Assembly: GCA_937868765.1 (NCBI GenBank)
Contig: CALMNL010000004.1
Coordinates: forward strand, 1,624,749-1,688,748
From: an uncultured Desulfatitalea sp.
GTDB lineage: Bacteria > Desulfobacterota > Desulfobacteria > Desulfobacterales > Desulfosarcinaceae
Length of the DNA: 64,000 bases
Direction of reading: 5' to 3'
The position numbers and the translations under genes were made by a program. A model generated the notes under the pieces. The model was given only the letters and a program-made list of their open reading frames with translations. It did no database searches and had not been told where the DNA came from. This document shows, piece by piece, positions 1-64,000 of the stretch. Every line of letters starts with the position of its first letter. The first letter of the stretch is position 1.

Positions 1-862
1 GGATCGCACCGGCCCGAATCGCAGCCAGGCGCTTGCCTTCCACAGAAGTGCGGAAATACACGTCGGTCATCACGATCTCGCCCACGCCATCCGGCTTTAC
101 GGCGGCGGATTCTTCCAGCAGCCCCAGAGAGGATTTCTGGTAGTTGTAACTTTTCAGAACCACGCACCGGGGCAGCAGTTGGCGCCGCATGCAGAGGATC
201 GGGACGGCCGATTCATCATGCTCCGCATCCTGCAATAAGGCCTCATGAAACCTGAAGGGTGCAGCGATCAGTTTATGGGCGCCTGGCCCGCTGGCGATCA
301 CGATGCTTTCGCTGCCGCTTTCTTCCTCGAAGAAGTAATAGAGCCCTTCCCGCTCCATCAAGCGGGTCACGAAGTGCAGCAGACTCTCCTGATACTGACA
401 TATAAAGGGCAGGGGGACATCCGGCCAGCTGAGCGGTTTGGGGCGCAGGACCGGCGTGTGGTGCGCCCCATCGAAGATCTGTCGGACCACCTCCGGGATC
501 GGTTGGCCGTCGATGTAGATTTCCGACTGGATCTGCTTGGCCAGGTTGATGATGGCCGGCATGACCACCACCCGGTACAGGTTGAACCCGCCCGTTCGTC
601 CGGTCTGTTCGATCTCCACCGCCACCCCCCGGTAGGCCGTTTTGCGACCGGTTGCCGGGCCGCCGATGGTGAAGACGGCACTCTGATTGATGAGCCCGTC
701 CAGGTCCGGGGCCTTGGCGGCAAAATCGATGACGAAGCGATAGGGTTGCGAGAGCCGTTCTTCGCCCTCGAAGCGGATCACGATCACGCTGCCCGCGGAT
801 TGGCCCGGGAACTCGAGAGAAAAGGTACGCGCAAAGGGTGCGTTGGACGGTGGGGTCGTCAT
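1..862 (-). CDS. vgrG: Type VI secretion tip protein VgrG (N-terminal part, runs off the left edge)
   Basis: Reading from ATG at 862 toward position 1 gives 287 residues with no stop, so the gene is cut by the window edge. The translation has the gp27-like start of VgrG/TssI: an early YRFVIDF segment, RGVAVEIEQTG, and the diagnostic stretch FICQYQESLLHFVTRLMERE followed by GLYYFFEE at about residues 155-180. VgrG forms the trimeric spike of the type VI secretion system and often carries effectors. It lies 16 bp downstream of a methyltransferase-domain gene on the same strand, so both are probably one transcript. The C-terminal needle and any effector extension lie outside the window. The family call is firm. 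Confidence 0.9.
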   Translation of the reverse strand, partial: MTTPPSNAPFARTFSLEFPGQSAGSVIVIRFEGEERLSQPYRFVIDFAAKAPDLDGLINQSAVFTIGGPATGRKTAYRGVAVEIEQTGRTGGFNLYRVVVMPAIINLAKQIQSEIYIDGQPIPEVVRQIFDGAHHTPVLRPKPLSWPDVPLPFICQYQESLLHFVTRLMEREGLYYFFEEESGSESIVIASGPGAHKLIAAPFRFHEALLQDAEHDESAVPILCMRRQLLPRCVVLKSYNYQKSSLGLLEESAAVKPDGVGEIVMTDVYFRTSVEGKRLAAIRAGAI

Positions 863-878
863 GATCGGAGCCTCCGGT

Positions 879-2405
879 TCAATTTCGCTGTGCTTTTTCG
901 CAAAGGCCCAACGCCGCCAGCGGACGGGGGTTGGCCCGTAAATGTTGAATGATCCGACTCAGAGCGGGTGCGCCCGGAGCACCGTCGACCAGGGCATGGT
1001 TCACCAGCCAGTGCCCGGCCCAATCTTCCGCGTGCGCCGGGCCGGCCTCCGAAAGGGCCAGCAGCGCCAGCGCCTCCCGGCTGCCGACGGCCAGGCCGTT
1101 GCCCAGGGTCCATGAAGCCAGGCGCACTTCCTGTTGCTGACCGGAGAGCTGACGCTGGAGCATGGCCGTGTTGAAAGGGGAGAGGCGGAAGGGCGGCACT
1201 TCTCCATAACCGTGAGCCGGGGAGGCAAAAGGCCGGATTTGTTCCATGGCCGTCATCCAGGCGAGGGAGGATAAAAGCTCCGCCGTCGGAAAATTCCCGA
1301 GCGCCGGGGTCGAAAGAATGTCCGAAAGACGCAGCGCGTTGCCGGCCAGCAGATCGGCCAGGTGCTGAAACAGCGGCCCGTCGAGACGAACCGACGCGGC
1401 TCCCGGCAGGTCGAACGAGAACTGGAACTGATCGCGCGAAAGGTGCGATCCGAAGACCGTATCTCCAGACAGTTCCGGCTCCGCGGTTTTGGAAGCGGAA
1501 GTAAAGATGTCCTGGCGGAAGAAGGGCATCCGCACCAGGTCTTTCCAGCCTTCACGCAGCCTTAGACCTGCAAGTGACGCAAAGCGCGCCTGGAGGCCGG
1601 CCGGCAGACAAATCTGGGGATAGTTCACGGCCAGGGGCAGGGCGCCGGCGTAGGGGAGGCCCAGGCCCGCCATGTCGCCGCAGACCTCATCGAAGTGGAG
1701 AATTCGGTCGGGCGTCTGGAGAAAGGCCCGGTCGAACGCCTGGACGCCGAAGCTATCGATGCTGTCCAGGGCGGCCGCCATCAAAGGGGAAACCTGGAAC
1801 AGGGCCGCACCGGCGTCGCGCAGCACCTGCAGTTCCGTAATCGCCCGCTGAAGGTTCTCTGCCCGATCCCCGGGCGCTTCCGCGGCGGTCCGCAGAAAAT
1901 GGATCAATGGTTCCCACAGCGCCCAGGCATGCGGCGTCCGATAGCTGCACACGACGACCCCGCCGGGCTTCAGGTGCCGGGCGACAAAGGCCGGGACGGC
2001 CGACCGGGCCGCCGCATCGTAACGGGATAAAACCCCCTTGAGGACCAGAAAGTCCACCGGCGGGAGCATAATCCCCCCCAGCGCGGCCAGGGGCCGCTCA
2101 TAAAAGGTGCAGTTGCCGTTCCCCGACGAAACCCTTAGCTCTTCAGCAAAGGACAGGGGGGCGCCGTCGGTCTGGATGCCGAAAAAGAGTCCCCCCGGAT
2201 TGGCCTCGGCCAGGAAAAGAAGATCGGTGCCTTGCGTACAGCCCAGTTCGCAGTAAACGAAATCTTTGGCGGGCGGGTGTGCGGCAAAGCCATTGACCGC
2301 GCAGGCGTAGTTTAACAGCCAGGGGCTCGGTTGCTCGCCCAGGGCGAGATTGAGACCGGCGCTGTCGGAAATAATGGATGCAGGTGTGCTCGGCCGGTGC
2401 GTCAT
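879..2405 (-). CDS. Class I methyltransferase with methyltransferase-regulatory domain
   Basis: About 508 residues. The N-terminal third is a SAM-dependent methyltransferase fold with an altered motif I (YCELGCTQGTD) after the family-typical LLNYACAVNGFAAHPP. The rest matches the long helical region of proteins annotated as methyltransferase regulatory domain proteins. I chose ATG 2405 because it overlaps the stop of an upstream reading frame as ATGA (2402-2405), a sign of translational coupling; a GTG at 2429 is possible. It sits directly upstream of vgrG. Substrate unknown; a role in modifying or loading a type VI effector is only suggested by position. Confidence 0.75.
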   Translation of the reverse strand: MTHRPSTPASIISDSAGLNLALGEQPSPWLLNYACAVNGFAAHPPAKDFVYCELGCTQGTDLLFLAEANPGGLFFGIQTDGAPLSFAEELRVSSGNGNCTFYERPLAALGGIMLPPVDFLVLKGVLSRYDAAARSAVPAFVARHLKPGGVVVCSYRTPHAWALWEPLIHFLRTAAEAPGDRAENLQRAITELQVLRDAGAALFQVSPLMAAALDSIDSFGVQAFDRAFLQTPDRILHFDEVCGDMAGLGLPYAGALPLAVNYPQICLPAGLQARFASLAGLRLREGWKDLVRMPFFRQDIFTSASKTAEPELSGDTVFGSHLSRDQFQFSFDLPGAASVRLDGPLFQHLADLLAGNALRLSDILSTPALGNFPTAELLSSLAWMTAMEQIRPFASPAHGYGEVPPFRLSPFNTAMLQRQLSGQQQEVRLASWTLGNGLAVGSREALALLALSEAGPAHAEDWAGHWLVNHALVDGAPGAPALSRIIQHLRANPRPLAALGLCEKAQRN

Positions 2406-2537
2406 GGGGTGCTCAAATCTTTCTGCCACAAGTCCAGATTCTTCCTGAAGCCATCGTTGCGCTTCACCTCACCGACGGGGGGCGTGCCGCTGCCGGTGTA
2501 GATCTCTTCGGGTCGTCCGCGCTCATTGGGTCCTCGA

Positions 2538-2843
2538 TTATGGGCTGGGGGTGGGAGCGCCACTGGTCGCTTTCTCTCGATAGGTGTCGTGCTGACGGCG
2601 CGCGTCGGGGAATTTGGCGGCGGCCAGCAGCAGCGCGACAAGGAACAGCACGATGGAAAAATAACGGGTCCAGCCTTTTGCGAACCATAAGGCGACGAGA
2701 CTGAAAAGGCCGGCCAGGCCGAAGCAGGCCAGCCCGGCCTGAGGGTCCAGCACCATGCCGCCCAGCAACAGCAGCAGGATCGCCATGCCAATGATCAAGC
2801 CTTGACTCGAACGACCGCGGGAGGATGTCTTGGGCGCCGGCAT
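2538..2843 (-). CDS. Small integral membrane protein, probably frameshifted
   Basis: A 101-residue protein with a basic N terminus and two to three hydrophobic segments (about residues 15-35, 38-55 and 60-78). It starts 6 bp after the PrcB-like gene. The frame stops at 2538, but removing one base from the C5 run (minus strand, 2547-2551) would join it to an open frame that continues to 2402 and ends as ATGA on the next start codon. The intact protein would then be about 145 residues with a polar tail ending QKDLSTP. I do not recognise a family. Confidence 0.6.
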   Translation of the reverse strand: MPAPKTSSRGRSSQGLIIGMAILLLLLGGMVLDPQAGLACFGLAGLFSLVALWFAKGWTRYFSIVLFLVALLLAAAKFPDARRQHDTYREKATSGAPTPSP

Positions 2844-2849
2844 AGGGCC

Positions 2850-3350
2850 TCACTTTCGCTGGATGATTCTCTGTTCGTTGAACCCCTCTTCCAATAGCAT
2901 GCGATAGCCCTCGCGCTTTTCGAACACCTTCATGGCGTATTGCCCGCCGGCCTTGAAGGGACCGCTCAATTCGAGGACCATCTCGATCAGGCCATAGGGA
3001 ATCACCAGGGTGTCGCCCCGCACCCGGGGATTCTCGAAAGCGATGGCGAAGAGCCAGCTCGCCGAATGCCCCAAAAAGACGCAGGCCACCGCGTGACGCT
3101 CGAAATCCACTGCCGGTGCGGGCTGATCGAAGGCGCGCTGCCAGAGCGCGGTCCACTCCTGCGGGGCGGTCACCACCTGGATGAATTCTTCTTTCTGCTG
3201 GGAGACGAAGCCCCTCCACTCCTGGCCGGCCGCGGCGGTTACAGCCGTGGGGCCGGTGTCGGGTCCGGCGCTGGCACAAGCAGCCCAGATGAAAAGGGAC
3301 AGCCCGCCGAGCAGGGCCGGCATGAAAGTTTTCCCGAGTCTTTTCAGCAT
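2850..3350 (-). CDS. Exported PrcB-like protein
   Basis: 166 residues. The N terminus is a signal peptide (about residues 1-28, cleavage near ASAGP). The mature part shows the pattern of the PrcB C-terminal family: WTALWQRAF, VDFERHAVACVFLG, and a closing strand with GQYAMKVFEKREGYRML. PrcB is known as a subunit of a protease complex in Treponema; bacterial homologues are otherwise poorly characterised. It is the first gene of the minus-strand run toward vgrG and is divergent from a serpin 142 bp away, which hints at a shared proteolysis theme. No catalytic motif is visible. Confidence 0.6.
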   Translation of the reverse strand: MLKRLGKTFMPALLGGLSLFIWAACASAGPDTGPTAVTAAAGQEWRGFVSQQKEEFIQVVTAPQEWTALWQRAFDQPAPAVDFERHAVACVFLGHSASWLFAIAFENPRVRGDTLVIPYGLIEMVLELSGPFKAGGQYAMKVFEKREGYRMLLEEGFNEQRIIQRK

Positions 3351-3492
3351 GTCTTATCTCCTGATGACCTGTAGCGACTCTATGCCGAGGCCGGGCGCCC
3401 GTCAAGAGGTTGTACGATATGCTTGCAAGATCGGGGTGATCCGGTTAACCTTGGTACGCGTTCGAATCTTCATAGGCCGGAAAGGAACGATC

Positions 3493-4704
3493 ATGAAGAA
3501 AGTCGCCCTGATCGGGTCGATGCTGCTCCTGTGCCTGATCTTTTTGACTGCCCGCGCGCCATCGCCGGCCCTGGCATCTGCGGAACCGCCGGCCGCGGAA
3601 ACCCTGGCGCAGAGCAATACCGCATTTGGTGTGCAACTCTACCGACAACTCAGCCAGGGGAGCGCCAATACCTTCTTTTCGCCCTACAGCGTTTCGTCGG
3701 CGCTGGCCATGACTTATGGCGGCGCGCGGGAGGAGACGGCCCGGGAGATGAAAGCGGCCTTGCACTTCCAGCTGGATCAAGACCGATTGCCTGCCGCCTT
3801 CAAGGCCTTGAACGCGGCCCTGGCGCAAGGCCTGGACCCTGATGGCCAGAAACTGCGCATCGCCAATGCCCTGATCCTCACCGGCGGCGACGTCGGCCCG
3901 GCCTACAAGCAGCTTCTGAAAAACAGCTACGACGCCGAGATCTTTCCGGGCGACCTGGGCGCCGTCAACAGCTGGGTCAGGCAGAAGACCGAGGCCGGGA
4001 TCGACAAAATCCTCGACCAGCTGGACCCCAACTCGGTTTGCGTGATTCTCAACGCCATCTATTTCAAAGGCATCTGGGAGCGCGCCTTCGATCAAAGCCT
4101 GACCCGGGAGGCCCCTTTCCAGCGGCCGGGCGCCGAGCCGTCGAACGTGCGTTTCATGAATCAGAAGAACGACTTCAAGCTCTTGTCCCAGGAGGATTTC
4201 CAGGCCATCTCCATCCCTTACAAAGGGAACACGCTCGCCATGCTGATCTTGCTGCCCAGGAAGGTGGAGGGGCTGAGCGCGCTGGAAGCCAAAATGAACC
4301 GCCAAAGCCTGCCCGACTGGTTCGCTGCGCTTGAACGGCAGGCGCCGCGCAAGGTGGCGCTCTCTTTGCCCAGGTTCAAGTTTGAGACGGGCTATGATCT
4401 GGCAAGGCCCCTGAAGCAGATGGGCATGAAGAATGCTTTCGAAATGGAGCGCGCGGATTTCAGGGGCATGGGCTGGCCCAAAGGCAAGCTCTACATTTCA
4501 CAGGTCAAGCATAAGGCTTTTATCGAGGTCAACGAGGAGGGCACGCAGGCGGCGGCCGCCACAGCGGTGGAGATGGCCACCAAGAGCATGCCGGCACCGC
4601 CCGAGGTTTTTCGGGCCGATCATCCCTTTCTCTTCTTCATTCGACACAACCCCACCGGCACCCTTTTGTTCATGGGGCGCATGGTGGCTCCCATTCCGGA
4701 GTGA
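3493..4704 (+). CDS. Secreted serpin (serine/cysteine protease inhibitor)
   Basis: 403 residues with a signal peptide (about 1-32, cleavage near ALASA). Serpin landmarks are all present: NTFFSPYSVSSALAMTYGGA, ILNAIYFKGIWE, IPYKGNTLAMLILLP, KVALSLPRFKFE, the breach motif VKHKAFIEVNEEGTQAAAAT and the C-terminal DHPFLFFIRHNPTGTLLFMG. The hinge EEGTQAAAAT is of the inhibitory type. By alignment with antitrypsin, P1 falls on Lys in the stretch EMATKSM (P1' Ser), predicting trypsin-like targets. Start chosen at ATG 3493, which has a purine-rich GGAAAGGAA ribosome site just upstream. It probably acts outside the cytoplasm. Confidence 0.93.
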   Translation: MKKVALIGSMLLLCLIFLTARAPSPALASAEPPAAETLAQSNTAFGVQLYRQLSQGSANTFFSPYSVSSALAMTYGGAREETAREMKAALHFQLDQDRLPAAFKALNAALAQGLDPDGQKLRIANALILTGGDVGPAYKQLLKNSYDAEIFPGDLGAVNSWVRQKTEAGIDKILDQLDPNSVCVILNAIYFKGIWERAFDQSLTREAPFQRPGAEPSNVRFMNQKNDFKLLSQEDFQAISIPYKGNTLAMLILLPRKVEGLSALEAKMNRQSLPDWFAALERQAPRKVALSLPRFKFETGYDLARPLKQMGMKNAFEMERADFRGMGWPKGKLYISQVKHKAFIEVNEEGTQAAAATAVEMATKSMPAPPEVFRADHPFLFFIRHNPTGTLLFMGRMVAPIPE

Positions 4705-5038
4705 TTTCAGGGGCCCGCGCATGCAAGCCTTTCGTCGGGATGGGGCCATTAATTCCGACGCGGCGTCGTGTTCGCCGGTTTGAATGCCCCGCTCTGCTTG
4801 GACCGTGCAGCGTGGCCAGTTCATGATACAATTTTAGCACTTGCAAACGCCAAGGGTTTTTCGCTATATCCCCGGAACTGACAATCAGGTAAAATCGAAC
4901 TCATTCTCTTTCTATCCCGCTGCGAGCGGGCATACGGATTTCCATCGAGACCGGACGCGGCTTCAGGGGCGGCACGGCGCAGCTGTATCATTCTGCGGTC
5001 GAGCCATCATCGGCATTGTCCGATTATGGAGAGGGGCC
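4705..5038 (+). other. Non-coding gap between serpin and oxoamine synthase
   Basis: 334 bp without a convincing gene. A TTGCAA near 4851 followed 18 bp later by TATATC is a possible weak promoter for the next gene. I see no clear terminator, repeat or RNA gene. Confidence 0.4.
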
Positions 5039-6226
5039 ATGGATTCGATCCGCAAGCGAATTTCGGAGATCAATCGGCGTTACGCGGAAGTCAAAGAGGC
5101 GGGACTTTACTTCTATCTGCAGCCACTGGAGGCGGTGGAGGGAGCCTGGGTGGCGTGCAACGGCCGCCGCATGCTCAACTTCGCTTCTTATAGTTATTTG
5201 GGCCTGCTGGGCCATCCATGGATCGACCGCTCGGCGCAGCAGGCCATCGAACGCTATGGCACCGGCACCCACGGGGTGCGCATCCTGGCCGGCACTTTGC
5301 CGCTGCACGCCGAGCTGGAGCAGGCGGTCGCCCGGTTCAAGAAGACGGACGACGCCATCGTTTACACCAGCGGTTATGTGACCAACCTGACCACCGTATC
5401 TTCCCTCGTGGGACGTAACGACGTCGTCATCTGCGACAAGCTCAACCATGCCAGCATCGTGGACGGCTGCCTGCTCAGCGGCGCCCAGTTCCTGCGCTTC
5501 TGCCACAACGACATGACCGACCTGGAGCGGCGGCTGCGGCAGGCCGGTCCGGACAAGGGCAAGCTGGTGGTGGTCGACGCCGTCTTCAGCATGGACGGCG
5601 ACATCGTCGACCTGCCCCAGGTCAGCCGCCTGTGCCGGGAACACAACGCCCTGCTGATGGTGGACGAGGCCCACAGCGTGGGCGTGCTGGGTGCCACGGG
5701 CCGCGGCATCGAGGAGCATTTCGGTCTGGACGGCGCCATCGACGTCAAGATGGGCACTTTTTCCAAGACCATTCCCAGTGTGGGCGGCTATGTGGCCGGA
5801 GACCAGGCGTTGATCACCTACCTCAAGCACGTGGCCCGCGCCTTCGTCTTTTCCGCCGCCCTGCCGCCGGCCCAGGCCGCCGCGGCCAAGGCTTCCCTGG
5901 AGGTCATCGAGGAGGAACCGGCCCGCGTCCGCACCCTCCAGCGCAATGTGGAAATGTTCCTGGGCGGGCTCAAGGCCCGCGGCTTCGACACCCTGCACAG
6001 CCAGACCCCCATCGTGCCCATCATCTGCGGCAAAGATGAGCTGGCCTTCCACATGACGGCCCTGTGCCAGGAGTTCGGCATCTTCGTGCTGCCGGTGGTC
6101 TCGCCGGCCGTACCCGCCAACCTGGCGCGGCTGCGCACCTGCGTCACGGCAGCCCATACCGAGGCGGACATCCTGCACGCCCTGGATGTCTTCGAACGGG
6201 CGGGCAAGCGGGTGGGGCTAATCTGA
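5039..6226 (+). CDS. PLP-dependent alpha-oxoamine synthase (KBL/SPT/BioF family)
   Basis: 395 residues. These enzymes condense an amino acid with an acyl-CoA. Visible motifs: NFASYSYLGLLGHP and YGTGTHGVRILAGT near the N terminus, the PLP-ring-stacking His in DKLNHASIVDG, VVDAVFSMDGD, the Asp of VDEAHSVGVLG, and the Schiff-base Lys243 in GTFSKTIPSVGG. The sequence suits serine palmitoyltransferase, 2-amino-3-ketobutyrate ligase or an autoinducer-type synthase equally well. No acyl carrier protein or threonine dehydrogenase is adjacent. ATG 5039 has a GGAGAGGGG ribosome site. The 3' end overlaps the convergent dioxygenase gene by 9 bp. Confidence 0.85.
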   Translation: MDSIRKRISEINRRYAEVKEAGLYFYLQPLEAVEGAWVACNGRRMLNFASYSYLGLLGHPWIDRSAQQAIERYGTGTHGVRILAGTLPLHAELEQAVARFKKTDDAIVYTSGYVTNLTTVSSLVGRNDVVICDKLNHASIVDGCLLSGAQFLRFCHNDMTDLERRLRQAGPDKGKLVVVDAVFSMDGDIVDLPQVSRLCREHNALLMVDEAHSVGVLGATGRGIEEHFGLDGAIDVKMGTFSKTIPSVGGYVAGDQALITYLKHVARAFVFSAALPPAQAAAAKASLEVIEEEPARVRTLQRNVEMFLGGLKARGFDTLHSQTPIVPIICGKDELAFHMTALCQEFGIFVLPVVSPAVPANLARLRTCVTAAHTEADILHALDVFERAGKRVGLI

Positions 6227-7012
6227 AATCGATATGGCCAGCATGGAGACCGAGCCCCCGTCAAACCCCTCCACGGGGAAGTGGACCTTATCCTCTTTTC
6301 TTCGCGCCCCGAGCACGTAGAGCAGGGGTAGATAGTGATCCGGAGTGGGGATCGCGAGCCGCGCTTCCGGCCCGAGACTCGCGTAATCGACCATTCGGGC
6401 CTCCTGCCCGGACAGCAGCAGATCCTTGACTTTCTCTTCGAAGCCCGAGGCCCAGCCGAAGGCCCCCAAACCAGGCTGATCCCATGCGTACGCCTCCAGG
6501 TTGTGTACGAGGTTGCCGCTTCCCAAAAGGAGAACCCCCTCGTCTCGCAGCGGGGCCAGCCGCCTTCCGATTTCATAATGGTAGGATGGAGGTTGCGCCC
6601 GGTCGATGCTGAGCTGCACCACCGGTATATCGGCCCGGGGGAAGAGATGATGGAGCACCGACCAGGTGCCGTGATCGAGCCCCCACCTTTCGTCCGGTTC
6701 CACGGCCAACGGGGCCAGCAGCTCCTGCAGGCGCCGGGCCAGGGCCGGGTCGCCGGGGGCCGGGTATTCGATTTCATACAGTTCTTTTGGAAACCCCCCG
6801 AAATCGTGGATGGTGCGGGGATGCGGCATGGCCGTGACCCGCGTGGCCGGGATGTACCAGTGGGCCGAGACGGCGAGAATCGCCCCGGGCCTGGGGATCG
6901 CGGCGCCAAGAGCTTTCCAGCCGTCGGTCCACGGGTTGGACCGTACGACGTTCTTGGGATTGCCGTGCCCGACGAAGATGGCGGGCAGGGGATGCGGGGC
7001 GAAGGCTGTCAT
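6218..7012 (-). CDS. ygiD: YgiD/DODA-type extradiol ring-cleavage dioxygenase
   Basis: 264 residues, the usual length of the class III extradiol dioxygenases that open catechols such as 4,5-DOPA. Metal-binding and active-site positions appear as FVGHGNP, VSAHWY, GLDHGTW and PDHYLPLLY; GSGNLVHNL is also conserved. The first motif reads GHGNPKN where many members have GHGSPMN. A cytosolic non-haem iron or zinc enzyme; the natural substrate is unknown. It is convergent with the oxoamine synthase and divergent from the SHOCT gene across a spacer with a 17-bp palindrome. Confidence 0.85.
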   Translation of the reverse strand: MTAFAPHPLPAIFVGHGNPKNVVRSNPWTDGWKALGAAIPRPGAILAVSAHWYIPATRVTAMPHPRTIHDFGGFPKELYEIEYPAPGDPALARRLQELLAPLAVEPDERWGLDHGTWSVLHHLFPRADIPVVQLSIDRAQPPSYHYEIGRRLAPLRDEGVLLLGSGNLVHNLEAYAWDQPGLGAFGWASGFEEKVKDLLLSGQEARMVDYASLGPEARLAIPTPDHYLPLLYVLGARRKEDKVHFPVEGFDGGSVSMLAISISD

Positions 7013-7101
7013 CGGTTATCCCCTTTCATTGCCTCGTAGACAATCATTAATATCGATCACATTCCAAAAAAAAGATAATAAGTGCCTTCATTGTAACCGA
7101 T

Positions 7102-7118
7102 AACACTCAATGAGTGTT
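7102..7118. promoter_or_regulatory. 17-bp palindrome, candidate repressor operator
   Basis: AACACTCA and TGAGTGTT are perfect inverted arms around a single A. Size and form resemble TetR-family operators. It lies in the 170-bp spacer between the divergent dioxygenase and SHOCT genes and could control either. No regulator gene is adjacent. Confidence 0.45.
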
Positions 7119-7182
7119 CGTTTTGCGGAAAACGGCCCTTATGCCGAAACAGTAATCAACAAAATGAAAGAGGGAATACCGG

Positions 7183-7596
7183 ATGCGGTCAACGGATGAA
7201 GACCAGGCCCCCGCGGCCAAGACGAACGTGGTCAAACCGACGCGCCAGGCAGGCCTCATCGGCGTGGTGATGGGCGCGCTGTTCCTGGTGTTCGGAGGCG
7301 CCATGTTCGTGCTCATCGGCCGGGATGACGGCGTGGAGATGCCGGTGCTGGTGATTTTCGGCATTTTCTGGAGCATCGTCTGTCTTGCCATTATCATTAC
7401 CAGTGCCCTGCACATGCGAAAGGGCGGCCTGGCCATGATTCGCATCGAAAACGAACCCGGCCCCGCCGGCGGGGGCCCGGATCGGGACGATCCCATGGAT
7501 CGGTTGAGAAAGCTCGATGGTCTGCGCAAAGAGGGCTTGATCAGCGAAGCGGAGTTCAGGACCAAACGGCAAGAGATCATGCAGCGCAAATGGTAA
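7183..7596 (+). CDS. Membrane protein with C-terminal SHOCT domain
   Basis: 137 residues. Two transmembrane segments (about residues 22-46 and 53-77) are followed by a polar linker and a C-terminal short helical SHOCT motif, DRLRKLDGLRKEGLISEAEF, ending in TKRQEIMQRKW. SHOCT modules are small oligomerisation domains with no enzymatic role. It ends 16 bp before the cobalamin-type radical SAM gene on the same strand and might be cotranscribed with it, although a functional link is not evident. Confidence 0.7.
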   Translation: MRSTDEDQAPAAKTNVVKPTRQAGLIGVVMGALFLVFGGAMFVLIGRDDGVEMPVLVIFGIFWSIVCLAIIITSALHMRKGGLAMIRIENEPGPAGGGPDRDDPMDRLRKLDGLRKEGLISEAEFRTKRQEIMQRKW

Positions 7597-7612
7597 AAGC
7601 GGGGCAATAAAG

Positions 7613-9481
7613 GTGAAAGTCATTCTCAACGCGTTGCCGCCCGCGCGCCTGGACACACCCTCCGCGGCGCTCTCGGTGCTCAAGGCCTTCCTGGGCCACC
7701 ACCAGATTCAAACCGATATCATCTACTGGAACCTGCTGCTGGACCGGATGCTGCCGTCCTTTGAACGGGACAGCGACACGACCCACCTCGAATTGCTGCC
7801 CTATCTCTACTTGATCGCCGAACAATACCAGGACGACATCGCCCGAAGCAAAGCCAATGCGGTGATCAAGGCGCGGCTGCCGTGGCGCGACAAGCTGAAC
7901 CGCCACAGCGATTACTGGGCCGGCGCCCGGGGCCGACTCGAGGCGGTGGTCCGGCAGCAGTTGGCGGCTTATGACGCCTCCGAGCCCCTGCTCTTCGGCA
8001 TCCCCTGCAAATATGAGCAGTGGATTCCCGGCATGGTCCTGGCCCGGCTGATCAAACAGACCTTTCCCAAGGCCCGGATCGTGCTGGGCGGCCTGCGCAA
8101 CCGGGACAAGGCCGAAGCGTTGATGGCCGTCTGCGACCGGTTCGATTTCGCCATCTGGGGCGAAGGGGAATACCCGCTGCTGGCCCTCTGGCGGACCTTG
8201 GCAAGCGGAACCGAAGCGTTCAACGCGGTGCCGCGCCTGCTGTATCGCGACGGGGCCGGGGTGAAGGCCTCCGGCCTGGAGACCAGCGCCTGTTTCGACC
8301 TCGACAGCCGTATCTTCTCCGACTACGACGACTACTTTATGTACCGCGAGCAGGCCGGCCAACAGGCCCTGCCCCCCATCCTGCCGCTCGAGTCCAGCCG
8401 GGGCTGTACATGGAACAGGTGCCGTTTCTGCGTCTACGCGGACGGGTATCAGAATCGGAAAAAGGATCCGGCCGTGCTCAAGGCGGAAGTGGAATACCTG
8501 CTCGGCAAATATCCCACCGCATTTTTCGCCTTCATGGACAACGACATCGTGGCCAACGACCTTCCCCGGCTGGAAAAGATGCTGGACGAGTTCATCGCGC
8601 TGCGCCAGACCCGCAACCTGCAGTTCATCGCCGAGGTGATCCCCAAGCAGTTCACGCCGGCGCTCGTGAAAAAACTCTTCCGGGCCGGGCTGGCCAGGGT
8701 CCATTTCGGGTATGAGGGCCTTTCGGACCGTCTGCTCAAGAAGATGCGCAAGCGCAACAACTTTTCGGACAACCTTTTGTTCGTCAAGTTCGCCCACAAG
8801 TACAGGATCAAGCTTCCCTCGGCCAATGTCATCTGCGGCATCGTGGGCGAAGAGGAGGTGGACGTCCTGGAGAGCATCGATAACCTGCATTTCCTGCGAT
8901 TCTACTTCGATCGTCATATGTTCGTCCACAACCTCATTCCCTTGCGGGTGGCCAAACACTCGGCTTTTTACGAAATGCTCAAGGCCGAAGCACTGGTCCA
9001 ATGGGACCAGAATGCCGTATGCGCCCTGCTGCCGGAGAAGATGATGACCGGCATCGACCGGTTCTCCCTCTTCGACTTCGCGGGCAAGCCCGGTCCGCTC
9101 TGGGAGAGCTTTGCCAGGATCAACCAGTTTTACTACGACCACCGCTACCGCTACACCCTCGGCGTCGAGGACGATACGGTCGTCTACCGGGAGTTCTTCG
9201 ACGGCGACCTGCTCACCGGTTTTGCGCTGAGCGACCTCGAACTGCGCATCCTGCGACTCGCCGATGTCCGGGTCATGGATTTCAAGGGGTTGATGGACGG
9301 TCTGCGGCAGGGCGCCGGGGCCGGTGATGAAGCGACCGTGCGCGTCGCCGTGGACCGCCTCCGGGCGCATCATCTGCTTTTTTGCAACGACGCCGGCAAC
9401 GCCATTGTGACCGTTCTGGATATGGATCAGATGGAAGGGGCGCCTTCATCGGGTACGGCCGTCGCACAGCCGGACAGATAG
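7613..9481 (+). CDS. Cobalamin-binding-type radical SAM protein, RiPP-maturase-like
   Basis: 622 residues from a GTG start. The N-terminal about 200 residues resemble a B12-binding domain (LLFGIPCKYEQWIPGMVLA, ARIVLGGLRNRD, FDFAIWGEGEYPLL) but lack the lower-ligand DxHxxG motif. A radical SAM core follows with Cys265, Cys270 and Cys273 in SSRGCTWNRCRFCVY, a CX4CX2C spacing, then FAFMDNDIV and RVHFGYEGLSD. The length and the C-terminal extension resemble radical SAM proteins of peptide-maturation (rSAM_ocin-like) clusters. It is convergent with, and overlaps by 55 bp, the exporter of the precursor/SPASM locus, so it may be a second maturase. Alternative: a generic B12 radical SAM enzyme of unrelated function. 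Confidence 0.75.
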   Translation: MKVILNALPPARLDTPSAALSVLKAFLGHHQIQTDIIYWNLLLDRMLPSFERDSDTTHLELLPYLYLIAEQYQDDIARSKANAVIKARLPWRDKLNRHSDYWAGARGRLEAVVRQQLAAYDASEPLLFGIPCKYEQWIPGMVLARLIKQTFPKARIVLGGLRNRDKAEALMAVCDRFDFAIWGEGEYPLLALWRTLASGTEAFNAVPRLLYRDGAGVKASGLETSACFDLDSRIFSDYDDYFMYREQAGQQALPPILPLESSRGCTWNRCRFCVYADGYQNRKKDPAVLKAEVEYLLGKYPTAFFAFMDNDIVANDLPRLEKMLDEFIALRQTRNLQFIAEVIPKQFTPALVKKLFRAGLARVHFGYEGLSDRLLKKMRKRNNFSDNLLFVKFAHKYRIKLPSANVICGIVGEEEVDVLESIDNLHFLRFYFDRHMFVHNLIPLRVAKHSAFYEMLKAEALVQWDQNAVCALLPEKMMTGIDRFSLFDFAGKPGPLWESFARINQFYYDHRYRYTLGVEDDTVVYREFFDGDLLTGFALSDLELRILRLADVRVMDFKGLMDGLRQGAGAGDEATVRVAVDRLRAHHLLFCNDAGNAIVTVLDMDQMEGAPSSGTAVAQPDR

Positions 9482-10761
9482 AACTTGCGGATCGAGCGGT
9501 CCAGCACGAAGACCCCGGCCAGCAGGGCGTAGGCGGCGAAGATGCCGAAGAAGAGCAGCGTGATGTTCTTGTTCAAAAGGTCGATGGCGGCGCCGCCCAG
9601 CGTCAGGGAGAGGGGCACCAGGCCGCCGTTGATGGCGTCCAGCGTGCCAAAGACCCGTCCCCGGATCTCGGCCGGGATCACCTTCTGCTTGAGCGCGGTG
9701 TTGATCAGCCGGGAGACAGCCATGCAGACGGAAAGCACGGCGAGCAGCACGAACACCAGGTAGACATCGAGGGTGAAAGCCAGCAGCAGGAACACCAGCG
9801 TTTCGACGATGAAAATGGCGCAGATCACCCGGTAGTTCTGCTTCTCCGTGGTCTTGAACAGGCCGAAGAGAAAATAGCCCGCGATGGCGCTGAAGGTCAG
9901 CACGCTCATCAGGTAGCCGTAATAGGCCTCGCTCAGCTTCAACACATCCTCCACCAGAAAAGGCAGCGCCAGCATCACCGCCGGAAAGACCAGGTTGGAG
10001 AGCGCGTAGACGATGGTCTGGTTCCGGAGCCCCTTGTTGGTCAGGATGAAAACAAAGCCTTCTTTCACCTCGGCCATGAAATGCTTCCCGGCGCGAGGGC
10101 GTGGTTCTCCGTGGCCCGCGGGGACCACAGATAGGAACAGGCCGGTGCCCGCCGCCGCCAGATAGGAGAGGCCGTTGAGCAGGAAGGCCGGCGGGGCGCC
10201 CATGGTGCTGAAGAAGAGGCCCCCCAGGGCGTTGCCGGCCATGGTCAGCAGGCCGGTGGCCCCCTGCATCAGGGAGTTGCCTTTCTGGACCTTGGCCGGG
10301 GCCAGGATGGCGGGAATGATTGCACACATGGCGGGGTTCAAGGCCGCATCGATCGTTCCCAGAAAGAGGGACACGCCAAAGACGACATACAGTGTAAAGG
10401 GAAAGGCGGCTGTAAAATCCAGGTGCGCGAAGCCGAGATCGATCGATTCGCGTTCAAGGAAACAGGCCGAACTGACAAGAAACAGCAGGAGCATCAGCAG
10501 GCCGCGCAGGGCATAGCTGGCGACGACCACCGTTTTGAGGCTGGAGCGGTCCACCAGGGCGCCGGCGAACGGGCCCAGCAGCACACAGGGCAGCAAGGCC
10601 ACCAGTTGCACTGCGCCGAGGATGCTGGCCGAACCGGTCATGTGTTTCAAGAACAGGACCAGCACCACGGCATACAGGGCGTTGCAGAGGATCGACGCGC
10701 TCTGTCCGGCCAAAAACAGGGTGAAATTCCGGTTGAGCACCCGGTCGGCAGAAGGCCTCAT
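9427..10761 (-). CDS. MFS exporter of the putative RiPP locus
   Basis: About 444 residues with twelve predicted membrane segments. N-terminal FTLFLAGQSASILCNALYAV and the motif-A-like LLGPFAGALVDRSS resemble the MFS_3/EntS-type drug and siderophore exporters. The C-terminal half has PAEIRGRVFGTLDAINGGLVP, a common signature of this group. ATG 10761 follows the stop of the SPASM radical SAM gene by 8 bp; a GTG at 10788 would overlap that gene. The order precursor, radical SAM, MFS fits export of the modified peptide. Confidence 0.8.
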   Translation of the reverse strand: MRPSADRVLNRNFTLFLAGQSASILCNALYAVVLVLFLKHMTGSASILGAVQLVALLPCVLLGPFAGALVDRSSLKTVVVASYALRGLLMLLLFLVSSACFLERESIDLGFAHLDFTAAFPFTLYVVFGVSLFLGTIDAALNPAMCAIIPAILAPAKVQKGNSLMQGATGLLTMAGNALGGLFFSTMGAPPAFLLNGLSYLAAAGTGLFLSVVPAGHGEPRPRAGKHFMAEVKEGFVFILTNKGLRNQTIVYALSNLVFPAVMLALPFLVEDVLKLSEAYYGYLMSVLTFSAIAGYFLFGLFKTTEKQNYRVICAIFIVETLVFLLLAFTLDVYLVFVLLAVLSVCMAVSRLINTALKQKVIPAEIRGRVFGTLDAINGGLVPLSLTLGGAAIDLLNKNITLLFFGIFAAYALLAGVFVLDRSIRKFYLSGCATAVPDEGAPSI

Positions 10762-10769
10762 GGCAGCAG

Positions 10770-11936
10770 CTACTTGCGGGTGCCGCACGCGGCGGGCCGG
10801 TCCGCGGGATTGGCCAGTTTATGCGCGATGAAGCGCTTGGCGATCAGTTCGGCCAGGTCCCGGTTCCTGTCCATCAGGCCGCGCAGCTCCCGCTGGGCCG
10901 CGCAGAACGACCGGGTATCGTCCACCGGCGCCAGCGCGCAATATTCGCCGCAGATTGGCGCGGCGTCGCACTCGCGACAGGCCGCATCGTAATATGCGTT
11001 GGGCAGGGTGCAGCGTGCGATGGCGTCGGCACCGGTCTCCAAACAGGCCGGCAGCTCCCCGGCCCTGGCCACCGGACCCGTGACATGGGTGAAGAAGCTG
11101 CACGGGTAGACCAGCCCCTGGACGTCCACGTAGGCCGAGGCGATGCCGGCCAGGCAGCGCTGGGGCCGGGGGGCCGGGACGAACGGGCGGCCGCTGAGGA
11201 CGTTGTTGTGGTAAAGGTGGAACTTGTTCAGAATGATGGTCTCCCGGGTGGCGAAATCCGCCTGGGATGCCTGAAACGCGGATTCGAACTCCATCTCGGC
11301 CCTGAGGCCAGGGGGGATTTCGGGTACCTGATGGCCGCGGCCTTCGCTGGAAACGAAGTTGAGGCGGTAGAAGCGGATGCCCTGCGCTTTGAAAAAGGCG
11401 ATGGTCTCGGGCAAAGCCCGCAGGGAGGCCGGGGTGCCCACCACCAGGGCCGTCACCGGAATATCGTTTTGACGCAGGGTGACGATGTTGTCCCGACGCT
11501 TGCCGGAGAGCAGTTTAGGATCGTCCAGCAGTCCGTCGTAATGCACCGAAAAGTGCACCTTGTACTTTTTAAAGAGATCGACCACCGCCGGCTTCAGAAT
11601 CGAAATGTTGGTTTGAATGCTGTATTCAACTGTTTTTCCGGAGGCTTGCAGGTAGTCGTCCATGGCCTGGAAAAAGGTCTGATACCATTGCACGGGGACC
11701 AGCAGCGGTTCGCCGCCCGAAAAGACCACCCCCAGCTTCTGGCGGCTGAGCTGCAGAAACTTGATGGCGTGGGCCGCGGTCTGCCGCGGATCGACGATGG
11801 GGCCGGTGCCGGACTGGGGCGAGGCGGTGACGTTGCAGGCATCCTGAAAACAATATTCGCATGAAAGGTTGCAGGCAGTGATCAATTGAAAGGTCACGCC
11901 GGCGATATCGGTAAATGCGGGGGCATTCGGCGTCAT
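10770..11936 (-). CDS. SPASM-domain radical SAM peptide maturase
   Basis: 388 residues. The radical SAM CX3CX2C is Cys22, Cys26 and Cys29 in ITACNLSCEYCFQD, followed by VVFSGGEPLL. The C-terminal region is a cysteine-rich SPASM domain for auxiliary [4Fe-4S] clusters: CLAGIASAYVDVQGLVYPCS, then CRECDAAPICGEYCAL. SPASM enzymes modify ribosomal peptides or activate sulfatases. No separate N-terminal peptide-recognition domain is visible. The start at 11936 puts the first motif at the usual distance; a longer upstream frame is not protein-like. It is 119 bp downstream of the small precursor gene, separated by a strong stem-loop. No sulfatase lies nearby. Confidence 0.88.
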   Translation of the reverse strand: MTPNAPAFTDIAGVTFQLITACNLSCEYCFQDACNVTASPQSGTGPIVDPRQTAAHAIKFLQLSRQKLGVVFSGGEPLLVPVQWYQTFFQAMDDYLQASGKTVEYSIQTNISILKPAVVDLFKKYKVHFSVHYDGLLDDPKLLSGKRRDNIVTLRQNDIPVTALVVGTPASLRALPETIAFFKAQGIRFYRLNFVSSEGRGHQVPEIPPGLRAEMEFESAFQASQADFATRETIILNKFHLYHNNVLSGRPFVPAPRPQRCLAGIASAYVDVQGLVYPCSFFTHVTGPVARAGELPACLETGADAIARCTLPNAYYDAACRECDAAPICGEYCALAPVDDTRSFCAAQRELRGLMDRNRDLAELIAKRFIAHKLANPADRPAACGTRK

Positions 11937-11996
11937 GGGTTGAACCTGTTCCTGATCTGGTTTCAAGGGGTTGGGAAGGAAAATGGATGGTCCACA

Positions 11997-12033
11997 CCGG
12001 CCGGGATACCGGCCGGGCCGATATCCCGGCCGG
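11997..12033 (-). other. GC-rich stem-loop between precursor and maturase genes
   Basis: CCGGCCGGGATA (11997-12008) and TATCCCGGCCGG (12022-12033) form a perfect 12-bp stem with a 13-nt loop that repeats the same GC motif. No T tract follows on either strand, so simple intrinsic termination is unlikely. It may stabilise the precursor mRNA or lower expression of the downstream enzyme genes. Confidence 0.7.
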
Positions 12034-12055
12034 ACCGGGTTCACGATACGGGTGC

Positions 12056-12253
12056 TTATCGGTTGGGGCAATAGTTGGGGTATGCGTTGCAGCAGCCGTC
12101 GATGGCCTCCAAACCGGCCGTCGCCGGTTTGCGCAACGTGCTCAGCATATCGCCGATCACTTCCCGGGAGCCGCTCCACTGGGCTGCCACATACTGCTCC
12201 GCGATCTGTTCGGGAACATCATAGAGCTTGCCGCCTTTGTTCATTAACAGCAT
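12056..12253 (-). CDS. Putative RiPP precursor peptide with Cys/Tyr-rich core
   Basis: 65 residues, starting at ATG 12253 behind a strong ACAGGAGGAAATC ribosome site. The N-terminal part is leader-like and polar: MNKGGKLYDVPEQIAEQY, then an amphipathic stretch up to about residue 50. The C-terminus IDGCCNAYPNYCPNR packs three Cys, two Tyr, three Asn and two Pro into 15 residues, typical of a modified core. The short leader-like ORF plus core, followed on the same strand by a SPASM radical SAM gene and an MFS exporter, is the standard layout of a radical-SAM RiPP cluster. I do not recognise this core as a known class. The product chemistry is unknown; thioether, C-C or ether crosslinks are possible. 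Confidence 0.75.
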   Translation of the reverse strand: MLLMNKGGKLYDVPEQIAEQYVAAQWSGSREVIGDMLSTLRKPATAGLEAIDGCCNAYPNYCPNR

Positions 12254-12304
12254 GATTTCCTCCTGTCCTGGTGTACGTACCGTTTCCGTTGGGAAAAATG
12301 AGCA

Positions 12305-12334
12305 ACCGCCCACCGTCGGAACAACTCCGGCGGT
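12305..12334 (-). terminator. Possible weak terminator/attenuator hairpin upstream of the precursor
   Basis: On the minus strand ACCGCC (12334-12329) can pair with GGCGGT (12310-12305), and five bases further on comes TTTTT (12297-12293). The stem is short and the T run is displaced, so this is tentative. Its position between an 18-codon ORF and the precursor ribosome site would suit attenuation. Confidence 0.25.
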
Positions 12335-12339
12335 TTCCT

Positions 12340-12396
12340 CTAATATTTAAATATCGGCAGTCCGAGACCAGACTTTAGAAGATCCTCCGTCTTCAT
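12340..12396 (-). other. 18-codon ORF in the precursor leader (doubtful)
   Basis: Encodes MKTEDLLKSGLGLPIFKY and stops at 12340. There is no clear ribosome site. It lies just downstream of the tandem repeat and upstream of the precursor gene, so it could be a leader peptide or a chance frame. It has no Cys and does not look like a second precursor. Confidence 0.2.
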
Positions 12397-12412
12397 ATTG
12401 TTATGTATTTCA

Positions 12413-12433
12413 AATTGATAACGAATTGATAAC
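12413..12433. promoter_or_regulatory. Tandem 10-bp direct repeat upstream of the RiPP precursor
   Basis: AATTGATAAC occurs twice (12413-12422 and 12424-12433) with an 11-bp period, about one helical turn. It sits in an AT-rich island 160-180 bp upstream of the precursor start in otherwise GC-rich DNA. This looks like a promoter/operator region for the minus-strand locus. Confidence 0.45.
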
Positions 12434-12503
12434 AGCGCGTTGCCCGAATTCTGCCGGCAAGAGGGAAACAGCGGCTTCCCCCAAGCAGGGGGCAAAATGG
12501 GTT

Positions 12504-13448
12504 TTAAAACGAGATGCATACCTTCCCGACGGTGTGCCTGGATTCGATGTGCCGGTGGGCGTCGGCGGCCTGGCTCACCGGATAGATTTTTTCCACGTGG
12601 GGCACGAGTCGGCCCGCCTCGATCCACCCTTGCAGATGCCGGAGATCCGCCGACCGGGAGTGGACCTGCACCAGGCGGCTCGTCCTGGCGAGGCCGATTT
12701 TCGCCAGGCCTTCGGCGAACAGCGTCGCCGCCTTGGGCACGGTGCTGACATAGATGCCGTGCCGGCCAAGTTGGCGGGCAAAGGCCCCGCGCGTCCATTT
12801 GCCGAAGACATCGAAAACGATATCGAAATTCGTTTCGATGGCGGCAGGCGGCCGCTCCGCATAGCTGTAAACCCCATCCGCCCCCAGGGACTTCACGAAT
12901 GCGAGATTGCGCGGGCCGCAGACCGCATGCACCTCGGCCCCCAGGATTTTGGCGATCTGCACGGCGAAATGGCCGACGCCGCCGCTGGCGCCGTTGATCA
13001 GGATACGCCGGCCGCTTGCGAGCCGGCCGCAGTCCCGCAGCGCCTGCAGCGCGGTCTGCGCCGCCAGGGGGACCGTGGCGGCCGCCGCCATGGAGATGGT
13101 GCGCGGGCAATGCCAGATCTCGTCGTGATGGAATTTGGCCAGCTCCGCGTGGACGCCGCCGGCAAAGACATTGGTCATTCCAAACACGGGGTCTCCCACG
13201 CTAAAGCCCTGTGCGGCCGCGCCCACGGCCACGACGTGGCCGGCAACATCCAGACCCGACACCCGGGGAAGCGGCGTGCGCGCCAGCATCCGGAATCGGC
13301 CTTTGCGCAGCAGCACATCCTTGGGGTTGAGGCCGCCGGCCGTGGTCTTGACCAATACCTCTTCCGGCGAAATTTCGGGTTCGGGCCAGTCCGACACCCA
13401 TTCCAGGACTTCGGGCGGGCCGAATTTGCGGTAGATGAGGGCTTTCAT
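12504..13448 (-). CDS. Medium-chain NAD(P)-dependent oxidoreductase (quinone reductase-like)
   Basis: 314 residues. It has the MDR pattern MKALIYRKFGPPEVLEW, the GHVVAVGAAAQGFSVGDPVFG loop and the Rossmann motif GASGGVGHFAVQIAKILGA. The catalytic and structural zinc cysteines of true alcohol dehydrogenases are absent, so it is of the zinc-free quinone oxidoreductase type. The start overlaps the stop of the upstream 109-residue gene as ATGA, so the two are translationally coupled. Substrate unknown. Confidence 0.82.
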   Translation of the reverse strand: MKALIYRKFGPPEVLEWVSDWPEPEISPEEVLVKTTAGGLNPKDVLLRKGRFRMLARTPLPRVSGLDVAGHVVAVGAAAQGFSVGDPVFGMTNVFAGGVHAELAKFHHDEIWHCPRTISMAAAATVPLAAQTALQALRDCGRLASGRRILINGASGGVGHFAVQIAKILGAEVHAVCGPRNLAFVKSLGADGVYSYAERPPAAIETNFDIVFDVFGKWTRGAFARQLGRHGIYVSTVPKAATLFAEGLAKIGLARTSRLVQVHSRSADLRHLQGWIEAGRLVPHVEKIYPVSQAADAHRHIESRHTVGKVCISF

Positions 13449-13774
13449 GTTTCTCCTATCAGCATTCTCGCTCTCAGCAGTTTTTCCACCAGGGCGCCGT
13501 CTTCGGCCGTAAAACCGATATGGACCCAGCGGTCTTTCAGCTCGGCGAAGAAGATGCGGTCACGCTGGTAGCGTCTGGTGTCCCTGGGAAACCAGGTCTT
13601 GAAATTGCCCGTGCCGTGCAGCCGCCATTTGCCGTTCAGAAGGGTGGGCGGCTTCACGGTGACCCGAACGATGTCGGCCAGCGCCACCCGCTTCTCCCGG
13701 CCGAAGGGGAAGTAGTAGTGTTTGAAGACGATTTCGTTTGCGGTGATTGTAATCAAGCTATCCTGGTAGAGCAT
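13445..13774 (-). CDS. Conserved hypothetical protein, PH-like fold suspected
   Basis: 109 residues, no signal peptide or membrane segment. The sequence alternates short beta-strand patterns (LITITANEIVFKHYYFPFG, ALADIVRVTVKP, RWVHIGF) and ends in a helix, as in bacterial PH-like proteins; this fold guess is by eye only. It is coupled by a 4-bp overlap to the oxidoreductase that follows. No function can be assigned. Confidence 0.6.
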   Translation of the reverse strand: MLYQDSLITITANEIVFKHYYFPFGREKRVALADIVRVTVKPPTLLNGKWRLHGTGNFKTWFPRDTRRYQRDRIFFAELKDRWVHIGFTAEDGALVEKLLRARMLIGET

Positions 13775-13810
13775 GGCGCTCTTGGTCCTCCCGAATCGGC
13801 TGGACGTTTT

Positions 13811-14620
13811 TTACTGCGCCTTGGCGGCCACCGCCTTGAAGAAGGTATAGCAGAAGACGCCGTCGGCTTCGGCGGTGCGGTAGAGGGCCCGGATGCCGGC
13901 GTCGAAGGTATCGGCGTCGAGCAGGCCGGCTGAAAGGGCCGGGCCGCGCACCCCCTCGATCATGGCCGTGAAGGTCTTCTTGGTAAAACCCTCCACGAAC
14001 CGGGGTCGGCTGCTGTCCACATAGACCATGCGCGGCGACACCCCCACGGAGGCAAAGCCTGCCGCGGTGAGCAGCGGGTATAGTTCCCGGCCGATGTTGG
14101 CATTGCCGCCGGCGCGTTTCTGCAACTCGACCTGGCACTGGATGGCTTTGCGGGCCGCCTCGCTGTCCGGATGGAAGCAGGCCGAGCCGTGGTCCCCTTC
14201 GATGACGGTTATGGTGCCGCCGGTTTTGAGCAGTCGCTGGAGGCGGCGCAGGGCCTCTACCGGCTGCGCCAGGTGTTCGAGCACGAAGCAGACGAAGATG
14301 TGGTCGAAGGAGGCCGGCGTGAAATCCAGGTGGAACAGGTCGCCCTGCTGGAAATCCACGTTGGTATAGCCGGCCGCCGCGACGGCCTGGCGCGCCTGGG
14401 CCAGGGAACTTTCCGAGATGTCCACCGCGGTGATGCGCGCGCCGGGGCTGTTGGCGGCCAGGGTGACGGTTTGGGCGCCGACGCCGCAGCCGGCTTCGAG
14501 CACCCGGCTGCCGGCCGGATAGCGGGTGTCGCCGTGCAGCAGTTCCTCCAGGGTGGCGGCCTGGTCCTGCAGACGCAGGTTCTCTCTGGGGTCATAGCCG
14601 TGGACGTACGTATCGCCCAT
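13811..14620 (-). CDS. Class I SAM-dependent methyltransferase
   Basis: 269 residues. Motif I VLEAGCGVGAQTVTLA, the acidic residue of motif II in ITAVDIS, and motif IV/V around FDHIFVCFVLEHL with LKTGGTITVIEGDHG identify a UbiE/Coq5-like small-molecule methyltransferase. The N terminus MGDTYVHGYDPRENLRLQDQ is typical of the group. The substrate cannot be read from sequence. It is one of at least four stand-alone methyltransferases in the window. Confidence 0.82.
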   Translation of the reverse strand: MGDTYVHGYDPRENLRLQDQAATLEELLHGDTRYPAGSRVLEAGCGVGAQTVTLAANSPGARITAVDISESSLAQARQAVAAAGYTNVDFQQGDLFHLDFTPASFDHIFVCFVLEHLAQPVEALRRLQRLLKTGGTITVIEGDHGSACFHPDSEAARKAIQCQVELQKRAGGNANIGRELYPLLTAAGFASVGVSPRMVYVDSSRPRFVEGFTKKTFTAMIEGVRGPALSAGLLDADTFDAGIRALYRTAEADGVFCYTFFKAVAAKAQ

Positions 14621-14676
14621 GATGCATTTCTTTCCTCTTGGCGTTGGCGCGGGCGCCTGCTCCTCAAAAGGCGCTG

Positions 14677-15120
14677 TTATTGATACAATTTTCCGTTATG
14701 GTTCAGCCAGCCGTCCGCATGACGATTATCGGGGTCATGGTGGGTCCAATGCACCACCCCGCCATTTTCATTCCATTCGTATTCGCCATAGAAATTGAGG
14801 TGATCCCCTGGTTTGAGCGTATCGATTCTGGGGGCGATGCCGATATTGTGGGAAATCAACAGGGTCTGGCCGGAGTTCAGGCGGATGAGAAACTTTTGGT
14901 GCCGTTTGCCCTGGGTGTCGTCCGAAAGCAACTTGATGACTTTGCCTGAGCCGCCGACCTGAAAATGGCTCTGCTTGTTCTTGTAGGCGGTGTCTATAGC
15001 CCTGTCGCTGCTCGATAGCTCGGAACCGAAAAACGGAAGCCAGGGGAAGAATCTGGGGGCTTGCTGGACGAACCCGAAGATGGCGATCCCGATGATCAGT
15101 ATGGGCAAATACTTTTTCAT
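14677..15120 (-). CDS. DUF3465-family exported or membrane-anchored protein
   Basis: About 147 residues from ATG 15120, which has a GAGGAT ribosome site; a longer upstream frame is possible but less likely. A single N-terminal hydrophobic segment (residues 4-20) is followed by an OB-like domain with the conserved run KFLIRLNSGQTLLISHNIGI and the signature FYGEYEWNENGGVVHWTHHD, ending HNGKLYQ. This matches the small DUF3465 family, whose function is not established. Confidence 0.75.
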   Translation of the reverse strand: MKKYLPILIIGIAIFGFVQQAPRFFPWLPFFGSELSSSDRAIDTAYKNKQSHFQVGGSGKVIKLLSDDTQGKRHQKFLIRLNSGQTLLISHNIGIAPRIDTLKPGDHLNFYGEYEWNENGGVVHWTHHDPDNRHADGWLNHNGKLYQ

Positions 15121-15198
15121 GTTATCCTCACAAACTTGAATAGGATATGGAGCGGCCGCTTTCACAGGGTGCCTGGCAAAAGGGTGAGACGGCGGCCG

Positions 15199-16590
15199 TC
15201 AGGCGCGGCCCGCGGCGCGCTGCTGGGCGTACCGCCACATGCGGGCGAACACCTCGATGCCCTTTTCGGGGTAATCGAAGTAGGGAATTTCCTGTTCCAT
15301 GAGAAAGGCGCGGCAAGCGTTCTCCTGGCCGGGATCGCCCAACAGGGAGACGAAGACCGGTTTGTTGGCCTTTTCCTTGATCGTCTTGGCCAGGGGCCCG
15401 AGCATCTCGGCGCCGTAGGCGGCGAAGGAGATAAAGAGAATGCCGTCCACGCCGTCGTCGTCGAAGAGGGCTTCCAGAATCGCGAGCGATGTTTTTTCGA
15501 AGCCGTGAACGTTCATGTCCGGGTAGGTATCGACAGGATTTTTGCGTTTTGACGCGGTGGCGATGACCGCTGCCAGCCGATCCAGGGTCTCGGCCTTGAA
15601 ACGGGACAGGGTCAGGTCGACTTCCGAGGCCCGGTCGATGGACATGATGGCCTGGGCGCCGCTGAAAGTGACCAGGGCGATGCGGTTGCCCCGCGGCAGG
15701 GGCGCCCACTGGAAGCCCATGAACAGGGAGAGCATCTCGTCGATGCCGTTGAGCCGCACAACGCCCGTCTGGCGCAGCACGCCGTCGAGCACGGCATCGT
15801 TCACGGCCAGGCTCGCGGTGTGTGATGCGGTGGCCGCGCTGCCCGCCTGGCTGCGCCCGCCCTTGAGCAGGATCACGGGCTTTTGCCGGACCGCCCGGCG
15901 GGCCGCCTCGAAAAACCGTTGCCCGTCGCGGATATCTTCCAGATACAGGCCGATGATGCGGGTCTGGGCGTCGCCGGCCAGGTACTCCAGGGCATCGCTC
16001 TCGTCCACGTCGACCTTGTTGCCCAATCCCAAGCCCTTGGAAATGCGGTATACGGGAAAGGCGCTCATGTGCATGAGCAGGGCCCCCACGAAGATGCCGG
16101 ACTGGGCGGCAAAGCCGACGGTGCCGGGGGTCAGCATGTTGCGGTTGGCGAAATAGGAGGTCGTCAAGCCCGTTTCGGTGTTCACCAGGCCCAGGGTGTT
16201 GGGGCCGAATCCGCGGATGTCGGCTTGCCGGAGGATGGCGCGGATCTCCTGCTGAATGGCGCGGCCGCCGTCGCCGGATTCGGCGAACCCTTCCGAGGAG
16301 ATCACCGCGCCTTTGACCCCTTTGCGCGCGCAGGCCCGGAGCGCTTCCGGCACCGCCGCCGGCGGAATGATCATCGACACCAGGCCCACGTCGAACGGCA
16401 CCGCTTCGATGCTGCGGTAAAACGGAACCCCCTGGAATTCTCCGCCCTTGGGGTTGATGCCGGCGATGCGCCCTTTGAATCCGTTTTGCCGAAGGGTGTC
16501 GATCAGCAGGGCGCCGGGTTTGGCGGGGTCTTGGGATGCGCCGAAAATGGCGATGTTTTTCGATTCCAGCACTTCTTTGATGGGTCGCAT
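15199..16590 (-). CDS. CoA-binding subunit of ADP-forming acyl-CoA synthetase type
   Basis: 463 residues. The N-terminal CoA-binding Rossmann domain has NIAIFGASQDPAKPG and INPKGGEFQGVP; a succinyl-CoA-ligase-like region carries the expected phosphohistidine in SHTAS. This is the alpha part of the ADP-forming acyl-CoA synthetases, which make ATP from acyl-CoA and phosphate. The ATP-grasp beta part is neither fused nor adjacent, so the partner must be elsewhere, or the protein has another role such as protein acylation regulation. It is not in an obvious operon. Confidence 0.8.
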   Translation of the reverse strand: MRPIKEVLESKNIAIFGASQDPAKPGALLIDTLRQNGFKGRIAGINPKGGEFQGVPFYRSIEAVPFDVGLVSMIIPPAAVPEALRACARKGVKGAVISSEGFAESGDGGRAIQQEIRAILRQADIRGFGPNTLGLVNTETGLTTSYFANRNMLTPGTVGFAAQSGIFVGALLMHMSAFPVYRISKGLGLGNKVDVDESDALEYLAGDAQTRIIGLYLEDIRDGQRFFEAARRAVRQKPVILLKGGRSQAGSAATASHTASLAVNDAVLDGVLRQTGVVRLNGIDEMLSLFMGFQWAPLPRGNRIALVTFSGAQAIMSIDRASEVDLTLSRFKAETLDRLAAVIATASKRKNPVDTYPDMNVHGFEKTSLAILEALFDDDGVDGILFISFAAYGAEMLGPLAKTIKEKANKPVFVSLLGDPGQENACRAFLMEQEIPYFDYPEKGIEVFARMWRYAQQRAAGRA

Positions 16591-16744
16591 GCAGCCGATC
16601 TCCTTGGGGCGATGGTCGACGAACCGGTTTCGGTTGCCCGGCGAAAAATGCCGTTCCCGGGTGGACCCAACTTAAGGGCGGCATCCGTTGAAAGTCAATA
16701 CGCGATCCAGGCCGAAAAATCCCACCGAGGCGTTTAGGGCGCTT

Positions 16745-17449
16745 CTATCGTTCGAGAAAAAAGCGCTTGTAAACCTGGTAGTGCTCGGTCTGCCGGTAAT
16801 CGATGACGGCCAGGGGACTGTGATCGAAGCTGTAGATCCGGGCATCGTCGTAGGCTAGCAGGATCGGGGAGTGGGTGGCGATGATGAACTGGGCGTGCCC
16901 AGCCTTGCCGTGCTCGCGAAGGATCTCCAGGAACGCCAGCTGGCTGCGGGGCGAGAGGGCCGTTTCCGGCTCATCCAGGAAGTGAACGCCCCGGATCTTA
17001 TAAATGGAACGGAAATAAGACATCATCGACTGGCCATGGGATTGGGTGACCAGGGACCGGCCCCCGAAATAGTCCAACTGTCCGGGGTCCGAGGCGGCCC
17101 AGGCGTCGACGATTCTTCGGAAGTCGTTGAAGATGTCGGAACCGAAATACGATCCGGGCACCCGGCCGTCGGCCCACGCCAGGCGGAGGTGCTGGTACAG
17201 CTCGCGCTCATAGGGGTTGTGCTGGTAGCGCCGGCCCTCGGACTTGCGCCAGATGTGGATGCCGGCGGCCCGGGCGATGGCCTCCAGCAGGGTAGACTTG
17301 CCCGAGCCGTTCTCGCCCACGAAGAAGGTCACGGGGCATTCGAAGGTGATCCGTCGGGTTTGGCGGAAGATCGGCAGGGAAAAGGGGTAGTGACCATCGG
17401 TGGGGTAGGCTTCATGGTTCAATGTGACGCTGGTGATATGATTGCTCAT
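16745..17449 (-). CDS. AAA/ABC-type ATPase (RecF/SMC-like, stand-alone)
   Basis: 234 residues from ATG 17449. Walker A is VGENGSGKSTLLEAIAR, the signature-like region lies before HFLDEPETALSPRSQLAFLE (Walker B with D-E), and the switch His is in FIIATHSPILLAY. These short predicted ATPases are common as orphan genes and in defence loci, but no nuclease or toxin partner is adjacent. Role unknown; cytosolic. Confidence 0.82.
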   Translation of the reverse strand: MSNHITSVTLNHEAYPTDGHYPFSLPIFRQTRRITFECPVTFFVGENGSGKSTLLEAIARAAGIHIWRKSEGRRYQHNPYERELYQHLRLAWADGRVPGSYFGSDIFNDFRRIVDAWAASDPGQLDYFGGRSLVTQSHGQSMMSYFRSIYKIRGVHFLDEPETALSPRSQLAFLEILREHGKAGHAQFIIATHSPILLAYDDARIYSFDHSPLAVIDYRQTEHYQVYKRFFLER

Positions 17450-17750
17450 TTTACAGGTGCCGTTTCGAATCCAATGTGCCTGGAACGCTGCCATCGATGG
17501 ATCGGCGATGGTGCGTTGCCTGGCCCCGGAAAATTCCTTTATACGCTGGGTGGAACGATGCTTTCAACCATGGAAAAACAGCCTGATGAGCTTCGGACCG
17601 ATCCATATCGTCGGATGAATCATGCTTTTGCCAAAAAAGGCGCTCATCGGCCTCAATTCCGAAGCGAGGCCCTTTTCCGAGCATTTACCGTCCCCTGGGC
17701 CGTGGCACTATACGACTCGCCCCTTGCTGGTGGCCGGGACGCGCGGCCGG
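17450..17750. other. Non-coding gap
   Basis: About 300 bp between the ATPase and acetyltransferase genes. Short open frames here have no protein-like features. I see no promoter, terminator, repeat or RNA gene. Confidence 0.5.
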
Positions 17751-18239
17751 TCAGGCGGGTTGGTCGTATCCGAATTCCATCAGACAGACCGTGAACGGCA
17801 GATGCGGAAAGCTTTTTGCCCCGGTAACCACGAAACCGAGCCGCGCATACCACGCTTTCAGATCCGTTTGGGCATCGATGATGCCGATACCGATCTTCCG
17901 GGCGCCTTTGGCCGCGGCGCAGGCGAAGGCATGCTGAACAAGCTGGATTCCAAAATGCCGGCCGCGCATTTCAGGGAGGACCGAGAGGCGTTCGAGATAG
18001 AAGAGATCGGCGCCGGCTTTTTCGATGGCCACGCAACCGATCGGGTTTTCGGCTGCATATAAGAGGTAGTATTGTACCCCGCGCGACATATCCGCTTCGA
18101 TCCAGGAGGGCGCGCAATTGGAGGGGTGCTTGGGGCAATTCTCCTTTGTCAGCGAGAATCGGTGCGCGACGTCGCGGAAGGAATCTCGGATGAGTTTGGC
18201 TAAAACGTCGCAGTCATTTTGGGTGGCTTCAATGATCAT
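17751..18239 (-). CDS. GNAT-family N-acetyltransferase
   Basis: 162 residues from ATG 18239 (an in-frame start further upstream is less likely). The GNAT core shows GCVAIEKAGADLFYLERLSV, the acetyl-CoA pyrophosphate loop PEMRGRHFGIQLVQHAFA and the C-terminal KAWYARLGFVV. The substrate is unknown. Solitary gene in a minus-strand series of small enzymes. Confidence 0.82.
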   Translation of the reverse strand: MIIEATQNDCDVLAKLIRDSFRDVAHRFSLTKENCPKHPSNCAPSWIEADMSRGVQYYLLYAAENPIGCVAIEKAGADLFYLERLSVLPEMRGRHFGIQLVQHAFACAAAKGARKIGIGIIDAQTDLKAWYARLGFVVTGAKSFPHLPFTVCLMEFGYDQPA

Positions 18240-18320
18240 ATTGATTTGCCCGACGGTTGTTTGCACGGATAACCAGACCATAAGAAACGGATCCAGGCGC
18301 AATCTCATCCTGACGCGCCT

Positions 18321-19073
18321 CTATCTGTTGCGCGGCATCAGGGCGAAGACCCCCCAGCCCAGGTATTCGCGCGTGTAAGCGGCGTAGCGCCCGGGTTCCG
18401 AGGTCAGCAGGGTGCGAACCTCTTCGGCGAGCGCGTCGCCGGGATGGGCGTCCAGCCAGCGGCGCATGGTGAGCCATTTGGCTGCTTCGTAGCGGTCCCA
18501 GCCGTCCTGGTCGGCCAGCACCATTTCCACGACGTCGTAGCCGAGGCGGCCGAAGACGGCGAGAAGTTCCGGCAGCATGAGAAAGTCGGCGATGGCGTGG
18601 GCCAGGCACCCCTTGGCGACCTCTTCGGTGGGCGGCAACTGCCGCCAGTAGGGCTCGCCGATGAGGATGATCCCTCCGGTGCGAAGGCTCTGCCTCAGAA
18701 GCGCGATGGTGCCGGCGACGCCGCCGCCGATCCAGGTGGCGCCGACACAGGCGGCCACATCGACCTTTTCGTCGGCGACATGGCCGGCGGCATCGCCGTG
18801 GATGAACGTGACGCGATCGGCGACGCCGAGTTCTTCCGCCCGGCGTTTGGCTTGCGCGGTGAACAATTGGCTCATGTCGACGCCGGTGCCGCCGACGCCG
18901 TGATCGCGCGCCCAGGTGCACAGCATCTCCCCCGAACCGCTGCCGAGGTCGAGCACGCGCGCCCCCGGTTCCAGGCGCAGCGCCGCGCCGAGCGTGGCGA
19001 GCTTCTCGGGTGTGATCGGGTTATGGATGCGGTGAGCACTTTCGGTGATGTTGAAGATACGTGGGATGTCCAT
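18321..19073 (-). CDS. Class I SAM-dependent methyltransferase
   Basis: 250 residues. Motif I ARVLDLGSGSGEMLCTWA, then GTGVDMSQLFTAQAKRRAEE, VTFIHGDAAGH and RTGGIILIGEPYWRQLP support a small-molecule methyltransferase. No neighbour reveals the substrate. It is divergent from the porin/cobalt-transport region. Confidence 0.82.
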   Translation of the reverse strand: MDIPRIFNITESAHRIHNPITPEKLATLGAALRLEPGARVLDLGSGSGEMLCTWARDHGVGGTGVDMSQLFTAQAKRRAEELGVADRVTFIHGDAAGHVADEKVDVAACVGATWIGGGVAGTIALLRQSLRTGGIILIGEPYWRQLPPTEEVAKGCLAHAIADFLMLPELLAVFGRLGYDVVEMVLADQDGWDRYEAAKWLTMRRWLDAHPGDALAEEVRTLLTSEPGRYAAYTREYLGWGVFALMPRNR

Positions 19074-19247
19074 TGGGGAAGATTTCCTTACGGGTGTGAA
19101 TAGAATCGGTTGGTGCTTAACGCCGGTTATCAGTGGGCGATTCGGGTTGTTGGTGGTCTCGGTGCGCTTGGGGGGAAGTTACGCGCTTGGGGTTGGGCAT
19201 GTCAATCGGATTATGGGTTGGGGAACGGGGCAGGGGGCGCAAAGGGG

Positions 19248-19276
19248 TTGACTCGGGCAGGGCATCTCAGTATAGT
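19248..19276 (+). promoter_or_regulatory. Sigma-70-type promoter for the porin/nickel-cobalt region
   Basis: TTGACT (19248-19253), a 17-bp spacer and TATAGT (19271-19276). This predicts a transcript start near 19283 and a leader of about 140 nt before the porin gene. Confidence 0.7.
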
Positions 19277-19282
19277 GGCGCG

Positions 19283-19422
19283 CATCTGGAAACCGAAGTT
19301 TCCTGTTGTACCGATCCGAGTGTTTTAAAACGAGCCAAGAAGGCTGGTGCCTGTTAGCGGGCGTCCCAGCCTTTTTGGCTTTTTTTGTGGGTATGGCGAA
19401 CGTCAAAAGGAGGTTGCAAACG
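19283..19422 (+). ncRNA. Structured 5' leader, candidate riboswitch or attenuator
   Basis: The predicted leader contains a first hairpin, GGAAAC-CGAA-GTTTCC (19288-19303), a linker, and then a strong intrinsic terminator (19334-19386) placed before the ribosome site AAAGGAGG and the porin ATG. No plus-strand gene lies upstream that could use the terminator, so it must act on this transcript. I could not match it to the cobalamin or NiCo riboswitch consensus from memory. Confidence 0.5.
19334..19386 (+). terminator. Intrinsic terminator inside the leader
   Basis: A 14-bp stem (19334-19347 with 19366-19379, one G-U pair), an inner five-pair stem with a UUAG loop, and seven T residues (19380-19386). 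It ends 36 bp before the porin start codon. Confidence 0.85.
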
Positions 19423-20529
19423 ATGAGGCGATCGGTGACGGTGGGGGCCTGTCTGGTGCTGAGCCTGGTTTGGATCGGCGCCGCGCGGGCCGCGGAGGAA
19501 AAGACCGGCGGCGTGAAGAGCCTGGAAGAGCGGGTGGCGCAGTTGGAGGAGACCATGGGCCGCAAGGTGGAGGGGCCCGGTTGGTTCGACCGCATCGGCG
19601 TCAGCGGGCTGGTGGAGGTGGAGGCCGGGTACGGCAAAGTGGATTTCGACGACCCGGCCATCGAGGACGAGGATAGCAGCGACGTGGACCTGGCCACGGT
19701 GGAGCTGGCCGTGGACGCCAAGATCCACGCCCACGTGGACGGCCATGTGCTCTTCAAGTACGAGGACGACGACCTCTTCGTGGACGAAGGCTACATCGCC
19801 CTCGACGGCGGCGAGCGGTGCGGCGGATATGTCATCGCCGGCAAGCAGTACGTGCCCTTCGGCAACTTCGAGACCCACTTCGTCACCGACCCCAACACCC
19901 TGGTGCTGGGCGAAACCAACGAAGGGGCCGCCGTGGCCGGCTACCGCTTCTTCGGCGAAAAGCTCGACCTCTCCGCGGGCGCCTTCAACGGCGACGCCCA
20001 GGAGGCCGGCGACGACGACCATATCAACAGCTTCGTGGCCGCCGTGAAGGCCAACCCCTTCCAAGGGCTCGACCTGGGGATCTCCTATACTTCCAACTTG
20101 GCGGCCGCCGACAGCTTCGACGATGCGGACATTCTGCCCGACCCGGAAAACCTCGACGCCCTGGTGGCCGGCTGGAGCGCCTTCGTCACGCTCCGGTTCC
20201 TCGAACGCTTCAAACTCGTGGGCGAGTATGTGGCGGCCCTGGACGATTTCGAGGCCGGCGAGATCTATACCGGCGACACCCGGGCGCGCAAACCCTCGGC
20301 CTGGAACACCGAGCTGGGCGTGGCCCTGCTGGAGAACCTGGAGCTGGCCGTGCGCTACGGCGGGGCCGACGACGGCGCCGACTTTCTGCCCGAAACCCAG
20401 TGCGGCGCCGTGGTCAACTGGGGCTTCTTCGACCACACCAATCTGGCCCTGGAGTATTTGCACGACGAATTCGAAGACGATTACCAGCAAGTGGATACGG
20501 TTACGGCGCAGCTGGCGGTAACTTTCTAA
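19423..20529 (+). CDS. LbtU-like outer-membrane porin with N-terminal coiled coil
   Basis: 368 residues. A signal peptide (cleavage near ARAAEE), a short coiled coil (VKSLEERVAQLEETMGRK) and a beta-barrel rich in acidic residues that ends in TVTAQLAVTF with a C-terminal Phe, as in outer-membrane porins. It resembles the barrel proteins annotated as LbtU-family siderophore porins. It lies between a regulated leader and the cobalt/nickel transporter genes, so it may let a metal complex through the outer membrane; this is inference. Start chosen at ATG 19423 for its AAAGGAGG site rather than ATG 19393. Confidence 0.78.
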   Translation: MRRSVTVGACLVLSLVWIGAARAAEEKTGGVKSLEERVAQLEETMGRKVEGPGWFDRIGVSGLVEVEAGYGKVDFDDPAIEDEDSSDVDLATVELAVDAKIHAHVDGHVLFKYEDDDLFVDEGYIALDGGERCGGYVIAGKQYVPFGNFETHFVTDPNTLVLGETNEGAAVAGYRFFGEKLDLSAGAFNGDAQEAGDDDHINSFVAAVKANPFQGLDLGISYTSNLAAADSFDDADILPDPENLDALVAGWSAFVTLRFLERFKLVGEYVAALDDFEAGEIYTGDTRARKPSAWNTELGVALLENLELAVRYGGADDGADFLPETQCGAVVNWGFFDHTNLALEYLHDEFEDDYQQVDTVTAQLAVTF

Positions 20530-20685
20530 GCACGCGTCGTGCGGAGCGCGCATCGGCTGCGGAAGGTCTCGCGGCGATGCGATTTGCGAGGGAAAAATAA
20601 AATCGGCGCCCCCCTTGGCACCGGAAGATTCGGGCACCATTTTTGGGGGATCCGGACCATCGAATCAGACACAGGAGAGTGAATT

Positions 20686-21723
20686 ATGCATATGGCGGAT
20701 GCTCTGATTTCACCGGCTGTCGGCGGCACCATGTGGGCGGCCACGGCGGGCCTGATTGCCTACAGTTCCAGGAAGGTCAAACAGGAGCTGGACGACCGCA
20801 AGGTCCCCCTCATGGGGGTTTTGGGCGCGTTCATTTTCGCGGCCCAGATGATCAACTTCACCATTCCGGGCACGGGTTCCAGCGGCCATCTGGGAGGGGG
20901 GATGATCCTGGCGATCCTGCTGGGGCCCCATGCCGCCTTTCTCACCATGGCCTCGATCCTGACCGTGCAGGCGCTCTTCTTCGCCGACGGCGGCCTGCTG
21001 GCCCTGGGATGCAACATCTTCAACCTGGGCTTCTTCCCCTGCTTCGTGGCCTATCCCCTGATCTTCAAACGCCTCGTCGAAGGCCGCGACGGCCAGGGGC
21101 GCATTTTTGCCGGCTCGCTGGCGGCGGCCATAGTGGGCCTCCAGTTGGGGGCGTTCGGCGTGGTGCTCGAGACCCTGTTTTCGGGCGTCTCGGAACTGCC
21201 TTTCGGTACCTTCGTGCTGATGATGCAGCCCATCCACCTGGCCATCGGGATCGTGGAAGGCCTGGTCACGGCGGCCGTGGTGGGCTTTGTCTGGAAGGCC
21301 CGGCCCGAACTGGTCACCGCCGCGGCGAGCCCGGCCGCGGGCCGGGGCTCCCTGCGCACCGTTCTGGTCGCCCTCGGCATTGTGGCCGTCCTCACCGGCG
21401 GCGCCCTGAGCTGGTTCGCCTCGGCCAATCCCGACGGCCTGGAGTGGGCCATGTTCAAGACCTCGGGCAGCGAAGCGCTGGCGCGCCCGGAGAAGGGGGT
21501 GCACGCTTCCCTGGAAAAGATTCAGGAAAAGACCGCCTTCATGCCGGACTACGGGCTCAAGACCGAAGGCGGCGACGCCCAGGCCGAAACCGAAGCCCAC
21601 TCCCCGTGGCCGGCCGTGTCGCCCGGCACTTCGCTGGCCGGTCTGGTGGGCGGGATTTTGACCCTGCTGCTGGCCGGGCTCATCGGTTTCGGGCTGAAGC
21701 GGCGGGCCAACCACACGAAATAG
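20686..21723 (+). CDS. cbiM: Nickel/cobalt ECF transporter substrate-binding protein, CbiM-CbiN fusion
   Basis: 345 residues. The N terminus MHMADALISPAVGG supplies the metal-binding His2 of the CbiM/NikM family, followed by about seven membrane segments. After about residue 240 comes a PDGLE domain (SANPDGLEWAM) and a last membrane helix, which correspond to the small CbiN/NikN subunit. It therefore combines both membrane substrate subunits. Ni versus Co cannot be decided from sequence; the fused PDGLE form is common for NikMN. It works with CbiQ and CbiO encoded next. Confidence 0.9.
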   Translation: MHMADALISPAVGGTMWAATAGLIAYSSRKVKQELDDRKVPLMGVLGAFIFAAQMINFTIPGTGSSGHLGGGMILAILLGPHAAFLTMASILTVQALFFADGGLLALGCNIFNLGFFPCFVAYPLIFKRLVEGRDGQGRIFAGSLAAAIVGLQLGAFGVVLETLFSGVSELPFGTFVLMMQPIHLAIGIVEGLVTAAVVGFVWKARPELVTAAASPAAGRGSLRTVLVALGIVAVLTGGALSWFASANPDGLEWAMFKTSGSEALARPEKGVHASLEKIQEKTAFMPDYGLKTEGGDAQAETEAHSPWPAVSPGTSLAGLVGGILTLLLAGLIGFGLKRRANHTK

Positions 21724-21802
21724 GCTTGCCCAACGGGGCGACATCTCATAAAAGCACCCAGGGGCGGGGGCCGTGACGCCGCCGCCCGGGGGTGCCCGGC
21801 GC

Positions 21803-22615
21803 ATGTTTAAAATAGATCAAAACCTTTTCGATATCGGCCGCATGGACACGCTGGCGACGGGCGGCACACCGCTGCACCGCCTGGACCCCAGGGCCAAGCT
21901 GATCACCACCCTGGCGTTCATCGTCGCCGTGGTTTCGTTCGACAAGTATACCCTGTCGGCGCTGATCCCTTTTTTCGTTTTTCCGCTGGTCATGATCGCC
22001 GGCGGCGGGCTGCCGTTCGCCTACCTGCTGCGCAAGGTGCTGGTGGTGGCGCCCTTCGCTCTTTTCGTGGGCGCTTTCAATCCGCTGCTGGACCGCGAGA
22101 TTCTCTTCCGCCTGGGCGGCCTGGGCATTTCCGGCGGATGGGTCTCCTATCTCTCCATTTTGATACGCTTCGGCCTCACCGTCACCGCCGCCCTGACCCT
22201 CATCGCCCTCACGGGTTTCAACACGGTCTGCCTGGGCCTGGAAAAGCTGGCCGTGCCCAGGCCCTTCGTGATTCAGCTGCTTTTTCTCTACCGCTATATC
22301 TTCGTGCTGACCGACGAAGCCGCGCGTCTGGTGCGGGCCCGTTCGCTGCGGGTCTTCGAAGCCAGCGGTTTGGGCTTCAAGCCCTTCGTCTCCATGGTGG
22401 GCCATTTGCTGCTGCGCACCCTGGACCGTGCCCAGCGCGTGCATCTGGCCATGCGCTGCCGGGGCTTCGAAGGCCAGATGCCGGTACTGCGGCCCACGCA
22501 TTTCGGCTTGCCGGAGGTGCGCCACATCGCGCTGTGGGTACCGCTATTTGTTCTGATGCGGGTATACAATCTGCCCATCAAACTGGGCCTGTGGATTACG
22601 GGATTTTTCGCATGA
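21803..22615 (+). CDS. cbiQ: ECF transporter transmembrane subunit CbiQ
   Basis: 270 residues from ATG 21803 (a GTG at 21773 is an alternative). It has PLHRLDPRAKLITTLAFIV near the N terminus, several membrane helices and the two coupling-helix motifs, ARSLRVFEASG and AMRCRGFEGQM (A-R-G type), that contact the ATPase. The stop overlaps the cbiO start as ATGA. Confidence 0.9.
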   Translation: MFKIDQNLFDIGRMDTLATGGTPLHRLDPRAKLITTLAFIVAVVSFDKYTLSALIPFFVFPLVMIAGGGLPFAYLLRKVLVVAPFALFVGAFNPLLDREILFRLGGLGISGGWVSYLSILIRFGLTVTAALTLIALTGFNTVCLGLEKLAVPRPFVIQLLFLYRYIFVLTDEAARLVRARSLRVFEASGLGFKPFVSMVGHLLLRTLDRAQRVHLAMRCRGFEGQMPVLRPTHFGLPEVRHIALWVPLFVLMRVYNLPIKLGLWITGFFA

Positions 22616-23370
22616 GCCACCACACCATCGAAGCCAAGGATCTGCACTTCGTTTACCCGGACGGCACCGTGGGGTTGGACGGTGTGTCGTTTCACATCGG
22701 CCACGGGGAGTCCGTGGCCCTGGTCGGGGCCAACGGCGCCGGCAAGTCCACCCTTCTGATGCACCTCAACGGCTGCCTCGCCGCCACCCAGGGGGCCATG
22801 CGCATCGGCGACTACCCCGTGACCGCCAAAAACCTCAAGGCCGTGCGCCGCACCGTGGGCATGGTCTTCCAGGATCCGGACGATCAGTTGTTCATGCCCA
22901 CGGTTTTCGACGATGTGGCCTTCGGCCCCCTGAACCTGGGGCTGCCCGAAGCCGAAGTGGAGCTCAAGGTGATGCAGGCCCTGGAGACCGTCGGTGCCAC
23001 CCACTTGCGCAAGCGGCCGCCCTACAAGCTTTCCGGCGGAGAAAAACGCTCGGTGGCCATTGCGGCGGTGCTCTCCATGTCCCCGGACATCCTGGTGATG
23101 GACGAGCCCAGCGCCAACCTCGACCCGCGGTCGCGCCGCCGGCTGATCCAGCTGCTCAAGACCTTCGAGCACACCAAGATCATCGCCACCCACGACCTGG
23201 ACCTGGCCATGGAGCTGTGCCGGCGCACCATCGTGCTGCACCGCGGCCGGGTCACGGCCGACGGCCCCACCGACGAGATTTTTCAAAACGAGACCCTGCT
23301 GGCCGACAGCGGCCTGGAAAAGCCGCTGAGCATGCAGAGCTGCCCCCGCTGCGGCCAGAGCTGCCGGTAA
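22612..23370 (+). CDS. cbiO: ECF transporter ATP-binding subunit CbiO
   Basis: 252 residues. Walker A GANGAGKSTLL, Q-loop VFQDPDDQLF, ABC signature KLSGGEKRSVAIAAV, Walker B DILVMDEPSANLDP, and switch His in IIATHDLD. The C terminus SCPRCGQSC carries an extra three-cysteine cluster that is not needed for the ATPase and could bind metal. Translationally coupled to cbiQ. Confidence 0.93.
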   Translation: MSHHTIEAKDLHFVYPDGTVGLDGVSFHIGHGESVALVGANGAGKSTLLMHLNGCLAATQGAMRIGDYPVTAKNLKAVRRTVGMVFQDPDDQLFMPTVFDDVAFGPLNLGLPEAEVELKVMQALETVGATHLRKRPPYKLSGGEKRSVAIAAVLSMSPDILVMDEPSANLDPRSRRRLIQLLKTFEHTKIIATHDLDLAMELCRRTIVLHRGRVTADGPTDEIFQNETLLADSGLEKPLSMQSCPRCGQSCR

Positions 23371-23559
23371 GCCGGAGAAAGCGCGACCGCGCCTTCGGTG
23401 TTCCCCCCAGACTCTTTGAACCGAGGTCCCCTTCAAAAGCGTAAATAACCACACGCCAGAGAGCGCCGGGCACTCGACCGGCGGCCATTGACAAAGCCCT
23501 GCGGCGGATAGAGTTTTCCTGAAATGGAAAAATAGATTCAGTGACAGGAGAAGACCGCC

Positions 23560-23997
23560 ATGAAATGGATTACCCGCTCCCACGTCCATGTGGACCGCGT
23601 GGCCTGTCCCTGGCTGATCACCCGCTTCATCGATTCGGAAGCCGAATTTCTCTTCGTGCCCAAGAAGATGGTGCTGGCCACGGCCGAAAAGACCGGTGCG
23701 ATCCCCTTCGACACCCCCGGCGCCGCGTTGCATCACCGGGATGACCTGTGCACTTTCGATGTGCTCATCGAAGCGTATGAACTGACCGACCCGGCCCTGC
23801 TGCGCATGGCCAGGGTCATCAATGCCGCCGATACCGACCGGATCGAGGCCGATCCCCTGGCGGCCGGCTTCGAGGCCATTGCTGTGGGGTACAGCCTGCG
23901 CTTTCCCGACGACCTGGAAAACCTCCAGCGGCAATTCGAGGTGTACGATGCCCTGTATGCCTGGTGCCGCCTGGCCATGGCCAGGGACGGAGCGTAG
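23560..23997 (+). CDS. ChrB-like chromate resistance domain protein
   Basis: 145 residues matching the C-terminal domain of ChrB: WITRSHVHVDRVACPWLITR, FDTPGAALHHRDDLCTFD and a C-terminal QFEVYDALYAWCRLA. His and Cys positions suggest metal binding. The N-terminal half of full-length ChrB and the ChrA transporter gene are missing here. It is followed after 11 bp by an MFS gene that may be its functional partner. Whether it acts on chromate in this organism is unknown. Confidence 0.75.
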   Translation: MKWITRSHVHVDRVACPWLITRFIDSEAEFLFVPKKMVLATAEKTGAIPFDTPGAALHHRDDLCTFDVLIEAYELTDPALLRMARVINAADTDRIEADPLAAGFEAIAVGYSLRFPDDLENLQRQFEVYDALYAWCRLAMARDGA

Positions 23998-24008
23998 CGC
24001 AAGACGCC

Positions 24009-25268
24009 ATGGAAAGCTCAGGCACCATCAAGGGCAGGGCCATGGCGCTGGCCGGATTCCTGGGCCTGCGGCGCAGCACGGCCGGCGTCCTGATCATGGT
24101 GGCACTGGTGGGCATGGGCGAGCGCATGGCCGAGCGCTTCCTGCCCATCTACCTGCTGGCCCTGGGCAGCGGCGTGATGGCGGTGGGCCTGCTCCAGGCC
24201 ATGGACAACCTGCTGTCGGCGCTCTACTCCTTTCCCGGAGGGTATCTCGCGGACCGCGTCGGCGCCAAGCGCTCCCTGCTGATCTTCAATCTGGTGGCCA
24301 TAGGCGGTTACAGCCTGGTGATTATGGTGCCGGCCTGGCAGGCGGTGCTCATCGGCGCCGTGTTATTCATCTCCTGGTCGGCCATCTCCCTGCCGGCCAC
24401 GCTGAGCCTGATTTACAAAGTATTGCCGCACCACAAGCGCACCATGGGGGTGAGTTTGCACTCTCTGGTCCGGCGCATTCCCATGGCCCTGGGGCCCCTG
24501 CTGGGCGGCCTGTTCATCGGCATGTGGGGCGAGCGCGACGGGGTGCGTCTGGCCTTCGTTGCGGCGCTGTGCATGGCTCTGGCCGCTTTGGCGCTGCAAC
24601 AGCGGATGATCGAAGACGATGGCCGGGATGCGCGTGCGGCCTCGCACGGGAGCGGACTCGGCCCGGAGAAGAACCCTTTCAGACTGTTGCGCCTGATGCA
24701 TCCGTCCATGAAGGGGTTGCTGGTCACCGACATCCTGGTGCGCTTCTGCGAGCAGCTCCCCTATGCCTTCGTGGTGGTCTGGTGCATGAAGACCATTGCC
24801 CAGCCCGTCTCGGCCGTGCAGTTCGGCCTGCTGACCGCCATCGAGATGACCACGGCGGTCCTGGTATATCTTCCGGTGGCCTGGCTGGCCGATCGCGGCA
24901 CCAAAAAGCCCTTCGTGCTGACCACCTTCGTCTTCTTCACGCTCTTTCCGCTGGTGCTGCTCTTCAGCCGTTCTTTCGCCTGGCTGATCGCGGCCTTCAT
25001 CCTGCGGGGGCTCAAGGAGTTCGGCGAGCCCACCCGCAAGGCGCTGATCATGGACCTGGCGCCGGCTCACTGCAAGGCGGCCATGTTCGGAGTGTACTAC
25101 CTCGTCCGGGATGTGGTCGTTTCCTTAGCCGCTTTGAGCGGTGCGTTGTTGTGGCAGATCAGCCCGGCGGCGAACCTGGTCACGGCTTTCGTATTTGGCT
25201 TGATCGGCACCGTGGGCTTCGCGATTTTCGGCCGCGATCGGCTGGTGTCGGATATGATCAGGAGATAA
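24009..25268 (+). CDS. MFS transporter
   Basis: 419 residues with about twelve membrane segments. Motif A is recognisable in YSFPGGYLADRVGAKRSLL and again in PVAWLADRGTKKPF. The central loop (about residues 195-225) is basic and soluble. ATG 24009 lies 11 bp after the ChrB-like gene, so the two probably form an operon. Substrate unknown; an ion or oxyanion exporter is a guess from context. Confidence 0.78.
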   Translation: MESSGTIKGRAMALAGFLGLRRSTAGVLIMVALVGMGERMAERFLPIYLLALGSGVMAVGLLQAMDNLLSALYSFPGGYLADRVGAKRSLLIFNLVAIGGYSLVIMVPAWQAVLIGAVLFISWSAISLPATLSLIYKVLPHHKRTMGVSLHSLVRRIPMALGPLLGGLFIGMWGERDGVRLAFVAALCMALAALALQQRMIEDDGRDARAASHGSGLGPEKNPFRLLRLMHPSMKGLLVTDILVRFCEQLPYAFVVVWCMKTIAQPVSAVQFGLLTAIEMTTAVLVYLPVAWLADRGTKKPFVLTTFVFFTLFPLVLLFSRSFAWLIAAFILRGLKEFGEPTRKALIMDLAPAHCKAAMFGVYYLVRDVVVSLAALSGALLWQISPAANLVTAFVFGLIGTVGFAIFGRDRLVSDMIRR

Positions 25269-25357
25269 ACATGATCCCTGCGACCGATCGTCCGGCTTTC
25301 TGCCCGACTCGGCCAGAAGGGGTCGAAGTAAAAGCGTACCAGATGGGCAGCCGCCGG

Positions 25358-26758
<1,401 letters not shown>

Positions 26759-27146
26759 TGAATATCCTCCTTTTCTAGAGTTCAAGCGCCAATTGGATCG
26801 GGTCGGAGAAAAGCACGACTGCAGAATTGGATCCGGCATGACAACTTGCGTTGGCAGACAGAATTCAGAATACCGGCGACAGAATGGAAAACGCGCAGCC
26901 CGCCTTAAAATTTGGGCAGACGGCCGCGGCCATCCTGAATTCTGAATTGTGGGCGCTGAAGTCCGGCTGGTTGGGCAGTTACCAAATATGGCGGCAAAAT
27001 GCAAATCGGGTCGGGCAGACAGGTCCGCATCGTCCGAGGCGGTCGCCAACTGGATGTTGGGCAGATTCGCCACGGGGCGCGTTGACGGCGTTGGCTATCT
27101 GTATTAGATAAAATGGCAGTCGAACCCGAACCCAAAGGATTTCACG
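26759..27146. repeat. Non-coding divergent spacer with four TTGGGCAG-type repeats
   Basis: 388 bp between citrate synthase and the MaoC gene. T(T/C)GGGCAG occurs at 26912, 26971, 27011 and 27057. CAGAATTCAG (26859-26868) and CTGAATTCTG (26935-26944) form a perfect 10-bp inverted repeat. No convincing gene. It presumably holds both divergent promoters. Confidence 0.45.
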
Positions 27147-27626
27147 ATGACGCTCCATGGCATGTATTATGAAGATTTTCTTCCCGGTCGGAAGTATTCC
27201 ACGGATCGCCGAACGATCACCGAGGCCGATCACGTGAACTTCACCACCTCCTTCGGCTTTTTCGAGCCCCTGTTCATGGACGCGGATTATGTCCGTTCCC
27301 AGACCCCCTACCCGGCGCGCATCGTGCCCGGCACCCTCACCTTGGCGGTGGCCGAAGGGTTGACGATTCTCTCCGGCATCCTGCACGGAACGGGCATTGC
27401 CTTTCTGGGGGTCGAACTCACCGTGCTCAAACCGGTCTTCATCGGCGATACGGTAAGGGTCGAGATCGAGGTGACGGAGCGCCGCGAGACCCGCAAGGCC
27501 GAGCAGGGCATCGTCACTTTTGCCCATCAGGTGTTCAACCAGAACGAGGAACACGTCATGGCCTATACCATCAAACGCATGATCCGGCGCAAGGAATCGA
27601 CGCCCTCCGTCGAGGGGACGCCATGA
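27147..27626 (+). CDS. MaoC-like (R)-hydratase
   Basis: 159 residues with a hot-dog fold pattern. The catalytic Asp/His hydratase motif appears in changed form in FEPLFMDADYVRSQTPYPARIVPGT, followed by FLGVELTVLKPVFIGDTVRV. Such enzymes hydrate enoyl-CoA or similar acids. Its stop overlaps the start of the next gene (ATGA at 27623-27626), indicating cotranslation with the reductase. Confidence 0.8.
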   Translation: MTLHGMYYEDFLPGRKYSTDRRTITEADHVNFTTSFGFFEPLFMDADYVRSQTPYPARIVPGTLTLAVAEGLTILSGILHGTGIAFLGVELTVLKPVFIGDTVRVEIEVTERRETRKAEQGIVTFAHQVFNQNEEHVMAYTIKRMIRRKESTPSVEGTP

Positions 27627-28546
27627 CAACCATCCGCACCATCGCCATCCTGGGCGCCGGCGCCATGGGCGGCGCCTATGCCGCCATGTTTTCGGCGGCC
27701 GAAGGCTTCTCGGTCTGTTTCGTGGCCCGCGGCGCGCGCCATGCGCGGCTTGCGCGCTCGCCCTTGATCGTCAACGGACAGCCGTGCCCGGTTCCCGTGT
27801 GCCAGCCGGAAGCGGTAACCGCCCCGGCCGATCTGGTGGTGGTGGCCCTCAAGCACCATCACCTGGCCGAAGCCCTGCCCGACCTTAAGCCCCTGGTCGG
27901 TCCCCGAACCACGATTCTGTCGGTGATGAACGGCCTGGAAAGCGAAGAGATCATCGGCGCCCGCTGCGGCATGGACAAACTGGTTTACGCCATTGCCGTT
28001 GGCATCGACGCCGTTTACGACCAGGGTCGCGTCACCTACAGCCAGCCCGGCCGGATCGTCTTCGGCCCCACCGGTGCCGCCGGCAGCGCCGAGCGCGTGG
28101 TCCGGCTGGCAGAAGCGCTGGCCCGGGCCGGCATCGCCCATGAGACCCCCGCCGATATCCTGCGCAGCCTGTGGTGGAAGTTCATGATCAATGTCGGCAT
28201 CAACCAGGCCTCGGCGGTGTTGCGCGCCCCCTACCGCCTGTTCCAGACCTCGCCCGACGCCCAGGCCCTGATGCGCCTTCTGATGGATGAAGTCATCGCT
28301 CTCGCGCCCCACGCCGGCGTGTCCTTGACGGCCGCCGACCTGGAGGGTTGGGGCCGGGTGCTCGCCAGTCTCGCGCCCGAAGGCAAGACCTCCATGCTCC
28401 AGGATATCGAGGCCGGAAGAAAAACCGAAGTGGAGATCTTCGCCGGCAAGGTGGTCTCCCTGGGCCGCCAATACGGGGTGCCGACCCCGGTGAATGCCGC
28501 CGTGCTGCACATCCTCAGGGCACTCGAAACCATCGCCGACAGCTGA
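27623..28546 (+). CDS. 2-dehydropantoate 2-reductase family protein
   Basis: 307 residues. N-terminal NAD(P) site AILGAGAMGGAYAAMF, then APADLVVVALKHHHLAEALP and ILSVMNGLESEE, then the PanE-type C-terminal domain with LWWKFMINVGINQASAVL (Lys and Asn active-site positions) and GKTSMLQDIEAGRKTEVE. True ketopantoate reductase is plausible, but coupling to a MaoC hydratase suggests it may act on another 2-oxo acid. Confidence 0.85.
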   Translation: MTTIRTIAILGAGAMGGAYAAMFSAAEGFSVCFVARGARHARLARSPLIVNGQPCPVPVCQPEAVTAPADLVVVALKHHHLAEALPDLKPLVGPRTTILSVMNGLESEEIIGARCGMDKLVYAIAVGIDAVYDQGRVTYSQPGRIVFGPTGAAGSAERVVRLAEALARAGIAHETPADILRSLWWKFMINVGINQASAVLRAPYRLFQTSPDAQALMRLLMDEVIALAPHAGVSLTAADLEGWGRVLASLAPEGKTSMLQDIEAGRKTEVEIFAGKVVSLGRQYGVPTPVNAAVLHILRALETIADS

Positions 28547-28661
28547 CCGGCAGCAGATCTTTGGCACTTCATGTGATCAGGCGGATGAATCCCGGGCGCG
28601 CCCGAATCAGCTGGATGCCGAGCGGTCCAAGGGTCGGAGGAAGACAACCACCCGAGACGGC

Positions 28662-29255
28662 TCAGAGCCGCCGGTACCAGTACCAGGCCGTGCCGAAGCC
28701 GCGCTCTGCGCCCACCACCACCCGGTCTTTATCGAAATGAGATTTCAGCAGGGCCTCGGTCTCTTCCACCGAGATGCCCACCGTGCGGCCTTTCCAGACC
28801 CTGGGCAGCCAGGCGTAGAGCATGTACCAGGCGCCGGGCCGCAGCAGGCGGGTCAGGTGGGCGGCGTATTTTTCCCACTGGTCGGGAGTCAGGCCGGTGA
28901 GGCAGCCGATGTCCAGGCCGTAGTCGAAGGGCCCCGTCAGGTCGCCGAGGTCGGTGACATCCGCCCGGCGGAAATCGATGGCCAGGCCGGCCGCGGCTGC
29001 CCTGGCCCGGGCCTTGCGGATCGCCTGGGGCACGAAATCCACGCCGGTCACCTGCCAGCCGCGGCGGGCCAGGGTGACGGCATTGGTGCCGGTGCCGCAG
29101 CCCAGGTCCAGGGCCCTTGCCGGCGGCGTCACCTCGAGGAAGGCCATGACCTCGGGGGGCGTCACGCCGGTGTCCCAGGGGGTGCGGCGGCGAAGGTACA
29201 TCCAGGCGAAGCGCCAGCGGCGCAAGCCGAAGCGGTCTGCGATTTCGAACAACAT
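28662..29255 (-). CDS. Class I SAM-dependent methyltransferase
   Basis: 197 residues from ATG 29255 behind AAAGGGAGC. Motif I ALDLGCGTGTNAVTLARRGW and TGVDFVPQAIRKARARA place it with TehB/thiopurine-type small methyltransferases; the C-terminal GFGTAWYWYRRL is typical of this subgroup. Substrate unknown. Confidence 0.82.
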   Translation of the reverse strand: MLFEIADRFGLRRWRFAWMYLRRRTPWDTGVTPPEVMAFLEVTPPARALDLGCGTGTNAVTLARRGWQVTGVDFVPQAIRKARARAAAAGLAIDFRRADVTDLGDLTGPFDYGLDIGCLTGLTPDQWEKYAAHLTRLLRPGAWYMLYAWLPRVWKGRTVGISVEETEALLKSHFDKDRVVVGAERGFGTAWYWYRRL

Positions 29256-29333
29256 GGCGGAGCTCCCTTTTTGCTTTGAATATGCAATCCCGGCCGGTCT
29301 GTCAAAGCATCCGTTCTTTCCACTGCATGCACG

Positions 29334-29369
29334 CACGGCACGTTCGGGCCATGACCCGAACATGCCGTG
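29334..29369. repeat. REP-like extragenic palindrome, copy 1
   Basis: CACGGCACGTTCGGG (29334-29348) and CCCGAACATGCCGTG (29355-29369) form a 15-bp stem with one mismatch and a CCATGA loop. The core CCATGACCCGAA recurs at about 32714. It lies in the spacer between divergent genes. Confidence 0.6.
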
Positions 29370-29491
29370 ACGGACCATCGTGGATTGCCGGTGCGCCTCC
29401 CAAACTCCACTTGCGGTTTGGGGTGACTTCAACTACAGAATTGCCCCTTGAACGTTCCCGAAAGATCGCGAAACGAGGAGGGAAAAGGGAA

Positions 29492-30304
29492 ATGAACGCT
29501 GCAATGCTGACGCTGCTCATGGTCTACACGGGGGTCGGCGCCGTGGCCGGGGTGCTGGCCGGGCTGCTGGGCATCGGCGGCGGGCTGGTGATCGTGCCCA
29601 TGCTGGTGTACGCCTTTACCTGGCAGGGGGTCGATCAGGCGGTCATCATGCAGGCGGCCCTGGGCACCTCCATGGCCAGCATCGTCTTTACGGCCGTCTC
29701 CAGCTTCATGGCCCACCATCGGCACGGCGCGGTGCGGTGGCCCATCGTGCGCAGCATCACCCCGGGCGTCTTGCTCGGCACCTTCGGCGGCGCGTGGATC
29801 GCGGCCCGCATGTCTACCGGATTCCTCAAGGGCTTTTTCGTGCTGTTCCTTTACTTCGTCGCCACCCAGATGCTGCTGGGCAAGAAGCCCAAGGCGAGCC
29901 GCGAGCTGCCCGGCCGGGCCGCCATGGCCGGCGCCGGCGGCGTCATCGGCGTTTTTTCCAGCCTGGTGGGCATCGGCGGCGGCACCCTCTCGGTGCCGTT
30001 CATGATGTTCCACAACGTGCCGGTGCACCACGCCGTGGGCACCTCGGCCGCCATCGGCTTTCCCATCGCCATCGCCGGCACCGTGGGCTATGTGGTCAAC
30101 GGCCTTTCCGTCGCCGGCCTGCCCTCCCATTCCCTGGGGTTCATCTACCTGCCGGCCCTCTTGGGCATCGTGGTTGCCAGCGTGCTGACCGCGCCCCTGG
30201 GCGTGCGCCTGGCCCACCACCTGCCGGTGGAACGGCTCAAGCGGGTTTTCGCGGTGCTGCTCTTCTTGGTCGGCACGCGCATGCTCATCGGCATATTGCG
30301 CTGA
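29492..30304 (+). CDS. TauE/SafE-family sulfite or anion exporter
   Basis: 270 residues with about eight membrane segments in two homologous halves, each starting with a glycine-rich signature: VLAGLLGIGGGLVIVPMLVY and GVFSSLVGIGGGTLSVPFMM. The family exports sulfite, sulfoacetate or similar small anions. In a sulfate reducer, sulfite efflux is a sensible but untested role. ATG 29492 has a GAGGAGGGAAAAGG ribosome site. Confidence 0.85.
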   Translation: MNAAMLTLLMVYTGVGAVAGVLAGLLGIGGGLVIVPMLVYAFTWQGVDQAVIMQAALGTSMASIVFTAVSSFMAHHRHGAVRWPIVRSITPGVLLGTFGGAWIAARMSTGFLKGFFVLFLYFVATQMLLGKKPKASRELPGRAAMAGAGGVIGVFSSLVGIGGGTLSVPFMMFHNVPVHHAVGTSAAIGFPIAIAGTVGYVVNGLSVAGLPSHSLGFIYLPALLGIVVASVLTAPLGVRLAHHLPVERLKRVFAVLLFLVGTRMLIGILR

Positions 30305-30444
30305 CCATCCGGGCGGGGTCCAGCTCGTCCAGACGCTTGAGGTTGCAGGAGGCGCCGGCCGCCCCGAAACCGTCCAAAACAACTTCATCGATATTGTTTT
30401 CGCTGCCTGTCAGAAGGCCCGTATGGCTTTTCCTTCTTTTGATT

Positions 30445-30633
30445 TCAAACACAAAATACAATTCGGTGATCCACCAGCTTCATGGCTTTCAGTCGGCCGC
30501 GGATAATCTTCTGGTCGCCGAAGATGCCCACCAGGCGAAAGGTGTCGTCCCCTTCAGGCTCCACGATGTCCACCGATTCCATCACCAGCTCCTCGATGCC
30601 GTTTTTCTCCAGATAGACATTGGCTTCACACAT
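30445..30633 (-). CDS. cooT: CooT-family nickel-binding protein
   Basis: 62 residues: MCEANVYLEKNGIEELVMES and then the conserved VEPEGDDTFRLVGIFGDQK and MKLVDHRIVF. CooT is a small Ni-binding protein linked to carbon monoxide dehydrogenase maturation; Cys2 is the known Ni ligand and is present. The start overlaps the DUF3842 gene by 8 bp. It fits an organism with Ni-dependent CODH/ACS and the Ni/Co importer at 20.7 kb. Confidence 0.88.
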   Translation of the reverse strand: MCEANVYLEKNGIEELVMESVDIVEPEGDDTFRLVGIFGDQKIIRGRLKAMKLVDHRIVFCV

Positions 30634-31051
30634 GGTTCAACACCTCCTTGATCTCGCGCTCCACCAAACGTTGCACGAAATGGGGCAGCGGTTCATTGAC
30701 GATGCCGACGATGCGGATCTGCTCCTGGGAGAGGGGCAGCAGGATCTTGGGGGCCGGGCAGGAGGTGATGGCGGCGGCCATGGCCGGCGTCACCTCGCCC
30801 AGCATGGCGTTGGCCCAGGTGATGGCGATGGGGCCGACGATGCCGTCGGCGCGCGCCACCGTGTGGCGGATGGCGTTTTCCCCCGAGGCCCCCTTGTTGG
30901 CCCCGGCCTTGAGCATGTTGGCCGTGGCGATGGCGTTGGTGCCCAGGGCGATGAGTTCGATGGACTCGCCGCAGGCTGCCTTGAGGTACTTGATCAAGGT
31001 GGCGCCGATGCCGCCCCCCTGGCCGTCGATGACGCAGATCCGCTTAACCAA
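30626..31051 (-). CDS. DUF3842-family protein
   Basis: 141 residues, starting RICVIDGQGGGIGATLIKYL, a Rossmann-like glycine-rich loop, then ELIALGTNAIATANMLKAGA and GPIAITWANAMLGEVTPAMA. This matches DUF3842, found near CODH/ACS and CooT genes in anaerobes; function unknown. It overlaps cooT and is preceded by a long leader with its own terminator. Confidence 0.8.
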   Translation of the reverse strand: MVKRICVIDGQGGGIGATLIKYLKAACGESIELIALGTNAIATANMLKAGANKGASGENAIRHTVARADGIVGPIAITWANAMLGEVTPAMAAAITSCPAPKILLPLSQEQIRIVGIVNEPLPHFVQRLVEREIKEVLNHV

Positions 31052-31092
31052 CCGCTTCGTTCCTTTCCCGTAAACGCTCCCTGTGGAGATTT

Positions 31093-31152
31093 AAAACAAA
31101 AAGGCCGGGAGACGTCGCACGGGATTCATCCCGTGCCCGACCTTCCCGGCCT
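31093..31152 (-). terminator. Nested hairpin terminator in the DUF3842-cooT leader
   Basis: On the minus strand the outer stem pairs 31152-31144 with 31110-31102 (AGGCCGGGA/TCCCGGCCT), an inner stem pairs GCACGGGAT with ATCCCGTGC (31136-31128 with 31125-31117), and TTTTTGTTTT follows (31102-31093). It ends 41 bp before the DUF3842 start codon, so it can only regulate that transcript. Confidence 0.7.
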
Positions 31153-31248
31153 GACCCGTTCTCAGTTCGGCGGCCCGCGCTGGGTAGCGAAACCGCCATG
31201 CCATCAACATGATGAAGCGCCTTCATGGCGCTTTTCCGTTAAGGCAAT

Positions 31249-31277
31249 CGTTTATGCAAAAGCTGGGGGCGTGTCAA
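31249..31277 (-). promoter_or_regulatory. Promoter of the DUF3842-cooT transcript
   Basis: Minus strand TTGACA (31277-31272), a 17-bp spacer and TAAACG (31254-31249). The predicted leader of about 190 nt contains a GGCGG/CCGCC stem and then the nested terminator. Confidence 0.5.
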
Positions 31278-31301
31278 TATTTACTTTTCCTGCTCTCCCT
31301 T

Positions 31302-31813
31302 GGCATGGGCCACGCTTCGGAGCTGATTGCCTTCATCAAAAAGCATTACGATTTCACCCTCGGCTGCGCCGGTTATCCCGAGGGCCACATCGAAGCCCAG
31401 AGCCTGGAAAAGGACATCGATTTTCTCAAACGCAAAATCGACAACGGCGCCGCGTATATCGTCAGCCAGTACTTCTATGACAACGACTTCTTCTTCAACT
31501 ATGTTGAGAAGTGCCGGCCGCGGGAATCACGGTGCCCATCATTGCCGGGATCATGCCGGTTTACACCCTGAAAATGACCCAAATGCTGGCCAAAATCTGC
31601 GGGGCCACCATTACCGCCGAGTTGAAGAGAAGGCTGGATGACGTCGATGCCGCCGACAAAGAGGCGGTGCTGAAGGTGGGTGTGGATTTCGCCGTCTCGC
31701 AATGCATGGGACTGCTGCAGGCGGGGGAGACCGCCCTGCATTTTTACACCATGAACCGCGCCGGTTCCACCAAGGCGATCCTCAAAGCCCTCAAGGCGCA
31801 GGATATGATTTGA
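31302..31813 (+). pseudogene. metF: 5'-truncated, frameshifted metF (methylenetetrahydrofolate reductase) remnant
   Basis: The first frame reads ASELIAFIKKHYDFTLGCAG, YPEGHIEAQSLEKDIDFLKR and QYFYDNDFFFNYVEKCR, which is the C-terminal half of MetF. The match then moves to a second frame with ITVPIIAGIMPVYTLKMTQM and ends ALHFYTMNRAGSTKAILKAL. One missing G after 31517 explains the shift. About 120-140 N-terminal residues are absent; the upstream DNA is instead the leader of the divergent DUF3842 gene. MetF belongs to the methyl branch of the acetyl-CoA pathway, which fits the CooT neighbour. A functional copy should exist elsewhere. Confidence 0.82.
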
Positions 31814-31849
31814 CAGCCTGCGGATGACGGTTGGAAGAAGGAAGGTGCC

Positions 31850-32602
31850 TCAACGCGCGTCGCCGAACAGGGCCCGGCGCACCCATGCCAGTCCCCAGTT
31901 CAGCCAGGCGAAGTCATCGGCGGTGTCGGGCAAGGGGGCTACGGATACATGGGTCCCCTTCAAGTGGCCTGCGGCGGCCTCCTGCTTGAGTCGATCCAGA
32001 TCGTAAAACGCCATGACCACCCATTTCTCTTCTTCCGGCGCGAGCCGACCGGGGCGCAGCCGATTCTTCAAGGCGATGAGTGCCATCAGGCGGTCCGAGG
32101 CCTCCAACCCTTCCCGGGCGCCCTGGCTGGCGATCCATTGATGCGCGGTCATGGCCGGTCCCTGATCGAATCCCTTGCAATGGGCCTCCCGGATCAGGGC
32201 GAAGTGCTCGCTGAGGCGGCCGTCCTGGCGCGAACGATGCAGTGCCCGGGCCACGGGGTAGAGTCGGCAGGAAACCGGTCGTGACGCATACACGCTGCAT
32301 CCCGACGGGGTCACGAAAGGGCAGAGCCGCTCGCGGCTCGGCGCGAACCGCAATGAAACCACCGGCAGGCCGGAGCCCGGGCCCGTGTAAAGGGCGGCGT
32401 AGCGCTCCAGGAATTCAGGCCAGGAGAGCTTCAGGTGGGTCCGTAGCATCAGTACGTCATAGGGCGTCAAGGCCTGGATGAGGTCCTGACAGCAGTGGTT
32501 GAAACAGGCAACGTCCGGTCCGCAGGAGAACTGAAAGCGTTCTTCCGGAGCCAGGGCGACGAGTTCGGGTTCCGTTTCAGAAGGGTCGGATTCGATATTC
32601 AT
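31850..32602 (-). CDS. YkgJ-family cysteine-cluster protein
   Basis: 250 residues. Cysteines are arranged as in the zinc- or iron-binding YkgJ/CxxCxxCC family: FSCGPDVACFNHCCQDL, then LCPFVTPSGCSVYASRPVSC and CRLYPVARAL, with a further Cys in REAHCKGFDQG. Function unknown, possibly an Fe-S protein. It is convergent with the metF remnant. Confidence 0.8.
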   Translation of the reverse strand: MNIESDPSETEPELVALAPEERFQFSCGPDVACFNHCCQDLIQALTPYDVLMLRTHLKLSWPEFLERYAALYTGPGSGLPVVSLRFAPSRERLCPFVTPSGCSVYASRPVSCRLYPVARALHRSRQDGRLSEHFALIREAHCKGFDQGPAMTAHQWIASQGAREGLEASDRLMALIALKNRLRPGRLAPEEEKWVVMAFYDLDRLKQEAAAGHLKGTHVSVAPLPDTADDFAWLNWGLAWVRRALFGDAR

Positions 32603-32695
32603 GGGGTCGTTTCATATCGGTCTTTGAAACGAATGTCAAAGTTGGGGATGAAATCCCGTTTTTCTCCGCTGCCCCCCAGCGGTACTAAAAAATTT

Positions 32696-32740
32696 ATGGT
32701 CCATGGCGTTCCGGACCATGACCCGAATGCAGCGTGATGG
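32696..32740. repeat. REP-like extragenic palindrome, decayed copy 2
   Basis: ATGGTCC (32696-32702) pairs with GGACCAT (32713-32719), and CCATGACCCGAA repeats the 12-bp core of the copy at 29334-29369, followed in both by a GCCGTGA/GCGTGA-like end. Confidence 0.5.
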
Positions 32741-32891
32741 TTCACCGAGAAAAGCGGACGAATTTCGGTGGGCGATCGCCTGGGGGCACCAGATATAGTA
32801 CAGGTTGTCGAGGGACCCGCCATATGTTGATTGCCATGCCGGAGTATGCTGATAGATCTTTTTGAATGGGGATTTTGTTCCCGAAAAATCA

Positions 32892-32920
32892 TTGACAAGG
32901 GGGGACCACAATGGTATTCA
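32892..32920 (+). promoter_or_regulatory. Candidate promoter for aprBA
   Basis: TTGACA (32892-32897), a 17-bp spacer and TATTCA (32915-32920). It implies a leader of about 245 nt, long enough for regulation, with the inverted repeat at 33044-33066 inside it. Confidence 0.5.
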
Positions 32921-33170
32921 TCATACCTTATTTTATTTATAACCGGCTGATTTTTTTATTAAAATTTATTCAAGAAGTTTAACGATTTCGGCGCGGGAAC
33001 GGCGCCACCCGAACGGCGATCCAAGGGTTTTCCTTTTAGAATAGTCCGATCCGTCAGCTATCGGACAATCAATAGGAAGGGGGGTGTCGAAACAGCAAAG
33101 AGATTGGCTTTGGTTTTTATGTGGCGTCAATTGGTTGAATTCCAGTAACCAAATCTAGGAGGAATAGTAA

Positions 33171-33605
33171 ATGCCAAGTTTTGTCATTCAGGAAAAATGT
33201 GACGGATGCAAGGGTGGCGACAAGACCGCTTGCATGTACATTTGCCCCAACGACCTGATGGTCCTCGATCCCACCGCCATGAAGGCTTACAATCAGGAGC
33301 CGGATCAGTGCTGGGAATGCTTCTCCTGCGTCAAGATCTGCCCCACCCAAGCCATCGAAGTGCGCGGCTATGCCGACTTCGTGCCCCTGGGAAGCTCGAT
33401 CATGCCCATGATGGGTACCGAAGACGTCATGTGGACCTGCAAGTTCCGCAATGGACTCATCAAACGCTTTAAGTTCCCCATCCGAACCACTCCCGAAGGC
33501 GCCGCCAATGCCTACGAGAACCTGAAGGGCAAGGATCTGGAAAGCCAGCTGCTCTCCACCGAGGAAGCCGACGGCTACAAGATGCCCACGCCCAAGACTG
33601 CCTAA
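33171..33605 (+). CDS. aprB: Adenylylsulfate reductase beta subunit
   Basis: 144 residues. Two [4Fe-4S] clusters are bound by CDGCKGGDKTACMYICP and CWECFSCVKICP; the rest forms the platform that wraps around AprA. AprAB reduces APS to sulfite and AMP in the cytoplasm; AprB passes electrons from QmoABC to the FAD in AprA. Strong AGGAGGAATAGTAA ribosome site. First gene of the aprBA-qmoABC series. Confidence 0.97.
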   Translation: MPSFVIQEKCDGCKGGDKTACMYICPNDLMVLDPTAMKAYNQEPDQCWECFSCVKICPTQAIEVRGYADFVPLGSSIMPMMGTEDVMWTCKFRNGLIKRFKFPIRTTPEGAANAYENLKGKDLESQLLSTEEADGYKMPTPKTA

Positions 33606-33663
33606 GGCGGCTGTTTGAATTCATTGAACCATACACTTTGAATCATCTTTTAGGAGGTTAGAT

Positions 33664-35640
33664 ATGGCATTACCGAATAAGCCTGTGGGTGAACTTAAAG
33701 CCGTACGGGATCCTGAAGTCGTTGAAAAAGAAGTCGACATCCTCATCGTCGGCGGCGGTATGGCCGCTTGCGGCACCGCCTTTGAAGTCAAGAAATGGTT
33801 GCAGCCCGGCCAGACCGTGCTGCTGTGCGACAAGGCCGCCATGGAGCGCTCCGGCGCCGTGGCCCAGGGCCTTTCCGCCATCAACACCTACGTCGGCGAG
33901 AATGCTCCGGAAGATTACGTCCGCATGGTGCGCAACGACCTGATGGGCCTGGTGCGCGAAGACCTGATCTTCGACCTGGGCTGCCACGTGGATGACTCCG
34001 TGCACCTGTTCGAAGAGTGGGGCCTGCCGATCTGGAAAAAATCCGCCGACGGCAAGAACCTCGACGGCAAAAAAGGCCAGACCATGGGTACCCTGAAGAA
34101 GGGTGCCAAACCGGTCCGCACCGGCAAGTGGCAGATCATGATCAACGGCGAGTCCTACAAGCGCGTCGTGGCCGAAGCGGCGAAAAAAGCCCTGGGCACC
34201 GACAACATCATCGAGCGCTGCTTCATCGTCGAACTGCTGCTGGATGCCAACAAGCCCAACACCATCGCCGGCGCCGTCGGCTTCTCGGTGCGCGAGAACA
34301 AGGTCTACATCATCAAATGCAAAACCATGATGGTCGCCTGCGGCGGCGCTGTGAACATCTACCAGCCCCGTTCGGTCGGCGAAGGCAAAGGCCGCGCCTG
34401 GTATCCGGTGTGGAACGCCGGTTCCACCTACACCATGTGCATGAAGGTCGGCGCCGAACTCTCCATGATGGAAAACCGTTTCACGCCGGCTCGTTTCAAA
34501 GATGGATACGGCCCCGTGGGTGCCTGGTTCCTGCTCTTCAAGGCCAAGACCCTCAACGGCCTGGGCGAGAACTTCGCCGCCAGCGACGCCGCCAAAGCCG
34601 AGCTGCAGAAATACGCTCCTTACGGCACCGCCGCCATCACCCCGACCTGTCTGCGCAACCACCTGATGCTGTTCGAGATGAAAGAGGGCCGCGGCCCGAT
34701 CATCATGGACACCGTCACCGCTCTGGCGACCCTGGGCAAGACCATGGACAAGAAAGAGCTCAAGCACCTCGAGTCCGAAGCTTGGGAAGACTTCCTGGAC
34801 ATGACCTGCGGCCAGGCCAACCTGTGGTGCGCCCAGAACTGCGAACCGGAGAAGAAAAACTCCGAAGTTATGCCCACCGAACCGTACCTGCTGGGTTCCC
34901 ACTCCGGCTGCTGCGGCCTGTGGACCTCCGGTCCGGACCTGCCCTGGGTGCCGGATGCCTACAAAATTAAAGCCGACAACGGCAAAGTGTACAACCGCAT
35001 GACCACCGTCAACGGTCTGTTCACCTCCGGCGACGGCGTTGGCTGCTCCGGCCACAAGTTCTCCTCCGGCTCCCATGCCGAAGGTCGCATCGCCGCCAAG
35101 CAGATGGTCCGTTACGCCAAGGATCATGCCGACTTCAAACCGACCCTGAAGCAGTCCAAGGCCGAACTGGTGGATCTGGTCTACAAGCCGGTCCGTACCT
35201 ACCTGGATCACTGCAACTATACCACGGCCGAGAACATCAACCCCAACTACATCAAGCCGAACGGCATGATGTACCGCTTGATGAAGGCCACCCATGAGTA
35301 CGGCGCCGGCACGGCGACCTACTACATGACCAGCAGCAAGAGCCTGGAAATCGTCATGGATCTGCTCCAGACCATGCGCGAAGATTGCGCCAAGATGGCC
35401 GCCGGCGACCTGCACGAACTGATGCGCGCCTGGGAAATCGAGCACCGCATCTGGACCGTGGAAGCTCACCTGCGTCACATCCAGTTCCGTAAAGAGACCC
35501 GCTACCCGGGCTTCTACTATCAGGCCGACTACCCCGGACAGGATGATGCCAACTGGTTCTGCTTCGTCAACTCCAAGTTTGATCCGGCGAAGAAAGAATG
35601 GTCAACCTTCAAAAAAGACTACATCAAGATCATCCCGTAA
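33664..35640 (+). CDS. aprA: Adenylylsulfate reductase alpha subunit
   Basis: 658 residues, normal for AprA. FAD site DILIVGGGMAACGTAFEVKK, then MERSGAVAQGLSAINTYVG, the substrate-site region ENRFTPARFKDGYGPVGAW and SGCCGLWTSGPD, and SGDGVGCSGHKFSSGSHAEG near the second FAD contact. It lies 58 bp after aprB with a TTTTAGGAGG ribosome site and ends at a strong terminator. Codon choice is strongly biased, as in highly expressed genes. Confidence 0.98.
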   Translation: MALPNKPVGELKAVRDPEVVEKEVDILIVGGGMAACGTAFEVKKWLQPGQTVLLCDKAAMERSGAVAQGLSAINTYVGENAPEDYVRMVRNDLMGLVREDLIFDLGCHVDDSVHLFEEWGLPIWKKSADGKNLDGKKGQTMGTLKKGAKPVRTGKWQIMINGESYKRVVAEAAKKALGTDNIIERCFIVELLLDANKPNTIAGAVGFSVRENKVYIIKCKTMMVACGGAVNIYQPRSVGEGKGRAWYPVWNAGSTYTMCMKVGAELSMMENRFTPARFKDGYGPVGAWFLLFKAKTLNGLGENFAASDAAKAELQKYAPYGTAAITPTCLRNHLMLFEMKEGRGPIIMDTVTALATLGKTMDKKELKHLESEAWEDFLDMTCGQANLWCAQNCEPEKKNSEVMPTEPYLLGSHSGCCGLWTSGPDLPWVPDAYKIKADNGKVYNRMTTVNGLFTSGDGVGCSGHKFSSGSHAEGRIAAKQMVRYAKDHADFKPTLKQSKAELVDLVYKPVRTYLDHCNYTTAENINPNYIKPNGMMYRLMKATHEYGAGTATYYMTSSKSLEIVMDLLQTMREDCAKMAAGDLHELMRAWEIEHRIWTVEAHLRHIQFRKETRYPGFYYQADYPGQDDANWFCFVNSKFDPAKKEWSTFKKDYIKIIP

Positions 35641-35680
35641 TGGGCGCGTGTCGGTTAAGAGTTAAGCGCTGACACCTTAT

Positions 35681-35716
35681 ACCTCCAGGCGCCTTGCGCG
35701 CCTGGAGGTTTTTATT
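35681..35716 (+). terminator. Intrinsic terminator after aprA
   Basis: A perfect 12-bp stem ACCTCCAGGCGC/GCGCCTGGAGGT (35681-35692 with 35698-35709), a 5-nt loop, then TTTTATT. It separates aprBA from qmoABC. Confidence 0.9.
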
Positions 35717-35765
35717 AAAGGGCGCAGGCGATCACCCTTTTGTTGTTGCAGGTTTTGAAACGTGA

Positions 35766-35802
35766 AGCCGGCATCTGGAACCCCCGGCGCCAGATGCCGG
35801 CT
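35766..35802. repeat. Inverted repeat upstream of qmoA
   Basis: AGCCGGCATCTGG (35766-35778) and CCAGATGCCGGCT (35790-35802) form a perfect 13-bp stem with an 11-nt loop in the 311-bp aprA-qmoA spacer. No T tract follows, so it is more likely an operator or RNA element than a terminator. The rest of the spacer holds no gene. Confidence 0.5.
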
Positions 35803-35951
35803 GCACGGTTCAGAGTCACAAGATCCAGGGGTATCGCCTGGCCGCCAAGGCGCGCGGTCGGCGCAAATTTATTTTTTTGGAGCGGATTCCGGCGGTTGTT
35901 GCGGAAAGCAGGAACTGCTTCTGACAAATTCAGAACGTACGGAGGGATAGC

Positions 35952-37229
35952 ATGACAAGTGAAAACAAGGCCCCCGCAAATGGAAGCATCGTGGTGGTTG
36001 GGGGCGGCATCAGCGGCCTGACCACGGCCATCGAAGCCGCCGAGGTGGGGTACGAAGTCTACCTGGTGGAGAAAAACCCCTACTTGGGCGGACGGGTCGC
36101 CCAGCTCAATCAGTATTTCCCCAAACTGTGTCCGCCCACCTGCGGCCTGGAAATCAACTTTCGCCGCATCAAGGACAACCCGCGCATCAAGGTGTTCACC
36201 CTGGCCGAAGTGGAAAAGGTCGAGGGCGCGGCGGGCAACTACAACGTGACCGTGAAGCTCAATCCGCGCTACGTGAACGAGAAATGCACCTGCTGCGGCG
36301 CTTGCGCCGAAGCGTGCACCACCGAGATCAACGATGAGTTCAATTTCGGCATGGGCACCAAAAAGGGCGCCCACCTGCCGTTCGAAATGGCTTTCCCGGC
36401 CCGCTATGTGCTTTCCAAGCAGATCATCGGCACGGCCGACGCCCAGAAAGCCAAGGAAGCTTGTAAATACGACGCGATCGATCTGGAGATGCAGCCCAAG
36501 ACGCTGAACCTTTCGGCCGGCGCCGTGGTGTGGGCCACCGGTTGGGAACCCTACGACGCCCGCAAGATCGACAACCTGGGCTTCGGCCAGTACGACAACA
36601 TCATCACCAACATGATGATGGAGCGCCTGGCCTCCCCCAACGGCCCGAGCAAGGGCATCATTACCCGGCCTTCGGACGACAAGGCCCCCCAGAGCATCGC
36701 CTTCGTGCAGTGCGCCGGGTCGCGCGATCAGAACCATCTGCCCTACTGCTCCTACATCTGCTGCATGGCGTCGCTGAAACAGGCCACTTACGTGCGCGAG
36801 CGTTACCCCGATGCCAAGATCTACATCTTCTACATCGATCTGCGCACCCCGGGCCAGCGGTACGAGAAGTTCTACAAGAAGGTGAAGGCCGACGACAAGG
36901 TGTTTTTCATCAAAGGCAAAGTGGCCGAGGTGAGCGAGGATCCAGCCACCAAGAACATCACCGTGACGGCGGAAAACGCCGTGACCGGCGAGAAGATCAA
37001 GCAGACCGTGGACATGGTGGTCCTTGCCACCGGTATGCAGCCTACGGCCGCCAATGCCAAGCCGGCGGCGGACCTGAAGTACAACGCCGACGGCTTCATC
37101 CTCAATGATTTCGAGAAGGGCGGCATGTTCGCTGCCGGGTGTGCCAATAAGCCGGCGGACGTGGTTTCATCGAATCAGAATGCTACCGGCATGGCCCTGA
37201 AGGCCATCCAAACCCTGGCAAGGCAGTAG
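35952..37229 (+). CDS. qmoA: Quinone-interacting oxidoreductase subunit QmoA
   Basis: 425 residues, HdrA-like flavoprotein. FAD motif SIVVVGGGISGLTTAIEAAE, the FPKLCPPTCGLEINF region, an Fe-S site CTCCGACAEACTTEIND and CAGSRDQNHLPYCSYICC. QmoABC carries electrons from menaquinol to AprAB and is needed for sulfate respiration. GGAGG ribosome site 5' of ATG 35952; qmoB follows after 10 bp. Confidence 0.96.
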   Translation: MTSENKAPANGSIVVVGGGISGLTTAIEAAEVGYEVYLVEKNPYLGGRVAQLNQYFPKLCPPTCGLEINFRRIKDNPRIKVFTLAEVEKVEGAAGNYNVTVKLNPRYVNEKCTCCGACAEACTTEINDEFNFGMGTKKGAHLPFEMAFPARYVLSKQIIGTADAQKAKEACKYDAIDLEMQPKTLNLSAGAVVWATGWEPYDARKIDNLGFGQYDNIITNMMMERLASPNGPSKGIITRPSDDKAPQSIAFVQCAGSRDQNHLPYCSYICCMASLKQATYVRERYPDAKIYIFYIDLRTPGQRYEKFYKKVKADDKVFFIKGKVAEVSEDPATKNITVTAENAVTGEKIKQTVDMVVLATGMQPTAANAKPAADLKYNADGFILNDFEKGGMFAAGCANKPADVVSSNQNATGMALKAIQTLARQ

Positions 37230-37239
37230 GAGGTCATCC

Positions 37240-39576
37240 ATGGATAAAAAATATGGTGTGTATATATGCGAAGGTTGCGGAATCGGCGAATCCCTGGACG
37301 TTGCGGCGATCAAGGGCGTTGCCGAAGAGGAGGGGTACAGCTGTAAGACCCATCCGAATCTGTGTGGCGCCGCCGGCGTCGACTTTTTGAAGAAGGAAAT
37401 CGAGGGCGGCGTCAACACCCTGGTGCTGGCCGCCTGTTCCCGGCGCGTGAATTTCGATACCTTCCGGTTTCCGGGCTGCATCGTGGACCGGGTCAACCTG
37501 CGCGAAGGCGTGGCCTGGTCCCATCCCCGCGACAAGTTTCCGCCCCTGACCGAAGAGCAGAAGGCCGATGCCGATTACTATGACCGCGTCCAGATGATGG
37601 CCGAGGATTACCTGCGCATGGGCATGGCCCGGGTGCAGAAGGTCACCTTGCCCGAGCCGTTCAAGCTGGAGAAGATCTCCGAGAAGATCCTGGTGATCGG
37701 CGGCGGCATCACCGGCATGAGCGCGGCGCTCGATGCGGCCAAGGCCGGCTATGCGGTGACCATCGTGGAAAAAGAGGCTCAGCTGGGTGGCGCGGCCCTC
37801 AATTGGCGCAGCCAGCTGCCCATTGCCGACCCCTACGACCAGTTGATCCCGCCGGTGGTCGATGCCAAGATCCGGGCCGTGCAGACCAACCCCAAAATCA
37901 CGGTCAAGACCAACACCGTCGTGGCCCGTCTGGCCGGCCAGCCGGGCGAGTTCACGGTCACTTTCAAAAAGCCCGGCGAGAAGATCGAGTTCGACGTGCC
38001 CTATCCCCTGCCGCCCGAGATGCGCGTGGATGAAAGCGGCAAGGAGCTGGACGCCGAGACCCTCAACAAGAAATACATGGAATACAACGAGGGCAGGGTC
38101 GACATCCTGACCTTGGACCCCAACGGCGAGCTGTTCGGCGCCGTGATTCTGGCCGCCGGCTGGCGGCCGGACACCATCGAAGGCGAAGCATATGCCCATC
38201 TGGGCGTGGGCCAGAGCCCCGACGTGGTGACCAACGCCCAGTTCGAAGCCATCGCCAAGAAGGGCAAGATCGTGCGGCCTTCCGACGGCAAACCGGCCAA
38301 GTCGGTGGTCTTCATCCAGAGCCCGGGCAAGGATGCCGACGACAGCGATTTCGACTTCGCAGGAGCCGTTACCAGCCTGGTGAGCCTCAAGCAGGCCAAG
38401 TACGTCCGCGAAGATTACGAAGACGGCAAGGCCTATGTCTTCTACCAGCACATGCGCACCCCGGGCTTGAACGAGAATTTCTACAAGAGCCTTCAGCAGG
38501 ATCCGGGCATCTTCATGACCAAGGGCAGCGTGCTCAACGTCTCCAAGAACGGCGGCGGCCTGATCGTCGAAGCCAGCGATACCCTGCTCGGCAAACAGCT
38601 CAAGGTCAAGGCCGACATGGTGGTTCTGGCCGCCGGCATGGTGCCTGCCACCAAAGACGACCCCGTGGTCAACATGGCCTACCGCCAGGGTCCGGCCTTC
38701 CGGGATATCGCCCTGTTCAACGGCTACTGCGACTCCAACTTCATCTGCTTCCCCTACGAAACCCAGCGTACCGGCATCTATGCCGCCGGTGCCGTGCGGC
38801 GCAGCATGACCACCGAAGAAGCCATGGAAGATGCCACCGGCGCGGCCCTCAAAGCCATCCAGTGCATCAGCTCCACCAACCGCGGTGTGGCGGTCCATCC
38901 CCGTTCGGGCGACATGACCTTCCCGGATTTCTTCTTCCAGCGCTGCACCCAGTGCAAACGCTGCACCCAGGAGTGCCCCTTCGGCGCCCTGGACGACGAT
39001 GCCAAAGGCACGCCCAAGCCCAATCCCACCCGCTGCCGGCGTTGCGGTACCTGCATGGGGGCCTGCCCCGAGCGCATCATCGGCTTTGCCGATTACAACA
39101 TCGACAGCATCGGCTCCATGGTGAAGGCCATCAAAGTGCCATCGTCCGACGACTACTCCGAGCCGCCGTTGCGCATCCTCGGCCTGGTATGCGAGAACGA
39201 CGCCCTGCCGGCCCTGGACATCGCGGCCCTGAACAAGCTCTCCTACTCGGCCGACGTGCGGCTGATCCCGGTGCGCTGCCTGGGCTCGGTCAACGTGATC
39301 TGGATCAAGGATGCGCTCTCCCAGGGTATGGACGGCGTCTTCCTGCTGGGCTGCAAGCACGGCGACGATTACCAGTGCCACTTCGTCAAAGGCAGCGAGT
39401 TGGCCGGCATCCGCATGAAGAAGATCGGCGAAGCCCTGGCCAGCCTGGCCCTGGAAGTTGAGCGGGTGGGCCAGTTCGAGATCGCCATCGACGAGTACGA
39501 CAAGATTCCCAAGATCGTCGACGATTTCGTGGCCAGCATCGAAGCATTGGGGCCGAACCCCTTCAAGGGCTTCTAA
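37240..39576 (+). CDS. qmoB: Quinone-interacting oxidoreductase subunit QmoB
   Basis: 778 residues. N-terminal Cys motif YICEGCGIGESLDV, FAD domain KILVIGGGITGMSAALDAAK, two [4Fe-4S] motifs CTQCKRCTQECPFGA and CRRCGTCMGACPERI at about residues 570-605, and a C-terminal MvhD-like domain (LGLVCENDALPALD to LLGCKHGDDYQCHF). It combines HdrA- and MvhD-type modules as in known QmoB, and connects QmoA and QmoC. Confidence 0.96.
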   Translation: MDKKYGVYICEGCGIGESLDVAAIKGVAEEEGYSCKTHPNLCGAAGVDFLKKEIEGGVNTLVLAACSRRVNFDTFRFPGCIVDRVNLREGVAWSHPRDKFPPLTEEQKADADYYDRVQMMAEDYLRMGMARVQKVTLPEPFKLEKISEKILVIGGGITGMSAALDAAKAGYAVTIVEKEAQLGGAALNWRSQLPIADPYDQLIPPVVDAKIRAVQTNPKITVKTNTVVARLAGQPGEFTVTFKKPGEKIEFDVPYPLPPEMRVDESGKELDAETLNKKYMEYNEGRVDILTLDPNGELFGAVILAAGWRPDTIEGEAYAHLGVGQSPDVVTNAQFEAIAKKGKIVRPSDGKPAKSVVFIQSPGKDADDSDFDFAGAVTSLVSLKQAKYVREDYEDGKAYVFYQHMRTPGLNENFYKSLQQDPGIFMTKGSVLNVSKNGGGLIVEASDTLLGKQLKVKADMVVLAAGMVPATKDDPVVNMAYRQGPAFRDIALFNGYCDSNFICFPYETQRTGIYAAGAVRRSMTTEEAMEDATGAALKAIQCISSTNRGVAVHPRSGDMTFPDFFFQRCTQCKRCTQECPFGALDDDAKGTPKPNPTRCRRCGTCMGACPERIIGFADYNIDSIGSMVKAIKVPSSDDYSEPPLRILGLVCENDALPALDIAALNKLSYSADVRLIPVRCLGSVNVIWIKDALSQGMDGVFLLGCKHGDDYQCHFVKGSELAGIRMKKIGEALASLALEVERVGQFEIAIDEYDKIPKIVDDFVASIEALGPNPFKGF

Positions 39577-39639
39577 CGAGGGGCTTTGATCGAAAAACGA
39601 ACATTCACCCTGGTTTCGTATAATTGAGGAGGTAACAGT

Positions 39640-40788
39640 ATGTCCGATTCTTATATGGTCGAACCCGATGTCGGCTTTATCAAAGATGTGATGAAGCTGG
39701 GCGGCCAGGATCTGAAGAAGTGCTACCAGTGCGCCACCTGCTCCGTGGCTTGTCCCATCTCTCCGGACAACAAGCCGTTTCCGCGCAAAGAGATGATCGC
39801 CACGTCCTGGGGCTTGAAGGACCGTCTCGTGGGCAACGCCGATATCTGGCTGTGCCACAACTGCGGCGATTGCACCACCCGCTGCCCCCGCGGCGCCAAG
39901 CCCGGAGACGTATTGGCCGCCGTGCGGGCCTACGCCGTCACGGAATACGCCGTGCCCAAGGCGTTGGGCAAAATGGTCAACGATCCGAGCAAGCTGCCCA
40001 TCCTGCTGGCCATACCGGCCATTATCATCCTGGTGGTCGGCATGTTGACCAATCTGGTCGGCCTGGGCTGGCTCAGTTTCGCGCCCACGGGGGAGGAAAT
40101 CTGGCAGAACAATTACATTAATAACTATCTGGTGGATATCATCATGATCCCCACCTTTACCTTCGCGATCGTCGTGTTCGCCCTGGGCTTGAAACGGTTC
40201 GTCGCAGACATTCATGCCAATGCGCTGGCCGAAGGCAAAACAGACAAGCAGAAGATCGAGCCTGTGGCGTTCCTTCAGGCGCTGGTCCGTGTGGTCCCCA
40301 CCATCGCCAAGCACAATCGCTTCAGCGAGTGCGGCGAGAACAAGGAGCGCGCCACGGCCCACATGATGGTACTTTACGGGTTCATCGGCCTGTTCATCGT
40401 CACCGCCTGCTTCTTCGTAGCCGAGTGGGTTTTCCACATCGAAGGCCCCTACAGCCAGATCAACCCCATCAAATGGCTGGGCAACATCGGCGGCATCGCC
40501 CTGATCATCGGCGGCGGGCTGATGATCGCCAAGCGCATGGGGCAGAAAGAACAGACCTCCAGCTACAAAGACTGGTACCTGCTGGGCCTGGTGATGCTGC
40601 TGGGCGGCACCGGTTTGCTCACCGAAATGCTGCGCCTGGGGCACCAGTATGGCTTGATGGCCCTGGTCTATTTCCTGCATTTGATCTTCGTATGGTCGCT
40701 CTTCGCCTATACCCCCTTCTCCAAGCTGGCGCACCTGGTGTATCGTACGGTGGCCATGACGTACCAGGAGTATTCGGGACGCAAATAG
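39640..40788 (+). CDS. qmoC: Quinone-interacting oxidoreductase membrane subunit QmoC
   Basis: 382 residues. Soluble HdrC-like N terminus with two cluster motifs, CYQCATCSVACPISPDNKPF and CHNCGDCTTRCPRGA, followed by about six membrane helices of the NarI-like haem b type with conserved His in the last helices (YFLHLIFVWSLF). It takes electrons from menaquinol. Terminator follows. Confidence 0.96.
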   Translation: MSDSYMVEPDVGFIKDVMKLGGQDLKKCYQCATCSVACPISPDNKPFPRKEMIATSWGLKDRLVGNADIWLCHNCGDCTTRCPRGAKPGDVLAAVRAYAVTEYAVPKALGKMVNDPSKLPILLAIPAIIILVVGMLTNLVGLGWLSFAPTGEEIWQNNYINNYLVDIIMIPTFTFAIVVFALGLKRFVADIHANALAEGKTDKQKIEPVAFLQALVRVVPTIAKHNRFSECGENKERATAHMMVLYGFIGLFIVTACFFVAEWVFHIEGPYSQINPIKWLGNIGGIALIIGGGLMIAKRMGQKEQTSSYKDWYLLGLVMLLGGTGLLTEMLRLGHQYGLMALVYFLHLIFVWSLFAYTPFSKLAHLVYRTVAMTYQEYSGRK

Positions 40789-40815
40789 GCGTTACGCTGT
40801 CAAGGAGTTGAATGC

Positions 40816-40852
40816 AAGGGGGCTGTGGCCGCAGGGCGACAGCCCCCTTTTT
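40816..40852 (+). terminator. Intrinsic terminator after qmoC
   Basis: AAGGGGGCTGT (40816-40826) pairs with ACAGCCCCCTT (40839-40849), followed by TTTTCG. It closes the qmo operon. Confidence 0.88.
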
Positions 40853-40925
40853 CGTTGAAGTTGAAAATTCGTGGCCGGTCCCGCCTGGCTTCGGCCAGCG
40901 GTCTTGAGCCTTTGGATGCTGAGAT

Positions 40926-42343
<1,418 letters not shown>

Positions 42344-42347
<4 letters not shown>

Positions 42348-42691
42348 TACGCAAGATTTTCATTCCCCTTTCCGAAGAAGAGGTGGCCCCTCGATTCGAC
42401 CTGGCCGCGGAGGTGCTGCTGGCCGAGCTGGGGGAGGATGGGCGCATTCTGCAGGAAAAAGTCTTGATTCTGCCCGAACCCTCCTCGGAGCGGTTGTGCC
42501 ACATGGTGATGACCGAACGGGCCCACACCGTGATTTGCGGCGGCATCGAAGAGGAGGTTTTCGATTACCTGACCTGGAAAGGCATCGTGGTGATCGATGA
42601 CGTCATCGGGATGGCCTCCAGGGTGCTGCGCCGCCATGCGGCCGGCAATCTGAAGGCCGGCGAGATCGTTTCCGGCGCCGGCCCGGCATGA
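42344..42691 (+). CDS. NifX/NifB-type cofactor-binding-like protein
   Basis: 115 residues. It begins KIFIPLSEEEVAPRFDLAAE, the typical start of the dinitrogenase iron-molybdenum cofactor-binding fold, and has VICGGIEEEVFDYLTWKGI. Such proteins often occur near sulfate-respiration and Fe-S genes with no nitrogenase role. Translationally coupled to the sigma-54 activator, so it may be its signal partner. Confidence 0.72.
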
Positions 42692-42702
42692 CTCGGCGGC
42701 GT

Positions 42703-42751
42703 CGTACGAATATGTTTCATAATGTTTCTATCTCGTACTAATATGTTGCAT
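42703..42751 (+). promoter_or_regulatory. Tandem upstream activator sites
   Basis: CGTACGAATATGTTTCAT (42703-42720) and CGTACTAATATGTTGCAT (42734-42751) are 16/18 identical direct repeats spaced 31 bp apart (three helical turns). They lie 70-118 bp upstream of the sigma-54 promoter, the normal place for enhancer-binding sites. ATGTTNCAT within each is nearly palindromic. Confidence 0.7.
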
Positions 42752-42820
42752 TTTGGCTTAATTCCGTTCCGGGTTTGTGAAGGGGCGGGATCGCTTATAG
42801 CAATATCAGTTAGATAGCCG

Positions 42821-42836
42821 TGGCACGGGCCTTGCT
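42821..42836 (+). promoter_or_regulatory. Sigma-54 (RpoN) promoter
   Basis: TGGCACG-GGCC-TTGCT matches the -24/-12 consensus TGGCACG-N4-TTGCA/T at every fixed position. The predicted start is near 42847, about 40 nt before ATG 42887. Confidence 0.82.
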
Positions 42837-42886
42837 CAGAAGTTTCTCCTTCAATTCGATCGATGGAGAGCAGGCAGCCCGAGCCC

Positions 42887-43279
42887 ATGGAACAACGAAT
42901 CATCATCGTCGCCAAAGAGAGCACTTTATGGACCCAGCTGACGCATCATCTGCGCCAGGAGGGCTTCATGGTCGCCACCACCGAGCGCGAAGAGAAGGTG
43001 GCGGCCTTGCTTTCCGGTCCTGGAAGGTGCCTGGTCCTGCTCGGCCTGGAAGGCCTGAAACGAGAAGGGATCGCCATCCTGCGCACGATCCGTAAAGATT
43101 TTCCCCTGGTGGACGTAATCACGATCAATGCGGGCCACCATCTGGATCTCTCCATCGAGGCCATGCGCCTGGGGGCCTTCGACGATTTTCTGATTCCCTT
43201 TGATCTGGACGGCCTGATGGCGTGCATCCACAGGGCGCTGAGCAACGCGAGCAACCGTTCCCGCAAGGAGAGGAAATGA
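42887..43279 (+). CDS. Degenerate receiver-domain protein (pseudo-response regulator)
   Basis: 130 residues (an ATG at 42863 would add eight). The fold pattern of a CheY-like receiver is clear (RIIIVAKE at the start, AMRLGAFDDFLIPFDLDGLM at the end), but the phosphoacceptor Asp is replaced by Gly53 in VLLGLEGL, the acidic pair is VAKE, and the conserved Lys is Ile. It cannot be phosphorylated in the usual way and may bind a partner constitutively. It is the first gene behind the sigma-54 promoter. Confidence 0.75.
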   Translation: MEQRIIIVAKESTLWTQLTHHLRQEGFMVATTEREEKVAALLSGPGRCLVLLGLEGLKREGIAILRTIRKDFPLVDVITINAGHHLDLSIEAMRLGAFDDFLIPFDLDGLMACIHRALSNASNRSRKERK

Positions 43280-43352
43280 GCCCGGCGGGTCGATATGAAT
43301 TTCCGAACATCAAACCCGAAACTCCGGCGCCGGCCGGGGGAGGAGGCGAACA

Positions 43353-43910
43353 ATGAAGAATTTAAAGGTGAAAGATCTGATGGTGCCGCGGGCGGAGTAT
43401 GCGGCCATCTCCGAAGACGCCAGCATCTATGAGGCGGTCCTGGCTCTGGAAAAGGCCCAGCAGGAGTTCGACCAGACCCGTTACAAGCATCGGGCCATTC
43501 TCGTGGAAGACAAGGCCCATAAAATTGTGGGCAAACTGGGGCAACTGGACGTGCTGCGCTCGCTGGAGCCCAAGTACCAGGAGATGAGCGCGGACACCCC
43601 GGGCATGGCCAAGTTCGGCTTCAGCAAAAAATTTCTACTATCCATGCTCGAGAACTACAAGCTCTTCGACAAGCCCCTGGACGATCTGTGCCGCAAGGCC
43701 GGTCAGGAAAAGGTCGCCAAGTACATGCACCGCCCCACCGAGGGAGAGTATATCGACGAAAACGACTCTCTGGACAAGGCGATCCATCTGTTGGTGGTGG
43801 GCCACCATCAATCGCTGCTGGTCACCAGCGGCAGCGAAATCGTGGGGTTGCTGCGCATGACCGATGTCTTCGCGGCGGTGTTTCATGCCATGAAGGCGTG
43901 CGCTTTCTAG
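43353..43910 (+). CDS. CBS-domain protein
   Basis: 185 residues with two CBS motifs: NLKVKDLMVPRAEYAAISED with KIVGKLGQLDVLRS, and VAKYMHRPTEGEYIDENDSL with SEIVGLLRMTDVF. CBS pairs bind adenosyl nucleotides such as AMP or ATP. AMP is a product of APS reduction, so an energy or AMP-sensing role toward the neighbouring transporter is attractive but unproven. GGGGGAGGAGGC ribosome site. Confidence 0.83.
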   Translation: MKNLKVKDLMVPRAEYAAISEDASIYEAVLALEKAQQEFDQTRYKHRAILVEDKAHKIVGKLGQLDVLRSLEPKYQEMSADTPGMAKFGFSKKFLLSMLENYKLFDKPLDDLCRKAGQEKVAKYMHRPTEGEYIDENDSLDKAIHLLVVGHHQSLLVTSGSEIVGLLRMTDVFAAVFHAMKACAF

Positions 43911-43960
43911 CTCAGGATTGCGAAAAACCATTTTTAAAAGGATCTGATAAAGGGGGACAA

Positions 43961-45436
43961 ATGGCGACGGATGCAATTGCGACCAACCATCGCGCTTTCG
44001 ATTGGAAACGAAACGGATTTCTTCTGCTCGGTCTGGTATTGTTTGCCGTGGTCTATTGGGCGCCGCCCTGGCCGGATGCCGTGGACCCATTGGGCAAGCA
44101 TTTCGCCTTGAGCCGCGAGGCCAAGGGGGCCCTGGCGGTCTTCCTGCTGGCCGGCACCTGGTGGGTCTTCGAAGTGGTGCCCATCGGCATCACCAGCATC
44201 GCCATCGGCGTGCTGCAGGCCTTGTTTCATATTCGGGAGCCGGCGAAGGCCTTCAAGGATTTCATGGACCCCTCGGTGTTGTTCATCTTCGCCTCGGTGA
44301 TGATCGGCCTGGTGTTCACCAAGACCGGCTTGACCAAGCGCCTGGCCTACAAGATGCTGATGGTGGTAGGTGAAAGGACCAGCATGATCGTGCTGGGGAC
44401 CTTCGTGGTCACGGCGGCCCTGACGCACATCATGGCCCACACGGCCGTGGCGGCCACCATCTACCCGCTGCTGATCTCGATCTACGCGCTCTATGGTGAA
44501 GGCGATCGGAAGACCAATTTCGGCAAGACCCTTTTCATCGGCATGGCCTACGTCGCAGGGGCCGGCAGCATCATCACGCTGCTCGGTGCGGCCCGCGGTG
44601 CCGTGGCCTTGGGCTTTTTCAAGGATATCGCCAACAAGGATATCACCTTCTTCCAGCTGACCTACTACATGGCGCCCATCGGGTGGATGATGGTCTTTTT
44701 GCTGTGGGGCTTTTTCATGGTATTTCTCAAACCCGAGAAGAAAACCATTCCCGGGCTGAGAGACAAGGCCCGGCAGCTCAATGCCGATCTGGGGGGGATT
44801 ACCAGCCGGGAGATCCTGGCCGCCGTGATCGTCTTCAGCGCCATCCTGGTGATGTCGTTGCGATCGTTCGTGCCGGCGCTCAAGGCCATCGACAAGACCG
44901 CCATCATCCTGATCTCCACCATCCTCTTTTTCGTCACCAATATTCTGAAGATCGAGGATCTGGAAGAGATTCCCTGGAACATCATCCTGCTTTTCGGCGG
45001 GGCCATGAGCATCGGTTTCTGCCTGTGGGAGACCGGCGCCGCCAACTGGCTGGCGGTCAATTGGCTGATTCTCTTCCAGAAGGCCAACTGGTTCGTCTTC
45101 GTCATGGGCATCGCCTTCTTCGTCATGGTGATGACCAACTTCATCATGAACGTGGCGGCCATTGCCATCTCGCTGCCCGTGGCCCTGGTGATCGCCCCCT
45201 ATCTGGGGGTGGCCGGCGAGGTGATCCTGTTCGCTTCCCTGGTGGCCGCCGGTATGCCCTTCCTGCTGCTGGTGGGGGCTGCACCCAACGCCATCGCTTA
45301 CGACTCCAAACAGTTCACGCCGGGTGAGTTTTTCCTGTACGGTCTTCCGGCCAGCGCCATCCTGCTGGCTGTGGTGGCTTTCGCGGTCTTCATCCTGTGG
45401 CCCATGATGGGCATGCCGGTGACGGTGCCGCATTAA
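43961..45436 (+). CDS. SLC13/DASS-family anion transporter, probable sulfate uptake
   Basis: 491 residues with about 12-13 membrane segments. Family signatures: FEVVPIGITSIAIGVLQ, DPSVLFIFASVMIGLVFTKT, THIMAHTAVAATIYPLL and, in the second half, NFIMNVAAIAISLPVALVI and GAAPNAIAYDSKQF (SNT/SNA-type substrate sites changed to AHTAVA and APNA). DASS proteins move dicarboxylates or sulfate, often with sodium. The position between apr/qmo and sat points to sulfate. Confidence 0.8.
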   Translation: MATDAIATNHRAFDWKRNGFLLLGLVLFAVVYWAPPWPDAVDPLGKHFALSREAKGALAVFLLAGTWWVFEVVPIGITSIAIGVLQALFHIREPAKAFKDFMDPSVLFIFASVMIGLVFTKTGLTKRLAYKMLMVVGERTSMIVLGTFVVTAALTHIMAHTAVAATIYPLLISIYALYGEGDRKTNFGKTLFIGMAYVAGAGSIITLLGAARGAVALGFFKDIANKDITFFQLTYYMAPIGWMMVFLLWGFFMVFLKPEKKTIPGLRDKARQLNADLGGITSREILAAVIVFSAILVMSLRSFVPALKAIDKTAIILISTILFFVTNILKIEDLEEIPWNIILLFGGAMSIGFCLWETGAANWLAVNWLILFQKANWFVFVMGIAFFVMVMTNFIMNVAAIAISLPVALVIAPYLGVAGEVILFASLVAAGMPFLLLVGAAPNAIAYDSKQFTPGEFFLYGLPASAILLAVVAFAVFILWPMMGMPVTVPH

Positions 45437-45446
45437 GGTTGGATGG

Positions 45447-45471
45447 GGTGGGCGGCCCGCGGCCGCCCACC
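45447..45471 (+). other. Stem-loop between transporter and kinase genes
   Basis: GGTGGGCGGCC (45447-45457) and GGCCGCCCACC (45461-45471) make a perfect 11-bp stem with a 3-nt loop and no T tract. It could cause partial termination or mark mRNA processing between the SLC13 gene and the two-component genes. Confidence 0.5.
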
Positions 45472-45580
45472 ACGGCCAGTGTCCAAAGGATGGCGGGAGA
45501 TCGACAGACCGCCGAATTGATGATAAATTGAGGCCAGATGCCCGACAGCGTTCAGCCGGCACAACACGAGGAGCACATCC

Positions 45581-47272
45581 ATGTGGCGAAAATCGGTTCG
45601 CGCTCCCTATTACAAGCATCTGATCCGCAACATGATCTTTACTATCCTGGCGGTGTCGTTCGTCCCGGTGTTTTTCGTGAGTTGGACGATCTACTACGCC
45701 TTCGCCAACGCCTACCATGAAAAAGTCAATGCCCATCTCGTGGCCCTGGTGGAGAACCACAAGCGCCAGATCGATGCGTTTCTGAATGCCCGACTGGCCG
45801 ACATCCTGTTCCTTTCGGAAAATTTCAGTTTTGCCCAGTTGAACGATCCGGAGTTTCTGCAGGCGAAACTGCTCTCCCTGAAAAACAATTATAGCGGTGT
45901 TTTCGTGGACCTGGGGGTGGTGGATGCCGATGGCAACCAGGTGGCCTACGCCGGGCCGTTCAAGTTGAGCCGGGTGCATTATAACAATGCGCCCTGGTTT
46001 CAAGCCGTCATGAAGAACCAGGTGGTGGTCAGCGACGTCTTTCTGGGGTTGCGGGGGTTTCCCCATTTCATCGTGGCCGTCAAACGTTTTGATGGCGACA
46101 AGCCATGGATCATGCGGGCCACCATCGATTTCATCGCCTTCAACAATCTGGTGGAAAACATTCACGTGGGCAAGACCGGGTTTGCGGCCATCGTCAATAA
46201 AAAGGGCGAGCTGCAGACCAAGCCGCGTTTTCAGTTCAACGTGGCCCAAGGGTGCTTCGGGCGGTTTATCGATTGCGATCAGCCCCTCACCCGGGAGATT
46301 TTTTCCGAGGAGCGGCCCGACGAACACGGACAGATGACCATCTATGTCAGCGCCCTGCTCAAAAACAAAGAGTGGTTGCTGGTCTTCCAACAGAAGGTTT
46401 CGGACGCCCTGGCTGATCAGCGCTTTGCCCAGCGGCTCTCCCTGGTCATTTTCGTGATTGGCGGCGCGGGCATCCTGGCCATGGCCCTGCTGCTCTCCAT
46501 TCGCATGGTCAACCGCATCGCCACGTCCGATCAGGAAAAGGAGATGATGAACAAGCAGGTGATCGAAAGCGGCAAGCTGGCCTCCCTGGGCGAGCTGGCC
46601 ACGGGCGTGGCCCATGAAATCAACAACCCGGTCGCCATCATGGTGGAGGAAGCCGGCTGGATCGAAGACATCCTCACCGAAAAGGAGTTCACCGGCAATC
46701 CCCACATGGATGAACTGCACCGCGCCCTGAAACAGATCAACACCCAGGGCAAGCGCTGCAAGGAGATCACCACCAAGTTGCTGAGCTTCGCCCGGGGCAG
46801 CGGTTCGACCATCGGCATGGTGCAGCTCAACGAGATCATCGAGGAGGTGATCACGCTTTCGTCCCAGCGGGCCAAGTACGCCAATATCGAGCTGCACAGC
46901 AGCTTGAATCCGGATCTGCCCGAAATCAAGGCATCGGAAACCGAAATGCACCAGGTGCTCTTGAACCTGGTCAACAATGCCATCTATGCCATGGAGAAAA
47001 CCGGCGGGTTGATCGATTTCAAAACCTACCCGCGCGAAGACAAGGTGGTGGTGGAGGTGAGCGATACCGGCCCGGGGATCCCCGAAGCGGTCATCGGCCG
47101 TATCTTCGACCCGTTTTTTACGACCAAACCGGTGGGGCAGGGAACCGGTCTGGGCCTGTCCATCTGCTACGGCATCATTCGCAAGATGGACGGCGATATC
47201 CAAGTCAAAAGCATTGTGGGCAAGGGGACGACTTTTCTGATTACGCTTCCCGCGCGCAATGCCTCAATATAG
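45581..47272 (+). CDS. Membrane sensor histidine kinase with extracytoplasmic Cache-like domain
   Basis: 563 residues. TM1 at about 16-38, a periplasmic sensor region of about 250 residues with Cache features ([36 protein letters not shown]), TM2 at about 288-310, a HisKA motif [20 protein letters not shown] with His345, and an HATPase domain with [18 protein letters not shown] and [11 protein letters not shown]. It likely senses a small ligand, perhaps the anion carried by the SLC13 protein, and phosphorylates the two receivers encoded next. Confidence 0.9.
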
Positions 47273-47298
47273 ACATTCAAACGCCAAGGAGAAGTTAT

Positions 47299-47730
47299 AT
47301 GACGATCGCGAACATTATGCTGGTAGACGACGAGGTTCCCTTTGTCGAGGCCATGACCCGGCGCCTGACCAAAAGGGATTTGGAGATTCATGCCGCTTAC
47401 AGCGGAGAAGAAGCCCTGCAGAAGCTGGCCAAGACATCTTCCGTTGAGGTTGTCATCCTGGACATCAAGATGCCCGGCATGGATGGGATCGAGGCCCTCA
47501 AGCAGATCAAGAGCCGTTTCCCGCTGGTGGAAGTGATCATGCTCACCGGGCACGCCACGGTGGAGACCGGCATCGAGGGCATGAAGCAGGGCGCTTTCGA
47601 CTATTTGATGAAACCCTGCGACATCAATGACCTGGTGGCCAAGGTGGAACAGGCCGCCCGCAAAAAACGCCAACACGAAGAAAAGATCATCCAGGCCCGC
47701 GTCAAGGAGATCACCAGCCGGCGCGAGTAA
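47299..47730 (+). CDS. Single-domain response regulator
   Basis: 143 residues. Intact receiver: MLVDDE, Asp55 in VVILDIKMPGMDG, Thr in IMLTGHAT and Lys in YLMKPCD; the C-terminal 20 residues form a charged helix rather than an output domain. It starts 27 bp after the kinase gene. Confidence 0.9.
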   Translation: MTIANIMLVDDEVPFVEAMTRRLTKRDLEIHAAYSGEEALQKLAKTSSVEVVILDIKMPGMDGIEALKQIKSRFPLVEVIMLTGHATVETGIEGMKQGAFDYLMKPCDINDLVAKVEQAARKKRQHEEKIIQARVKEITSRRE

Positions 47731-47743
47731 GAAGGAGCGGCCC

Positions 47744-48136
47744 ATGAGCGATCCAGTCGATACCAGCCCGCTTGTCCGTATGTTGCTGATCGACGACGAG
47801 AAGGGCTTCGTCGCCACCCTGGCCAAGCGTCTGGCCCGGCGCAATATAGAGGCCATTCAGGCTTACAGCGGCCGCGAAGGCATCCAGGCCCTGCGCCGGC
47901 AGGACTTCGACGTGGTGGTGCTCGATCTGAAGATGGAAGACATGGATGGTCTGGAGGTGCTCAAAATCATCAAGATCATGGCGCCCGATCTGCCGGTGAT
48001 CATGCTTTCGGGCCATGCCTCGGATGAGGCGGCGCATACCGGGATCAAGGCCGGGGCCTTCGATTACCTGACCAAACCATACGATTTGAATGAACTGCTT
48101 GATAAAATAAACGCGGCGATGGGGAAGAAGAAGTAG
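47744..48136 (+). CDS. Single-domain response regulator
   Basis: 130 residues. LLIDDE, Asp61 in VVVLDLKMEDMDG, Ser in IMLSGHAS and Lys in YLTKPYD. No output domain. It follows the first receiver after 13 bp. Two receivers behind one kinase, plus the degenerate one at 42.9 kb, suggest a small phosphorelay whose output is the sigma-54 activator or another partner. Confidence 0.9.
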   Translation: MSDPVDTSPLVRMLLIDDEKGFVATLAKRLARRNIEAIQAYSGREGIQALRRQDFDVVVLDLKMEDMDGLEVLKIIKIMAPDLPVIMLSGHASDEAAHTGIKAGAFDYLTKPYDLNELLDKINAAMGKKK

Positions 48137-48207
48137 AAAGGGGAAGGCAGAGACGGTTTCAGGTTTTAAGGGTTAGGTTTCAGGCAGTGGAATTCTATCT
48201 TTAGGAC

Positions 48208-48246
48208 AAAAAAACGGAGGGGGGCGATGGCCCTCCTCCGTTTTTT
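48208..48246. terminator. Bidirectional terminator between response regulator and sat
   Basis: A7 (48208-48214), stem CGGAGG-GGG with CCC-T-CCTCCG (48215-48223 with 48231-48240, one bulged T), then T6 (48241-48246). It serves both convergent transcripts. Confidence 0.88.
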
Positions 48247-48271
48247 AGTAAAGCCGTTCTGCCGGTGGCGA

Positions 48272-49546
48272 TTATTCGCCGGTGGCGGCTTTGTGGGTCT
48301 TGATCTTGACCTTCTCGGTCAGGCCTTCGTAGTACTGGCGCAGGATGGCGACGACTTCGTCACGGCCGAAGTGATCGGGCATCTTGCCGCCTTCGCTGAG
48401 GATCTTGCGCAGCATGGTGCCGGAGAGCAGTACGCGGTCCTCTTTGCCGTGCGGGCAGGTGCGCAGCGAGGCCATGCCGTCGCACTTGTAGCAGTAGAAG
48501 GTCCAGTCGATCTTCAGCGGGCTGCAGAGCAGGGCCTTGCCGGGCTCGGTGGGCTTGGGAATCTTGTCGAAGATGGTCTGGGCTTCGAACATGCCATAGA
48601 AGTCGCCGACGCCGGCATGGTCGCGGCCGATGATCATGCGCGAGCAGCCGTAGTTCTGGCGGAAGGTGGCATGCAGCAAGCCTTCGCGGGGGCCGGCGTA
48701 GCGCATATCCAGCGGATAGCCGCCCTGCACGACGTTCTTTTCCACGAAGTAATGTTTCACCAGGGCGTCGATGCATTTTACGCGCACTTCGGCGGGAATG
48801 TCGCCGGGCTTCAGGTTGCCCACCAGGCTGTGGATGTACACGCCGTCGCACACTTCCACGGCGATCTTGCACAGGTACTCATGGGAGCGGTGCATGGGGT
48901 TGCGCAGCTGCAATGCCGCGATTTCGCTCCAGCCGCGATCTTCGAAAATCTTGCGGGATTCGGCCGGGCGATGATAAACGCCGGCGTACTTCTTGGGATA
49001 CTCGCCTTCGCTGAGCACTTTCACGGTGCCGGCCAGGTTGACGGGGCCCTGTTTCATGACCATCTGCACGCCGGGGTGGTCGTCTTTGGCGATCTTCCAG
49101 AAGTCATCGGCGGTCTTGGTGCCTTCGCCCATGAAGATCTTCTCACACTCGTATTTCTTGTCGGCGTCGGTCATGTCCCATTTTTCGGTGACCTTCATGG
49201 TGGCCATGATTTCGTTGCCCTCGGGGTCGAACAGGGCGATTTCGTCACCGGCCTTCACGGCGTCGGCTTCGGCTTTGGTGACGTCCAGGGTCACCGGCAC
49301 GGGCCAGAAGGTGCCGTCGGCCAGCAGGAACTTGTCGCAGACGCTCTTCCAGTCGGCTTTGGTCATGAAGCCGGTCAGGGGGCTGAAGCCGCCGATGCCG
49401 ATCATGATCAGGTCGCCTTTGACGCGCGGGGAGATGGTCACCTTCTTCAGGCCGGCCGCCTTTTTCTTTTCGGCTTCCAGGGCTGCGCCTTCCAACAGGC
49501 AAACGGTCAAACCTTTGCCGCCATGAGGGGGAATCAATTTTGCCAT
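48272..49546 (-). CDS. sat: Dissimilatory ATP sulfurylase
   Basis: 424 residues. Active-site motifs [15 protein letters not shown] (nucleotide-binding HxxH), [14 protein letters not shown], and the zinc-binding [17 protein letters not shown] typical of the dissimilatory enzyme. It activates sulfate with ATP to APS, the substrate of AprAB. ATG 49546 has GAAAGGAGAGC. Transcribed toward the sulfate-respiration genes on the opposite strand. Confidence 0.97.
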
Positions 49547-49639
49547 CAGTTGCTCTCCTTTCGGGTTTATATTTATATCGAATTCAGTAGGCTAAACCGC
49601 CTCGGGTCATGCGTGCGTATTTTTCGAGCGAAAGGCGTA

Positions 49640-49668
49640 TACCTATAAAGGAACCGGATGTTTGTCAA
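49640..49668 (-). promoter_or_regulatory. Candidate sat promoter
   Basis: Minus strand TTGACA (49668-49663), a 17-bp spacer and TAGGTA (49645-49640), giving a leader of about 90 nt before sat. Confidence 0.5.
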
Positions 49669-49745
49669 GCCGAATCCGGGCGGCCGCGTGGGCAGGCAGA
49701 CGCCGGCCCCCGGGGGCATGTCTGGTGCCGACCGGAGACGAGGGC

Positions 49746-51674
49746 TCAAGGCGCGCCCGCGATGGTGTCGATAAAGCAGCTGCCGCCGCTGTCGGGGGGA
49801 TTGTACGGCGTCGGTTCAAAGGGCTCTTCATCCGTTAGCTTGTAGACGCTGGCGCCGGCCAGCCCCTCAGCCAGGAAGGCGTATTCATTGACCGAGAATA
49901 CCTTGAGCGCGGTGCCGTTGGTGCCGGTCGCCCATGCGGTCACGGGTGTGGGGCTGGCGGGGGTCGAGACATCCAGCGTCACCAGGCCGTTCGCGCCGTC
50001 GGCCACACGGAGGTAGCCGCCCGACAGGCTGACCCCCATGGCGGTGCCGCCGGTGTCGTAGCTGCCCGCGTTGGCCGGGGAGGCCGGGTGGGAAATGTTG
50101 ATGATCCGAACGCCGTCGGACCCATCGGCGACATAGGCGTAATCACCGGAAATCACAAGATCATAAGCCGTGCCCGCGGTGTCGAGGAATCCGATCCGGG
50201 TGGGGTTGCCCTTGTCGGCGACATCGATGATCTGCAGGCCGCTGTCGCCGTCGGCGACGTAGGCGACGTCGGCCGAGACAAATACCGCGCAGGCCGTTCC
50301 GTCGGTGTCATAGGCGCCGGCCGACTGGGGATTGTTTTTGGCCGCTACATTGATGATGCGCAGCCCGTCGGCGCCATCGGCCACGTAGGCATAGTCGCCG
50401 GAAACAAAGACATCCCGGGCCGTGTCCGGCGTATCCAGGGCGCCGACAATGGCCGGAGCGGTTTTGTCGGCCACATCGACGATCTGCAGACCGCTGGTGC
50501 CGTCGGCCACATAGGCGTAGTCGCCGGCAACGAAGACGGCGCTGGCCTGACCCGGCGTGGCGACGAACCCTTTATAGACGAAATTGCCCAGATTGAACGC
50601 ATCCAGGATGCGCAGCCCTTCCGTCCCGTCGCCTGCGCCGGCGGTGCCGTCCACGATATACAAGTAGTAATCTTCATCCACAAAGAGATCTGCCGCATCC
50701 GCCGGCGGATCGTACTGCGCGGTGCTGGACCCGAGTTTCTGCAGCCCCTGGGAAAAGTCACAGACCCACAGATCGCCGCCGCTGGCCGTCACCGCGTAGG
50801 CCCCGCCGGTGCCGGCCAGGGTCTGCACCAGCGTGGGGTCGGCCGGATCGGCGACATTTACTTCCCCCACGCCATGGTTGGCGTCGGCCACGTAGGCCGT
50901 GCCGCCGGTCACGAAAATCCCGAGGAAATTGACGCCTGCGGGCGCCAATGTGCCCAGGACATCCGGATTGGTTCGATCGGTGATATCCACGATGGTCATT
51001 CCGCCGGCCGAAGCGGTGACATAGGCGTGGTTACCGGAAACCGAAACATCCCAGGCGCCGGGGATGGTGGTGACGCTCCGCCAGACAGGGGCCTGGGGAA
51101 CGGAAACGTCGATGAGGTGCAGCCCGCTGACCTGGTCGGCCACGGCAGCCACTGTGCCGGAGACGAAGAGGTTGATCGAATAGACCAGCAGGCCCGGCAG
51201 GGTGATGGCGGCGGCTTCGGAGGGAGCGGCCGGGCTGCTCACATCGACCACCATGAAACGGTTGAGGCCGACGGTGTAGGCATATTGCCCCGCGACAAAG
51301 ACGCTCTCGATGCCCCTGCCGTCCGACGGTGTAAAGGGGTTGGCGAACACCGCCGGCGCGGCTGGATTGGAGACATCGACGATTTGCAATCCATTGGTGC
51401 CCATGGCGGCATAGACACGCTCGGCCGCATAGAAGATGCCCAGAATTTCACCGCCCATCTCCTTGCTGCCGACAAATGCCAGATTGCTGTCCAGAATGGT
51501 GAGCATGTTGCCGCGGGCGAGAAATACATGCCCTGCCGCCGCATCCACGGCCACCGCGCGGGCCGCGGCCTGGGGCCAACGGTCGCCGGATTGAATCTCG
51601 GGCGCGGCCTGAACGATGGCATGTCCCAGCAAGGTGAGGAGCACCGCCGCGATCAGGCATGCAGAATTTCTCAT
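49746..51674 (-). CDS. Secreted LVIVD-repeat beta-propeller protein
   Basis: 642 residues from ATG 51674 behind AAAGGAGATG. Signal peptide (about 1-23). The body consists of roughly eleven to twelve LVIVD repeats of about 42-46 residues, best seen as VFVAGDYAYVADGTSGLQIV and VFVSGDYAYVADGADGLRII. The C-terminus is GGSCFIDTIAGAP, close to the CFIATAA-type motif that precedes C-terminal sorting segments in deltaproteobacterial exported proteins, but the hydrophobic tail is missing. Probably a cell-surface or secreted protein; function unknown. Confidence 0.85.
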   Translation of the reverse strand: MRNSACLIAAVLLTLLGHAIVQAAPEIQSGDRWPQAAARAVAVDAAAGHVFLARGNMLTILDSNLAFVGSKEMGGEILGIFYAAERVYAAMGTNGLQIVDVSNPAAPAVFANPFTPSDGRGIESVFVAGQYAYTVGLNRFMVVDVSSPAAPSEAAAITLPGLLVYSINLFVSGTVAAVADQVSGLHLIDVSVPQAPVWRSVTTIPGAWDVSVSGNHAYVTASAGGMTIVDITDRTNPDVLGTLAPAGVNFLGIFVTGGTAYVADANHGVGEVNVADPADPTLVQTLAGTGGAYAVTASGGDLWVCDFSQGLQKLGSSTAQYDPPADAADLFVDEDYYLYIVDGTAGAGDGTEGLRILDAFNLGNFVYKGFVATPGQASAVFVAGDYAYVADGTSGLQIVDVADKTAPAIVGALDTPDTARDVFVSGDYAYVADGADGLRIINVAAKNNPQSAGAYDTDGTACAVFVSADVAYVADGDSGLQIIDVADKGNPTRIGFLDTAGTAYDLVISGDYAYVADGSDGVRIINISHPASPANAGSYDTGGTAMGVSLSGGYLRVADGANGLVTLDVSTPASPTPVTAWATGTNGTALKVFSVNEYAFLAEGLAGASVYKLTDEEPFEPTPYNPPDSGGSCFIDTIAGAP

Positions 51675-52024
51675 GATGCATCTCCTTTTGAAGAAGGTGA
51701 AGCGAATCGTATCCATCGGGGGGCATGCCGCGCTCGGCGCAGACGGCGCGTCAACACGCGCGTTGCATCGATGCTGGCAAATAGACGGGCCGCCCCCGGG
51801 CGTTTTACTGCCAGGCGCGTTTCAACCCGCTCGAATTGTAAGGGCACCGGCGCAATTTAGCCGATATGCAGCGCGATGTCCATGGCTAAATGTCACAAAA
51901 ATCTTGTCTGTAACGGCCATCTCGTGTAATAGATTCAGCCAGCACCAGGTGGCATTGCGCCGCAGGGTGCCGATATCTGCATCGCCCCTTTGCTTGACGA
52001 AAATCATTGTTGCGGAAGGCCTGA
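51675..52024. other. Divergent spacer without a gene
   Basis: 350 bp between the LVIVD protein and the TRAP genes. It must contain both promoters, but I see no box pair strong enough to name, and no terminator or repeat. Confidence 0.4.
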
Positions 52025-52972
52025 ATGAGCATGCACATGCGCCGCTCCCCATGGCCGGTGCTGGCGCTGGCCGTGATCACCATCGCAACGGTTGCCTGTT
52101 CGCCGCGCCGCGTGATGATCAACCAGGTCGGCCGCATCATCGATGCGGGCCAGCCGGCCTACGAGCAGGAAACCGATCTTTATCTGCTCTCCCACGCCTT
52201 TCCCTCCCACGTGAAACTGCTGGAAGGTCTCAGCGTCAGCGACCCCCGGAACACCGAACTGCTCGTGCTGATCGCGCGGCTGTACGCGGGGTACGCCTTT
52301 GCCGTCCTGGAAACGGAGAGCGAGGCGCTGCGCTATGGCCAGCCCCCGGTGATCGGCCTCGGCCTTACCAGGGAAAACCTTGAAAAAGAGGTATCGCATT
52401 GCTTCCAGACCGGCGCCGCGTTCGCGCTCAAGGCGTTGGCCTGCAAATACCCCGACATCCGCGACCACCTCGGCCAGGCCGGCAGCGCAGTGGCCTATTT
52501 CGATACGCTGGCGCCGGCGGACGTGCCGGCGCTGTTCTGGTATGGATTCAACCTGGCCGGTTTTGTCCTTCACAATCTTCAATCGGTCAGCGCGATGTCC
52601 CGGGCCTACCAGGTGGAAAGCGCGATGCGCCGCGTGATCGCCCTGGACCCGACCTACTATTATGCCAGTGCCCATCTGGTCCTGCTGGCCTACTATGCCG
52701 CCCGCCCGCCCATGATGGGCGGCAATCCCGAGTTGGCCCGGCAGCATTACAACCAGCATCGGCTGTTGATCCCGCAGCCCATGCGATTGCGCGAACTCTA
52801 TTGGGCGCGCTATCATCTCGTGCAGCAACAGGAGCGGACGGCGTTTACCAGGGCGCTGACCGAGCTGTCGGCCGAAGTGTCGCCCGAATCCCGTTTCCCG
52901 TTGTTGGACAGCGTGGCCGCCAAGCGGGCCGCCGTGTATCTGAATGCCGCCGATCATTTTTTCGATGATTGA
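52025..52972 (+). CDS. tatT: TatT-family TRAP-associated lipoprotein
   Basis: 315 residues. Lipobox TVAC at about residues 22-25, then a helical repeat body (SHAFPSHVKLLEGLSVSDPR, LLVLIARLYAGYAFA, QTGAAFALKALACKYPD). This matches TatT, a trimeric tetratricopeptide-like lipoprotein that binds the TRAP periplasmic subunit TatP/DctP. The DctP, DctQ and DctM genes follow in order. ATG 52025 has GGAAGG. Confidence 0.85.
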   Translation: MSMHMRRSPWPVLALAVITIATVACSPRRVMINQVGRIIDAGQPAYEQETDLYLLSHAFPSHVKLLEGLSVSDPRNTELLVLIARLYAGYAFAVLETESEALRYGQPPVIGLGLTRENLEKEVSHCFQTGAAFALKALACKYPDIRDHLGQAGSAVAYFDTLAPADVPALFWYGFNLAGFVLHNLQSVSAMSRAYQVESAMRRVIALDPTYYYASAHLVLLAYYAARPPMMGGNPELARQHYNQHRLLIPQPMRLRELYWARYHLVQQQERTAFTRALTELSAEVSPESRFPLLDSVAAKRAAVYLNAADHFFDD

Positions 52973-53002
52973 CCTGAAATTCGAAGCTGAAGGGGGAACG
53001 AC

Positions 53003-54046
53003 ATGAGATTGCCATCCGGTGCGGTCCGGTTCATCGGCTGTTTATGCGTGTGTTTCGGACTGATCGCCGCGACCGCGACCCTTCCGGCCGCCAAAACCAC
53101 GATCAAGGTGGCCGTGGTCACCCCCGAAGGCAGCGCCTGGGTCCAGGTGCTCGAAGAGATGGTGGCGGAGGTCCGGGCGCAGACCCAGGGCGAATTGGAC
53201 TTCATCATCTATGCCGGCGGGGTCAGCGGCGATGAGGCCGACGTCCTGCGCAAAATGCAGGCCAACCGCATCCAGGCGGCCGGCCTTTCCGGCGTCGGCC
53301 TGGGGATCATCCTGCCGGAAATCCGGGTGCTCGAATCGCCGCTGCTGTTCAGCGGGGACGAGGCCATCGACACCGTTCGCGAGCAGATGTTCGACACGTT
53401 CGCCGCCGCATTTGAAAAGAAAGGCTTCGTCCTGCTGGGATTTACCGAAGGCGGCTGGGTGTATCTGTTCTCCGCGCGGGACCTCTCGCGAATGGATCAG
53501 ATTCAATCCTGCAAAATGTGGGTCTGGCAAGGGGACCGCATCGCCGAACTGTTCCTGGAGACGTGCGGCGTCCGCACCACCCCGCTGCATGTCGCCGATG
53601 TCAACACCGGTCTGGAAACCGGCATGATCGACAGCTTCTACGCGCCCCCGCTGGCGGCCGTGGCCTTTCAATGGTATGTGCGCGTGCACTATATGCTCGA
53701 TCTTCCCGTTACCAACGCCACGGCGGCGTTTCTCATGAACAAGAGAACCATGGCAGGTCTGCCGGCCGACCACCAGAAAATACTCCAGGCGACGGCGCGC
53801 AAGTACTGCCGGAAGCTGGTGGCGCTGACCCGTCGCGACAACCGCGAAGCGCTGGGGGTCCTGCAGGCCCAGGGCATTCAGCTGGTGACGCCCACGGCGC
53901 AGCTGACGGCGGAGATTCAAAACTACGCCCGCAAGAGCTATGCGAAATGCATTCCCGATATCTATCCCCAAAGCCTCTTCGACCAGGTGGCGGGCATGGC
54001 GATGAAAGCGGGCGCCCCGGCCGATAAGCAGCGCCCCTCAAATTGA
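53003..54046 (+). CDS. dctP: TRAP transporter periplasmic binding protein (DctP family)
   Basis: 347 residues. Signal peptide (cleavage near TLPAAK), then IKVAVVTPEGSAWVQVLEEM, IQAAGLSGVGLGIILPEIRV, and WVWQGDRIAELFLETCGVRT with the usual substrate Arg region changed. It delivers a carboxylate-like solute to DctQM. The presence of TatT places it in the TatP subgroup, some of which bind lipophilic ligands. Confidence 0.88.
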   Translation: MRLPSGAVRFIGCLCVCFGLIAATATLPAAKTTIKVAVVTPEGSAWVQVLEEMVAEVRAQTQGELDFIIYAGGVSGDEADVLRKMQANRIQAAGLSGVGLGIILPEIRVLESPLLFSGDEAIDTVREQMFDTFAAAFEKKGFVLLGFTEGGWVYLFSARDLSRMDQIQSCKMWVWQGDRIAELFLETCGVRTTPLHVADVNTGLETGMIDSFYAPPLAAVAFQWYVRVHYMLDLPVTNATAAFLMNKRTMAGLPADHQKILQATARKYCRKLVALTRRDNREALGVLQAQGIQLVTPTAQLTAEIQNYARKSYAKCIPDIYPQSLFDQVAGMAMKAGAPADKQRPSN

Positions 54047-54050
54047 TGGG

Positions 54051-54545
54051 ATGCCGGTGGGCAATAGCATGCTGAAACGATTGCTGAAGCTCGATCGATG
54101 GCTGGAAAAGGCGGAACGGGCGCTGGCCATAACTTTGTATGGGCTGCTGATTGCCGCGGTGGCCGTGAATGTCTTTGCCCGCAATCTGCTGCACATGGGC
54201 TCACCGTTTCTGCTCCAGGCCGCACCGACACTGGTGCTGTGGCTGGCCCTGGTGGGCGCGACCCTGGGGCTCAAGCACGGGCGCCATATCACCATCGGCG
54301 CGCTGATGCGCTTTCTCTCGCCGCAATGGCGCAAAGCGGCTGTGATCATGACCAGCCTGGCCGCCCTCCTGGTGGCGGCGGCCCTGTGCTATGCCGCGGT
54401 CCTGTTTCTGCAAAACGAACTCATTCTCTTCGGCGCGCTGGGCTGGCGGTCGGTTTGCCTGCCGCTCTTTTTCCTGATGGTCTTTTTTCGCTCTGCGCTG
54501 CGCTGCTGGACGCAGTGGCCGCCGATCTCCCCGGATGCCCGCTGA
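54051..54545 (+). CDS. dctQ: TRAP transporter small membrane subunit (DctQ family)
   Basis: 164 residues (ATG 54069 is an alternative start). Four membrane helices with the DctQ pattern ITLYGLLIAAVAVNVFARNL and LALVGATLGLKHGRHITIGA. It starts 4 bp after dctP and abuts dctM. Confidence 0.87.
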   Translation: MPVGNSMLKRLLKLDRWLEKAERALAITLYGLLIAAVAVNVFARNLLHMGSPFLLQAAPTLVLWLALVGATLGLKHGRHITIGALMRFLSPQWRKAAVIMTSLAALLVAAALCYAAVLFLQNELILFGALGWRSVCLPLFFLMVFFRSALRCWTQWPPISPDAR

Positions 54546-55817
54546 ATGCTGCCGACGATCCTCATATGCGCCATCTTATTGCTGACGCTATTCAATCTGC
54601 CGTTGTTTCTGAGCATCGGCGCGTTGACCATGACCCTGATGCTCGGCGGCGATCCGGATCCCACCGTGCTGCAAGCCATCCCCATCGAGATGAACCGCCT
54701 GGCGACCATGCCCATTTTAGTGGCGCTGCCGCTTTTCACCATGTCCGGCTGCGTTTTGACCGCTTCCCGCATGCCCAACCGGCTGCTGGCCTTCCTCGAT
54801 GCGGTGGCCGGCTGGCTGCCCGGCGGCAGCGCCATCGCGGCCCTGTGCGCCTGCGCCTTCTTCACCGCCCTGACCGGTGCCAGCGGGGTCACCATCATCG
54901 CCATGGGCGCCGTGCTGTACCCCATCCTCAGAGAGCAGCACTACGGCGAACAGTTCAGCCTGGGGCTGCTCACCACGGGCGGCAGTCTCGGGCTGCTCTT
55001 TCCGCCGAGCCTGCCGATCATCCTCTACGGCGTGGTGGCCCAGATCGATATCGCCCGACTCTTCCATGTGACCCTGGCGCCGGGGATCCTGTTGCTGCTG
55101 GTGCTGTGCGCGTATGCTTTTGCCCAGGGACGCAGGCTGAAGAAAAGCGCTGCCCGGCGGTCGAAGATCTCCTGGGAACGGTTCAAAGCGGCCTTGCGCG
55201 CGACGCTATGGGACTGGCTGCTGGTGGCCATCATCCTGGCCGGCGTCTACGGCGGATTCGTCACCATTGCGGAAGTATCGGCCGTGGTTCTGATCTACGT
55301 GGTCGTCGTGGAGTGCTTCGTGCTCAAGGAGATCGACTGGCGCCGCCAGCTTCCCGGCATCGTGGTGGAGAGCGCGGTGCTGACCGGCGCGGTCATCGTC
55401 ATCCTGGGCATGGCCATGGGATTCACGGCCTACCTGGTGGATGCCCAGATTCCGGACAAGGTCATCGCACTGCTCACGGGGCTGACCAGGAACAAATTGC
55501 TCTTCCTGGCAGGGCTGAACCTGATGCTGCTGGGGGTCGGCTGCATCATGGATATCTTTTCGGCCATCGTGATCATGGTGCCGATCATCGCGCCGGTGGC
55601 CCAGAGCTACGGCATCGACCCCTTCCATCTGGGCGCCGTCTTCCTGGTCAACCTGGAGATCGGCTACTCGACCCCGCCGGTGGGCATGAATCTGTTCATC
55701 GCCAGCTTGAAGTTCGACCGGCCGATCACCCTGCTCTACCGGGCCTCGCTGCCCTATCTGGTGCTGTTGATGATCTGCCTGATCATCGTCACTTACCTGC
55801 CGGCCCTGTGGTTTTAG
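54546..55817 (+). CDS. dctM: TRAP transporter large membrane subunit (DctM family)
   Basis: 423 residues, about twelve helices. Family motifs: ALPLFTMSGCVLTASRMPNR, FTALTGASGVTIIAMGAVLY, GGSLGLLFPPSLPIILYG, and near the end GYSTPPVGMNLFIASL. The ATG directly follows the dctQ stop. It is convergent with the next gene, leaving 7 bp. Confidence 0.92.
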   Translation: MLPTILICAILLLTLFNLPLFLSIGALTMTLMLGGDPDPTVLQAIPIEMNRLATMPILVALPLFTMSGCVLTASRMPNRLLAFLDAVAGWLPGGSAIAALCACAFFTALTGASGVTIIAMGAVLYPILREQHYGEQFSLGLLTTGGSLGLLFPPSLPIILYGVVAQIDIARLFHVTLAPGILLLLVLCAYAFAQGRRLKKSAARRSKISWERFKAALRATLWDWLLVAIILAGVYGGFVTIAEVSAVVLIYVVVVECFVLKEIDWRRQLPGIVVESAVLTGAVIVILGMAMGFTAYLVDAQIPDKVIALLTGLTRNKLLFLAGLNLMLLGVGCIMDIFSAIVIMVPIIAPVAQSYGIDPFHLGAVFLVNLEIGYSTPPVGMNLFIASLKFDRPITLLYRASLPYLVLLMICLIIVTYLPALWF

Positions 55818-55824
55818 CCGGCGG

Positions 55825-56322
55825 CTAATGGACGTACATCTGGATGTTCCCGGAAATCTCCATCACGAAGTTCTGCAGGCCGATGGCCCCGAAGCTCAGC
55901 CCCTGGCCGGGCGCGCCGCCCACGCGGATGGCGTCGATGGTCAGATGGTCGATGCGGATGGTCATGTCATCGAGGAGAAAGTTCAGCCCGGTCACCACCG
56001 AACCGTCGATGAGCGATTTGAAATGGCCCGGTTGCACCGAGATCGGCAATCCCCCCGTGGCGATGGAACCATCCATATGCAGGCCGCAGATGCTGAGAAA
56101 AGCCTTCTGATAGGAGGGCGCCATGCCGTCCTCATCCAGATAGTACAAGCTATCCACCGCCATCATCAGCCCGAGGGTTTCGCCGGCCGGGATGAGAAGG
56201 CCGAACCCGCCGTCGATGCCGGCCATGTCAGCGTCGGCCAGGGGCTGCAGTTCCGCCGCGGCCGGACCCGCCGCGGCCGACCAGAGAATCAACACAATCC
56301 AAATCAGACGCAATGGTTTCAT
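55825..56322 (-). CDS. Exported DUF6160-like protein with double-glycine motif (paralogue C)
   Basis: 165 residues. Signal peptide ending near PAAAEL, then LQPLADADMAGIDGGFGLLI: a Leu at -12, Asp -8, Met -7, Ile -4 and Gly-Gly at -2/-1, the spacing of double-glycine leader motifs. The mature part is beta-rich with DGSIATGGLPISVQPGH and MTIRIDHLTIDAIRVGG. It shares the motif and layout with the proteins at 61962 and 63102. Separated from the upstream propeller gene by a strong terminator, so it has its own promoter. Confidence 0.72.
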   Translation of the reverse strand: MKPLRLIWIVLILWSAAAGPAAAELQPLADADMAGIDGGFGLLIPAGETLGLMMAVDSLYYLDEDGMAPSYQKAFLSICGLHMDGSIATGGLPISVQPGHFKSLIDGSVVTGLNFLLDDMTIRIDHLTIDAIRVGGAPGQGLSFGAIGLQNFVMEISGNIQMYVH

Positions 56323-56440
56323 GAAGGCTCCTTCCGTGGGAAATTCCGTGCCGACCCCATTTGGTATCGGCGCTCGGAAGGAAAGCTTTAGGCGGGCGGG
56401 TTCCGCGGGGCGTGCCGGTTCGGCGGGAAGGGCCGGGCAT

Positions 56441-56481
56441 AAAAACGCGCCCGGGGCGATCCTTGCGAATCGCCCCGGGCG
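56441..56481 (-). terminator. Intrinsic terminator after the TolB-like gene
   Basis: A perfect 13-bp stem, CGCCCGGGGCGAT/ATCGCCCCGGGCG (56448-56460 with 56469-56481), 8-nt loop, followed on the minus strand by CGTTTTT (56445-56441 for the T run). Confidence 0.9.
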
Positions 56482-56510
56482 TCTGATCGGCGGTTGTTAT
56501 TTTCGGGCGG

Positions 56511-58055
56511 TTATGGCGTGGTGCCACCGGCGATGTGAACGTCCAGCCGCAGGAATTCGGGGCCGGGCATCTTCAGCACGATCGTCCGGCAGTGGTTTTC
56601 GCCGTCGAAGGTGATGGCCTCGTCTTTCAGCGTGGCATCGAAGAGGGTCTGGCCGGCCGTGCCGTCCACGTAGATGCGCCACTGGTCCCGGGTGCAGCCG
56701 GCATAGACCATGTGGGTCCCCCCGGGGCTGAAGAAGGGAAAGGTGACCGAATCGTGGCGGCTTACGGCGCGTTGGTCCACCACCATGATCATCTCCTTGC
56801 CCTGGATGGCCACATAGGCCAGGCGGCTCCCGTCCGGGCTGAAGACCGGACGCCGCAGCCCGTCGTAACGGGCTTCGTGGGGCCGGCCGTTCTGGACGAC
56901 CAGCCACTTGTCCGCCTGCCGGGCCCGGTAGGCCAGTTGCCTGGAGTCGGGGCTGAAGACCGGCAGGCCGACCGACTCGTACACCGGCTCCATGCGGTCG
57001 TCGACCACCATGCAGGCCTTGTCTTTCAGTTGCGCCATATAGGCCAGGCGGGAACTGTCCGGGCTGAACACGGAGACCCCGAGCTGGTCGAACACCAGTC
57101 CCTTTTTGCCGTCCCGCACCATGTACCAGGCCTTGCCTTTAAAGGCCGCATAGGCCAGGTGCCGGCTGTCGGGGCTGAAGAGCGGCGTGCCCACGCCGTC
57201 GCCGCCCGGCAGCTCCTCACCGTCGCGCAGCGCGACCCAGCCGGTTCCCTCCTTGAGGGCCATGTACGCGAAGTGCGCGGCATCGGGACTGAAGGTCAGC
57301 TGGGCCACCTTTTGAAAAGCGGGGCCGGGGCGGCCGTCGACCACCACCGTTTGACGGTCCCCCTTTTTCAGGGCATAGGCCAGTCGCTTGGCATCGGGGC
57401 TGAAGACGATGCTCTCCACCGTTCCGTCGATTTCCATTGGCTTGCCGTCCACCACCAGGCAGCCGGCCTTGCCGTTCAAGGCGCCATAGGCCAGCCGGGC
57501 GCCGTCCGGGCTGAAGCGGGGGCCGGTGCGGATGTCGATCACATCGAAGGCGGGCTGGGGCGTGCCGTTGACCACCACCGCCTGTTTGCCGGAGATACCG
57601 GCCCGGTAGGCCCAGCGGGCGCCGTCGGGGCTGAAGACCAAGGCGTCGACCCCGTCGAAGAGCGGCTCCGGCTGCAGGTCGATCACGGCCTGGGCTTTTT
57701 TCTGCTCCCGAAAGGCGATGTAGGCCCAATGCAGTTTACCCGGGCCGCTCCCGCCGGCGATCAGCGGGGTGCCTTTGGCCACCCCCGGGCAATAGGGGCC
57801 GCGCTGGTCGTCCAGGGCGGCGAACATGCCCTTGGGATCCTTGGCGGCATAGGCGACATGGGCATTGTCGGCGCTCACTTTCAGCGAAATGGGAAAAAAC
57901 GTTTCGCCGGGCGCGATGCGGCCCAGGGGCCGGGCGTTTTCCGTGAAGGTCGCCGGCGGGGTCGGCGCCGTCGGCGTCCCGGCCGCGGCGGTCGCCGCGA
58001 AGAGGGCGAGAATCAGTATCCAATTGAAGCAGGCCGTGCTTCGCGATGCTGTCAT
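56511..58055 (-). CDS. Exported WD40/TolB-like beta-propeller protein
   Basis: 514 residues. Signal peptide (about 1-25), then about nine repeats of the form FSPDGARLAYGALNGKAGCL, FSPDAKRLAYALKKGDRQTV and FSPDSRQLAYRARQADKWLV. TolB/PD40-type propellers bind partner proteins in the periplasm. It is the last gene of the minus-strand exported-protein operon, 52 bp after the FadL-like gene, and ends at a terminator. Confidence 0.82.
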   Translation of the reverse strand: MTASRSTACFNWILILALFAATAAAGTPTAPTPPATFTENARPLGRIAPGETFFPISLKVSADNAHVAYAAKDPKGMFAALDDQRGPYCPGVAKGTPLIAGGSGPGKLHWAYIAFREQKKAQAVIDLQPEPLFDGVDALVFSPDGARWAYRAGISGKQAVVVNGTPQPAFDVIDIRTGPRFSPDGARLAYGALNGKAGCLVVDGKPMEIDGTVESIVFSPDAKRLAYALKKGDRQTVVVDGRPGPAFQKVAQLTFSPDAAHFAYMALKEGTGWVALRDGEELPGGDGVGTPLFSPDSRHLAYAAFKGKAWYMVRDGKKGLVFDQLGVSVFSPDSSRLAYMAQLKDKACMVVDDRMEPVYESVGLPVFSPDSRQLAYRARQADKWLVVQNGRPHEARYDGLRRPVFSPDGSRLAYVAIQGKEMIMVVDQRAVSRHDSVTFPFFSPGGTHMVYAGCTRDQWRIYVDGTAGQTLFDATLKDEAITFDGENHCRTIVLKMPGPEFLRLDVHIAGGTTP

Positions 58056-58107
58056 GATTGACTCCTTTCGGGGTGTTGCGGGGAAGCGTCCATCGCAAGG
58101 CGAGGTT

Positions 58108-59817
58108 TCAGTCGAAGGGGTTGAGCAGGGACAGGGTATGGTCCAGCATTCCGGTCATGACCTCCCAGGGCATGGTCATCTTGAACGCGCCGATGAATGT
58201 CTCGGTCTTCTGGCTGTAATCCAGGCCCGCATAGGGGTTGTAAACCGGTTTGAACGGGTCGGTGGAGTTGAGCAGGTCGCTGCCGTTGTTGGGCACATAG
58301 ACATCCTTGCCGACCAGGTAGTCGAACCCCAGATCGATCTGGATGTGATTCTTGGTCATGATGCTGAAGCCGGCGGCATAGGAGTGCATGTCCGGCAGGC
58401 AGTACAAGTTGTCGAAGTGCGACATTTCCACCGAAGAGGGTCGCCATTCGTAGCCGGCCAGGAAGGTCAGCCAATTGGTCAACTGGTATTGCAGGCCCAC
58501 GCTCCAGCTCCAGGTGTCTTTGAAATCGCGCTGCAGCACCAGGTTGCGGTTGCCGCCGGTGTAGCCCAGGACCTTGACCAGCTGCAAGAGCTGGATGTCC
58601 TGGTCGAAGACGAAACGGTCTTCCTTGAGCACCGACCAGTTGGCCCAGTGCAGGTCGCCCAGCAGGCTGAGGCGCTCGAAGGGTTTGAGCTTGAGGCCCA
58701 TCTGCACGCGCTGGGGCAGTTCGAATTCCGAGGTGACGGTGCCGGTCTGGTACGGCACGGCATTCATGGGCAAATTGAGCATGCCGGAGACGGTGACCAG
58801 GGTCGGCGAAGATCCCATCCAGTTGATCATCTTCTGGAAGGTTTCGGTGTAGTCGAAGCGGTACTGGCCGGTCATCTGCACCTTGACCGGGCTCTGGTAG
58901 ACGATGCCCGCCGAGAGCCACTTCATGGGGTCCCACAGCAGCCCCACGTTGTAGTTGGGCGAAAAATCGTCGCGCATGTCCATCTGCATGCTGGCCACCT
59001 GATCGTAGGGCCCCACGCCGCCGCCGAACCAGGGGGGCGGCAGGGTCAGCTCCGAAAGTACCGGGATCTCCAGGTCCTTGGTGGCATCGCCGAGCACGCG
59101 GGTCAGCGCGACCAGATCATTGGGCGAACGCATGTCCACCGTGGCGCCCAGGGCGGTCTGGCCGGCCCCCACGGATACGCCCAGGGCCAGCTTGGGGGTC
59201 ACCTGATAGCTCAGCGCCGGGGCCAGGTAGACCAGATGCTGTTCGTAGACGCGCTTGGCGCCGTAGCGCACCGGGTCCATGTCGTCATCGTGCGCGAAGC
59301 CGACGCCGAACGGCACGTAGTTGCCGATGGCATAGCTCCAGCGGGAGTTGGGGGGGCGGTAGGAGAGCCCTAGCGTGGGCGCGATGAGAAAGTCGATGGA
59401 TTCGTTCACGATGGGCACGTACATGTGGCCGCTCGAGTTGGTCCCCTCGGTGCCGGCCAGCGGGTCGTCGTTGTAGCCGCCGAAAAAACCCTCGAAATCC
59501 GGATCGGCGTCATATTGGGAGGTGATCTTGATGACGGGCAGGGCCAGGCCGGCGCCGATCTGCTTGCCTTCGGGCAGCTTGGACAGCCCGGCCGGATTGT
59601 AGTGGATGGACCCGATGCCCGGCGGATCGGCGGTGACCGTGTTGGCCATGGCGATGGCCCGGGCATCGACGGCCATCTGCTCGATGAACGACGCGGAGGC
59701 CGGGGCCGCCGGCCACCAGACCCCCGCCAGGGCCACCACCAGCCAGACGATCCGGGGGGCGCGTCGGGCCAGGCGCAACAGAAGGCGGAAGTCTGTTTGG
59801 GACATCGGTTGCGCCAT
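58108..59817 (-). CDS. FadL/TodX-like outer-membrane channel
   Basis: 569 residues. N-terminal hydrophobic export signal (cleavage near ASASF), then the FadL plug signature AVDARAIAMANTVTADPPGI with IHYNPAGLSKL, and a long beta-barrel with aromatic alternating strands (LGLSYRPPNSRWSYAIGNYV, VGLLWDPMKWLSAGIVYQSP) ending in LLNPFD. FadL channels import hydrophobic compounds. Its start lies 1 bp after the stop of the coiled-coil barrel gene, so they are made together. Confidence 0.87.
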   Translation of the reverse strand: MAQPMSQTDFRLLLRLARRAPRIVWLVVALAGVWWPAAPASASFIEQMAVDARAIAMANTVTADPPGIGSIHYNPAGLSKLPEGKQIGAGLALPVIKITSQYDADPDFEGFFGGYNDDPLAGTEGTNSSGHMYVPIVNESIDFLIAPTLGLSYRPPNSRWSYAIGNYVPFGVGFAHDDDMDPVRYGAKRVYEQHLVYLAPALSYQVTPKLALGVSVGAGQTALGATVDMRSPNDLVALTRVLGDATKDLEIPVLSELTLPPPWFGGGVGPYDQVASMQMDMRDDFSPNYNVGLLWDPMKWLSAGIVYQSPVKVQMTGQYRFDYTETFQKMINWMGSSPTLVTVSGMLNLPMNAVPYQTGTVTSEFELPQRVQMGLKLKPFERLSLLGDLHWANWSVLKEDRFVFDQDIQLLQLVKVLGYTGGNRNLVLQRDFKDTWSWSVGLQYQLTNWLTFLAGYEWRPSSVEMSHFDNLYCLPDMHSYAAGFSIMTKNHIQIDLGFDYLVGKDVYVPNNGSDLLNSTDPFKPVYNPYAGLDYSQKTETFIGAFKMTMPWEVMTGMLDHTLSLLNPFD

Positions 59818-59818
59818 G

Positions 59819-60997
59819 CTAATCGCCGAGATCGAAACGCACCGGGATGCGGAAGGAAACCGTGAAGTCCGGATCGTCGCTGGTCAGCCCGATGCCGACC
59901 TTGACGAAGAGCGAATATTTGGGCGAGAGCCGCCAGCCCGCGCCGATGCTGAAGCTGGAGGTCACCCAGCTGTTGCTGTAGTAGGCGCTGCCGTCGGTGA
60001 AGTCGTATTCGGTCTCCTTGTGATAGGTGTACTGGTAGGAGAAGTTCATCGAGGTCTTATAAGACAGGGCCGAGGCCATGCCCAGGCTGAAGCCGTAGCT
60101 CTCGCCGGGGTCCACTTCGGTGAGCACCAGGCCGCTGGACTGGATCTGATCGACGTCGGTGGTGGGGAAGCCGTAGGTGTAGAACACGCTGCCGAAGGGG
60201 ACCACCGGATCGATGCTCTTGGAAAAGGTCAACCCGCCGGTGGCCGCATAGTAGCCGCTGCCGGTGCTCAGCTCGGTCTCGGGATCGATCTTGTAGGGGC
60301 TGCGGCCGGTGGGAAACGAGCCCTGCAGGAAGACGATCATGGCCGGCCAGTCGCCGCCGCTCTTGAACGGCTGGTACTGCAGGCCGGCGCTGGCATCGCC
60401 CAGATCGGTCACCTCGCGACTGTCGTTGATGCTCCGTTCGTCGAACTTGTAGACGAAGGGCAGGGTGCCGTTGAGGCTCAGGTTGCTGAAGATCCCCTTT
60501 TCCAGGAAGAGGGAGTTGGTCAGGGTGTGGTTGCCGCGCCGCTCCACGGCCAGGCGGTTGCCCTCCGAGTTGCGCAGATCCTCGAGCAGGTCCGCGGAAA
60601 AGTAACTATAATCCAGACTGTATTCGAACCCGAGCTGCTTTTTGGGAATCAGGGTGTATTCCCGGCCCACGGCCGAGAGCACCTCTTTTTCCGTGGCGGT
60701 TTTTTCTTCTTCGGAGATCTTCAAGGCCTTGCGGGCTTCGGACTCTTTTTCCAGGTCCTCCACCTTCTGCTGCAGGGATTTGATCTGCTGGTGGAGCGCA
60801 TCCAGATCGTTGGTTCCCATGCCCGGGCCGGCCGGCGACGCAACGGTGTCGGCGCCGGGCGCCGGGGGCGGCGTGGGGCTCGGGCCGGTGGCGGTGCCGC
60901 TTTCGCTCTGGGCCAGCAGCAGCGGGGGGGCGAAGGACACGGACAGGACCGTGGCGGCGATCAGCAGGCAAGACCGGAGCATCGAGCGGTTCAGCAA
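59819..60997 (-). CDS. Outer-membrane beta-barrel with N-terminal coiled coil (FapF-like arrangement)
   Basis: 392 residues. Signal peptide (about 1-30), a Pro/Gly/Ala linker, a coiled coil at about 63-108 (LDALHQQIKSLQQKVEDLEK) and a barrel from about 115 to the end (FEYSLDYSYFSADLLED, GLTSDDPDFTVSFRIPVRF). The order coiled coil then barrel is the design of FapF, the pore that secretes Pseudomonas Fap amyloid; general similarity to MetA/phenol-degradation-type barrels is also possible. It follows a C39 peptidase gene by 14 bp, as fapF lies in an operon with the C39 gene fapD. Confidence 0.75.
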   Translation of the reverse strand: MLNRSMLRSCLLIAATVLSVSFAPPLLLAQSESGTATGPSPTPPPAPGADTVASPAGPGMGTNDLDALHQQIKSLQQKVEDLEKESEARKALKISEEEKTATEKEVLSAVGREYTLIPKKQLGFEYSLDYSYFSADLLEDLRNSEGNRLAVERRGNHTLTNSLFLEKGIFSNLSLNGTLPFVYKFDERSINDSREVTDLGDASAGLQYQPFKSGGDWPAMIVFLQGSFPTGRSPYKIDPETELSTGSGYYAATGGLTFSKSIDPVVPFGSVFYTYGFPTTDVDQIQSSGLVLTEVDPGESYGFSLGMASALSYKTSMNFSYQYTYHKETEYDFTDGSAYYSNSWVTSSFSIGAGWRLSPKYSLFVKVGIGLTSDDPDFTVSFRIPVRFDLGD

Positions 60998-61011
60998 GAA
61001 TCTTCTCCTCT

Positions 61012-61815
61012 CTAGGGATTTTCAGTCGGTGGTTCGGGGGCCTGGATCACGCGCACGCTGTCGAAGCGCTTGCTCTGGGCCACGTCGTCGCGCGGCATGC
61101 TTTTATTCAGTTCCCATTCCCGTTCGCCCGGCCAGGGCGGGCCGTGGGAAAAGAGGGTATCCCGGGCCGTATCCTCGTCGATGAAGCGCAGGTCTTCTTC
61201 CTTCAGGCGCAAGGCATTCAGAACGGCGCCGCCGTTCTTGGGCGAGACCATGAAGAGCGAATTGAGGTACCAGTGCTTTTCGAACTCGGCCAGGGTGTAG
61301 CTGCTGTTGCCCTGGAACGGATCGGCCACCAGCACATGGCCATGGGCGATGCCCTTGAACACCACGAAATGGCGGTAGTTGAAAACGGTCACCGGCACGA
61401 TGCACGGCCGGTCGAGGGTCTTCAGGTCGTCCAGGGTGGCCTTGTAGCCGGCGCCCTGATAGCCCAGGGCTTCGACGAAGCGTTTCATGTCGAGCAGGGA
61501 AAAGGCCCGGCGCTGGGCGATGGCCGCCGCGTCGCCATATTTCAGCAGCCCGGCGATCACCTGCTTTTCGGTGAGTTCTTCGCCGATGTAGTAGTTCAGC
61601 AGGGTGGCCAGGGCCGCCGACCCGCAGCTGTAGTCGAAATTCTGTTTGATCACGTGGTCGTCTTTGAGCTGGGAGGCGGGCGTCACCGTGGCGTAGATTT
61701 TCTGGGCGCTGCCGGGCACCGGCGCCACCGCCATCTCGGTGGGCGGCGTGTCGGCCTGGTGGAAAAAACCGCCCAGCACGGCTACGCCGATGAAGAAGAA
61801 GAGGACAATGTGCAC
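61012..61815 (-). CDS. Stand-alone membrane-anchored C39 peptidase
   Basis: 267 residues from GTG 61815 behind GGAGG. A single N-terminal hydrophobic segment (residues 2-18) targets it to the periplasm. The full C39 active site is present: Gln58 and Cys64 in KQNFDYSCGSAALATLLNYY, His149 in YRHFVVFKG, and Asp165 in VADPFQGN. C39 enzymes cut after double-glycine motifs. No ABC-transporter part is attached, as in FapD. The candidate substrates are the neighbouring proteins with such a motif. Confidence 0.88.
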   Translation of the reverse strand: MHIVLFFFIGVAVLGGFFHQADTPPTEMAVAPVPGSAQKIYATVTPASQLKDDHVIKQNFDYSCGSAALATLLNYYIGEELTEKQVIAGLLKYGDAAAIAQRRAFSLLDMKRFVEALGYQGAGYKATLDDLKTLDRPCIVPVTVFNYRHFVVFKGIAHGHVLVADPFQGNSSYTLAEFEKHWYLNSLFMVSPKNGGAVLNALRLKEEDLRFIDEDTARDTLFSHGPPWPGEREWELNKSMPRDDVAQSKRFDSVRVIQAPEPPTENP

Positions 61816-61961
61816 CCGGGGGCCTCCGTCGCCGTTTTCAATTTGTGATCCGCCAGCGTGGTCTGGCCCATCCTGCCATACGAAACGGCGGGCCGCCAAC
61901 ACTTTTCTGCATGCATCGCCATCATCGCCATCATCGTAATCATCGTAATCCTGGTGGGGGG

Positions 61962-62843
61962 TCAGGGGATGAACCGCACGGTCAGGCGGTGCACCTGGAT
62001 GTCGTCGATGGCCATGGGCCCGAAATCGGTGCCGCCCCACTGCAGGGATGCCACCCGCAGGCTGCCTTGCATGGGCAGTTTCAGGGTCACGGCCGCCAGG
62101 CCGTCCTCCCCGTGGCCCACGTCGAAGGTGGCCGGGTTACCTTCGACCATGGCCCCGACCTGAAACAGGCCGGTCATCTGCCAGGTGCCCGGGTCGGCCG
62201 GGTCGCCGTCGTCGTGCAGGCCGAAGTGGATGCCGTTGGCGGCCAGGCTGTCGTTCAGGTCGTTATAGCTCAGTTTAAACGTATCGATGGAGAGGCGCGT
62301 GCCGTACTCCCAGTCGATGCCGCCACTTTCATGTGCACCCACCATCCAGTAGAACGACGGCCGGTGGATGACGCCGATATCCAGCGTGCCCAGATCCTGG
62401 CCGCAGAAGCGCAGGGTCTCGGCGTGCAGCGCGGCCTCCTGGAACCAGTCCAGGGCCTCGAGCACCACCCTCGCCTGGCCATAGGCCGGCGAGGCCGGAT
62501 CGTCGATGGCCCCCACGTCCAGGGTCAGCGGCGTGATCAGGCCGTCGCCGTTCACGTCCCGGTCACCGGCGGCGAAGAAGGCCGGCAGCGAAGCGCCGTT
62601 GGTGAGGGCCAGGTCTTCCAGGGTCAGGGCGTTGCCCGTATCGCTGTCGATGTAGCTGAACGAACCCGTGTGCATGAAGACCGACACCTCGTCGAGGGCG
62701 ATGCTCAAGCCGCCGGTGCCGCTGACGGCCGCCAGTTCGGCGTTGTCCAGCGGCTGCAGGTCGGCCGGGCAGAGGCCGGGCCACAACAGCCAGAGCAGGG
62801 CGCTTCCAAGCCGGATGAGGATATGAGCGTTCAGCAGTTTCAT
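61962..62843 (-). CDS. Exported DUF6160-like protein with double-glycine-like motif (paralogue B)
   Basis: 293 residues. Signal peptide (cleavage near CPADL) followed by LQPLDNAELAAVSGTGGLSI: Leu -12, Glu -8, Leu -7, Val -4, Gly -2, Thr -1. The mature part is acidic and beta-rich, with NGDGLITPLTLDVGAIDDPA and, near the end, FGPMAIDDIQVHRLTVRF, which parallels the end of paralogue C. It lies 146 bp upstream of the C39 gene on the same strand. Confidence 0.75.
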   Translation of the reverse strand: MKLLNAHILIRLGSALLWLLWPGLCPADLQPLDNAELAAVSGTGGLSIALDEVSVFMHTGSFSYIDSDTGNALTLEDLALTNGASLPAFFAAGDRDVNGDGLITPLTLDVGAIDDPASPAYGQARVVLEALDWFQEAALHAETLRFCGQDLGTLDIGVIHRPSFYWMVGAHESGGIDWEYGTRLSIDTFKLSYNDLNDSLAANGIHFGLHDDGDPADPGTWQMTGLFQVGAMVEGNPATFDVGHGEDGLAAVTLKLPMQGSLRVASLQWGGTDFGPMAIDDIQVHRLTVRFIP

Positions 62844-63020
62844 GCAGTGTCCCGAAGGGCCGCTCTTTTCGATAGAATCCTCCGGCCAGCGTGGCATTAC
62901 GGGGCTCACGCATCGCTGTCTGGCATGCGATGCGCGCCCGCTATGCGTCCGCACCCGGAGCGGATCTTCGCTTTTGAATTGGGTACAGCTTCGAAGCCTG
63001 AAAACTATCAGAAGCGAACT

Positions 63021-63052
63021 CCGGGGGCCGCGTGCAACCTTATGGCCCCCGG
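63021..63052 (-). terminator. Hairpin after paralogue A
   Basis: CCGGGGGCC (63021-63029) pairs with GGCCCCCGG (63044-63052), loop 14 nt. It lies about 50 bp past the stop of the minus-strand gene at 63102. No T tract, so termination strength is uncertain. The remainder of the 62844-63101 spacer has no gene. Confidence 0.45.
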
Positions 63053-63101
63053 ATTTCACTCTCAACAATTCATCGCAACATACAACTTATCCAGTTTACA
63101 A

Positions 63102-63827
63102 TCAGTGCGGTGCGATTTCAACAACGCCGTCCAGAACACCCATGGTCATGTTGCCGATGGAAATCCGGCCGTAGCTGTTGCTCAAGGGCATTCCGGTGCC
63201 CCCGCCGTTGAGCGCGCCGGCAGCGGTGATCGTAACGTCAAAGGTCAGCGCGGTCTGGTTGACTTCCATCGTGGGCAGGCCGATTCGCACGCCGGCCATT
63301 CTTGCCGCCGCATTTCCGGTATTGTTCACCGCGCCAGCGGTCAGAACTGCGAGGGTGCCGACATCGATGGTCAGCGCTTTGGCTTCGAAATGATCGTTAA
63401 TGCCATCCTCTCCTGCGGTGAGCTCGGTGGGATCGACAATCCCATCGTCATTTGCATCGGTCCAAATCTGAGCATCGACGTTGTTGTAATTAAACAACGG
63501 AGTACCGGAACCGTTATCCCAAACGCCTTGAACGGCGCGGTTGGGGCTTTCGGGCAGACCATCGGCATCCAGGCTGGTGATGGCGTTGATGTTGACCATC
63601 ATGTAGAGATTGCTGATATTCACCGAACCATCAGTTCCGTCGGTGCCGCCGACGTCCGTGTAGCGGATGTATTCAATATTCTGATAGATGATCGCGTCGT
63701 CGATGGCGATGCTCACGCCCGCCTGGCCGGTGATCTGGTCCATGTTGGCGTCGTTCATCGGCTGAAGGGCAAAGGCGTTCAAGGGGAGCAACATCAATAC
63801 GGCCAATACGATAACAAATCTCTTCAT
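63102..63827 (-). CDS. Exported DUF6160-like protein with double-glycine-like motif (paralogue A)
   Basis: 241 residues from ATG 63827 behind GGAGGATCG. Signal peptide (cleavage near NAFAL), then LQPMNDANMDQITGQAGVSI: Met -12, Asn -8, Met -7, Ile -4, Gly -2, Gln -1. The mature region is Asn/Asp/Gly/Thr-rich (DVGGTDGTDGSVNISNLYMM, TDANDDGIVDPTELTAGEDG) with low Lys and no Cys, a composition seen in secreted fibre-forming proteins. It ends ISIGNMTMGVLDGVVEIAPH. Confidence 0.78.
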   Translation of the reverse strand: MKRFVIVLAVLMLLPLNAFALQPMNDANMDQITGQAGVSIAIDDAIIYQNIEYIRYTDVGGTDGTDGSVNISNLYMMVNINAITSLDADGLPESPNRAVQGVWDNGSGTPLFNYNNVDAQIWTDANDDGIVDPTELTAGEDGINDHFEAKALTIDVGTLAVLTAGAVNNTGNAAARMAGVRIGLPTMEVNQTALTFDVTITAAGALNGGGTGMPLSNSYGRISIGNMTMGVLDGVVEIAPH

Positions 63828-63865
63828 TTTTCGATCCTCCTCCGATAGTAGTTGCATGCTTCCGA

Positions 63866-63900
63866 CCCTCGGCGGTCGAACCATTTCGAGGCGCCGAGGG
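63866..63900. repeat. Inverted repeat between divergent genes
   Basis: CCCTCGGCG (63866-63874) and CGCCGAGGG (63892-63900) form a 9-bp stem with a 17-nt loop. It lies between the minus-strand paralogue A and the partial plus-strand ORF and may be an operator. Confidence 0.4.
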
Positions 63901-63905
63901 GATCC

Positions 63906-64000
63906 ATGATGGATAAAAAACCTGCTTCGGTCGAACTGGATCTGGAACTCTGGCTGGCAGGTGCCCCGTGTCTGCCGTTTTCCGCTGGGGGCGGGCCCAT
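63906..64000 (+). CDS. Partial ORF at the right edge
   Basis: ATG 63906 (or 63909) after GAGGGG opens a frame that reads MMDKKPASVELDLELWLAGA and continues to the window end without a stop. Only 31 codons are visible, so it is a plausible but unproven gene. No family can be named. Confidence 0.35.
   Translation, partial: MMDKKPASVELDLELWLAGAPCLPFSAGGGP

Follow-up and report, generated by a model that had tools for sequence, protein, structure and literature searches.

What a stand-alone C39 peptidase cuts in its own export system is the question raised by a seven-gene locus in the window (the whole 64,000-nucleotide stretch of DNA from an uncultured Desulfatitalea sp. analyzed here). In the Pseudomonas Fap system the catalytic Cys of FapD is required for FapC secretion, and the Fap paper leaves unclear what this periplasmic peptidase cuts, a canonical C39 site not having been seen (PMC5557850). 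An open reading frame analysis of the window placed all seven genes on the minus strand at positions 55825-63827, in the transcription order DUF6160-A, DUF6160-B, C39 peptidase, coiled coil plus barrel, FadL-like channel, PD40 propeller and DUF6160-C (Table 1). This confirmed the gene content given in an earlier note: C39, coiled-coil barrel, FadL-like protein, propeller and three motif-bearing exported proteins. The C39 coordinates are those of the start yielding a hydrophobic N-terminus; an alternative longer frame extends to 62040. A fourth motif protein was found directly beyond the window end (L005 782-1441, window-equivalent 64033-64692).

Table 1. Genes and candidate leaders of the locus, with supporting matches.
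Feature	Position	Strand	Evidence
DUF6160-A, FilA-like exported substrate (predicted), 241 aa	63102..63827	-	PF19657 E 2.5e-13; FilA NF050077 E 2.4e-9, below cut-off
DUF6160-A leader, residues 21-35, final pair GQ	63723..63767	-	Motif extraction
DUF6160-B, exported substrate (predicted), 293 aa, predicted all-beta	61962..62843	-	PF19657 E 1.3e-9; AlphaFold mean pLDDT 87.8
DUF6160-B leader, residues 29-43, final pair GT	62715..62759	-	Motif; predicted helix residues 34-39
FilB-like C39 peptidase, hydrophobic N-terminus, 267 aa	61012..61815	-	PF03412 E 7.4e-19; FilB NF050078 E 1.1e-57, FapD NF058616 E 6e-33, both below cut-off
FilC-like coiled coil + FapF-type barrel, 392 aa	59819..60997	-	FilC NF050079 E 2.7e-63, below cut-off; FapF NF058560 E 2.7e-25; FapF crystal chains E 1.5e-17
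FilD-like FadL-family outer-membrane channel, 569 aa	58108..59817	-	PF03349 E 1.8e-51; FilD NF050080 E 6.5e-97, below cut-off
PD40 propeller protein, 514 aa, optional neighbour	56511..58055	-	PF07676 E 1.7e-16; TmcD_fam E 1.9e-32, below cut-off
DUF6160-C, exported substrate (predicted), 165 aa	55825..56322	-	PF19657 E 2.7e-5, below curated cut-off
DUF6160-C leader, residues 25-39, final pair GG	56206..56250	-	Motif extraction

The best NCBIfam models for the locus were FilA, FilB, FilC and FilD, all scoring below their curated cut-offs, and by this profile comparison the locus is a relative of the Fil machinery. FilA-FilD (NCBIfam NF050077-NF050080) are described as a 'putative pilus system' of Acinetobacter. 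The C39 peptidase stood alone with an intact Gln-Cys-His-Asp site, as had been noted; its FilB score far exceeded that for FapD, the FilB cut-off (475 bits) not being reached, and it gave a profile match to the LahT structure (PDB 6mpz, E 7.4e-12). Residues Q58, C64, H149 and D165 were invariant in 13 aligned relatives and retained in 80 of 80 scanned relatives. The FapF-like coiled-coil barrel indeed begins 14 bp past the C39 stop. The earlier note had treated the FadL channel as an extra part on the Fap plan; this was wrong, the best match being FilD. No Pfam or NCBIfam match to the Fap subunit models (FapB/FapC/FapE) was obtained among the seven proteins at E<=1. Since FilB and FilC outscored FapD and FapF and the Fap subunit models went unmatched, Fap membership was rejected, and with it the description of the locus as an undescribed Fap variant. 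Among the same seven proteins no match to FilE or FilF, if models for them exist, came up at E<=1.

Among the substrates, the alignment of DUF6160-A with the FilA model was weak and covered residues 6-189, and its predicted structure was poor (pLDDT 56). The predicted fold of DUF6160-B had no match in the PDB at E<=0.001 (best, 0.17). In the genome G160, FilA relatives cover the FilA model almost end to end and bear the leader. Across the loci of the 80 relatives the A-B-C-D gene order occurred in 56 and a motif protein anywhere in the locus in 72. No motif protein was counted upstream of FilB in 15 loci and FilC was absent from eight, some loci stopping at contig edges. The PD40 propeller was present in 20 of the 80, all of them among the 52 non-gammaproteobacterial loci and none among the 28 gammaproteobacterial ones, and is an optional neighbour of the locus.

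The motif, rather than any Fap variant, is the real find of the locus. Fil itself is known from Acinetobacter and little studied. The motif comes directly behind the signal peptide, as had been noted, and its positions follow C39-leader spacing (P15, P12, P8, P7, P4 and P2). Among about 160 proteins, P12 was M/L/I/V in 96%, P7 was L/M in 98%, P4 was V/I in 90% and P2 was G/A in 99%, the hydrophobic P12, P7 and P4 and small P2 of a double-glycine leader. The small P1 (Gly, Ala or Ser) expected of such leaders was not the rule: among 146 gapless leaders P1 was Gln in 107, Ala in six, Ser in five and Gly in four, and a strict double-glycine leader was rejected on this composition. Thus the 'double glycine' label held for the spacing and failed for the final pair, which is Gly/Ala-Gln in most of the family. 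With Q, T and G at P1 of A, B and C, the window holds only one strict double glycine. The motif profile matched 161 proteins and, found in 72 of the 80 relatives' loci, is more than chance. Six of 61 extracted proteins were off the motif pattern and excluded from the profile rows (L010, L025, L028, L036, L173 and L175); L173 and L175 nevertheless sit at places later matched by the profile.

Conservation ended at the Gln. Over 37 leader proteins from two genomes, information content was 4.7 bits at P1, 1.3 at P1' and 0.25-1.1 further on, and the remainders after the predicted cut formed 20 BLAST clusters. For this protein set, profile matches ending at position 33 or earlier were skipped; for the conservation and cluster analysis, matches with E >= 1e-3 were also excluded, which removed one G404 protein, a frame containing TAG. 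In the LahT crystal the C39 enzyme is described as binding leader positions P4, P7 and P12, all among those conserved here, with a substrate pocket that narrows at the cleavage point (PMC6363468).

A strong FilB was found in 14 of 422 genomes, and DUF6160 in all 14. Three further genomes (G032, G069 and G134) had leader-bearing DUF6160 proteins without FilB; G032 had no Pfam C39 match. DUF6160 mostly without C39, the outcome that the earlier note had set against itself, ran opposite to the result: 14 of the 17 DUF6160-bearing genomes, as raw genome counts ignoring kinship, had a strong FilB. Among nine genomes of the order of G404, FilB occurred with 5-21 leader proteins in six, and neither occurred in three. 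Leader proteins lay on 12 contigs in G291 and nine in G404, distant from the single FilB and with mostly dissimilar cores. None of ten leader proteins (eight from G291 and G404, one each from G363 and G054) had an NCBIfam match at E<=0.1. One candidate with a weak match, G000:C9 (E 0.019), was dropped: the motif was absent, and by eye it resembles a periplasmic binding protein.

These results make it fairly probable that the locus is a Fil-type export module in which Sec, FilB and FilC act in turn on substrates destined for the surface. The substrate N-terminus would be bipartite, a Sec signal peptide followed by a C39 recognition leader of ~16 residues, with hydrophobic P15, P12, P7 and P4, an often acidic P8, Gly/Ala at P2 and, in most cases, Gln at P1. 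Once Sec has exported the substrate, periplasmic FilB would dock the leader in the form of a short helix and cut at or beside the Gly-Gln pair; the candidate bonds are that after Gln, in the C39 register, and that immediately before it, with Gly/Ala as P1. The trimmed substrate would leave through FilC, a FapF-like pore, and remain on the cell surface, probably as a fibre or coat, with FilD and the propeller as putative accessory parts. The Sec-C39-barrel route proposed earlier still reads best. A surface fibre is plausible because published work on Acinetobacter sp. Tol 5 describes its FilA as the subunit of the Fil pilus; a FilA fibre is reported for Tol 5 only, where it was deduced (PMC11784438, PMC3498257). 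An amyloid nature was not supported, nothing pointing to amyloid being observed. Set against this mechanism are Gln at P1, where the known C39 pocket narrows, leader-bearing genomes without FilB, loci without a motif protein or FilC, and the sub-cut-off scores.

In some gammaproteobacteria this leader is found on numerous dissimilar proteins whose genes lie in trans, and so behaves as a sorting signal. This suggests an overlooked protein-sorting route in FilB-owning bacteria. The wider reading, which we hold slightly more credible than its negation, is that the Sec signal peptide and the 16-residue 'GQ leader' together form a general Gram-negative N-terminal sorting signal, by which one FilB-FilC pair would mature and export up to about 20 dissimilar chromosome-wide proteins, Fil fibres being only one use. 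PEP-CTERM/exosortase is a C-terminal sorting system, to which the 'GQ leader' would be the N-terminal counterpart. The reading predicts substrates encoded far from the export genes and, if true, adds a Gram-negative surface sorting pathway that annotation partly misses, as it does for the ten leader proteins without an NCBIfam match. It also offers a possible role for the DUF6160 family, whose function Pfam gives as unknown. A literature search covering few subscription papers recognized no publication that connects a DUF6160 leader with FilB or with a C39 enzyme. The substrates here carry a candidate cleavage signal whose presence follows that of the enzyme in two lineages and whose conservation breaks off sharply at the predicted cut, and the C39-target question thereby becomes directly testable.

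Other explanations bear on the same data. The leader could serve for docking or chaperone binding and never be removed, with FilB binding it or cutting elsewhere (e.g., in the barrel linker) and no trimming at Gly-Gln. We consider this unlikely, since catalytic residues are kept in all FilB relatives scanned and conservation stops sharply at P1, as expected of a removed pro-sequence; in its favor are the predominant Gln at P1, unlike known C39 sites, the leaders kept in three genomes without FilB, and the FapF linker having been proposed as one possible FapD target in Fap (PMC5557850). Operon hitchhiking of an ordinary duplicated family, its N-terminus kept by descent and not as a signal, would account for the adjoining DUF6160 copies of many non-gammaproteobacterial loci and for the three DUF6160 genomes without FilB, and distant core homology may be hidden by the BLAST clusters. 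The scatter of leader proteins with mostly dissimilar cores over the contigs of G291 and G404, far from the single FilB, and their absence from the three same-order genomes lacking FilB make it quite improbable.

It is very improbable that the locus represents a divergent Fap amyloid system. The FapF-type barrel with its crystal match, the FapD score of the C39 enzyme, and G054, in which the C39 leans toward FilB and the barrel joined with it toward FapF, speak for it; the last indicates that the Fil and Fap systems are related. Against it stand FilB, FilC and FilD scores far above those of FapD and FapF, and the unmatched Fap subunit models. Moreover, seven of eight weaker C39s in the phylum sample were FapD-like and their genomes lacked a DUF6160 match, three of those seven being negative with the leader profile as well.

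Compared with known systems, the putative Fil-type module shares with Fil of Acinetobacter the FilA, FilB, FilC and FilD homologues in the same order, with a FilC-type barrel adjoining FilB. It differs in scores under the curated cut-offs, in having three to four substrates versus one FilA, and in a propeller, with FilE and FilF unmatched among the seven proteins. With Fap it shares a Sec-exported C39 enzyme and a FapF-type barrel, including a 'PTG' stretch as in the FapF motif (PMC5557850). Its C39 and barrel are nearer FilB and FilC, and its substrates bear a C39-like leader, which Fap proteins lack according to the Fap paper (PMC5557850). The C39 domains of PCAT/AMS transporters (LahT, PDB 6mpz) are alike in the P12, P7, P4 and P2 spacing and the catalytic Gln, Cys, His and Asp; unlike them, the window enzyme is stand-alone with a hydrophobic N-terminus, the leader comes after a Sec signal peptide and mostly has Gln at P1, and the exit would be an outer-membrane barrel, not an ABC transporter.

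On the minus strand, the gene order in the window was DUF6160-A, DUF6160-B, C39 peptidase, coiled-coil barrel, FadL-like channel, propeller and DUF6160-C. The core was matched by the NCBIfam models of Fil, labeled a putative pilus system: FilA (E 2.4e-9), FilB (the C39 peptidase; 1.1e-57), FilC (the barrel; 2.7e-63) and FilD (the channel; 6.5e-97), all below the curated cut-offs. Scores for FapD (6e-33) and FapF (2.7e-25), the C39 enzyme and barrel of the functional-amyloid system Fap, were worse than those for FilB and FilC and likewise below the cut-offs. FapF crystal chains were matched by the window barrel (E 1.5e-17), and the LahT peptidase 6mpz by a C39 profile built from seven sequences (E 7.4e-12). 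A fourth leader-bearing DUF6160 protein lay upstream of the window's three. The whole genome contained four DUF6160 matches at E<=1e-3, every one within the Fil cluster; its closest relatives suggest a member of the Desulfobacterales. Judged by eye, a TRAP transporter-like set (a solute-binding protein with small and large membrane components) was convergent with the Fil cluster, and an exported protein contained repeats throughout, which we take to be of the LVIVD type.

Coordinates of features in the window and in DNA stretches (L-numbers) extracted from the window's genome or compared genomes (G-numbers)
Feature	Stretch	Coordinates	Strand
Exported 656-residue repeat protein	window	49746-51716	minus
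TRAP transporter-like set	window	53003-55817	plus
Fourth leader-bearing DUF6160 protein	L005	782-1441 (window-equivalent 64033-64692, outside the window)	same as DUF6160-A to -C
FilB with tandem insert, G036:C44	L044	562-2082	
Second leader-protein cluster, G148:C42 (Pseudomonas carbonaria)	L142	6703-11896	
Second exported protein, G134	L148	742-1476	
FilB-FilC pair with flanking genes, G291	L227	669-9031	
Leader protein, C39 and barrel, G054	L229	2203-6480	

Scanning genome contigs with the C39 profile A2 found a relative encoded in at least 571 of the 590 stretches listed. Among the best 80 loci of those listed, i.e., the closest C39 relatives, 72 contained a protein carrying the leader, 72 FilC, 70 FilD and 20 a propeller; contig ends cut several of the eight loci without a leader protein and the eight without FilC. 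The leader protein was upstream of FilB in 65 of the 80, FilC followed FilB within 500 bases in 71, and the order A-B-C-D was found in 56. Exactly one leader protein was present in each of the 28 gammaproteobacterial loci and 0 to 7 in the other 52, while the propeller occurred in 20 of these 52 and in none of the 28. No FilD match was found within the 10 kb stretch around the FilB-FilC pair of G291, which by eye was flanked by genes resembling those for pilus assembly, PilM/N/O-like on one side and PilT/U-like ATPases on the other. One FilB (G036:C44) contained a long Gly-Asn-rich tandem insert of the GNGYGNGNGYGN type behind the peptidase domain.

Co-occurrence was counted in 422 genomes, many of them drafts: 148 of the window's phylum and 274 of the class of P. 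carbonaria. Thresholds were E<=1e-3 for DUF6160, E<1e-50 for strong FilB, chosen after viewing the score gaps (4.3e-52 to 5.5e-39; 1.4e-62 to 8.0e-38), and E<1e-40 for strong FilC. In the phylum, DUF6160 was found in 11 genomes and strong FilB in eight, all within the 11; strong FilC was found in the same eight. In the class, DUF6160 and strong FilB were found in an identical six genomes. At E<=1e-3 the FilB model matched 19 of the 148 and 44 of the 274 genomes. Fisher's test gave p 1.3e-23 for DUF6160 against strong FilB, with the 422 genomes treated as independent and kinship ignored. Three genomes had DUF6160 and no FilB match: G032, without a Pfam C39 match, and G069 and G134, with other C39 matches. 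In G134 an exported protein with a degenerate-looking leader-like stretch adjoined an intact leader protein.

Forty-three chosen genomes were searched with A5, a profile of the leader alone built from 37 rows. At E<=1e-3 it matched all 14 strong-FilB genomes, all three DUF6160-only genomes and one of the 26 others (G054). The matches in the first two groups are partly circular, since 10 strong-FilB genomes and two DUF6160-only genomes had supplied rows. No rows came from G001, G002, G030, G130 or G032. Weaker matches (E 0.0026-0.04) in four of the 26 others covered the signal-peptide part only. The second cluster of P. carbonaria, where no FilB was recognized, contained three to four leader-bearing proteins, including one open frame of ~880 residues; clusters of similar-sized matches also occurred in G149, G150 and G153.

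Across ~160 aligned proteins, the leader following the signal peptide, numbered back from the predicted cut, was L/M at P15 (83%), M/L/I/V at P12 (96%), E/D at P8 (56%), L/M at P7 (98%), V/I at P4 (90%), T/S at P3 (78%), G/A at P2 (99%) and Q at P1 (73%). Among the 146 gapless leaders of 168 aligned rows, P1 was Gln in 107 and Gly in four. The last leader pairs in the window were GQ, GT and GG, and GT in the fourth protein. In the available excerpt on the LahT complex, the P4, P7 and P12 residues, part of a two-turn helix, lie in a hydrophobic groove, and the binding pocket becomes narrower near the cleavage site (PMC6363468). For DUF6160-B, AlphaFold predicted a short helix inside the leader (residues 34-39; mean confidence 64 for block 31-40). 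Given the groove-bound residues and this helix, the leader is compatible with C39 recognition except at P1, mostly Gln.

Leader proteins were also encoded away from FilB: 17 were read on 12 contigs in G291 and 20 on nine contigs in G404, with one FilB match in each genome. Information in these 37 proteins was 2.6 bits at P15, 3.6 at P12, 2.9 at P10, 2.8 at P8 and P7, 3.0 at P4, 3.3 at P2 and 4.7 at P1 (Gln in 35). Past the predicted cut it was 1.3 bits at P1' (Ala/Gly in 29) and 0.25-1.1 bits from P2' to P20', with a random baseline of 0.39 (sd 0.11). The signal-peptide end was likewise conserved (Pro at P22, Gln/His at P18), and Ala at P17 (36 of 37) fits a signal-peptidase site that would give a 16-residue pro-leader. 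The post-leader parts formed 20 BLAST clusters at E<=1e-3, a cut-off that weaker homology would escape, the largest with nine members. Ten leader proteins (eight from G291/G404, one each from G363 and G054) had no NCBIfam match; Pfam DUF6160 matched nine, seven within the first 56 residues. Among nine genomes of the order of G404, the six with FilB had 21, 17, 16, 14, 10 and 5 leader matches, and three, one of only 1.3 Mb, had neither (p 0.012, kinship ignored); four of the six contributed no A5 rows. As dissimilar proteins share one N-terminal tag, which is present or absent together with a single peptidase, the tag resembles a sorting signal.

On this sequence evidence, a leader-bearing protein would be exported by Sec, FilB would trim the leader at a putative scissile bond placed to within one residue, and the product would exit through FilC and end at the cell surface. 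Available excerpts deduce that the long curved fibers of Acinetobacter sp. Tol 5 cells grown on triacylglycerol are Fil fimbriae, the FilA band having been identified earlier by Edman degradation (PMC3498257), list FilA, in a later paper, as the subunit of the Fil pilus (PMC11784438), and report FilC and FilF raised in A. baumannii SDF biofilm (PMC8792954) and FilF in pellicle (PMC3203104). FilA-like proteins of G160, which matched nearly the full length of the FilA model, carried the leader. DUF6160-B was predicted to be all-beta, and its model had no significant PDB match.

No sign of amyloid was seen (Asn plus Gln 5-12%). Among the eight weaker C39s of the phylum sample, only that of G054 was nearer FilB than FapD. 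A leader protein lay directly upstream of it and the barrel was nearer FapF than FilC, so this locus may be a Fil/Fap intermediate. DUF6160 was absent from all seven FapD-like genomes of that sample, and the leader-only profile had no match in the three of them searched. The available part of one survey describes the FapD and FapF models as unspecific and suggests two larger families (PMC3792158). As excerpted, PMC5557850 reports that FapC secretion needs the catalytic Cys of FapD, whose target is unclear, and that Fap proteins are without a canonical C39 site, whereas the window's candidate substrates carry a C39-like leader.
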